This document shows, one piece after another, positions 1 to 33,610 of a stretch of DNA of 33,610 bases; the stretch's first letter is position 1, and each line of letters begins with the position of its first letter. Made by a program: the position numbers and the translations under genes. The notes under the pieces are model-generated. The model saw only the letters and a list, made by a program, of their open reading frames with translations. It was not told the origin of the DNA and searched no databases. This stretch comes from a virus. The DNA lies in the IMG/VR virus record IMGVR_UViG_3300035698_017170, positions 1 through 33,610 of that record; one strand, written 5' to 3'.

Positions 1-150
1 CCTAGACCTAGACTTATACCTAGACCAAACCCCAGCCCCAGCCCCAGCCCTAGCCCCGGACCAAGACCAAGACCCAGACCAAGACCCAGACTTAGACTTA
101 GATTTAGACTTAGATTTAGACACAGACTTAGACATCATAAATATATTCAT
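1..150 (-). CDS. Ser-X repeat peptide A (N-terminal part, runs off left edge)
   Basis: Fifty in-frame codons starting at the ATG at 150-148, with no stop before the window edge. The protein begins MNIFMMSKSVSKSK and continues as strict Ser-X dipeptides (SK, SG, SW, SR) with a short GAGAGAG-like stretch (Ala-Gly/Arg). Nearly every Ser is TCT and every Arg is AGG. The start overlaps the stop of the upstream 118-aa gene as TAATG, so translation is probably coupled. It is the same family as the genes at 32723-33610. On a circular map its missing C-terminus would be the partial gene at 33486-33610, after restoring one base at the joint. No known domain; function unknown. Confidence 0.7.
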   Translation of the reverse strand, partial: MNIFMMSKSVSKSKSKSKSKSGSWSGSWSWSGARAGAGAGVWSRYKSRSR

Positions 151-506
151 TAGTTTTGCTTAGTAGGAAGATCATGAGACCAAGGGAAAAAATCAGTCAC
201 TGAATCAATATTAACCCAACAAGTTCCAACAGGCTCTACTTCATCTAGATTGCCGTCTTTAATAAAATTCATGAACCTAGGGGTATCAGGAATAAAAGAA
301 GCCGACTCTAACTTTACAAAGTTATTATAGATACTTACAACCCTACCAACTGTATGATAAGTTACAGTTCTAAAGAAATAAGTTTTCCCAACTAAATCAT
401 CAAAGTGTCTGTTATCTGTATTAGAAACATTACTATCTGCAGTACCCACAGATTTAGACTCATCTTTTTTTACTGATTGTTCATACTCTACACCGTTAAT
501 TATCAT
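150..506 (-). CDS. Hypothetical 118-aa protein downstream of Nampt-like gene
   Basis: The start ATG at 506 is preceded by AGGAGAAAG inside the end of the Nampt-like gene (11-bp overlap), so it is the third gene of that operon. Residues 1-35 are polar, Ser/Asp-rich and probably disordered. Residues 36-115 form a compact domain with the segments LVGKTYFFRTVTYH, GRVVSI and a C-terminal PWSHDLP. I have an impression of similar small proteins in other tailed phages but cannot name the family. No catalytic motif is visible. Its stop overlaps the start of the first Ser-X gene (TAATG). Confidence 0.8.
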   Translation of the reverse strand: MIINGVEYEQSVKKDESKSVGTADSNVSNTDNRHFDDLVGKTYFFRTVTYHTVGRVVSIYNNFVKLESASFIPDTPRFMNFIKDGNLDEVEPVGTCWVNIDSVTDFFPWSHDLPTKQN

Positions 507-1980
507 TATTACTTTCTCCTTTTTTTTCTAATAAAACTCTTATATTATCTATTGATAAATCTTGAATCAATTTACCATCTTTAAAAACTACCTTTAACTC
601 TCCACCTGCCTCCTCATTTTCTGATTGATTATCTAATAATATATACTTCCCATCCTTTCTTTCTACTCTCAAGAGACCTTTCGCCGACTTTTTAATACCA
701 CTATCAGTTATAGGATTCTTAAAGATAGACCTCCTTTGCCCATTTACCACTCCACTAGTTGCTTTCATAGCAAAGCCAAGAGTGTCTCTAGTTAAATACT
801 CATAAGTAAAAGAACCAATGCCAAATACAATATTAGTACTAGCAAACCCTTTTTCTTTTAACTGTAGTAATATATCTTTTGCTCTCTGTATAGTAATAGA
901 ATCACCATATATGACTCCTACCTTGGCATTTAATTCCTTAAACCCTTTAGAGTTAATTTCTCCTCCAAATACATCCCACAATAACTCCACGACCCCTTTC
1001 TTTTCCCATATATCTTTCTTATCTATATCGCCACAGATAATTTTAACTGGATCTCCACTATCAGGTCTAATAACTACTTTTCCATCTCTACTATTAATTA
1101 TTTCTTTAAGTTTTGGTAAATACTCAACTAAAACCTCCCAGAGGTTCCAAGTATCAGATACAATAGAAATTACTCCAGAAGGATATACCTCTGTTATCAA
1201 TCTTTTGAAAGTATCAAATTCATGGCTATACCCGCATAAACTCATTACTGAGTGCTCTGTAGCAGCAACGGACCCACCGATATTATCACTTGGACCATAA
1301 TATTCATCTAGAGCCTGTATTGCTAAAGCCGTATCTGAACCATAGAAAGAAGTTAAATGCCCCATTCCAGAAAGAATAGCATCTTGTGTTCCAGACATAC
1401 CCCTAAAAGAAAAATCATGCCCTTGTATCCCAACAAAATCTATATTACTTGAAGTCTCTCTTGCTGCTTCAGTAAATATTTTCTTATACTGATGAGCAAT
1501 AGTGGCAGTAGTTATAGGCTTCCATAAGTAGCTAGAAAGTATTGACTCTAGGTAGTTAGTAAGCCAAAAAAAATCTGGATGAGTGTTAACTATGGTTAAG
1601 CAAGGCACCTTAATATCTACTAAGCTACCTTCTGGTAATGATTTTATTAGGATAGGCAAATACTGTAGCTTATGCAGAGCACTAATGTGGTCAACTCCTA
1701 TACTATTACCAACAATGCATTTGTCCATAAATTTCTTATATTCATTGACTACATCGCCTATATCTCTATTGAAAAAATTATTATTAAAAGCATCTACTAA
1801 AAAATCTTTTATAAAATACTGTAGCCCAAAAAACACAATCTTATCATTGAATTCAGCACCAAAATTAGACAACTTAGAGCTACGAGCTGTAAAGTTTGAA
1901 TACACTTCAGTAGTACCTTTAGGATATTGCCGATGATGATCTGCCTTATAAAAATCTATAGCTAATAATGGGTTTATCAT
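496..1980 (-). CDS. Nicotinamide phosphoribosyltransferase family protein (Nampt/NadV or NARP1 Namat type)
   Basis: 494 aa, the usual length for the NAMPT family. Visible landmarks are an N-terminal DFYKADHHRQYP (compare DSYKVTHYKQYP in NAMPT), HDFSFRGMSG near residue 190 holding the conserved Arg, GSDT near 215, the catalytic-type His in ATEHS near 242, RPDSGDP near 305 and YGDS plus FGIGS in the C-terminal half. The start chosen (1980) sits directly after GGAGAGG and overlaps the stop of the Prs-like gene as ATGA; an upstream in-frame ATG at 1992 lies inside that Shine-Dalgarno. Known family chemistry: nicotinamide plus PRPP gives NMN. In the phage NARP1 pathway the homologue Namat joins nicotinamide to ADPR-pyrophosphate to give NAD+. 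The Prs-like partner and the absence of an NMN adenylyltransferase favour NARP1, but substrate choice cannot be read from the sequence. Confidence 0.93.
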   Translation of the reverse strand: MINPLLAIDFYKADHHRQYPKGTTEVYSNFTARSSKLSNFGAEFNDKIVFFGLQYFIKDFLVDAFNNNFFNRDIGDVVNEYKKFMDKCIVGNSIGVDHISALHKLQYLPILIKSLPEGSLVDIKVPCLTIVNTHPDFFWLTNYLESILSSYLWKPITTATIAHQYKKIFTEAARETSSNIDFVGIQGHDFSFRGMSGTQDAILSGMGHLTSFYGSDTALAIQALDEYYGPSDNIGGSVAATEHSVMSLCGYSHEFDTFKRLITEVYPSGVISIVSDTWNLWEVLVEYLPKLKEIINSRDGKVVIRPDSGDPVKIICGDIDKKDIWEKKGVVELLWDVFGGEINSKGFKELNAKVGVIYGDSITIQRAKDILLQLKEKGFASTNIVFGIGSFTYEYLTRDTLGFAMKATSGVVNGQRRSIFKNPITDSGIKKSAKGLLRVERKDGKYILLDNQSENEEAGGELKVVFKDGKLIQDLSIDNIRVLLEKKGESNNDN

Positions 1981-2738
1981 TTTCCTCTCCATTCGTTAAT
2001 ATAAAATATATGCTCAAAATAAGCATCTAACTCTTTTCTTCCTTTAGAAAATATTGCATGTGTTATATATAAGTATAGAGAATTAACCATTTTATTTTTT
2101 AATTCTTTAGCTAAAGATATAAAGGTCATTCCCCCATCACAAATATCATCTAAAATAACTGCTTTCTTGCAATCACTAGGTATCTCTATAGAGATTGAGG
2201 TTATTTTTCCTGATTTGCAGTCTCTCACTTTCGTAGCTACAATAACTCTTGTGCAGTTAATATGATCAGCATACTTAGATACTTTATCAAAAGCTCCTTT
2301 ATCTGGGCATACTATATAACAAGAAGGATCTTCTAAAAGTAATTCAACTTTATTAGGGATCAAATCTATCCAGGTCTTAACAATTAAATTATTAATTAGC
2401 TTAGTACTAATATCTGAATGAACATCTAATGTAATAACCCTGCTTAAATTCATTCTATTTAGAATATCTGCCATTACTTCTAGACTAAATGCCTCGCCTA
2501 TATTGCAAGATCTATCTTGCCTAGCATAAGGTAAATATGGAATTGATAAAATAATTTCTGCATTATTTCTGACTTTTCTAATAGCATTTACACAAAGCAT
2601 GAGCTCTATGATATCAGTAGATGTATACAAATAAGCATAGATATTAACTATCCGATTATAAGAGATAGGAACTATTACTTGAGACTCACCCCCGGGGAAG
2701 CTAAATCTATGTATTTCTTTACCATCTATTATAATCAT
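1977..2738 (-). CDS. Ribose-phosphate pyrophosphokinase family protein (Prs-like; possible NARP1 ADPR-PP synthetase, Adps)
   Basis: 253 aa, shorter than the roughly 315 aa of bacterial Prs. Type I phosphoribosyltransferase fold with PYLPYARQDR (68-76), LDVHSD (104-109), CPDKGA (144-149), VATKVRD (167-173) and the PRPP-loop segment DDICDGGMT (197-205; DDxxDTGGT in Prs). Known Prs makes PRPP from ribose-5-P and ATP; Adps of the NARP1 pathway is a homologue that pyrophosphorylates ADP-ribose. Linkage to a Nampt-like gene by a 4-bp ATGA overlap suggests the latter (inference). It has a strong AGGAGGT ribosome site. A terminator lies about 100 bp upstream, and a weak promoter (TTGCTT at 2823-2818, 17-bp spacer, TAACGA) may restart transcription here. 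Confidence 0.9.
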   Translation of the reverse strand: MIIIDGKEIHRFSFPGGESQVIVPISYNRIVNIYAYLYTSTDIIELMLCVNAIRKVRNNAEIILSIPYLPYARQDRSCNIGEAFSLEVMADILNRMNLSRVITLDVHSDISTKLINNLIVKTWIDLIPNKVELLLEDPSCYIVCPDKGAFDKVSKYADHINCTRVIVATKVRDCKSGKITSISIEIPSDCKKAVILDDICDGGMTFISLAKELKNKMVNSLYLYITHAIFSKGRKELDAYFEHIFYINEWRGK

Positions 2739-2835
2739 ACTACCTCCTATCTGTTATTAGAGATACGAGAAGTAGTTGAATATTTTTTGGAATATCGTTA
2801 AACTGTCATCGTATTCTAAGCAAATACATAGTACC

Positions 2836-2873
2836 AAAAAGCCCTAGTGACCGCAATAGTTCTAGGGCTTTTT
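2836..2873. terminator. Bidirectional rho-independent terminator upstream of Prs-like gene
   Basis: Perfect 12-bp inverted repeat AAAAAGCCCTAG / CTAGGGCTTTTT with a 14-nt loop. T runs follow the stem on both strands. It lies between the replication genes and the Prs/Nampt pair, so leftward early transcription would stop here unless antiterminated. The rest of 2739-2953 holds only the Prs leader and no gene that I can see. Confidence 0.8.
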
Positions 2874-2953
2874 CTTTAAATAATCTTCTAATATTACTAA
2901 AATAATAAAAAAAACCATACCTATGCAAATAATATCACCAGCATCTATTTTTA

Positions 2954-3130
2954 TTATTCTTCCTCTAGAGTTATTTCACAAACATCTTTTTCTATACCAC
3001 AGAATCTAGCAAACATAACTGGCAATCCAGACTTATCTGCTCTAACTTTATCTTGATCTGTAAATTCTCTTTCACACTCTCCAGTACAATTAGGAGATAT
3101 ACAGAATGTCATATCTTTGTAGCAAATCAT
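2954..3130 (-). CDS. Small Cys-rich, probably zinc-binding protein (58 aa)
   Basis: Starts at the ATG at 3130, with GGAGGG supplied by the end of the P-like gene, one base past its stop. Cysteines at residues 3, 10, 15, 19, 44 and 51; the block TFCISPNCTGECER looks like one half of a zinc site. Small proteins with this FCxSPxC pattern are, from memory, common in tailed phages next to replication genes. Function unknown. Confidence 0.75.
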   Translation of the reverse strand: MICYKDMTFCISPNCTGECEREFTDQDKVRADKSGLPVMFARFCGIEKDVCEITLEEE

Positions 3131-3131
3131 T

Positions 3132-3773
3132 TTAACCCTCCAGAGAACTAATTAATTTATTTCTTATAGGCTCATACTTGCAATTATCATAGAAGTATTT
3201 CTTACCATCAAATATCTTCCCCTTAATCTTCTTCAATTTAATCATCTCTTCCCAAAACATTATATCTCCATCAAGAGTTCTAGTTAGCAATGACTCCTGC
3301 CATGGCTTTTCATTGCCTATATTTTCTCTAGCTTCTTCAGCTATTAAGTGCTGATTCTTTAGGAACATTAATCCACTAAACTTGCCAATAGTAGGGGGAT
3401 AGTCATTAGGATTATCTAGAAGATCTTTTACTACAGCTATACTTACCTTTCTAGAATACTTAGATATCTCACAAGCCCATACTATTATCAGCTCACACTG
3501 CTCATCTAAGCTCTCTGGTAGCTTGTACATTGGGTAGTATAAACTCCATATCTTGCTTACAAGCTGATCAGTATATGAAATAAGCTCCTGAATAGTGAAG
3601 TACTCCTCACTAATTTCATGAAATGGATTATTATTTACCATCTCTATTATCATATCCCACCTGACCAACTGCTGTTTTTGCTGACCATTCACTGTAGGCG
3701 CCTTGGATAGCATTGCTAAGTTGTCTTCTTGTTTGTACATCTTTGCGTTTTGTTGTTGATTTTCTAAATCCAT
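3132..3773 (-). CDS. Lambda P-like replication protein (putative helicase loader)
   Basis: 213 aa. The C-terminal half has a helical layout and the segment YPPTIGKFSGLM, which matches the (Y/W)PPSxxEF pattern of lambda P-type helicase loaders. Known role of the family: bring host DnaB to the initiator at the origin. Position directly after an O-like initiator supports this. The start at 3773 follows GGAGAG at a good distance; it lies inside the previous gene, giving a 143-bp overlap in a different frame. Internal Met at residue 12, 21 or 41 could be alternative starts. The first 35 residues are Gln/Asn-rich and probably disordered. Confidence 0.72.
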   Translation of the reverse strand: MDLENQQQNAKMYKQEDNLAMLSKAPTVNGQQKQQLVRWDMIIEMVNNNPFHEISEEYFTIQELISYTDQLVSKIWSLYYPMYKLPESLDEQCELIIVWACEISKYSRKVSIAVVKDLLDNPNDYPPTIGKFSGLMFLKNQHLIAEEARENIGNEKPWQESLLTRTLDGDIMFWEEMIKLKKIKGKIFDGKKYFYDNCKYEPIRNKLISSLEG

Positions 3774-4749
3774 CTAAGTACTCTCCATCGCTATAAGGTT
3801 GTAGTGCATCTATCCGGGAATCATGTATCCCATTACGTTCTAAGTTTTTTAGTGCATTGCATGCTGAACCAATAATTAAATCTGCATCTTGGATCTCAGC
3901 ATTCCTAATGAAAGTGATTGCCATCTTGTACATAGGTGGCTCTCCTCTCATATCTGAACTTACCTGCTTATCTAGCCACTCGAATATTGTTGCTAATAAT
4001 ACTCCTTCTCTATCTTCTGTCGTATGTCTATTCCATATGTCTAAGCACGTACGCTTACCCTGAGGCTTCTTACTGCTTAGTTTGTGGTATAGGCGCCACC
4101 AATCATTGAAGCTCACTAAAGGGCTAACAAGGGCTTCTTTGAGCCTCTCATTGATGATCTCAGTATATATACTCCTGCAATCAGGCAGCTGGTCAAACAT
4201 AAGTAATAACTTACGTGTCATATCTTTTGCATCTGGATCTAATTTATTGTCTTTTTTATGAACACTGTCCACTATATATTTATTATTATTACTTAAAGCA
4301 TTTATATTATGTTTACTTAAAGCATTTGTGCGCGGTTCCACCACCCCTGGCAAAACTGTAAGGGTGGCTTTTCCCCCAGGCTTACAGTTTTCGTAAGGGT
4401 GGGGGGATGCCTCTTTATGCAATTTCTCCAGAGTATGCTTACAGTAAATGAAGTTAATATGAACATAATGAGCAATTACTTGGTTGCTCTTATTACGAAC
4501 AGATACATTATGTATTAGACCAAGAACCTCTAGTCTCTTCTTATACTTTCTAACCTTATGCTCGCCCCAATTTAGACCTTTAGCTACAAAGTGTGTCGTT
4601 GCCTTAGGCTGATTAGTTTTCTGCCACTTAGCTGTGTAATAATAAAAAGTGTACAAAGCAATTAACTCTGCTGGGTTATCATCTTTTAGAAATACATCTA
4701 GAAGATATTTGCTTAATACTATTGGCTCTTCGTTAATATCATATTGCAT
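3631..4749 (-). CDS. Lambda O-like replication initiator with N-terminal winged helix
   Basis: 372 aa, ATG at 4749 preceded by AAGGAG. The N-terminal 110 residues look like a winged-helix DNA-binding domain: ELIALYTFYYYTAKWQ, a KGLNWGEHKVRKYKKRLEVLGLI recognition-helix region, then a basic wing. Residues about 125-165 are a low-complexity linker encoded by the repeat cluster at 4289-4402, the usual place for iterons in O-type initiators. The C-terminal part has no recognised enzyme motif. Next to a P-like gene, the role is most likely origin recognition and helicase recruitment (inference from family and context). Confidence 0.7.
   Translation of the reverse strand: MQYDINEEPIVLSKYLLDVFLKDDNPAELIALYTFYYYTAKWQKTNQPKATTHFVAKGLNWGEHKVRKYKKRLEVLGLIHNVSVRNKSNQVIAHYVHINFIYCKHTLEKLHKEASPHPYENCKPGGKATLTVLPGVVEPRTNALSKHNINALSNNNKYIVDSVHKKDNKLDPDAKDMTRKLLLMFDQLPDCRSIYTEIINERLKEALVSPLVSFNDWWRLYHKLSSKKPQGKRTCLDIWNRHTTEDREGVLLATIFEWLDKQVSSDMRGEPPMYKMAITFIRNAEIQDADLIIGSACNALKNLERNGIHDSRIDALQPYSDGEYLDGFRKSTTKRKDVQTRRQLSNAIQGAYSEWSAKTAVGQVGYDNRDGK
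4289..4402. other. Candidate replication origin inside the O-like gene
   Basis: A dense repeat cluster in the linker-coding part of the initiator gene. TTACTTAAAGCATTT occurs twice (4289-4303 and 4313-4327, 24 bp apart). AAAACTGTAAG (4352-4362) and CTTACAGTTTT (4381-4391) form a perfect 11-bp inverted repeat. GTAAGGGTGG occurs twice (4358-4367, 4393-4402). A GC-rich patch adjoins an AT-rich patch. In lambdoid phages the origin sits at this place. Not proven by sequence alone. Confidence 0.45.
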
Positions 4750-4785
4750 TATTACTCCTTGTATAAAATGCTTTAGTAAAAAATA

Positions 4786-5190
4786 TTATCTGCTTAGAAC
4801 ATGGGGGGGGATATTCTTTATCCGTATACTACTATTACTACTATCTATGTTTGAATAAATGCTGTCATACCTATCAAAACTTGCAAATATCTTAATAAGA
4901 TCTTCATTACCAGACTTATTTGGTAGTATAAAAAAATATTCTAATCTTTTCTTAATAGATATAACTTCCTCATATGTACCTCTATATAGTGCTCTATGTG
5001 AACAAAATCGATTACACGCATGTTGTTTTCTGCACTTATAATAAATTACATATTTTTCCTGCCCTGTTATGCCTGAAAATTTTTTTTCTGATATAACTTC
5101 AAACCTCTTCTTTCTTCCACATTCTGTACAGTATTCATCTACTGTAAGTTCATACACCAAATTATTTTTATCATGTACTATTACGTTCAT
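4786..5190 (-). CDS. Hypothetical protein with Cys/His cluster (134 aa)
   Basis: The start ATG at 5190 overlaps the stop of the Cro-like gene as TAATG. Residues 20-65 contain YCTECGRKKR and, later, YKCRKQHACNRFCSH: five Cys and two His that could bind zinc. The C-terminal third is polar and Ser/Asp-rich. I do not recognise the family. Position between an early regulator and the replication initiator suggests an early regulatory or replication accessory role (inference). Confidence 0.65.
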   Translation of the reverse strand: MNVIVHDKNNLVYELTVDEYCTECGRKKRFEVISEKKFSGITGQEKYVIYYKCRKQHACNRFCSHRALYRGTYEEVISIKKRLEYFFILPNKSGNEDLIKIFASFDRYDSIYSNIDSSNSSIRIKNIPPHVLSR

Positions 5191-5408
5191 TATATTTCCT
5201 CCAACAAAAGGTCATTTAGTGTAACTTCTTTATTAGTAGCCTTACATATTCTTATAGCTGCTGATGCTCCAGGCTTGCGACCCTTATATGCATACTGCCC
5301 AAGTGACCCAGCAGGCATGTTGGCTTCGAAAGCTAACTTGCTACTAAAAGCTGCAATAGATACATTATGTTTAGATGCTTGCTTCTCGATATAATCTTTA
5401 AGTTTCAT
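5190..5408 (-). CDS. Cro/YdaS-like transcriptional regulator
   Basis: 72 aa, ATG at 5408 behind AAAGGA. Layout fits a small helix-turn-helix repressor: KDYIEKQASKHNVSIAAFSSKL as the first helices, GSLGQYAYKGRKPGASAAIRICKATNKEVTLNDLL as the recognition and C-terminal part (the GxRxPxxxxAxxIxxATxxxVTxxDL pattern of YdaS/Cro-type proteins). It is the first gene of the leftward arm and faces a region full of inverted repeats, as expected of a Cro-type switch. No partner CI-like repressor is visible. Confidence 0.65.
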   Translation of the reverse strand: MKLKDYIEKQASKHNVSIAAFSSKLAFEANMPAGSLGQYAYKGRKPGASAAIRICKATNKEVTLNDLLLEEI

Positions 5409-5463
5409 ATTTATTCCTTTTTAAAAAATTATTAACTACAGACTTAACTAACTTATTCATCCT

Positions 5464-5572
5464 GGGGATACTTTTTGACCATTTTTTATCATTCTTTATA
5501 TATAAACTTCTTATGCAAATGATAACCCCTTAATACTAGTCTTCTTTTGTCTTTACCTTTCACTCTATCCCC
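5464..5572. promoter_or_regulatory. Divergent control region with candidate operator repeats
   Basis: Within the gene-free 5409-5661: GGGGATA (5464-5470) and its complement TATCCCC (5566-5572), and TTATCATT (5486-5493) with AATGATAA (5518-5525). The last pair flanks a minus-strand promoter-like site (TTATCA, 17 bp, TATATA). Probable binding sites for the Cro-like protein; assignment is inference. Confidence 0.4.
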
Positions 5573-5582
5573 TTTATTTAAT

Positions 5583-5648
5583 TTGTTTGTTAAAAGTGTT
5601 TGACAAAGACAATCTAACATAATACTATGCTTATGTAAACACAAACAA
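5583..5648 (+). promoter_or_regulatory. Rightward early sigma70 promoter with flanking inverted repeat
   Basis: TTGACA at 5600-5605, 17-bp spacer, TACTAT at 5623-5628: a near-consensus host sigma70 promoter about 35 bp before the first rightward gene. It is bracketed by TTGTTTGT (5583-5590) and ACAAACAA (5641-5648), an 8-bp inverted repeat that could be a split operator. Confidence 0.75.
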
Positions 5649-5661
5649 CGACGGAGACATC

Positions 5662-6021
5662 ATGTTTAAAGATGCAATTAAAGAAATAGCTTATGATAGA
5701 AAAGTATGGGAAGAAGTAGATGATGAAGACCGTATGTATCTATATAGTGAGTTTATTAAAACCAAAGATGGTTTAGAATATATTAACGATTGCTTTAGTG
5801 GTGAAGGAAATGAAAGCAAGATAAAAGATTTGATAATCATGATGTTTGGAATAAAAGGAATACCAAGTGATGATACTTTAGAAGATCTATCTGCATTGAT
5901 ATTTTCTATAGCTGATGAATACTTAAATGAAATAATGTTCCATAATTTCAATGATGCTTTTGCACAAGTTGAGCTAGATATGGAAATAGAATTTCTAGAA
6001 AACATAGATCTTGGAGAATAG
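5662..6021 (+). CDS. Hypothetical acidic early protein (119 aa)
   Basis: First gene after the rightward promoter, ATG behind GGAGA. Very acidic (many Asp/Glu in both termini) and predicted mainly helical. No motif recognised. Acidic first-early proteins of phages often act as DNA mimics or host takeover factors, but nothing specific shows that here. Confidence 0.75.
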   Translation: MFKDAIKEIAYDRKVWEEVDDEDRMYLYSEFIKTKDGLEYINDCFSGEGNESKIKDLIIMMFGIKGIPSDDTLEDLSALIFSIADEYLNEIMFHNFNDAFAQVELDMEIEFLENIDLGE

Positions 6022-6023
6022 TT

Positions 6024-6326
6024 ATGAGTAATGTAGTAAGACTAAATATTGTAAGTAACATTGATCCTGTAGCTGTGTTAGTTGATGACTTAGGAGCAGT
6101 TAGAGAGCAGATTAAAACTCTTCAGTCCAAAGAAAAGATTCTTAAAGATCAGTTAATGAGACAAGAAGATGGACTAGTTAGTGGGTATGAGTTTGTTATG
6201 ATAATTAAAAATAGTAATCGCAAGAGTTTAGATTCTAAGAGCCTAAAATCTGAATACGGAGTTGACTGGTATGCTAGTCATTGCAAAGAAAGCATAGTTA
6301 AATCAATTGTAACTAGCAGGAAATAG
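6024..6326 (+). CDS. Hypothetical coiled-coil protein upstream of ERF (100 aa)
   Basis: Starts two bases after the previous stop, with GGAGA in the upstream gene's end. Residues 15-50 form a likely coiled coil (VDDLGAVREQIKTLQSKEKILKDQL). The C-terminal part, with NRKSLDSKSLKSEYGVDWY and a final KSIVTSRK, resembles the tail of small phage proteins that accompany recombinases. I infer a role in the recombination module. Confidence 0.72.
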   Translation: MSNVVRLNIVSNIDPVAVLVDDLGAVREQIKTLQSKEKILKDQLMRQEDGLVSGYEFVMIIKNSNRKSLDSKSLKSEYGVDWYASHCKESIVKSIVTSRK

Positions 6327-6328
6327 TT

Positions 6329-6454
6329 ATGAATATGGATATAGCAAAAGTTGTATTAACAGTAATTATAATATTTTCATTAGTTTCTATTAATAATCAT
6401 CTTGTAAAAGTTGATCATCATTTAATAGAATTAGTAAACAACATAGCAAGATAG
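6329..6454 (+). CDS. Small single-pass membrane protein (41 aa)
   Basis: ATG at 6329 two bases after the previous stop TAG. Residues 5-21 (IAKVVLTVIIIFSLVSI) are one membrane span, followed by a short polar tail rich in His and Leu. Too small for homology; position between the coiled-coil and ERF genes supports that it is real. Confidence 0.5.
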   Translation: MNMDIAKVVLTVIIIFSLVSINNHLVKVDHHLIELVNNIAR

Positions 6455-6465
6455 CGGAGAATAAA

Positions 6466-7074
6466 ATGGAAATAATAAACACAAGCTTCAAGAAAAGTGA
6501 ATCAATAGCAGTGATATCATCAGCTATGGCAAAGTCTCAATTAGAAATGGGAAAGTTAATTAAGAATGCTAAAAACCCATTCTTTAAAAATAATTATGCT
6601 GATCTAGCTGCAGTTATTGAGGCATGCAAAGACTCATTGAATAGTCATGATATAGCAGTTATTCAAAGTCCTTGTGGTGATAATGGTCTAGTTGGCGTTA
6701 CTACATTGTTAGCTCATAAGTCAGGAGAGTGGTTGGAAGGTACCTTGATGTTATCCCCCGTCAAGAAAGACCCACAGGGAGCAGGATCATGTATTACATA
6801 TGCTAGGCGGTATGCCCTTGCAGCTATGGTTGGATTAGCTCAGGAAGATGATGATGGAGAGATAGCAGTTTCTAGGAAGAGTACCCCTAAAGCTATCTCT
6901 GCTTCTTCTAAAGCTATTAGTAGCAGCGAGATAGAGTTCATATCTTCACAAGCAAAAGGTTCTACTAGTATAGAAGAACTAACTAAACTATTTAAATCAC
7001 TAACATCATCCCAGCAAGAATCTCTTAAAGGAGTCTTTGGGGAAGTTAGAGGTAATTTAGGTAGATCAACTTAA
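6466..7074 (+). CDS. erf: ERF-family single-strand annealing protein
   Basis: 202 aa, ATG behind GGAGA. Typical ERF core: an N-terminal helix ELxKAMxxxQ-like segment (SSAMAKSQLEMGKLIKNAK), NPFFKNNYADLAAVIEACK, then HKSGEWLEG and the hallmark DPQGAGSCITYARRYALAAMVGLAQEDDDGE. The C-terminal 60 residues are a Ser/Lys-rich linker and a small helical tail. Known role: anneals complementary single strands and promotes recombination, for example to circularise or concatenate phage DNA. It is paired with the SSB-like gene at 7612, as in other phages. Such an annealase could also drive expansion of the repeat array at the window edges (inference). Confidence 0.93.
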   Translation: MEIINTSFKKSESIAVISSAMAKSQLEMGKLIKNAKNPFFKNNYADLAAVIEACKDSLNSHDIAVIQSPCGDNGLVGVTTLLAHKSGEWLEGTLMLSPVKKDPQGAGSCITYARRYALAAMVGLAQEDDDGEIAVSRKSTPKAISASSKAISSSEIEFISSQAKGSTSIEELTKLFKSLTSSQQESLKGVFGEVRGNLGRST

Positions 7075-7091
7075 CATTAAAAGGAAATATT

Positions 7092-7214
7092 ATGAACTAT
7101 ACACAAGAAATATTATCATTAATTGGAGTTATTTTTTCAATAATGTTTGTTTTACAAGTTTTAGAAGCATTAACTAATAAAGCAACATCTAAGTTTAAAA
7201 GGAAAAGCAGATAA
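7092..7214 (+). CDS. Small membrane protein (40 aa)
   Basis: ATG behind AAGGAAA. One membrane span at residues 7-25 (ILSLIGVIFSIMFVLQVL), then a basic tail (KFKRKSR) that should stay in the cytoplasm. Its stop overlaps the next start as TAATG. Function unknown. Confidence 0.55.
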   Translation: MNYTQEILSLIGVIFSIMFVLQVLEALTNKATSKFKRKSR

Positions 7215-7333
7215 TGGATGATTTTTTTTTATTATTAGTATTTACAGGAGGGTTAATGTTGGCATTTATATTTATGGAATTAGCATATAACTTTTGTAGT
7301 TATATATGGTCTTTAAAGAAAAGAAGAGGTTAA
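7214..7333 (+). CDS. Small membrane protein (39 aa)
   Basis: Starts MDDFFLLLVFTGG; one long hydrophobic span to about residue 28 and a basic end (SLKKRRG). Coupled to the previous gene by TAATG. No ribosome site of its own is needed. Function unknown. Confidence 0.5.
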   Translation: MDDFFLLLVFTGGLMLAFIFMELAYNFCSYIWSLKKRRG

Positions 7334-7334
7334 G

Positions 7335-7400
7335 ATGGAGTGCTTGTTATGCTTAGGATCGCTTATCTTAACTTATATTTTAATCATGATTATCAAATAA
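7335..7400 (+). CDS. Tiny membrane peptide (21 aa)
   Basis: MECLLCLGSLILTYILIMIIK: a single hydrophobic span with two Cys near the start. ATG one base after the previous stop. Very short, so less certain than its neighbours. Confidence 0.35.
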   Translation: MECLLCLGSLILTYILIMIIK

Positions 7401-7410
7401 GGAGAGATAT

Positions 7411-7488
7411 ATGGATTCACACATGTTTTTATATTTACCAGTAGTATTAATTGGACTAAGTTTTATAATGATGAAAGGAGGATACTAA
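7411..7488 (+). CDS. Tiny membrane peptide (25 aa)
   Basis: Preceded by GGAGAGA at good spacing. One hydrophobic span (FLYLPVVLIGLSFIMM). The stop overlaps the next start as TAATG, supporting translation. Confidence 0.42.
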   Translation: MDSHMFLYLPVVLIGLSFIMMKGGY

Positions 7489-7640
7489 TGTATGAAGATG
7501 ACTTACTAAGATTAGAGATTATAGAAATAAATAAATCAATTTCTATACTAAGAAGTATTGAAGAAAAAAAGTTAGAAGTTTTATCAAAACATATTATTAA
7601 TGGAGAGAGAAATGACACGGACTGTAAAAGAAGCATCTGA
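7488..7640 (+). CDS. Small helical protein (50 aa)
   Basis: ATG behind AGGAGG (in the end of the previous peptide). Heptad-like Leu/Ile pattern over residues 6-37 suggests a short coiled coil. Its last 29 bases overlap the SSB-like gene in another frame. Function unknown. Confidence 0.5.
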   Translation: MYEDDLLRLEIIEINKSISILRSIEEKKLEVLSKHIINGERNDTDCKRSI

Positions 7641-8031
7641 AGCTAATGAAGTAGTAAACTTTAAAGTATTATATTTCCAAGATATGGTTCTTGGAAATAA
7701 AGGAACTCCAGCATTTAAAGTTGGTATGAAGTGCACTGATCTATCAGGAAATAAACTAGATGGGTGGCTAAGTACTAGAGTTTGGGGTAGCCAAAGGAGC
7801 GAATATTTCACACAGAAATTCTTAGATGCTCTTAGCGTAGAAACAAGAATATTATTTGATGGTGAAATATGGACCTATGATGAATTGCAGTTAAAATTCT
7901 CAGAAGGAAAATGCAAGATAAGAATAAATGCTGCTGGCTATCCAGAAATACAAGAATGGTTTAAATCAGATAGATTTGCTGAAGAAGATAGTAAAGAAGA
8001 TACTGAATTTGATGATGACATACCTTTCTAA
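7612..8031 (+). CDS. SSB-like single-stranded DNA-binding protein
   Basis: 139 aa from the ATG at 7612, which follows GGAGAG at proper distance; an in-frame ATG at 7600 overlaps that site and is less likely. The body reads as a beta-rich OB-like domain (VVNFKVLYFQDM, AFKVGMKCTDL, KCKIRINAAGYPEI). The C-terminus is an acidic tail ending exactly in DDDIPF, the tip by which bacterial SSB recruits partners. The body has weak similarity to typical SSB, so the family is inferred from the tail, size and the ERF neighbour. Likely coats ssDNA during replication and annealing. Confidence 0.75.
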   Translation: MTRTVKEASEANEVVNFKVLYFQDMVLGNKGTPAFKVGMKCTDLSGNKLDGWLSTRVWGSQRSEYFTQKFLDALSVETRILFDGEIWTYDELQLKFSEGKCKIRINAAGYPEIQEWFKSDRFAEEDSKEDTEFDDDIPF

Positions 8032-8043
8032 GGAATAGATATT

Positions 8044-8196
8044 ATGAAGACTGTTAACTGTGTATTAGCTATGTTAGGACTAGATGCAAACTATATGGAT
8101 GAAAACTGTAATAAGGAGAAAGTCAATGAAGATATAAAAAATAAAGATGATGAAAAATTAACCAATAATGAAACAACAAATAGAGGAATAAAATGA
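8044..8196 (+). CDS. Small hydrophilic protein (50 aa)
   Basis: MKTVNCVLAMLGLDANYMDENC start, then a lysine/aspartate/asparagine-rich, probably disordered tail. The stop overlaps the start of the alpha-CTD-like gene as ATGA, so it may act as a translational lead-in. Function unknown. Confidence 0.5.
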   Translation: MKTVNCVLAMLGLDANYMDENCNKEKVNEDIKNKDDEKLTNNETTNRGIK

Positions 8197-8477
8197 TGAG
8201 ATGCGTAATAGAATTAACTAAAAAACAAATTGCTAAAATAATGGGCCAAGCTGGTAGTGACAAAGTTATAGATGTAAGCATAGAAGATATGAAGTTCTAT
8301 CTATCTTCTAAGGCTCAAGGTCGTACAATATCTGCACTAAAAGATCTTGGAATTAATAATGCTAAGCAACTATGCAAGTTTACCAAAGTAGAGTTATTAT
8401 CTGCTAATAGAATAGGGCCTAGAACAGTTAGAGCTATAGAATTAGCCCTAGAAAAAATAAATATGGAAATAAAATAG
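8193..8477 (+). CDS. RNA polymerase alpha-CTD-like (helix-hairpin-helix) protein
   Basis: 94 aa. Residues 35-92 align by eye with the C-terminal domain of RNA polymerase alpha: an R-x-x-x-x-L helix (GRTISALKDLGI), NNAKQLCKFTKVELLSANRIGPRTVRAIELALEKI, matching alpha-CTD's 'L...I..IGDLVQRTEVELL...NLG.KSL.EIK..L'. In alpha-CTD this region binds UP-element DNA (Arg265 helix) and activators. The first 30 residues are unrelated and partly hydrophobic. A phage copy without the alpha N-terminal domain could compete at promoters or serve as an adaptor (inference). A generic helix-hairpin-helix DNA-binding protein is the alternative. Confidence 0.7.
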   Translation: MMRCVIELTKKQIAKIMGQAGSDKVIDVSIEDMKFYLSSKAQGRTISALKDLGINNAKQLCKFTKVELLSANRIGPRTVRAIELALEKINMEIK

Positions 8478-8486
8478 GAGCAATGG

Positions 8487-8696
8487 ATGCTTACATTAAC
8501 TAGAAAACATGATGAAGAACTAGTTATATATGACACAATTAGCCATAATAAAATACGGCTTAGAGTTCATAATATAAACTCAGGATCTGCAAAGATTAGT
8601 ATAGATGCTCCGCAGTCAGTTATTATAGATCGCAAAGAAGTATATGATACTAAGAGCCTAGATAATTATCCTGAGTCAGTTAGATATGCGCAGTAG
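8487..8696 (+). CDS. csrA-like: CsrA-family RNA-binding translational regulator
   Basis: 69 aa, slightly longer than host CsrA (about 61). Starts MLTLTRKHDEELVI, matching the CsrA opening MLILTRRVGETLMI; the middle KIRLRVHNINSGSAKISIDAP matches the beta strands VTVLGVKGNQVRIGVNAP; VIIDRKEVYD matches VAVHREEIY, including the RNA-contacting Arg. Both RNA-binding faces (LTR near residue 4-6 and xRxE near 50) are present. The last 14 residues are an extra tail. ATG at 8487 behind AGGAGCA. Known role: binds GGA motifs in mRNA leaders to block or change translation; here likely phage takeover of host mRNAs or phage gene timing. Confidence 0.85.
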   Translation: MLTLTRKHDEELVIYDTISHNKIRLRVHNINSGSAKISIDAPQSVIIDRKEVYDTKSLDNYPESVRYAQ

Positions 8697-8733
8697 AAAT
8701 TTTATGTTCTATATGGAACATAAGGAGAAATAA

Positions 8734-8892
8734 ATGTTATCTCATAGTAAAGAAATGAAGAAGATGAAAATAGGAAAGTATACTCTTGTGCAGCACCATA
8801 GCTCTTCATATGAAGAAAAAGTATGGGCATTACCTGGGGGCGGAACATGCACAGATGAAGAACTAAAAATAATTAGATCTAAACTTGTATAA
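8734..8892 (+). CDS. Hypothetical protein (52 aa), last gene of the rightward arm
   Basis: ATG behind AAGGAGA. Basic N-terminus (KEMKKMKIGKY), then EKVWALPGGGTCTDEELKII. The WALPGGG string recalls Nudix proteins, but the GxxxxxExxxxxxxREUxEE box is absent, so it is not a Nudix enzyme. Function unknown. Confidence 0.6.
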   Translation: MLSHSKEMKKMKIGKYTLVQHHSSSYEEKVWALPGGGTCTDEELKIIRSKLV

Positions 8893-8895
8893 TGG

Positions 8896-8920
8896 ATGGG
8901 GACTAGGTATTTGTCCCCAT
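8896..8920. terminator. Hairpin terminator between convergent arms
   Basis: ATGGGGAC / GTCCCCAT, an 8-bp perfect stem with a 9-nt loop, between the end of the rightward arm and the end of the minus-strand late genes. The following T tract is weak on both strands. Likely stops one or both convergent transcripts. Confidence 0.6.
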
Positions 8921-8926
8921 TATAAT

Positions 8927-9271
8927 TTAGAATACTCCTAACTCACTAACTTTATCTTTTTTTTTGGTAGAATTTGTACTAAAAATTATACTAATAATTA
9001 CACTATTTCCGACATTATATAAGTATATATACTCTGATTTAGAAACATCTATATTACAAGAAGTCATTTTTTCTAGTAACCTTGTAGTACATGAAGAAAA
9101 AGATCTAGGAATGTTACTAATAGGACTCACTAAATCAACTAATATTTCTCCATCATTAAATACTAGTAAGCAACTATCACATCCACTAGGAACTTTTATG
9201 CTTGTTTCTTTTCCCGCATCTAATTCACCACTAAACATATCATCACTAAATGTACAAAATTCATTATTCAT
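8927..9271 (-). CDS. Small virion-like protein, paralogue of its neighbour (114 aa)
   Basis: ATG at 9271 behind AGAGG, chosen over an upstream non-ATG extension to 9304 that would overlap the neighbour. It is a paralogue of 9286-9702: both share a PxGCxxC, GxxxVDxVxxI, IPxSFxxxTTRLL and a final I-x-I-I-F. Beta-rich pattern. Probably a structural or decoration protein, being last in the late operon; exact role unknown. Confidence 0.7.
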   Translation of the reverse strand: MNNEFCTFSDDMFSGELDAGKETSIKVPSGCDSCLLVFNDGEILVDLVSPISNIPRSFSSCTTRLLEKMTSCNIDVSKSEYIYLYNVGNSVIISIIFSTNSTKKKDKVSELGVF

Positions 9272-9285
9272 ATCTATATCCTCTT

Positions 9286-9702
9286 TTAGCAAACATCCCC
9301 ACATGGAATAGCTGGTGTACCTGCGTCTTGTAGTTGATTTAAAGTTCTACCAAATATAATAGTTACTTCAGTAGCAGCAGTACCATGATTATAAATATTG
9401 AAATTAGTAGATCCAATCTTAAGATAGAAGTAATTGTCACCTTGAAGATCTATTAATCTGATAGTGGTCTTAGCAAAAGATGTTGGTATAGCTGTTATAG
9501 CTGCTACAGGATCTATAAATACTTGACCAAAATTGGATATAACTTTGCAAAAGTTACAACCAACTGGTATAGGAATAGCATATGCAGTTGTAGGAGCCAT
9601 TATACTAGTGTAAGTTTCATCAGCAAAAAAATGCCATCCTGGGATATTTTTATTATTGATATCTTTAATATTCTTAATATAATTCTGTGGTCTAGTTGTC
9701 AT
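9286..9702 (-). CDS. Small virion-like protein, paralogue of its neighbour (138 aa)
   Basis: ATG at 9702 behind AAAGGAAAG. About 30 extra N-terminal residues relative to the downstream paralogue, including GWHFFADETYTSIMAP. The shared core runs VGCNFCKVISNFGQVFIDP to EVTIIFG. The GCxxC pair could bind metal or form a disulfide. No recognised family. Placed right after the lysis genes. Confidence 0.72.
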   Translation of the reverse strand: MTTRPQNYIKNIKDINNKNIPGWHFFADETYTSIMAPTTAYAIPIPVGCNFCKVISNFGQVFIDPVAAITAIPTSFAKTTIRLIDLQGDNYFYLKIGSTNFNIYNHGTAATEVTIIFGRTLNQLQDAGTPAIPCGDVC

Positions 9703-9703
9703 A

Positions 9704-10006
9704 TTACTTTCCTTTGTTATAATTATTTAAATCTCTAATAGCCTGCATCTCAGCATTATTATTTCTATGTCCTATGACACAGTTTACCACATCTACTCTT
9801 GATAATTTTAGCTCATCTTGACATGCATTTAAAGTAATAGGTAAAGGCTCATAGTAGTGCCCTCTAAGCTTAGAATAGGTAGAATTATCTGATAGGTATG
9901 ATGGGATAGCTGGGAGACTAATTACTTTTGGTTTCAAACTGCAGCATCCACTGAGGGTTGCTATTGCCAGATAAGTGACCAGTGTTGTGTATTTGGTATA
10001 AGGCAT
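9704..10006 (-). CDS. Rz1-like outer-membrane spanin lipoprotein
   Basis: 100 aa. Basic-poor N-region, hydrophobic core VTYLAIATLSG and lipobox LSGC, so lipidated at Cys 21. A Pro-containing middle (SLPAIPSYL, EPLPIT) as in Rz1. It starts inside the inner-membrane spanin gene (89-bp overlap in another frame), the classic Rz/Rz1 arrangement. It fuses inner and outer membranes in the last lysis step and implies a Gram-negative host. Confidence 0.82.
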   Translation of the reverse strand: MPYTKYTTLVTYLAIATLSGCCSLKPKVISLPAIPSYLSDNSTYSKLRGHYYEPLPITLNACQDELKLSRVDVVNCVIGHRNNNAEMQAIRDLNNYNKGK

Positions 10007-10220
10007 CGTGCTGTATTTCCAAATTCTTGTATAACTGATCTTCAGAATGTAATGTTACTTGATCAGTAACTAATCTTCTATGCTCTAAAAGATTAATCTG
10101 TTGAGAAGAAATCTTAAGTGCAGCCTTCATATTGAAATAGTCAGTTACTAAATACGTAAAAGAACTAAAGGCAATAGCACCTAATATACCATATATTATG
10201 TAACTTTTTAATCCAAACAT
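9918..10220 (-). CDS. Rz-like inner-membrane spanin
   Basis: 100 aa, with a single N-terminal membrane anchor at residues 6-27 (SYIIYGILGAIAFSSFTYLV) and a periplasmic helical part (KISSQQINLLEHRRLVTDQV...). It overlaps the Rz1-like gene and follows the endolysin. No clear Shine-Dalgarno is visible. Forms the two-component spanin with the downstream lipoprotein. Confidence 0.8.
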   Translation of the reverse strand: MFGLKSYIIYGILGAIAFSSFTYLVTDYFNMKAALKISSQQINLLEHRRLVTDQVTLHSEDQLYKNLEIQHDALYQIHNTGHLSGNSNPQWMLQFETKSN

Positions 10221-10246
10221 AATAATAAGCCATAGTTAGTGATCAA

Positions 10247-10819
10247 TTAATAAGCAAAGTGGAAGATGCGATTACGTAATCCTTTCTTAGCCCATGCCCA
10301 AACTGGCTTTATTTCAGAATCATTTTTGTAAATTAGATGTAAATAGTATGGATAGCCAGTGGACAGAAGTGGGCATTTATTGGCTTGGAGAAGCGTCTGA
10401 GAACCAATGATGCCATCCATACTAAGATTAGTATCGCATAAATCATTGATCATTTCCTGCAAAACCTTATTAGGACGAGTAGGACCCATGTTAACCTGCG
10501 CAAGAAATAGCTGAATTGATAACTTCTTTGATCTTATTTTGTTCGCTTTGTATTTTTCCCACCAATATTTTTTGTATAATTCTTTAGCTCTAGCTTTAGT
10601 TAGATTGGATATAGTATCGATAGTAGCTAATGGTGAAACTGTGCTCTGGTAACTCTTTAGAGTCCATCCATATTTTGTAGGACCACCTGGATCATTTGCA
10701 TTATTATGATAAGAGGTACCCTCATATTTTAATAGGACTTCAAATGCAGAGTCATAGTTGCTTGCATGTGCAAAATTAAGACTAAAAACTAAGACTAGTG
10801 GAGTTACTATATTCATCAT
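10247..10819 (-). CDS. Secreted endolysin, GH108 N-acetylmuramidase with peptidoglycan-binding domain
   Basis: About 190 aa from the ATG at 10819; ATGs at 10825 and 10816 are equally possible, and a TTG at 10852 would extend it. Starts with a hydrophobic signal (IVTPLVLVFSLNF) and a cleavage site AHA-S. Then the GH108 motif KYEGTSYH...NDPGGPTKYGWT, with Glu as the catalytic residue, and a C-terminal PG_binding_3-like domain (NLSMDGIIGSQTLLQAN). The signal lacks a basic N-region with the ATG starts. Export by Sec would let it act without a large-hole holin. The gene overlaps the end of the large terminase gene. Confidence 0.88.
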   Translation of the reverse strand: MMNIVTPLVLVFSLNFAHASNYDSAFEVLLKYEGTSYHNNANDPGGPTKYGWTLKSYQSTVSPLATIDTISNLTKARAKELYKKYWWEKYKANKIRSKKLSIQLFLAQVNMGPTRPNKVLQEMINDLCDTNLSMDGIIGSQTLLQANKCPLLSTGYPYYLHLIYKNDSEIKPVWAWAKKGLRNRIFHFAY

Positions 10820-12158
10820 AATCATCCATAATTGATCTTGATAAGTTCTCAATTGCTATCGGTGGTCTATATTCAGCCACAAACTGACCTAATCCCATAA
10901 AAGAATCAGCACAATGTGATGACCAATCGTGAACCGGCTTGTCTTCATATCTTCCCATTTTAGAATTATAAGCTTTATGATAAGATCTTAAGCAGTCAAT
11001 ACCTCTCTGGCATTCTGATTTATTAAATATAATTTTAGGTAACATACCTCTGGCATGTTCAATAGCATCTTGCTTTCTACCAATACGCGGCTGGACTTTG
11101 AAATCAACACCCATCTCTTTGCCAATGTCTACGACTGATTTAGCACTACCCTGCTGCCTATAAGCTCCGTCATGAGGAAGATAGTGGTCAGCATAAGTAA
11201 TCTTATGCTTGCCTCTAAAGTCTTTTATAACGTTTATATAGTGGTTTAAACCTTCATCTGAATTTTCATAGTAACTGATACATTTAATATCATCCATTTT
11301 ACCAATGTCTGGACAGAACTGAACGAACCAAATTGATGTTGAATCGCTTACACCTAGATCCCAAAATGTATATACAGGTATGCGAGGATCAATTAAGAAC
11401 TCTCTAATTCTATTTTGATCTAGAGCATCTCTCATATACTCACCAAAATAGGCACCTTTTTGGGATGCATCAAATGAACAGTATAATTCTTGATCTATAT
11501 AATCTGCTGACCATCCAGATTCTTGTAATTGTTCTATTTCTTTTGGAGAGTAAAGAGCATCACCATGCTCATCTTTAGTATCATCAATTGTAAGGTGCTG
11601 TACAAACCATGAATCTAGATTTTTTACATTTTCATATAAGTCAAAGAAGTGATTATGTCCTCTAGGTGTTCCGATAAATACTTCCCATCCTTTATTTCTA
11701 GCTAATACTGGAAGCATAGTTTCACGAACTTGAGGATCTTGTTCAGCAAACTCATCATATAAAATGCCAAGAGGGTTACCGCCACGTAGTTTTTCAAAAC
11801 TATTCATAGTGGTTCCTAGTAATCTAAAGATACTGCCATTTCTAAAGGTAATACTTAGCTCACTATTATTGACCTTTGCTATCATGCTAGGAGGAAAATG
11901 ATCAACAAACCTTTTGCTGTCATCCCCTCTACCTTCCCATAGAACTCTTTTGGCTTGGCTACGAGATGGGAAAAGATAATAATAATCTCCTACTCTTTGA
12001 TGAGCAGCAGCAATAATAATATTTACTGCTAACTTAGTTTTGCCAGCCCTACGATGCCAAACTAATAATAAATGACGCATTCCATCTTTAAAGAAAGCAT
12101 CCCATGGCTCTAATTGATACTCCCTCCATGTAAATTTATGAGGTAGTGTTATTATCAT
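10782..12158 (-). CDS. terL: Terminase large subunit
   Basis: 458 aa. ATPase domain: Walker A HRRAGKTK (35-42), Walker B GILYDE (131-136) and coupling motif GTPRG (163-167). Nuclease domain: FWDLGVSDS with the first catalytic Asp (268) and a C-terminal HDWSSHCADSF with the last. Translocates DNA into the procapsid at the portal and cuts it. The start overlaps the tail-fibre stop as ATGA. The small subunit lies far away at 30715-31269. Confidence 0.95.
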   Translation of the reverse strand: MIITLPHKFTWREYQLEPWDAFFKDGMRHLLLVWHRRAGKTKLAVNIIIAAAHQRVGDYYYLFPSRSQAKRVLWEGRGDDSKRFVDHFPPSMIAKVNNSELSITFRNGSIFRLLGTTMNSFEKLRGGNPLGILYDEFAEQDPQVRETMLPVLARNKGWEVFIGTPRGHNHFFDLYENVKNLDSWFVQHLTIDDTKDEHGDALYSPKEIEQLQESGWSADYIDQELYCSFDASQKGAYFGEYMRDALDQNRIREFLIDPRIPVYTFWDLGVSDSTSIWFVQFCPDIGKMDDIKCISYYENSDEGLNHYINVIKDFRGKHKITYADHYLPHDGAYRQQGSAKSVVDIGKEMGVDFKVQPRIGRKQDAIEHARGMLPKIIFNKSECQRGIDCLRSYHKAYNSKMGRYEDKPVHDWSSHCADSFMGLGQFVAEYRPPIAIENLSRSIMDDYDEYSNSTSLSF

Positions 12159-13648
12159 AGTTTAATTATCCAGTTACAATATGAAGTAGGCTGTCTAATA
12201 GGAGTAGCAATGCTTCCACCAGCTTCCCCAGTTGGGGCATAACTACCAGTAGCACCAGTATCTTCTTGAACAGTTCCCGGCTTTATACCAACATCAAAAT
12301 AATTATGAGTATGATGAGGCATTTCTGGAACTGATACTAAGTGCTCATCCTCACCAAACCACTCACCCATTGATTTAGCTGCTAAAGTTCTAGTAATAGT
12401 ATGTACTCCACTACCATTAGAACTAAAAGTTAATGCTGTTGGTGCCACTTGAGATGCCTCTAGTGTAGTAGCTGCTAGTTTTATTGATGTAGCATTTACC
12501 GATATTATATAATAATTAGTACTTGGACTTAATCCCGTAGGAAGACTACCAGTTGAACTTAATGTAATAACTGAACCTGTAGGAAATGAACTACTCATAT
12601 CTATTGGATCTGCTACCAATATAAGAGATGTATCACCAGAAAAGTTGGTAGTAAATACTGATGATACAATCATTGCAGCTCTATTAGCTAATACTTTATT
12701 TTGATTTTGGGGAAGAGATAGTCTTCTATTAGCATTCCAATCAGATAATGCATTAGCTCCCCTAGCAACTAGAGTTCCAGCAGAATCAAATACTGGTATC
12801 CATACAGGATCAGCATTAGAAGAATTCCACAAAATAGTAAATAATGCCTCAGCCGTTGCATTAGCTAGGCTAGTTGCATTAGAACTAGCATTTCCAATAG
12901 TTCCACCATCCATATATAGCCAACCACTAGGAACATTAGCTTGCAAATCATAAAATGGTAGACTCATTGCTGTAGTAAATGCACTATTAGATATAGTCCC
13001 ATTAAGAGTATCTAATGATGATCCTACAGTCTCGCTAGATAAAGTATATGGATTATAATATCCAAGAGCTCTAGACCCATCTGTTCCACTATTAGCATTA
13101 GCTAAAATACTCTGAAGAGTGGACCAGTTAGGATCTTCAGTTAGTATCGTATTAATTAGATCTCCAGCAGGATTAGTAGACCAAACGGGAATACCAGAAC
13201 CCGTTTTCGCCGGAAGCTTAGCTATCGAATTAATGCTAGACCCGTCACTAGTGTCTACGTAATCTGGATACTGGAGACCCAACTTGGTTAGTTTAGTATC
13301 TATTTGCTGAATAAATAATACTAATCTATCAAACTCTGTATTTACATTTATAGCACTAAAACTTCCTTGTATTTGGAAGTCAGTTGATCTATTTATAGGA
13401 GCATTTCTTAATGCAACATAAATATCATCAGCTGTAGCTACATCATTAAACTGTATATATCTATTAGGTGGAGTAGGATCAATGCCAGCACCAACTACTA
13501 AATATTCAGATGTATTTAATTTAATCTCATTTTTATATACAGTAACATCAGAAGAATTTTCAAATGCAAAATTCAAATTTAATATGTTAACTCCAGCCCC
13601 AATTTTAGTTGCAGGTGTTATGGAATCAGTTAATTCAATTGTCATCAT
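12155..13648 (-). CDS. Tail fibre with T7 gp17-like N-terminus and tail-collar-like C-terminus
   Basis: 497 aa. Residues 1-115 match the T7 tail-fibre attachment domain by layout: FAFENSSDVTVYKN, YIQFNDVATADDIYVALRN, INRSTDFQIQGSFSAINVNTEFDRLVLFIQQID. The central part is Ser/Asn/Thr-rich. The C-terminal third has PSGWLYMDGG, RRLSLPQNQNK and PEMPHHTHNY, the hallmark strings of phage tail-collar domains. Likely the host receptor-binding protein. Behind GGGGAAC; TTG-free ATG pair at 13648/13645. Confidence 0.85.
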   Translation of the reverse strand: MMTIELTDSITPATKIGAGVNILNLNFAFENSSDVTVYKNEIKLNTSEYLVVGAGIDPTPPNRYIQFNDVATADDIYVALRNAPINRSTDFQIQGSFSAINVNTEFDRLVLFIQQIDTKLTKLGLQYPDYVDTSDGSSINSIAKLPAKTGSGIPVWSTNPAGDLINTILTEDPNWSTLQSILANANSGTDGSRALGYYNPYTLSSETVGSSLDTLNGTISNSAFTTAMSLPFYDLQANVPSGWLYMDGGTIGNASSNATSLANATAEALFTILWNSSNADPVWIPVFDSAGTLVARGANALSDWNANRRLSLPQNQNKVLANRAAMIVSSVFTTNFSGDTSLILVADPIDMSSSFPTGSVITLSSTGSLPTGLSPSTNYYIISVNATSIKLAATTLEASQVAPTALTFSSNGSGVHTITRTLAAKSMGEWFGEDEHLVSVPEMPHHTHNYFDVGIKPGTVQEDTGATGSYAPTGEAGGSIATPIRQPTSYCNWIIKL

Positions 13649-13654
13649 GTTCCC

Positions 13655-16219
13655 CTAAGTATTAAATGGTAATATATGTATAGCATCATCATCTTTACGC
13701 TTTCTTGCTTTTGATACTAATGATGGATCCATACTATGCAATATAGAATTATAAAAGTGGTTCATTACTGCATTATGAGTTACTAATAATCCTGGCAGGA
13801 CATTACTTCTTGTAAAATGGATAGCTTGTTTAGTAACTCTTTTATGCCATGAAGTTTTATGACCTTTATCACTATAATCAGTTATAGTGGACATTAACTT
13901 AGCCAAGTCATCAACTGAACCAAATACTGGCCCAGCAGCATCTTTAGTTAAACTTTTACCATAATGATCATATTGTCCAGATAATAAACTACCAAACATT
14001 CCTAAACCACCACCTTCAATAAGTGCATCCCAATACGTATCCATACTCTTAGGATTAGGAACCGTTCCATATTTTACTACTGATTGACTTGCGCTAGATA
14101 TATAACCAAAGGCTAAAGCAGCTACCATGTAGTCTACTAATCCACCAACTTGTCCTGATGTCCCAGACTCTTCTTTAACTATTCTTCCAATAGCTCTACG
14201 TGTAACACCTAACCCATAGAACTTAAACTGACCAAAGAACCTAAGTAATTCACCACCAACTGTTCCAGGATTAGTTCCTCTATAAATCATAGCTCGCTCA
14301 GATGCTCCCATTCGCATTTGAGCATGATCTGTTTGATCCATAAAATATGTAGATAATCTCTCCTGCATGCTTCTAGCAGTAGCTTCATGGTCACCTTCAT
14401 TAAGAGTTTCTTTTTTAAGATATGATCTTATACTTTCATCTGTAGATTCTCCAAACATATCAGGAGTTACAAACATTCTACCATCAACATTTTTAGTAGC
14501 ATGCTTGTTGGCTTTCATAAGATTTATTTCATCTTCACCAATTCCATATCCGGACAAAGTATGTACAAGTTTTGGATCCCAATTGCTAAACTTTCTGTCA
14601 AGATTCTTAGCCAAGTTCCTAGCTAACCCTGTAGCATATCCACCACGTAGAGCATTATCAAATGCAACTTGACCATTGGCCTTAAATAAAAGATTCTGAA
14701 ATGAAGCTAATTTTTGAATAGGTGAATCTGCTGCTGAGAATCTAGTAATGAAACTACCAAGTGAATGCTGAGAAGTAATACCTAGTACATCTCCAATAAT
14801 CTTTCTATCTTTAATAGCTATAGGGTTTAAATAGTTTTGGAAAGCCCATGTATACCTATCTATTACACTAACACCATTGCTTCTTAATGATGAAATAGCC
14901 TGGGCATGATCTGACAAAGAAATTAACATTACTGCAGCTAGCTTTGTAATATTCTGCATAGCTCTAATATTAGCTGATATCTTAGCCCCTAAATATGAGT
15001 GAGGTATCTTGTCATAACCCATAACTGTAGCATAATATTTATCAGCACTATTAAGTTTTGCAGCTATCCGAGGGTCATTCTTATGTTTTTTTGCAATGAT
15101 AGCCTTAGCATCTGAAAATGTTTTATCTGGATTTAATCCTAAGTTCTTTAAGTTTATATAGTTAACTGAGTTTTTCTCTAAAGCATGCTCAATTGATTTA
15201 TTGATTGAACCGCTACCATACTTTCTATTATATTCTACAGAGGCTTTACCATCTTTAAAATGAAGAACTCTATTCTGACTTACCTTTCTAGCTAGACCAT
15301 TATGAGAATCATATGTTTTAGATAATTTACCTTTTACAAGTACATCATAAGTATGATTTAAAATGTTGTCTATTTTATCCTCAGTCATTTCTTCAGTATT
15401 ATTTTTTACTATCCCTCTAAAAGTTCTTTCTTTATTAAGACGTTCTGCTATATATTCTTTCCATCTATCTCTGCCTTGAAGATAAAGCTTATCTCTAGCA
15501 TCCTCATATGCATCTCTTAGATTCATTCCAGATTTTCTTGCAATCCCTACAAGCCTAAATCTTTCTGCTACTGAATCCCTAAATGTATCCTTAGGCTTCA
15601 TCATCTTTTCTACACTATGCGACTGGGTAACTCTATGATCTTCTAGCTCCCCTATATTAGCACCATGACTATTTTGTAAATCTACAAGTTCTTTCATTAA
15701 AGGTTTTATAATGTCTGCAATTTTATTTACATTCTCATTAGAAGATTTATTCCCTACTAAGGATTCAGCTAATTCTATCTCATCTGCTGTACCAGGTATC
15801 TTATTATAGAACTTAGTTAGCTCATCACCCATTCCACCATTATCTAAACAAGTAAACTTGGAAAAAGTATGGCCAACCATACCCTTACCCTGAGCATCTA
15901 GTGAAAATCTACGCCCTTCATGCTTACCATATACACCAGTAAGCTTTCCTTTAAGAACTTGATCTGGATTTGCCTTATCAGTTCCACTAGAAAGATTATG
16001 AGTTAGAATTTTTTGACGCCAATTCTGTATCTTCTGATCAGAAACATACTTATCTTGATTCTTTTTAAAGTCATCAGTTAGAGTTTTAAGAAGAGCATCT
16101 TTGTCTTCTCCATCACCCTCTATGATATCTTTTAAGTCATGATATATCTTACTAGCATCAGCACTATTATCAAAAAATTCTTTAGGTATATCTTTTAAAA
16201 AATTAAAGCAATCTGTCAT
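13655..16219 (-). CDS. Internal virion protein, C-terminal part of a T7 gp16-like protein
   Basis: 854 aa. Overlaps the stop of the 619-aa gene by ATGA. Mostly helical and charged; contains a region of hydrophobic helices (ANIRAMQNITKLAAVMLISL near 430-450; YMVAALAFGYISSASQS near 700). In T7-like phages the equivalent position holds gp16, which is ejected into the cell and helps DNA cross the envelope. No lytic transglycosylase motif is seen here. Assignment is from gene order, size and helical pattern. Confidence 0.72.
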   Translation of the reverse strand: MTDCFNFLKDIPKEFFDNSADASKIYHDLKDIIEGDGEDKDALLKTLTDDFKKNQDKYVSDQKIQNWRQKILTHNLSSGTDKANPDQVLKGKLTGVYGKHEGRRFSLDAQGKGMVGHTFSKFTCLDNGGMGDELTKFYNKIPGTADEIELAESLVGNKSSNENVNKIADIIKPLMKELVDLQNSHGANIGELEDHRVTQSHSVEKMMKPKDTFRDSVAERFRLVGIARKSGMNLRDAYEDARDKLYLQGRDRWKEYIAERLNKERTFRGIVKNNTEEMTEDKIDNILNHTYDVLVKGKLSKTYDSHNGLARKVSQNRVLHFKDGKASVEYNRKYGSGSINKSIEHALEKNSVNYINLKNLGLNPDKTFSDAKAIIAKKHKNDPRIAAKLNSADKYYATVMGYDKIPHSYLGAKISANIRAMQNITKLAAVMLISLSDHAQAISSLRSNGVSVIDRYTWAFQNYLNPIAIKDRKIIGDVLGITSQHSLGSFITRFSAADSPIQKLASFQNLLFKANGQVAFDNALRGGYATGLARNLAKNLDRKFSNWDPKLVHTLSGYGIGEDEINLMKANKHATKNVDGRMFVTPDMFGESTDESIRSYLKKETLNEGDHEATARSMQERLSTYFMDQTDHAQMRMGASERAMIYRGTNPGTVGGELLRFFGQFKFYGLGVTRRAIGRIVKEESGTSGQVGGLVDYMVAALAFGYISSASQSVVKYGTVPNPKSMDTYWDALIEGGGLGMFGSLLSGQYDHYGKSLTKDAAGPVFGSVDDLAKLMSTITDYSDKGHKTSWHKRVTKQAIHFTRSNVLPGLLVTHNAVMNHFYNSILHSMDPSLVSKARKRKDDDAIHILPFNT

Positions 16220-18075
16220 TTAATGCCTCCAAATACACATTGAATAGTATCTCTAAGAGCATCTTTAAACTTATTGTTTGTATCATCTAACTTACTATTT
16301 TGCTCTTCAACTTCATCAATTACTTCTGGCTCTATTTCACCATTATCTACCATATCTTTTAATCTATTATGCTGGTAAGCCTCATTATTTGATGGTATCT
16401 CTGCATCTCTAATTAGATCTTTAGACAAGTCACCACGCCCTTCATTGAGACCAATAGCACGCTGACCATTCTTACCAGCCCAGTGTATTGCATTGGCATC
16501 TTCAGCCGTTACTGCTTTAAGGCTAGTTATATTCTTCTGCGCAAATAAACTATCACGCATATTTTCTAGATTGTTTTTCTTTAATGCCAACTGAGTAATC
16601 TTTTTCCCAGACTGCCTTGTCTTAGATAGAACCTTTTTCCTATTATTCAGAACCTTAATATTTTCTTCAGACTCTACTCTATTCTTAAGCATAGCTACAA
16701 GAGCTGCTTTTCTAGACAGTCCTAATGAGCTTTTGATAACTTGTGTTTTTTCATTTTTCTCTGGATCTATTTTGCTCTTAGCTAACTCTTTATTAACTTC
16801 CTCTATATCATTAACATTTTTTTCTATATGCTGATTAATCATTTCACTTTCATGATCAGGATTTTCATATAAAGATGTTATTAATTTTTTATGATCTTCA
16901 GAAATTCCAATAGGATTAGCTGATAATGCATCTAGAATTTCATTAAAATGAGGCATCTTCTGCATTTCTCTTAATGACTTTTGCTCTATATTTGAAGTCT
17001 CAATAGGCAAGCGTACTAATATATCCTTCGCTCTACTAATCATAGATACTGTAGAGTCTTCGCTTGGATAATCTTCTGGTAAAGATTCTATTTTTTTTGA
17101 TACTTGGTCTATTTCATCCTGTAATGCATCATGATAAGAAGAAATAGTATTAGGATCAATAGAATCAAACTTAACATCATCTAACTGTGGCTTAGTAGAT
17201 ATGCCTAAATCTTCACCCCAAGGGTAAGTTCTATGAGTTTTAGGAGTAGTAACATACTCTCCTTTTCCGCCATAGTTAGCTGCTTCACCCATAGTATAGT
17301 TGGAATTAGTATGTAATGTATGCTGTATAATAGATGATGTGTCAGGATAATTACCATTTTTCATTTGAGATGATGCAGTCACTCTATTATGATCAACTCC
17401 ATTAACTCTATTAGAAAGTGAGTCAGAGATATGACCAGCAATTGAATGTATAGCCCCACCAAATATAGATGCAACACCTAGACCTTCAGAAAGATCTAAA
17501 TCAGGATTCATGCCAATAGATTTATTATAATCATAAGTTGAAATATTAGACGCTGTTTGAATTCCAGCACCCTCAACTGAGCCAGCAATACCACGAGATA
17601 CTGCCATACCTACTCTAGAAAGATTATAACTTGTTTTAGCAACATTAACACCAGCCTCTACTAAAGCACCAGTACCAACTGTAGCTGCATCTACTATAGG
17701 TTGAGTTATTATACCAGCTACAATTCCTGTTCCTAAATAACCCATGCTAGCAAGTGTACCACCTGGAGCATTTGCCATCATTTCATCATGATGAACTTTG
17801 CTATCGTGCAAATCAATATCATAATCTAGTCTATTTTTATACACACCATTTGGATATTTTCCCTTAAAGTTATCAGGAATTTCTGAAGATGAAATAAACT
17901 TGCCAGACTTTGGAAAACTAGCACCCCATATATGGTGAAGTAATGTACCTGTTATTCCATCATTAGCCGTTTCAGCAGATAAATTACCTAGAGCTGTTGT
18001 ATAAGGAATAGTATTACCTTGAGGAGTAAACTGTTGCTTTTGCTCATCAGCACCTTGTCCAATGATTGGCTCCAT
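16216..18075 (-). CDS. Internal virion protein, N-terminal part of a T7 gp16-like protein
   Basis: 619 aa. The first 110 residues are soluble; residues about 110-230 hold glycine/alanine-rich hydrophobic helices (GYLGTGIVAGIITQPIVDAATV, GVASIFGGAIHSIAGHI) typical of an ejected channel-forming protein. The rest is charged and coiled-coil-like (ENIKVLNNRKKVLSK). Placed between gp15-like and the 854-aa gene. The two together (1473 aa) would cover one gp16-size protein (1318 aa in T7), so the gp16 function seems split in two. Confidence 0.7.
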   Translation of the reverse strand: MEPIIGQGADEQKQQFTPQGNTIPYTTALGNLSAETANDGITGTLLHHIWGASFPKSGKFISSSEIPDNFKGKYPNGVYKNRLDYDIDLHDSKVHHDEMMANAPGGTLASMGYLGTGIVAGIITQPIVDAATVGTGALVEAGVNVAKTSYNLSRVGMAVSRGIAGSVEGAGIQTASNISTYDYNKSIGMNPDLDLSEGLGVASIFGGAIHSIAGHISDSLSNRVNGVDHNRVTASSQMKNGNYPDTSSIIQHTLHTNSNYTMGEAANYGGKGEYVTTPKTHRTYPWGEDLGISTKPQLDDVKFDSIDPNTISSYHDALQDEIDQVSKKIESLPEDYPSEDSTVSMISRAKDILVRLPIETSNIEQKSLREMQKMPHFNEILDALSANPIGISEDHKKLITSLYENPDHESEMINQHIEKNVNDIEEVNKELAKSKIDPEKNEKTQVIKSSLGLSRKAALVAMLKNRVESEENIKVLNNRKKVLSKTRQSGKKITQLALKKNNLENMRDSLFAQKNITSLKAVTAEDANAIHWAGKNGQRAIGLNEGRGDLSKDLIRDAEIPSNNEAYQHNRLKDMVDNGEIEPEVIDEVEEQNSKLDDTNNKFKDALRDTIQCVFGGIK

Positions 18076-18076
18076 C

Positions 18077-20401
18077 CTAACCTCCAGCTTGACTTAAACC
18101 AGACATAATCTGATCAATCTTATGGAAAGATGCCATAGCTTTTTGTTGCTCAGGATTAGGGTTTGTAAATTCTGAATACTGTATCTTAAATGCATGACCT
18201 TTAGAATCTTTAATAAAGTTACCATTGTAGTCTTTAATCTCTAAAGTTGTTCCACCAACATTAATAACATAAGAACTATCTTGTATTCTATCCTTATAGT
18301 CACTATCTCTTCTAGATGGATCTATAATAGAACTCTCTATATTACTAGGTATAGTAAGATCACTACTAGCAAGTTTCCTAATCTCATACTGTATAACAGA
18401 GTGTGCTTTTTCAACATCTATTGGCTTGCCATCTAAGTCTGTATGTGGAAGAACAAATGACTTCCCATTAATACTATCCATATTTAGATGCTTACCTAGC
18501 AATGTATCAGAAGCATTTTGTGTGGCAGTATCAATATCCTCATTTTTAGTTGCCATTCTATACGCAGAATAATTAGTTATGGCATCTGAGTATGGCTGTA
18601 GTGAATCACTAGTTGATCCTTGAGAGATATATGCACCAAAAATATCAGAAGATTTATCATTAACTGCAGCTCTAATATCTTTCTCTGATGAACTATCAAC
18701 TGATTTCATCCAATGATTAGTAGGTTGAGCAAATGATTGAGATACATCATCAGCATCTTTCATAGTATCTGGATTTCTTACAACTGATGCAAACATATAT
18801 GGATTAGGAGACTGATCTCCTGACTCTCTTTGCATCTGACGTAATGATAATGATACTGCCTTAGGGTCATTACCAACTAACTTAGGAAGATCATTAGCTA
18901 TAAAGTTGTATTTTTCTGGAGCTGACATATTCTTAAATCGCATATGACTTGCAAGAGCCACATCTTTAGGCATTGTTTCAAGCTCATCATCTGTATATTC
19001 CATACTTCTTTGTACATCTAAAGCTGCATTAGTTCTAGCTAATGGTATATCCTTAATAGCAAAAGAGTTTTTCTTAATATCTGCCCATTTTTGTTCTAGA
19101 GCAGGGTTAGAGCTCAAAAATGAATAAGGATATTTTCTTTGCTTCATTATATCATTAGCAATAAGCATGCCTTTTGAACTAACAGACTTATAAATTGCTG
19201 CATGTTCAGGATCAGTCCAATCTAGATTGCTACTTGCATCATCAATTTGTGCTTTAATAATTAATGCTTGAGACTTAGTAGCATTTTTTAAGGCAACATT
19301 TCTTTGTCCAACTAAAGCAGAAGCAACTACTTCATGTGAATATGCATCTGCATCAGGCTGAGTCATTCTAGACATATTAGTATTTACTTGCTGAGCATTA
19401 AATGTACCAGTATGTATCCCCTGATCAATAGGAGATTGGTTTTGTCTCTTTATCTCTGCCATATCTGCATGGGCTTTTGTATTCATTACATGTACTTGAG
19501 ACTCAAGTGTATTGACTGCCCTATGCATCTGAATTGGATCTTGAAAGGTATTCTGTATATTAGGATCATTTTTAAATTGTTGAACAATACTATTTGCATG
19601 TTCTAGATTAGATTTATGATTAGCTTCTAATGAAAAAGGAGACTGAAAGTTATTTAATGATCTATTTATTTCACCAGAGTATAATCCAATCTGGAGATGT
19701 TGTTCAGTTGCAAGCTTCATCCTAGCACCTTCTTTAGGACTCCAATGACCAAACTTAACATTGCTTTCTATATTCTGAACTAACTGACCATACTTACTAA
19801 CAGCTTGCTGTCTATCACCATTATATGCATTTTTATATATATCCCCAGACATTACATTAGCAGAATCATAACCTGCCATAGATGCTTCATTCTGATATTG
19901 ACTATAAAGTTTCTTGTGCATACTAGACTGTATATCAGTCATCTTTGATGTCCACAAATTCTGAGCATACTGCCTATTCTCTTTGGGAACAGAAGACATC
20001 AAAGAATTAAGATATGTAGCACCCTGTGCATTAAAATTGACAATGGATTCTTGAGAAAGTGGTAGTGGATTACCATTACTATCTGTAGTTATTCTTTGAT
20101 GTACTGCATTTGTCTGCTGTATTATATCAGCACCAATCTGCTGTTTATTAGAAGCAATACCTGCCTCATTATATACCTTTGCTGCCTCACCAAAACTTGG
20201 AACAGACTTAAAGTTAGGATTCATTCCAGCAACAGAGCCATCAAGTTGAGACTGCTTATCTGCTAATTGCTGAGCAAGAGGTCTAGTTGTCTGCTCAATA
20301 TCACTAGCTATACTTTTATACCCTTCATATATTGGAGAACTATCAATTAAAGGACCAGGCGTTACCTGAGAATTAGGAACATATTCTGCTAGTTGAGGCA
20401 T
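18077..20401 (-). CDS. T7 gp15-like internal virion protein
   Basis: 774 aa, close to T7 gp15 (747). Rich in Gln/Asn/Ser with long helical repeats and few hydrophobic stretches, as expected for the tubular part of the ejectosome. Starts MPQLAEYVPNSQVTPGP. The stop-start overlap with the 197-aa gene is TAATG. No enzymatic motif. Assignment is from order and length. Confidence 0.75.
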   Translation of the reverse strand: MPQLAEYVPNSQVTPGPLIDSSPIYEGYKSIASDIEQTTRPLAQQLADKQSQLDGSVAGMNPNFKSVPSFGEAAKVYNEAGIASNKQQIGADIIQQTNAVHQRITTDSNGNPLPLSQESIVNFNAQGATYLNSLMSSVPKENRQYAQNLWTSKMTDIQSSMHKKLYSQYQNEASMAGYDSANVMSGDIYKNAYNGDRQQAVSKYGQLVQNIESNVKFGHWSPKEGARMKLATEQHLQIGLYSGEINRSLNNFQSPFSLEANHKSNLEHANSIVQQFKNDPNIQNTFQDPIQMHRAVNTLESQVHVMNTKAHADMAEIKRQNQSPIDQGIHTGTFNAQQVNTNMSRMTQPDADAYSHEVVASALVGQRNVALKNATKSQALIIKAQIDDASSNLDWTDPEHAAIYKSVSSKGMLIANDIMKQRKYPYSFLSSNPALEQKWADIKKNSFAIKDIPLARTNAALDVQRSMEYTDDELETMPKDVALASHMRFKNMSAPEKYNFIANDLPKLVGNDPKAVSLSLRQMQRESGDQSPNPYMFASVVRNPDTMKDADDVSQSFAQPTNHWMKSVDSSSEKDIRAAVNDKSSDIFGAYISQGSTSDSLQPYSDAITNYSAYRMATKNEDIDTATQNASDTLLGKHLNMDSINGKSFVLPHTDLDGKPIDVEKAHSVIQYEIRKLASSDLTIPSNIESSIIDPSRRDSDYKDRIQDSSYVINVGGTTLEIKDYNGNFIKDSKGHAFKIQYSEFTNPNPEQQKAMASFHKIDQIMSGLSQAGG

Positions 20402-20994
20402 TAAAACTCCCCTAAAGGTGGAAATAGTGGCTGCTGACGAAAAGGAGACATAGCATTATTAACCTGACTACCTATCCCCGGCACCTCTGCCATTTCATTC
20501 TTTTGTAACTGCTGTCCAATTTCAGATGAAGCATTCGAACTACTAGCTGCTGAAAATAATTTATTGCCAAATAGACCTGTAACATCACTAGCAGCACCAA
20601 GTAATCCACGAGCTAAACCCATATTACCTGCTGACTGAGCATTAGAAATCTGCTGGTTAATTGCTTGCTCTTGATAAGATGATGATAATAAATCAGCATT
20701 CCTATCTTCTTCAAACTTATCCATAGTATCTTTTGAAACAGCATTAAAAGAAGCAGAGCTTAAATCATAACCACTAGCAGCACCAACAACCATCTGCTGG
20801 CCCATTGTTTGGTTAACTTTCCTAAGATGATCGATTTGCTTAGATCTAGTCTGGCTTTCAACTTCCTTCATCTGCTGGTTTAATGCTTGTGTCCTAGCTG
20901 AAGCTGCCTGTTCACTAGCTATGCCTCCAACTATTGCTGATCCAGCACTAGTAAAAGCAGTAATTCCTAGTAGGACTGCTGAAGAAATTCCCAT
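20401..20994 (-). CDS. T7 gp14-like internal virion protein
   Basis: 197 aa, the length of T7 gp14 (196). N-terminal hydrophobic segment (SAVLLGITAFTSAGSAIVGGIASEQAA), then Gln-rich helices with regular Ala (ASARTQALNQQMKEVES, EQAINQQISNAQ). gp14-type proteins form the outer-membrane pore of the DNA ejection channel. Starts immediately after the tail tubular protein B stop. Confidence 0.82.
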   Translation of the reverse strand: MGISSAVLLGITAFTSAGSAIVGGIASEQAASARTQALNQQMKEVESQTRSKQIDHLRKVNQTMGQQMVVGAASGYDLSSASFNAVSKDTMDKFEEDRNADLLSSSYQEQAINQQISNAQSAGNMGLARGLLGAASDVTGLFGNKLFSAASSSNASSEIGQQLQKNEMAEVPGIGSQVNNAMSPFRQQPLFPPLGEF

Positions 20995-22998
20995 TTAGAA
21001 CCCCACTTCAAACCCAAGACCAGTTATTAAAAATGGCAATGGATCTTTTTGTGTTATGTCATATGTGATTTGTGAGCCCCATTCATCTAATCTTGTTTCG
21101 TATATACCACTTTTTGGTGAAGTGGGAGTATCTAAAATTTGATTATTCCATACCATCTCAGGTATTGGAGTTCCATCTACATAGATACCTAAAGATTCAT
21201 AGTATGTAATCCATGTTCTAACAATGCTCTTAGGCAAATACTTAGTATGAGAACCAAGAATATTTATAGGTAATGGTGTTAATTGTACATCATAATTTAT
21301 ACCAATGCTAACATTAGTAGATGCTCTTTCGATTGTTATTTGACCATTATTCACAATATGGTCATCAAGAATGTAACCGTCAGCTACAACCCTAACTCTC
21401 TCACCTTCTAAATAGGAAAGATTATCAATAACCTTACCAGTATTAGGCAAAACTTGTACAAGTGAGCAATCTGTTTTAACGCTATATGATAGTTGCTCAA
21501 TAAAAGATTTGATAACTCCACCAATGTTTCTTTCTACTATTGTGTAAATTATATCATTCAAAGCTACAATATCTTTATACAAACCATGACTTGGTATCAT
21601 ATTAGAAAGATTTGTTAGATCAGAACCAGTTCCACATAGAGACCATCCTAAAACATTTTGTTGAGCTAAAGACTGTAGAACTGCCATAGTCCCATCTGAG
21701 TTAACTAGGAATAAATAATCAGCATCATCAATAGTATCACCACCTAAAACTGCTGCTGCAATAGGATCTCTAATTAAATGAGATGACATTAAGCTTTGAT
21801 TAATAGAAGTATATGTAGCACTTTGAGGATTAAATACATGCCTCATTACTGCCTTTCCACCATTCTGAACATAATATACTTCATTATCTAAAGTCTGTGG
21901 TGGGCATTTAGCTGATGCACCTTTATCAGTCTGTAATGAAAAAGATGAATTAGCAGAATCTACTAATGAACTAGTTGTACTAAATGTATCCTGGCTACCA
22001 AATATCTGAACAGACTGATTACTCATTATCCATTCTATTTTATTATGGTTTTGACCTGGCAATGTGTACATTAAAGCTGCATCTAAATCAGAACCATCTA
22101 AAATATTAAAGTTAAGTGGGACATTTACCTTAGACATGGCTATTACATTCGGTGTATCACTCCCACCACCAAAACATAATCTTGATTGAGAAGTCCCAAC
22201 TGATGATGGGAATCCTCTAGCTGCACTATATGCAACCTCTGCTAAATAACATGTACTTCCCTTTAACCCATTGGGTGGGTGGCCAGTAGCACTAGAATTA
22301 AACTCATTAATGATATCTACTTTTACCGATGTATCACTGGTTAATGATACTATCCTAGCTAATCCTGGAGCTCCATTAGAATTGTTTGAATTGCCTATAG
22401 ATAAAAATAAACCACCAACATGTGCAGAAGTAAATATACTTCCATTAGAAGTAAGAATCCTATTATTCCCAACTGAAACTGTATTTAAAGTAAATATTTT
22501 ATTAAAATAATCATTATTAAAAGCATGAACTGGTGCATTTTGAAATACAATTGGAGCAAATGTCCATGTTAAACCATCAGTACTTCTAGTTAGCTGATGA
22601 GGCATATAGTCTTCATATGTAGAATATAGTGTCTGTCCAACTTGAGATGTTTGAATTAATCTTACTTGTGCTGCTAGGTAAGGAGTAACTAAGGTTGCTT
22701 GCTTATTCAATGATCCATTTATGTCCTGAAAAACTTCAAGAGATAGATTGCTCCATACTAAAAGATATGAAGTATTAGTATTATAGATATAAGTATCTAT
22801 CTTCGTCTCACTAGCATCTGATGATAGAATATGCTTATATATTGATCCATGACGTCTTTGTAAACCGCCCTGAGGCCTAACATACAGATTTCTAACATAC
22901 TTAGCTGACTTATAGTACTGATCTAAATCTACATTAAATACCCTTGGATCTAACTCTCCATGACTAAAGTTATTCTGTACAGCATTTACATTTGTCAT
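20995..22998 (-). CDS. Tail tubular protein B (T7 gp12-like nozzle)
   Basis: 667 aa. The N-terminus NFSHGELDPRV...YVRNLYVRPQGGLQRRHGS is the signature of T7 gp12/nozzle proteins (NxxxGExSPxxxxRxDLxxYxxxxxxxxNxxxxxxGGxxxRPG). The rest is beta-rich. It caps the tail and carries the fibres. Overlaps the gp11-like gene by ATGA. Confidence 0.92.
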   Translation of the reverse strand: MTNVNAVQNNFSHGELDPRVFNVDLDQYYKSAKYVRNLYVRPQGGLQRRHGSIYKHILSSDASETKIDTYIYNTNTSYLLVWSNLSLEVFQDINGSLNKQATLVTPYLAAQVRLIQTSQVGQTLYSTYEDYMPHQLTRSTDGLTWTFAPIVFQNAPVHAFNNDYFNKIFTLNTVSVGNNRILTSNGSIFTSAHVGGLFLSIGNSNNSNGAPGLARIVSLTSDTSVKVDIINEFNSSATGHPPNGLKGSTCYLAEVAYSAARGFPSSVGTSQSRLCFGGGSDTPNVIAMSKVNVPLNFNILDGSDLDAALMYTLPGQNHNKIEWIMSNQSVQIFGSQDTFSTTSSLVDSANSSFSLQTDKGASAKCPPQTLDNEVYYVQNGGKAVMRHVFNPQSATYTSINQSLMSSHLIRDPIAAAVLGGDTIDDADYLFLVNSDGTMAVLQSLAQQNVLGWSLCGTGSDLTNLSNMIPSHGLYKDIVALNDIIYTIVERNIGGVIKSFIEQLSYSVKTDCSLVQVLPNTGKVIDNLSYLEGERVRVVADGYILDDHIVNNGQITIERASTNVSIGINYDVQLTPLPINILGSHTKYLPKSIVRTWITYYESLGIYVDGTPIPEMVWNNQILDTPTSPKSGIYETRLDEWGSQITYDITQKDPLPFLITGLGFEVGF

Positions 22999-23600
22999 TC
23001 ATTTAATCCAAATAATGATCCTAGTCCATAATGAGCACTAACAACTAAATTGCTTTTTAGTAGTTGGGAAGTTTGACTTTGATAGTCATGAGTTATAGCT
23101 TCACGTAACTTAAGATCTGCTGATTGAGCCCATAGCTGAGCTATAGAAGGATTATTAGTAATCTTCATTGCAAATAGAGATGCAAGTTTCTCTATAAGAT
23201 AAGGTATGAAATATGCTGGTAGTATCCCCTCTGATACTTTATGAGTATAAAATAAAGTAGGCGGGCTATTAGCATCTGTATTATTAAAGTTAGAATATAA
23301 TGTAGTTCCTATAATCTCATATTTTCTATTAGGCTGCATATGGGATATTAATAAGTAATCAGAAGGTAGAGCATATGCATATTGCCAACCATCTATCTTT
23401 GTAGCACCAAGAATTTTGTTTAAGACTGTAGTCTTAATAGCAAATCTCCATACTCTTTCAGCTAAAATAGATTCATAAAAGACATCATATAGTATTTCTG
23501 AATTTCTAAAACTTGTAGAGGCATCCTCACCAGATGTAACTGATGCTTTATCACCAAGGAGAAGTAATGCAGCATTTATCAATTGTAGCTTTGATGACAT
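22995..23600 (-). CDS. Tail tubular protein A (T7 gp11-like adaptor)
   Basis: 201 aa (T7 gp11 is 196). Typical start KLQLINAALLLLGDKASVTS...EDASTSFRNSEILYDVFYESILAERVWRFA, and mid-section YALPSDYLLI. Forms the ring between portal and nozzle. It is the first gene after a hairpin that separates head from tail genes. Confidence 0.93.
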   Translation of the reverse strand: MSSKLQLINAALLLLGDKASVTSGEDASTSFRNSEILYDVFYESILAERVWRFAIKTTVLNKILGATKIDGWQYAYALPSDYLLISHMQPNRKYEIIGTTLYSNFNNTDANSPPTLFYTHKVSEGILPAYFIPYLIEKLASLFAMKITNNPSIAQLWAQSADLKLREAITHDYQSQTSQLLKSNLVVSAHYGLGSLFGLNE

Positions 23601-23617
23601 TGCTATTCCTTAAAGTA

Positions 23618-23643
23618 AGAAGGATAGCAATTTCTATCCTTCT
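23618..23643 (-). terminator. Hairpin between head-fibre and tail genes
   Basis: AGAAGGATAG (23618-23627) and CTATCCTTCT (23634-23643), a perfect 10-bp stem with a 6-nt loop. On the minus strand it is followed by TACTTTAAGG, so it is a weak terminator at best. It lies where T7 has its late terminator (after the capsid genes); it may lower tail-gene expression relative to capsid. Confidence 0.55.
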
Positions 23644-23653
23644 ATATTAGATA

Positions 23654-24790
23654 CTATGCAGTTTTGAAACCATATACTATACAACGACATGCTGGAGCAT
23701 CTAATCCACCACCATCAACTTGTCTAATACGTAAAGTTCCAAGAGCAGCAATAACAGAGTTAGCATGGTAAAGATTACCACAGTAAGCCTTAGAGTTATC
23801 TACTCCACCTACATTTAATACATCACTAATAGCAGCAGCTGCACCAGTCTGTAGTTGAATGGTATCGCCTGGAGTTCCATTTTCTAAGTTAATAACTTCA
23901 AAACCAGTAATGGTCATTTTATAAGTTAAAACTTTATCAATGTTAGCAGTTGCATTGCCAGTTGTATCAAATACAAGAACTAAAGGAGAACCAGCTGCTA
24001 CACCATCTACTGCATAAGTGTTCAACTCAGAACCACCAACAGCATTAGCTACGATCTTAGCAGAAGTAACAGAATTAGCACCAAGAGCAGCACTATTAAC
24101 AGCACCTGCAAATATCTTAATAGATGTTACAGCAGCAGTTCCTAATGCAGTGGCATTAACAGAACCAGCAGCATAATGTGCAGAGTCTATAGAACCATCT
24201 ACATAATGTTCACTATCAACTGAGTTATCAGCTAACTTAGAACCATCAACAGCATCAGCTCCTAAAGCAGTTGAATCAACAGCACCTGCAGCAAAGTGAG
24301 ATGAATCAATAGAACCAGCAGTCATATGTTCAGAGTCAACTGCATTATCAGCTAACTTATCACCATTAACTGCATCAGCACCCAATGTAGTAGTATCTAC
24401 TGAGCCAGCTGCATAATGCGCTGTATCAATTGAACCATCTACATAGTGTTCTGAATCTACAGAATTATCTGCAAGTTTAGAACCATCAACAGCATCAGCT
24501 GCTAATTTGGCAGTAGTTATAGAACCATCAGGAACAGTAGCACCACTATGAACATAACCAGTAACAGTAACAGTAGCTGCATCAGATGCAGAGTTTACAT
24601 AGACTAACTCTATGCCATCTGAACCTAATACTTCTAAAGTATCATACTGTCTAAGTTGGCCAGTAACACTATTAAAATAACCACTTGCTTGTATTGTTGC
24701 TAAAGAATCACTTAAGTTACCGTATTTCCAAGATCTATTACCTTGGCTACCAGCAGGACCCATATAGGATAAATTACCCGTAAAAGCCAT
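23654..24790 (-). CDS. Head/tail fibre-like protein with decapeptide-repeat stalk (378 aa)
   Basis: Three parts. Residues 1-80 match the N-terminus of the 201-aa paralogue downstream of the capsid gene (MAFxGNL...GPAG...W.Y....D..A...A.GYFN). Residues 81-270 are a strict 10-residue repeat, (V/I)DxxxLAxxS, with a nearly perfect 40-residue super-repeat at 101-220. Residues 270-378 match the paralogue's C-terminus (GDTIQLQTG...R.nQ...APACR.IVYG). The repeat region should form a trimeric rod. It is next to the capsid gene, so probably a capsid-surface fibre. Confidence 0.8.
   Translation of the reverse strand: MAFTGNLSYMGPAGSQGNRSWKYGNLSDSLATIQASGYFNSVTGQLRQYDTLEVLGSDGIELVYVNSASDAATVTVTGYVHSGATVPDGSITTAKLAADAVDGSKLADNSVDSEHYVDGSIDTAHYAAGSVDTTTLGADAVNGDKLADNAVDSEHMTAGSIDSSHFAAGAVDSTALGADAVDGSKLADNSVDSEHYVDGSIDSAHYAAGSVNATALGTAAVTSIKIFAGAVNSAALGANSVTSAKIVANAVGGSELNTYAVDGVAAGSPLVLVFDTTGNATANIDKVLTYKMTITGFEVINLENGTPGDTIQLQTGAAAAISDVLNVGGVDNSKAYCGNLYHANSVIAALGTLRIRQVDGGGLDAPACRCIVYGFKTA
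23981..24550 (-). repeat. Decapeptide-coding repeat (30 bp; 120-bp super-repeat)
   Basis: Nineteen consecutive decapeptides. The 120-bp units at 24490-24371, 24370-24251 and 24250-24131 encode DGSKLADNSVDSEH and its variants, with synonymous changes between copies, so the protein rather than the DNA is conserved. Confidence 0.85.
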
Positions 24791-24827
24791 ATTGTTTCTC
24801 CTTAAAAAATAATGCTTCCATTTTTAA

Positions 24828-25433
24828 TTAACTTAATGCGACACCTTTAACAATAAGTGTGCAAGCTGGCATAGCTCCAGCAGCAGCTATTTGATTTACT
24901 CTTAAATTTGCTCCAGCTAATACAGTCTGTTTAAGAGTAGACAAAGTAACCATTCTTTGTACTGTTCCAGTAACACCAGTCAATGGTATTGCATTAGTAA
25001 TGTTTGCAGCACCAAGGTCAGTCTGAAGCTGGATAGTGTCACCCGCAACACCAGTTCCACTATTAATAACATATACATCTGTTAGGAATAATTTGTGTGT
25101 AACAGTAAACTGTGAAAAAGCACTAGCACCACCAGATAGAGCAAACGCAAATGTTTTACCATTACCAGATGTACCACTATTTAGAACATAACCACCAATC
25201 TCTTTAACAACAACTGGTGATACTTTAGTATTAGAAGCTACAGTTAATGTATCCATACTATCAACAGCTAGAACAACAATTCTGTCATCTTTTTGAAGAG
25301 TGTCAGAGAGAGCATTAAAGTATCCAGCAGCTAGAACCTCAGCCATCGTATCGGCTGCTGCATCATAGTGCCATTCTCTAAACTTAGCAGCGCCAGCTGG
25401 TCCAATTAATTTTAAATTACCTGAAAAGGCCAT
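24828..25433 (-). CDS. Head decoration/fibre protein, short paralogue (201 aa)
   Basis: Starts MAFSGNLKLIGPAGAA with AGGAG upstream; directly after the capsid gene. Same N- and C-terminal domains as the 378-aa protein but without the decapeptide stalk. Beta-rich, Ala/Thr/Gly-rich. Probably a capsid-decorating protein (inference from place beside the capsid gene). Confidence 0.78.
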   Translation of the reverse strand: MAFSGNLKLIGPAGAAKFREWHYDAAADTMAEVLAAGYFNALSDTLQKDDRIVVLAVDSMDTLTVASNTKVSPVVVKEIGGYVLNSGTSGNGKTFAFALSGGASAFSQFTVTHKLFLTDVYVINSGTGVAGDTIQLQTDLGAANITNAIPLTGVTGTVQRMVTLSTLKQTVLAGANLRVNQIAAAGAMPACTLIVKGVALS

Positions 25434-25450
25434 ATCATTTCTCCAAAAGG

Positions 25451-26308
25451 TTATACAGATTCATCACAATCGATTCCAACAATACCAAGACTATCGTAAG
25501 CTTTAGAGCCTATTGAAGCTGCAGTAATGATTTCCATTCTCAAGTTTTGAGGGATAGGCACTACACGTGTTGCAGTTTCTTTTTGATAAGCAAGAAGCAA
25601 AGAAGTATCAGAGAATGCAAAACATGTACGGATATTTCCAACTTTAGGTAGGCCAAGATTAGTAGTACCATCTAGAACATTACCAAATACAATAATATTG
25701 AATCCAGCAAATCTAGCTTTACTCATACCTGGGTTAACTAAAGTTCTTTCATCATTAAAGGAAGTATCAGTGTATTCAATCTGACCAAGCATTGCAGTTT
25801 GTTGGCTCCAATGGATAGCTAAATATAACTCTCCAGTAACATTGTTCTCACCTAAACGTTCACGAGCAGCAATAAGCTTTTCCATGTTCATGTTAGTGCC
25901 ATTATCTGGAACTGTATAAGATACACCAGCACTCATAGCACCAATCATTAAGCTATCTTCAAAACGAGAAACAGCTAATGCATGATCATGTGCAAGCATT
26001 GGTATAGCATCTGGTCTAAAGTTAACAGTTTCATACTCACCTAGAGCAGACTTAAGATACTTAGGTGTGAATGTAAGATTTACATTAGCAACACTAATAT
26101 CCTGAGCAGCTAAATCAGCTTGATAAGATGTCATGTCAACCATGTTCAAAGAACTAGCTCGTGAAATATTTAAGCTACTATCATGAACATTAGTGAAAAC
26201 GCGTGAAGGATGAAGTACGTGACGCAACTTACCCATCGCTTGATAGTCAGTTGAGAAAGATGCATTAAACATCTGGGAATAAATACCAGTAAAATCTGAA
26301 GTTATCAT
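25451..26308 (-). CDS. Major capsid protein
   Basis: 285 aa from the ATG at 26308, which follows AAAGAGG at good spacing; an in-frame extension to 26335 is less likely. Gene order (portal, scaffold, capsid) and content (SLNMVDMTSYQADLAAQDI..., DHALAVSRFEDSLMIGAM, FAGFNIIVFGNV) fit a T7-type HK97-fold capsid, which also is preceded by scaffold. Somewhat shorter than T7 gp10A (345). Confidence 0.88.
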   Translation of the reverse strand: MITSDFTGIYSQMFNASFSTDYQAMGKLRHVLHPSRVFTNVHDSSLNISRASSLNMVDMTSYQADLAAQDISVANVNLTFTPKYLKSALGEYETVNFRPDAIPMLAHDHALAVSRFEDSLMIGAMSAGVSYTVPDNGTNMNMEKLIAARERLGENNVTGELYLAIHWSQQTAMLGQIEYTDTSFNDERTLVNPGMSKARFAGFNIIVFGNVLDGTTNLGLPKVGNIRTCFAFSDTSLLLAYQKETATRVVPIPQNLRMEIITAASIGSKAYDSLGIVGIDCDESV

Positions 26309-26335
26309 ATATGCCTCTTTAATAGAGGTCTTCAC

Positions 26336-26558
26336 GTATAGAGATTTTTGTCCATATCGTAAGACCGGTTAAACTAAAAAATTTCTTTTCTAATTAACTT
26401 GGGATTCTCAACGATATGGCCGCAGGAGCGGGGTCGTATTGGATGCCACCCTCTTGATATGGCCACTAATGTGGGGTCTCAAGGACAAGTAACTATGGTT
26501 AACTACTAAACTTTTAATAGCTAACCATAGTATATTTTAAGATCACCTTAATGTCAAA
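26336..26558 (-). promoter_or_regulatory. Structured intergenic region upstream of the capsid gene
   Basis: No gene. Holds CCATATCGT (26352-26360) paired with ACGATATGG (26411-26419), two copies of GATATGGCC (26413-26421, 26456-26464), a small CCAC-TAAT-GTGG hairpin (26463-26474) and a long imperfect stem (26493-26510 with 26513-26530, outer 9 bp CTATGGTTA/TAACCATAG). Part of it is clearly richer in G+C than its surroundings. Likely a capsid mRNA leader, processing site or promoter; no good sigma70 promoter was found. Confidence 0.5.
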
Positions 26559-27362
26559 CTACGCAGGTTTACCCATATTGTGTAGTTGAAGAGCCATGTC
26601 TTGAACATGCTTTTGAAATGTTGAATCAGTTCTAAACTTGGGATCACCCATGGCTTTAATTAAAGACTCATTACTAACTTCATTATGAGCAGCTGGTTTA
26701 ACACCTCTCCCAGGAGGCTGGCTATGAAAGTTCTTATTCAATGCCCATTCCCATAGCAATACATCATCAGCTGACTTAACATTCTTTCCAAGTCGATCAC
26801 GCATCTCATCAGGCATACCTTGTTTACCAGCCCACTCAGTAATCTTAGTCCAACGCTCTTCAGGGTTCTTACCTAGCTTAGTAAGCTCATCTTGTCTCCA
26901 CTGAATCTCTTTATCATTAGCCTCTTTAGATACAGATTCATTCTGCTCATAAACCATATTAAGAAACATATCATATGTCTCCTGAGGAAGCTTAGCTTCA
27001 CGTGCAATGTCTGAGTATTGCTTTAACATTTTATCTTCAATGTTAAATTTATCAGTATCTACAATATACTCTTCAGGCACTATTACTTCTGGAGCCTCTG
27101 GCTTCTCTGATAACTTTTTACGCAAACCCATATTAGCTTTAATAACATCAGTAACTGTATTAAAGCGACTAGGATCAAATCCTTCAATAGGATCAAACTC
27201 ATACTCTGTTCCATCTCCCCACTTAGCATTTGTAGAGTTGTGTAATCGTTCTTGCTTATCTGCCATCTGTTGTAATGTAGGGCTCTCTATATCATCAGTA
27301 ATAGGGATTGTGCCCTGTGGAGCAGATTCATTATTGCCCATACTAAATAGTTGATCAGTCAT
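26559..27362 (-). CDS. Capsid scaffolding protein
   Basis: 267 aa, acidic and helical, no fold motif. Lies directly before the capsid gene and after the connector. Contains the region LSEKPEAPEVIVPEEY and long charged helices (MLKQYSDIAREAKLPQETY...), as in T7 gp9-like scaffolds. Overlaps the 99-aa gene by 8 bp. Role from order and composition. Confidence 0.8.
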   Translation of the reverse strand: MTDQLFSMGNNESAPQGTIPITDDIESPTLQQMADKQERLHNSTNAKWGDGTEYEFDPIEGFDPSRFNTVTDVIKANMGLRKKLSEKPEAPEVIVPEEYIVDTDKFNIEDKMLKQYSDIAREAKLPQETYDMFLNMVYEQNESVSKEANDKEIQWRQDELTKLGKNPEERWTKITEWAGKQGMPDEMRDRLGKNVKSADDVLLWEWALNKNFHSQPPGRGVKPAAHNEVSNESLIKAMGDPKFRTDSTFQKHVQDMALQLHNMGKPA

Positions 27363-27654
27363 TATCTACCTCTCCAAGTTGTTCTGCTCTTTTAGAATAT
27401 TCTTCGCCACACTTAGCTATTCTATAATATGCATCTGACTTGCCCATATTATATGCAAGAATACCTTCTGATACTTTAGGTTCATTACTAAGAATTCTTT
27501 CATCACGAGGTGCTATAACTAAGTCATGAAAAAGTATTTCCATGAATTTCTTACCTAGATCAGTATCTAAGATTTTAGCTACGGTTCTTCCTGCCTCATC
27601 TTGATGATGCATTAATCTAATCTGATCTATTTGACCAGCATGTATTTCTTCCAT
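27355..27654 (-). CDS. Hypothetical helical protein between portal and scaffold (99 aa)
   Basis: Starts MEEIHAGQIDQIRL; helical, charged, with LAYNMGKSDAYYRIAKCGEEY, which resembles the small proteins found between connector and scaffold in some podoviruses. Eight-base overlap with the scaffold gene. Function unknown. Confidence 0.75.
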   Translation of the reverse strand: MEEIHAGQIDQIRLMHHQDEAGRTVAKILDTDLGKKFMEILFHDLVIAPRDERILSNEPKVSEGILAYNMGKSDAYYRIAKCGEEYSKRAEQLGEVDND

Positions 27655-27666
27655 TGTGCTTCCTTA

Positions 27667-29271
27667 TTATGTTTGTTGTTGTTGTGGCTGAAGCATTTTT
27701 TCCAGCCCTTGATCACCTCCCTGTTGCTGACCAGCATTCTGTTGCTGGGTAATCTCTTGAATAAGCTGGGTAACCTCTTCCTCTGTCTTAACTAACTCAA
27801 GTGGTATATCTAATTTAACTGCCAATAGATGTGGAAGCTTAGCAATATTAGTAGCTCCTATAACTCCAGCTTGGCCTAATAGACCAGATAATGATTGGTA
27901 GAAAAGGTTTATATCTTGTAACTCTTCCTGTCTCTGTATCTTGTCCATTGGTGATATGAACTCAACATCTATGTTCTCACCATCAACCTTAAAATCTACT
28001 GTCTTTCCACTAACTGTAAGCTTTGGAAAGAAGTCATGCTTCTCAAGCAATATGGTAGTTTTCCTAACAATAGGAGAAACCATCTCAGATATCATCCTTA
28101 CAAATGAAGATGCATTGCGCTTAATAGCATCACTCTTTCTAATTCTTATCTCTGTTGCAGACTGCTGCCTAGAGTCTACTGGACCTAATGGATCAGCAAA
28201 CAACATATCTCTTATCTGCTGCTGCATCTTAGTTAGAATTAATTGATCAAACTTAAGATTACCAGTGATATCTAATGGAACAAGTGGTGGAGTTCTAATA
28301 TCTTTTACTGGAAGAATCATGCCAGGCTTCATCTTTAGAGTTCTAGGATTAAGAATAGCTGACCCATCAACCATTAAAGGCTTAGGAACATTATAACCAG
28401 CATGAGTCATCTCAAATTCTGCTATCATATTAGTCATTCTTATCAAAGATAGACCACTACGCACTGGACCTGATCCCCAGGTTTCGCCAATAGCTACATT
28501 AAATCTAAATGGAATCCATAGGGACATATCCCTAGGCTCATAGACCAAGTCAAACTTAGTCTCTGCATGAGTAATAGTATATAGATATCTACTATGTTCA
28601 GGATTGTCTGGATAATATACAGTTCCTTCTACTAACTGAACTGAAGTATTAGGACTCTCAGATAGCAAGTTAGACAACTCCGAGTTAAGTGTTGCCATTG
28701 GCCATATAGATTTAACGTCTCTAATGGGAACACTAAAGCTACGCCATATGTTCTCTATCTTGCCATTGTATTCAGACATGGCAACTTCATGCATTGGTAT
28801 AGCTTCAAAGCTAATAGGTGAATGCTTATTGCTAGGATCACACTTGATCTGCAATAACCCAGTGGATATACCACAATCTTGTAAAGCTAATATAGATTCT
28901 AGATTTAGATTAGATATCCTTAACTTTTGTAAGCAAATCTCACTATACTCTTGTAGCTTCTTCTCCATGATTTGTATTTCATGAGGATTGGTAAAGTTTG
29001 ATCCAGGCGTAAACTTTAACCATTTTTGACCAATAGGCATTAGTAAGCCATGCATGTTGGAAGCAAACTGCTGAAGACTTTCAATAGCTGTAGAGTCCCA
29101 ATGCTGTGTAGACTTATCAGCTATATGAGTATTAGCCATTAACCATCTATTACGAGTAGGCAAGGCTAACCTATATGCCATCTGAAATGTGGCTGCATAG
29201 AAAGCAGCATCTGCAACAGCACTCTTATAACGGTGCATTCTTTCTTCGTAGCTTGAGAACTTACCATCCAT
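27667..29271 (-). CDS. Portal / head-tail connector (T7 gp8-like)
   Basis: 534 aa, the length of T7 gp8 (536). Starts with a helical YEERMHRYKS segment; contains DSTAIESLQQFASNMHGLLMPIGQKWLKF, a hallmark of gp8-like connectors, and PLGPVDSRQQSATEIRIRKSD near 350. The C-terminus is a Gln-rich tail (QQNAGQQQGGDQ). Forms the dodecameric portal where the large terminase docks. Confidence 0.93.
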   Translation of the reverse strand: MDGKFSSYEERMHRYKSAVADAAFYAATFQMAYRLALPTRNRWLMANTHIADKSTQHWDSTAIESLQQFASNMHGLLMPIGQKWLKFTPGSNFTNPHEIQIMEKKLQEYSEICLQKLRISNLNLESILALQDCGISTGLLQIKCDPSNKHSPISFEAIPMHEVAMSEYNGKIENIWRSFSVPIRDVKSIWPMATLNSELSNLLSESPNTSVQLVEGTVYYPDNPEHSRYLYTITHAETKFDLVYEPRDMSLWIPFRFNVAIGETWGSGPVRSGLSLIRMTNMIAEFEMTHAGYNVPKPLMVDGSAILNPRTLKMKPGMILPVKDIRTPPLVPLDITGNLKFDQLILTKMQQQIRDMLFADPLGPVDSRQQSATEIRIRKSDAIKRNASSFVRMISEMVSPIVRKTTILLEKHDFFPKLTVSGKTVDFKVDGENIDVEFISPMDKIQRQEELQDINLFYQSLSGLLGQAGVIGATNIAKLPHLLAVKLDIPLELVKTEEEVTQLIQEITQQQNAGQQQGGDQGLEKMLQPQQQQT

Positions 29272-29275
29272 ATCT

Positions 29276-29551
29276 CTATCCTATAGTGTTACTTCCAGTA
29301 AACAGTCCTGAAACTCCGAAAGGAGCTGCTGATGAGGTTGAACCTCCATCAATTGAGCTTGATCCACCACTTGTAGTAACCCCAGAAGTAGTAGATGACT
29401 GTCCTTGTAAGCGTTGAATAAAGTCTAATTGTCTATCACCAAACTCTTTCTTCTGTTTGTCATACTCTGATTGCTGTTCACTTAATAATTTAGACTGCTG
29501 TCTTTCTAGTTTTTTCTGTCCAAATGTTTCTTCAGGTTGTCCACCCATCAT
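29276..29551 (-). CDS. Small Gln/Ser/Gly-rich protein before the portal (91 aa)
   Basis: ATG behind AAGGAG. Residues 10-55 form a charged coiled coil (KKLERQQSKLLSEQQSEYDKQ), residues 56-91 a Ser/Thr/Gly-rich tail. Similar small proteins occur before the connector gene in other podoviruses (from memory). Function unknown. Confidence 0.72.
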   Translation of the reverse strand: MMGGQPEETFGQKKLERQQSKLLSEQQSEYDKQKKEFGDRQLDFIQRLQGQSSTTSGVTTSGGSSSIDGGSTSSAAPFGVSGLFTGSNTIG

Positions 29552-29559
29552 AGACTCCT

Positions 29560-29964
29560 TTATCTAATAATAGTTACGCTCATATCAGCCCTATATCTTT
29601 CATTAAGTAATCTTTTGTATAGCTGATAGGGAGTCCAACAATGTTTGAAGTGTAATCCCATCGCATACTGTACTACATCAGTACAAGTCATCATCCCAAA
29701 CTTAGCAAAGTAGCTCTTAGTTCTATGTAGTGATACACGCAATACGCGAACATCATCCATCTTGCGTATCATTCCAAAGATTTCTTCATCATATGCTGTA
29801 ACATCTGCATCAAGACCTTGTGGTGATGGATCAATTCTTACCCAAAAACCACTCTTAAGGCTAACTACCTGCACATGACTTATAGATTTGTTTAAGAAAT
29901 TAGATGTCCAATGACTAGATTTGCCAAAGATTACAATGTACTCATGTCTATTGTTTTGTGTCAT
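29560..29964 (-). CDS. Possible permuted papain/NlpC-like protein (134 aa)
   Basis: N-terminal ISHVQVVSLKSGFWVRIDP offers a His on a strand, and the C-terminal TCTDVVQYAMGLHFKHCWTPYQLYKRLL offers a Cys at the start of a helix. His before Cys is the order of circularly permuted papain-like (YiiX/YebB) folds. Similar TPYQLYKxL endings occur in proteins near phage portal genes (from memory). Whether it is an active enzyme is unknown. ATGA overlap with the upstream gene. Confidence 0.7.
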   Translation of the reverse strand: MTQNNRHEYIVIFGKSSHWTSNFLNKSISHVQVVSLKSGFWVRIDPSPQGLDADVTAYDEEIFGMIRKMDDVRVLRVSLHRTKSYFAKFGMMTCTDVVQYAMGLHFKHCWTPYQLYKRLLNERYRADMSVTIIR

Positions 29965-30137
29965 GAAGTATATATTACTATTCTAAAATGGTTAGGATCA
30001 GTATCAAGCAACTTCTCTTTCTCAATACGCTCTTGCTCTTTAATGCTTACATACTCTACTTCCCAACTACTACCTAAAGACTTTGCTAGTGCAATTAGAT
30101 CCTGTGCTTCCTTCAGAATTGACTTACTAATTGTCAT
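29961..30137 (-). CDS. Small helical protein (58 aa)
   Basis: MTISKSILKEAQDLIALAKSLG start, then SIKEQERIEKEKLL: amphipathic and probably coiled coil. Start overlaps the previous stop (TAATG), stop overlaps the next start (ATGA), so it sits in a translationally coupled chain. Function unknown. Confidence 0.7.
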   Translation of the reverse strand: MTISKSILKEAQDLIALAKSLGSSWEVEYVSIKEQERIEKEKLLDTDPNHFRIVIYTS

Positions 30138-30508
30138 TACGCAGCAGAACCATCAGCAGTAGCTACCCAACCAGTTCCATTATAATAGATCTGCTTGTTA
30201 AGAGTTTTATCAAAGTACACTTTACCTTCAGCAAGATTATGAGTAGGTCTTGCACCTGTAGTACCAAACTCGATATGCCCAGTATTAGCTTGAGCAACAG
30301 TACGCCAAGAAACACCATCCCAAGAATACAAACCACCTACCTGTACACCAAATTGAACTGCTGTACTTAAAACCATTAACTTAAAATTACTACCAACTTT
30401 AACTTTATCCTTCCACTTCTCTGGAACAGAAGCTAAATTCTCATAGTATGGCCAAGCACTTACTGAGTTCAGTGTTAGAATATCTTTCTTACTATTATCT
30501 AGAAACAT
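30137..30508 (-). CDS. Small fibre-like structural protein (123 aa)
   Basis: Beta-rich. Contains GLYSWDGVSWRTV and a C-terminal GKVYFDKTLNKQIYYNGTGWV, the pattern by which phage fibres and tail spikes display short W-rich strands. Shares this ending with the 62-aa gene next to it. Likely virion component. Confidence 0.7.
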   Translation of the reverse strand: MFLDNSKKDILTLNSVSAWPYYENLASVPEKWKDKVKVGSNFKLMVLSTAVQFGVQVGGLYSWDGVSWRTVAQANTGHIEFGTTGARPTHNLAEGKVYFDKTLNKQIYYNGTGWVATADGSAA

Positions 30509-30518
30509 TACTTATCTC

Positions 30519-30707
30519 CTATATTGAAGTGACAGCAGCCCAAGCTGTGCCATTGTAAAAATTGATCTTTTTAGTAGTAGAGTTGTATATCAATCTGCCA
30601 GCTACCATTCCAACTAATGCATCACGAGCAACAGTGGTATATGAAACTAGATCTAAACCTAGAACTGGATTAAGTAAATCAGCCTTACTATCTTTTAATG
30701 TAGTCAT
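30519..30707 (-). CDS. Small fibre-like structural protein (62 aa)
   Basis: C-terminal GRLIYNSTTKKINFYNGTAWAAV matches the ending of the 123-aa neighbour and a motif common in tail-fibre proteins. The N-terminal 30 residues are helical. The ATG is close to the small terminase stop. Confidence 0.65.
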   Translation of the reverse strand: MTTLKDSKADLLNPVLGLDLVSYTTVARDALVGMVAGRLIYNSTTKKINFYNGTAWAAVTSI

Positions 30708-30714
30708 TGTAGCC

Positions 30715-31269
30715 TCATCTATTGTTGTTGATCTGTTCTTTTAACTGCTCTATAAGCTCTACCACATCACTTTGATTAGTCATGCACTTAACTGCACGCT
30801 CTACTACATCAACGAACTGCTGCGCCTCTTTAGGAGTTATCTTCTTACACCCTAATGCATCCATAACACAATTAAGCTTATGCTTAGGATCACTTGAATC
30901 ATTGAAGCCAGGTACATGCACATACTCATCAAGCTTACGGTCCTCAGGATCCATAACGAAGCGAGTTAAGAAGCTTGCAATCTTCACATTAAAGTTACAA
31001 TTATCTATGTTATCTATGCATTTCTTAATAAGAAAGTTCTTAGAATCCTGTTTAGCTAGCATGAGAGTGGCGGAAAATGCCTCATGAACACGTGCCCATT
31101 CGTAGACAGTATCACGATGAACATTGAACTCAGAGGCAATCATAGAGATCGTATAACCTAGCTTACCAAGTCTACGAACCTCTTCACCATGGAAGTCTTC
31201 TCTATACTTAGTTGGTGCTCCACTTGACAGTCTAGGCGTTTCTTTACTGCTTAGTTTTTGATCAGTCAT
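30715..31269 (-). CDS. Terminase small subunit
   Basis: 184 aa. Residues 20-70 form a helix-turn-helix (YREDFHGEEVRRLGKLGYTISMIASEFNVHRDTVYEWARVHEAF) typical of small terminases. Then helical oligomerisation segments and a charged C-terminus. Recognises packaging sites and feeds DNA to the large subunit. Its gene opens the structural module, 18 kb from terL. It is headed by the promoter at 31302-31330; no strong Shine-Dalgarno. Confidence 0.78.
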   Translation of the reverse strand: MTDQKLSSKETPRLSSGAPTKYREDFHGEEVRRLGKLGYTISMIASEFNVHRDTVYEWARVHEAFSATLMLAKQDSKNFLIKKCIDNIDNCNFNVKIASFLTRFVMDPEDRKLDEYVHVPGFNDSSDPKHKLNCVMDALGCKKITPKEAQQFVDVVERAVKCMTNQSDVVELIEQLKEQINNNR

Positions 31270-31301
31270 AATCTAAGGATATAGATAGTTGAGATGCATT
31301 A

Positions 31302-31330
31302 ATGTTACGTATTGATTGTACACAAGTCAA
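31302..31330 (-). promoter_or_regulatory. Putative late sigma70 promoter before small terminase
   Basis: On the minus strand TTGACT (31330-31325), 17-bp spacer, TAACAT (31307-31302): good -35, fair -10. About 35 bp before the small terminase start, partly inside the end of the zinc-ribbon gene. Would drive the long structural operon. Confidence 0.55.
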
Positions 31331-31530
31331 GCACTAGACTGATCACTAATTTTACGGTTTACAATTCTCTTAAGACTAACTAGATCACCTTTAATACCAC
31401 ATGTAAAACATTTGTACTTATTCTCTGAAGACTTAGCAAATAATGAAGCCTTACTTGTGCTACAGAATGGACATTGTCCCATGAATAAGTCTTGACCATT
31501 ATCACTTAGGAAGGTGTTTAAATCATTCAT
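31327..31530 (-). CDS. Stand-alone primase-type zinc ribbon (67 aa)
   Basis: GQCPFCSTSKASLFAKSSENKYKCFTCGIKGDLVSL is the CHC2/DnaG-type zinc ribbon (CPFC...CxxCG), with the GD(L/I)xxL helix. In primases it is followed by a TOPRIM domain; here the protein ends soon after, so no catalytic part. May bind DNA or partner with host primase. Weak ribosome site (CAGG). Confidence 0.8.
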   Translation of the reverse strand: MNDLNTFLSDNGQDLFMGQCPFCSTSKASLFAKSSENKYKCFTCGIKGDLVSLKRIVNRKISDQSSA

Positions 31531-31656
31531 ATTTTTACCTGTTTAAATTTTAACCAATAGACAAATTATAGATACCTGGTAGAATTAATGAGTCACCTTT
31601 AATATATATACCATGGATGGTAATAGGCTAGCTATTAGGGGTGACTTAGCAGATGC
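31531..31656 (-). promoter_or_regulatory. Structured leader upstream of the zinc-ribbon gene
   Basis: 126 bp without a gene. Outer stem AGTCACC (31591-31597) with GGTGACT (31640-31646) encloses TACCAT/ATGGTA (31609-31622) and TAATAG/CTATTA (31621-31637): a multi-branch fold is possible. On the minus strand a perfect TATAAT lies at 31570-31565 but with no clear -35. Leader, terminator or promoter; unresolved. Confidence 0.4.
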
Positions 31657-32151
31657 CTAATGCACTTCAAACTTCTCCATAAATAATATGGAATCTTCTA
31701 AAATTACTACAGCGTTAAAAGAACTTAATATCTTAGAATCAAAAGGCTTACATATAATGGCATATCCATCTGGAGTTTTCTTCATAGAAATTTTCTTATT
31801 ACCTAATATATCACTTACTTCACATATTATATTTTCATTAAAAACATCTACACGAAGAAAGCTCTCTGCTTTATTTTCAGGTTTCATTAATAAATCTTTC
31901 CATAACTTATCTACATTATGATTTTGCTCTATATTCTCCATAAGTACTTTTATAAGTTCTATTTTAGCTTTTTTGAAGGATCTTTTATTAACTGATCTAT
32001 AGATAGTCCATATTCCAGAATCCATGCCTGCTAAAGATTTAAGTGTAATTATTACCCTACCAACATTTCTTGTACATGTCTCAACATGGCATGTTTCTTC
32101 GCCACCTGTATAATTATCATCATTTTGCCTTATAGCCATATATAGATGCAT
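31657..32151 (-). CDS. Hypothetical protein (164 aa)
   Basis: Start overlaps the endonuclease stop as TAATG. N-terminal CHVETCTRN pair of Cys, then alternating helices and strands. C-terminal half DVFNENIICEVSDILGNKKIS...ILEDSILFMEKF suggests a small alpha/beta domain. I do not recognise the family. Confidence 0.65.
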   Translation of the reverse strand: MHLYMAIRQNDDNYTGGEETCHVETCTRNVGRVIITLKSLAGMDSGIWTIYRSVNKRSFKKAKIELIKVLMENIEQNHNVDKLWKDLLMKPENKAESFLRVDVFNENIICEVSDILGNKKISMKKTPDGYAIICKPFDSKILSSFNAVVILEDSILFMEKFEVH

Positions 32152-32486
32152 TAACTAACCCCTAAACATTGTAATATCCAACCAATAGCTTCACCACTCT
32201 GCACTTGATCACCTGTAACCCTTAGAACTCTGTAGCCAATAGTACAGGCTGTATTATATTTCTCACAATCTCTCTGAAAGCCAATAGGCCTAACATGACG
32301 ACCATTAGTCCATGTTCCACCTTCGGTCTCACATATTAGCATCTCATCAGGCCAACAAAAGTCTGCTCTCCACTTTCTAGTTGGGTAGAATTTATACTCA
32401 CGTATAGGCAATGGTATATTATGCAATGCAGACATAGCTCTAATATGTACCCATAATGTTTCTTCTATTTTAGATAGCTTACCCAT
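32151..32486 (-). CDS. PD-(D/E)XK-type endonuclease (Vsr/DUF559-like)
   Basis: 111 aa. Core FYPTRKWRADFCWPDEMLICETEGGTW supplies the D...ExE of the PD-(D/E)XK fold (Asp in RADF, Glu in CETEGG). NGRHVRPIGFQRDCEKYNTACTIGYRVLRVTGDQV matches small phage nucleases of this family. Likely cuts branched or damaged DNA; a role in resolving recombination products before packaging is inference. Confidence 0.8.
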   Translation of the reverse strand: MGKLSKIEETLWVHIRAMSALHNIPLPIREYKFYPTRKWRADFCWPDEMLICETEGGTWTNGRHVRPIGFQRDCEKYNTACTIGYRVLRVTGDQVQSGEAIGWILQCLGVS

Positions 32487-32489
32487 CTT

Positions 32490-32672
32490 TCACTGCAATA
32501 AATAGTAATAATAATATAACCAACTAACCAACAAAAATATAACTATTCCTACTGATATTAATAAAGGGCTAAATACCCACCACCATGACCAACCAATGAC
32601 TTTGCATATCTTTAACACAAAAAAAAGCATAGTTATTACTAATGCCCCATTAAAATGTATATTAATCTTCAT
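32490..32672 (-). CDS. Two-span small membrane protein (60 aa), possible holin
   Basis: ATG behind AAAGGGA. Spans at about residues 9-25 and 31-52, joined by a tryptophan-rich turn (VIGWSWWWVFSPL). This layout is common among small phage membrane proteins. Could be a holin, but it lies far from the endolysin, so the role is open. Confidence 0.65.
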   Translation of the reverse strand: MKINIHFNGALVITMLFFVLKICKVIGWSWWWVFSPLLISVGIVIFLLVSWLYYYYYLLQ

Positions 32673-32684
32673 AACAATCCCTTT

Positions 32685-32726
32685 TCACAAACTTGACTTA
32701 GACCCTTTCTACATAAATATATTCAT
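32685..32726 (-). pseudogene. Decayed Ser-X cassette remnant
   Basis: Directly after peptide B's stop, ATGAATATATTTATG (the cassette start) is followed at once by TAG, then by TCTAAGTCAAGT and TGA in the same frame: a cassette that lost its body. The start overlaps the stop of B by ATGA-type junction. Confidence 0.6.
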
Positions 32727-32890
32727 CTACCACTCTTAGACCTAGACCTAGCCCCGGACCAAGACCCAGACCAAGACCTATCCCAATACCTAGACCTTGA
32801 CCTAGAACTAGAGCTAGAGCTAGACCAAGACCTATACCAAGACCCAGACCTAGACCTAGACCTAGCTTTCATCATCATAAATATGTTCAT
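32723..32890 (-). CDS. Ser-X repeat peptide B (55 aa)
   Basis: ATG at 32890. Begins MNIFMMMKARSRSRSG (type 2), continues as Ser with Arg, Gly, Trp, Tyr and a poly-Ser stretch, ends KSGR. Coupled to C by ATGA. Same hexamer composition as its relatives. Function unknown. Confidence 0.7.
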   Translation of the reverse strand: MNIFMMMKARSRSRSGSWYRSWSSSSSSSRSRSRYWDRSWSGSWSGARSRSKSGR

Positions 32891-33072
32891 TTCACACTCC
32901 TAGACCCAGACCAAGACCTAGACCTAGACCTAGCCCCATACCCAGACATAGACCCAGACCAAGACCAAAACCCAGACCCAGTCCAAGACCCAGACTTAGA
33001 CTTAGACCAAGACCCAGACACAGACTTAGACACAGACTTAGACACAGACTTAGACATCATAAATATGTTCAT
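32887..33072 (-). CDS. Ser-X repeat peptide C (61 aa)
   Basis: ATG at 33072 behind GGAGTG; a TTG four codons upstream is not needed. Begins MNIFMMSKSVSKSVSKSVSG (type 1), then W/G/K/R alternating with Ser, ending SGSRSVK. The ending overlaps B's start. Spaced 37 bp from D rather than overlapped. Confidence 0.72.
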   Translation of the reverse strand: MNIFMMSKSVSKSVSKSVSGSWSKSKSGSWTGSGFWSWSGSMSGYGARSRSRSWSGSRSVK

Positions 33073-33109
33073 TTCACACTCCAAGTACTATAAAAGAACC
33101 CTAACTATG

Positions 33110-33301
33110 CTAAGACCTATACCTATACCTAGAACTAGAACTAGAACTAGACCTACACCTTGACCCAGGCATATACCAAAACCAAAACCAAGACCTAGAC
33201 CCAGACCTAGACCTAGACCTAGACTTAGAACCAGACCTACACCAAGACCCAGACTTAGAACTAGTCCAAGACCTAGCTTTCATCATCATAAATATATTCA
33301 T
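33110..33301 (-). CDS. Ser-X repeat peptide D (63 aa)
   Basis: Begins MNIFMMMKARSWTSSKSG (type 2); middle contains SRSWFWFWYMPGSRC, the most deviant stretch; ends RYRYRS. ATG overlaps the stop of E by ATGA. It lacks the SVK ending, and 37 bp follow before C. Confidence 0.7.
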   Translation of the reverse strand: MNIFMMMKARSWTSSKSGSWCRSGSKSRSRSRSGSRSWFWFWYMPGSRCRSSSSSSSRYRYRS

Positions 33302-33489
33302 TTCACACTCTTATACTTAGTCCCAGACCCAGACCCAGTCCAAGACCCCGACCAACACCAAGACCCAGACCAAGACCAAGACCCCGACCTAGAACAAGAC
33401 CTAGACCAAGACCAAGACCTAGACCCAGATTTAGACTTAGATTTAGACTTAGATTTAGACACAGACTTAGACATCATAAATATATTCAT
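33298..33489 (-). CDS. Ser-X repeat peptide E (63 aa)
   Basis: Begins MNIFMMSKSVSKSKSK (type 1), then G/R/W/C alternating with Ser, ending GTKYKSVK. ATG overlaps F's stop by ATGA, with AGGAGTG in front supplied by F's last codons. Nearly identical start to C and A. Confidence 0.72.
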   Translation of the reverse strand: MNIFMMSKSVSKSKSKSKSKSGSRSWSWSRSCSRSGSWSWSGSWCWSGSWTGSGSGTKYKSVK

Positions 33490-33610
33490 TTCACACTCCT
33501 AGACCCGGACCTAGACCTTGACCTAGACCCAGACCTATACATAGACCTAGCCCCTGACCAAGACCAAGACCAAGACCCGGACCTAGACCTAGACCCAGAC
33601 CAAGACCTAG
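33486..33610 (-). CDS. Ser-X repeat peptide F (C-terminal part, runs off right edge)
   Basis: Forty codons plus stop, ending SGSRSVK as C does. Starts outside the window. On a circular map it would continue peptide A (left edge) if one base is added at the joint, giving a peptide of about 90 residues, the longest of the family. Confidence 0.68.
   Translation of the reverse strand, partial: RSWSGSRSRSGSWSWSWSGARSMYRSGSRSRSRSGSRSVK

Follow-up and report, generated by a model that had tools for sequence, protein, structure and literature searches.

Predicted Sm-like proteins and translationally coupled Ser-X peptides form a recurrent two-gene module in phage genomes

The two ends of a 33,610-base virus genome lie within a run of short genes built from one degenerate hexamer, whose translations alternate serine with a second, variable residue. 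Are such arrays truly coding, and what would the peptides do for a phage? We addressed these questions in the complete record itself (IMGVR_UViG_3300035698_017170; its whole length is called the window below) and in viral and cellular genomes.

The window holds five to six Ser-X genes and a remnant on the minus strand, each consisting of a leader followed by (Ser-X)n. Four are intact, and every one opens with MNIFMM: a 63-aa gene at 33298-33489, with the Shine-Dalgarno sequence AGGAG, an ATGA overlap with the preceding gene, a net charge of +12 and 7 Trp; a second 63-aa gene at 33110-33301, which carries the second leader type (MNIFMMMKARS) and a net charge of +14; a 61-aa gene at 32887-33072, with the Shine-Dalgarno sequence GGAG and a net charge of +10; and a 55-aa gene at 32723-32890, with an ATGA overlap and a net charge of +12. 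In the remnant, at about 32685-32726, an MNIFM leader is followed by a stop and then a few hexamers. Shine-Dalgarno-like GGAG or AGAG lies 8-10 nt 5' of the ATG in the intact genes, and ATGA overlaps join most neighbours, as an earlier sequence-only reading had described. Tandem Repeats Finder (TRF) reports a period of 6 and about 144 copies of the unit TCTNGG, with TCT and NGG dominant. The alternation of Ser with Arg, Lys, Trp or Gly in that reading holds as an alternation, but the list of residues was too short, since Y, F, T, A, C, M, V and S also occur at X.

At the record's edges, a minus-strand gene at 1-150 (MNIFMMSKSVSKSKSKSKSKSGSWSGSW...; assigned by translation and start context) is the first in the array, and only its 5' part is present before the contig ends. 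On the other side, the 3' part of a minus-strand gene at 33486-33608 (...RSGSRSRSRSGSRSVK*; assigned by translation) lacks its 5' end. As the array takes in both ends of the record, the simplest reading is a single array on a circular map, with the contig opened within the repeat. The translations therefore bear out the earlier count of at least five minus-strand genes plus a remnant, but not a sixth gene at 1-150, because 1-150 and 33486-33610 are two sides of one broken array.

A pattern of five TCTNGG hexamers matched more than 118 IMG/VR contigs, mostly as short open reading frames with a leader and (Ser-X)n. Scans with several Ser codons brought the total to at least 290 mixed (S-[R/G/W])n arrays in at least 191 loci, nearly all of them viral. 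Hundreds of unrelated viral contigs show this architecture, far more than chance would give. The exact MNIFMM leader, proposed earlier as a search handle, was not found in the metagenomic viruses, while (SX)n behind other leaders is common there. One contig, L008 (IMGVR_UViG_3300042987_003260), contains about 13 tandem Ser-X genes (MITKRTKWRRGSG...).

Most of what the five-hexamer pattern matched in bacterial and archaeal genomes was monomorphic TCTCGG microsatellite lacking a start. Just two matches were clear exceptions, L269 and L299, both of them contigs of phage-like character from MAGs with the label Patescibacteria; each holds the full module described below, a Sm-like gene plus a Ser-X gene. 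The Sm-like partner gene was present in 1 of 380 genomes of a Patescibacteria sample, and in 0 of 399 and 0 of 396 genomes of two other phylum samples, which included no known positive and carry little weight. A Kofleriaceae MAG (JAGPCY...) and other Myxococcota (L243-L362, e.g. L253, L265, L279 and L295) have very many TCTCGG/CCGAGA microsatellites spread over their contigs, unrelated to the phage module. An array match in Synechococcus S-SCSM1 lies antisense to a virion gene and was set aside.

Several lines of evidence indicate that the Ser-X frame is translated. Among 6,962 TCN-hexamers, changes that create TAG were seen 2 times against 134 expected from sister codons, and changes that create TGA 3 times against 39 (stop avoidance, p about 1e-57), whereas a simple-sequence repeat with no coding role predicts no constraint on frame or stops. 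Of 148 arrays, 135 have a start codon that opens into the Ser-X frame, compared with 14 and 20 for the other frames. We looked for stops and frameshifts throughout the hexamers of relatives and instead found stops avoided and an open reading frame spanning the whole array in 281 of 290 cases. Together, the avoided stops, in-frame starts and translational coupling establish, at the genomic level, that the Ser-X peptides are products of genuine coding genes, in agreement with the short peptide genes first proposed. The suggestion of a DNA-level element that is coding only by coincidence is not supported: 23 of the 104 arrays found without the array pattern use AGC or AGT for Ser, losing the DNA motif and keeping the peptide. 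AGC and TCN share no possible DNA motif, which argues that the peptide is the thing kept.

We also considered other products of the repeat. The Leu-Gly frame (CTN GGT) was rejected because the starts sit in the Ser-X frame; single-step stops are impossible in the Leu-Gly frame, and in TCG arrays the same frame would read Arg-Gly. A GGTC motif every 6 bp is strong in TCT-selected arrays, which is an ascertainment effect, as arrays found through the partner gene use TCG, AGC, TCT, TCA or AGT. Finally, we considered NGG codons as a peptidyl-tRNA drop-off trap, but the reported effect concerns codons immediately after the start (PMC12204400 and others), and the arrays start only after a leader of about 8-14 residues.

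Within an array, Ser is written with a single codon (about 97% dominance), and the choice varies between arrays. Arg is AGG or CGG, and few arrays mix them: just one Arg codon is used in 139 of 162, and the minor codon has a share of 2.9%, compared with 43% expected under free mixing. As a control for bias, we collected modules through the partner gene only, without TCN search patterns. Ser codons in this set were TCG (55), AGC (21), TCT (15), TCA (11) and AGT (2); NGG made up 88% of X codons, and a single Arg codon was used in 76 of 83 arrays, with a minor share of.022. Peptides of this set have a median length of 66 aa, a net charge of +10 and 7 Trp. R, G and W occur together in 175 of 191, and their shares of X are R.31, G.32 and W.27. 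NGG is the sole codon set in which Arg, Gly and Trp lie one base apart, and by the logic of the genetic code this would explain its use. Across 162 arrays, the last base of the Ser codon and the first of the Arg codon are coupled (T goes with A and G with C) more strongly than locus GC content explains (LRT 22.9, 1 df). The L611 array has no AGG or CGG Arg units and carries Lys instead (SGSKSWSKSG...), which suggests that positive charge, not Arg itself, can suffice.

Synonymous third-position changes per site are rarer than amino-acid changes inside the arrays, so individual units appear weakly constrained and composition does not. Array comparisons show selection on peptide composition rather than on unit order, with order turning over fast. 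The partners of L591 and L595 are identical at 240/240 nt, and their arrays encode 101 and 61 aa, a difference that is in frame; those of L379 and L496 are identical over 240 nt, with arrays alike in little beyond the leader. Some array length differences could be due to assembly collapse. Internal repeats in unit order exceed shuffles in 49 of 181 arrays. The best account is that arrays change by duplication, deletion and shuffling of units under selection for frame; such in-frame change would leave each array a single codon for Ser and a single one for Arg, with selection holding R, G and W.

The first account of the array missed the gene that heads it. Directly upstream, on the minus strand at 150-506, lies a 118-aa open reading frame (...YFFRTVTYHTVGRVVSIYNNFVKLESASFIPDTPRF...EVEP...) whose stop overlaps the first Ser-X start (TAATG) and whose family occurs in hundreds of viral contigs. 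This family, window gene included, accounts for 42 of 121 upstream neighbours of arrays. With a family profile, a partner was found at most 300 nt upstream in 125 of 168 evaluable array clusters, compared with 1 of 231 control loci, the one being L231, itself a truncated Ser-X locus. About a quarter of the evaluable clusters have no recognisable partner. Two partner alignments matched 471 and 312 viral loci, possibly overlapping sets. In the reverse test, which starts from the partner and does not use the arrays, a Ser-X gene lay at most 250 nt downstream in 75 of 79 and 64 of 79 loci checked, counts in which the automatic calls for L560, L551, L552 and L554 are doubtful and some negatives are arrays without a start (L483, L546). 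For one partner subfamily, 14 of 79 loci have no adjacent Ser-X gene. Partner and Ser-X gene overlap as ATGA in 150 of 276 modules.

The partner family has three subfamilies, and the type of Ser-X leader tracks them: xxRxG[FY]D leaders occur with the A5 subfamily in 79 of 111 cases and basic K-x-K-[YW] leaders with the short subfamily in 35 of 61, while the A4 subfamily, to which the window gene belongs, has mostly neutral leaders. This matching could reflect shared ancestry instead of contact. The two-gene module of a Sm-like gene and a Ser-X gene is well supported; its function, discussed below, is a matter of inference.

The AlphaFold2 model of the window partner is a five-strand barrel with a pLDDT of about 97 over residues 40-110 and a disordered N-terminus. 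In the PDB, Foldseek ranks archaeal SmAP1 and LSm/Sm subunits highest (E 1.7e-4; TM, normalised by target length, about 0.7), with a TMt of about 0.72 for the predicted model against 1i8f. The top PDB matches listed are Sm/LSm, snRNP/spliceosome or NatC-subunit chains, overwhelmingly Sm/LSm or spliceosome. The divergent subfamily of L299 was again modelled as Sm (1i8f TM 0.70/0.85). At the sequence level, the LSm (Sm1/Sm2) profile gave no match in the partner, nor did any relevant Pfam, NCBIfam or PHROG family at cut-off; by eye, one subfamily has an Sm2-like 'RG' in its fourth strand. The partner is thus predicted to be a Sm/LSm barrel in two divergent subfamilies.

The window phage is podovirus-like, with a head-tail connector (1e-48), an ERF recombinase, NAMPT and a ribose-phosphate pyrophosphokinase-like gene. 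Its TerL has at most 37% identity to known phages, and a search for sister phages in IMG/VR through TerL found none. The NAMPT-type phosphoribosyltransferase gene (496-1992, minus strand; Pfam NAPRTase 4e-38, NAMPT_N 5e-11) is the module's immediate upstream neighbour. Together with the adjacent ribose-phosphate pyrophosphokinase-like gene (both within 496-2738, minus strand), it is consistent with an NAD-restoring, NARP1-like pair. Downstream, at 32151-32486 on the minus strand, is a DUF559/very-short-patch-repair-type endonuclease gene (tblastn 47% to Bordetella phage PHB09; Pfam DUF559 just above cut-off). The earlier placement of the block between a NARP1-like operon and endonuclease/terminase genes needs correction: the conserved gene at 150-506 heads the array, so that the block stands directly 3' of NAMPT and the Sm-like gene. 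Where neighbours of the modules have a known function, it is mostly replication, recombination, nuclease action or packaging, which makes action in the replication phase likely.

We propose, with a probability of about 0.42, that the module consists of a Sm-like RNA-binding protein and coupled cationic Ser-X peptides that act on nucleic acid. Its first part would be a small protein of predicted Sm/LSm fold; its second, one or more translationally coupled genes for strongly cationic peptides expected to be disordered, each with a short leader and about 20-40 Ser-X units in which X is about one third each Arg, Gly and Trp. The Sm-like protein may form an RNA-binding ring, to which the Ser-X peptides would attach through their leaders. 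Trp and Arg 'stickers' and Ser and Gly 'spacers', with a net charge of about +10, could then bind RNA or DNA in bulk, each peptide working like the basic or disordered tail of a Sm, LSm or Hfq protein, but detached from it. Such an assembly might coat or condense phage or host nucleic acid during replication. Composition and the coding tests support the SR/RGG feature of a long Arg-containing low-complexity stretch in the translated frame, and the disordered RS-like, nucleic-acid-binding or condensate-forming peptide suggested early on remains the most reasonable class of function, itself inferred. More tentatively, a Sm-like ring and the peptide, a sticker-spacer chain encoded by its own gene and constantly reshuffled, might together build a phage ribonucleoprotein or a condensate of nucleic acid, a reading that is possible but short of probable.

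Other explanations account for part of these data. The peptide might act as an anti-defence factor or decoy, a fast-evolving disordered chain that saturates a host nuclease or sensor, its variability reflecting an arms race. The very fast array turnover beside near-identical partners, the excess of nonsynonymous over synonymous changes per site inside arrays and the essentially virus-restricted distribution within our searches all fit, but such turnover is expected of any repeat-encoded disordered peptide, and a composition so constant across viruses points to a common target rather than to many host-specific ones; we regard this reading as unlikely. Rather less credence goes to a toxin-antitoxin-like or host-takeover pair, in which a harmful, membrane- or ribosome-active Ser-X peptide would be held or neutralised by the co-translated Sm-like barrel. 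Two small overlapping genes are a type II feature, the peptides are cationic and rich in Trp and Arg, and leader type tracks partner subfamily. However, Ser makes up half of each repeat, unlike in membrane-active R/W peptides, several peptide copies accompany each partner, and PADLOC gives no match. The usual home of toxin-antitoxin pairs is bacterial genomes, and the module is almost absent from those sampled.

If instead the array transcript were the functional object, as a repeat RNA to which the Sm-like protein binds, translation being secondary, one would cite the window array, which folds better than its shuffles (z -7.5), the coupling of the Ser and Arg bases and the RNA-binding type of the predicted partner fold. 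Yet folding is not conserved: mean z is -4.5 for TCT and -2.3 for AGY arrays but +1.7 for TCG and +3.8 for TCA arrays, and unit order is not optimised for it (z 0.00), on which grounds we rejected a hairpin RNA as the functional object. AGC-type arrays also keep the peptide and lose the sequence motif, and stops are avoided in the Ser-X frame, leaving this reading improbable. A virion or genome-packaging role, with basic peptides condensing phage DNA or entering the capsid, is more improbable still. The composition of cationic Arg/Ser peptides recalls that of protamines, terminase genes lie close to some modules and the window module sits between replication-side and packaging-side genes, but most neighbours of known function serve replication, recombination or nuclease activity and not the head, and a Sm-like partner would be unexpected. 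For the family as a whole, a non-functional hexamer microsatellite or assembly artefact is refuted: the repeats are low-complexity, and monomorphic TCTCGG microsatellites without starts do exist in bacterial chromosomes, but arrays of mixed units, complete with leader, start and conserved partner, turn up in two GenBank phage genomes and hundreds of independent contigs, with the stop avoidance given above.

The proposed nucleic-acid-binding module invites comparison with known systems. With archaeal SmAP1 (1i8f), human and yeast Sm and LSm proteins and bacterial Hfq, the partner shares the predicted Sm barrel; it differs in having no detectable sequence homology to the LSm profile and in a 'tail' encoded by a separate, overlapping and often multi-copy gene. 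In Hfq, a disordered C-terminal region tunes RNA annealing (PMC5606850, PMC6561178). RGG/RG and SR-type domains likewise combine Arg with Gly or Ser and an aromatic residue, and as cationic, disordered sequences are expected to bind RNA and phase-separate; RG-rich condensates offer a parallel for multivalent Arg/Trp contacts (PMC10881997). The phage peptides differ in their strict alternation of Ser with Arg, Gly or Trp, in using Trp as the aromatic and in being free-standing, at about 66 aa. Homology of the Ser-X peptides to known SR/RGG families was not found in Pfam, PHROG or NCBIfam. Borg elements also have fast-evolving tandem repeats, extrachromosomal, that give disordered protein under in-frame selection (PMC9879509). 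Borg repeats, however, are perfect amino-acid repeats inside many different proteins (PMC9879509), whereas the phage module has one gene family, a dipeptide unit of three types, a fixed partner and phage genomes as its setting.

The same module occurs in the Manatee Spring phages MW202573.1 (UOF78857.1/UOF78858.1) and MW202825.1 (a homologous pair), as a Sm-like protein followed by MNAAIIRAGLDASWSWSW...; these genes are labelled hypothetical or unannotated, with no function assigned in GenBank. Neither the peptide strings nor phage Sm-like/low-complexity combinations led our literature searches to a description of the module or of the S-[RGW] grammar, and no family in the curated libraries Pfam, PHROG, NCBIfam and PADLOC fits the Sm-like or the Ser-X gene. 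Neither gene thus belongs to a curated family, yet the pair is present in hundreds of metagenomic phage contigs, being almost absent from isolates and sampled bacterial genomes. The module extends proteins of predicted Sm fold to a recurrent phage operon and, as a simple two-gene system, lends itself to expression and testing. The arrays also provide a large natural data set of a disordered protein held to composition, with R, G and W about equal and Ser alternating, and free in order, of direct relevance to the sticker-and-spacer view of condensates. If the condensate proposal is true, the system would be a minimal grammar of phase separation, found in nature and upheld solely by selection for composition.

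Other repeats were noted alongside. Rfam gave no match across the whole window, and a 120-bp tandem repeat of 3.2 copies at 24129-24506, within the gene at 23654-24790, encodes SVDSEHYVDGSIDSAHYAAGS-like repeats. At L037:871-1461 and L051:7296-7940, the upstream neighbour carries GIxAGxGI-type repeats, whose copy number differs between related contigs.
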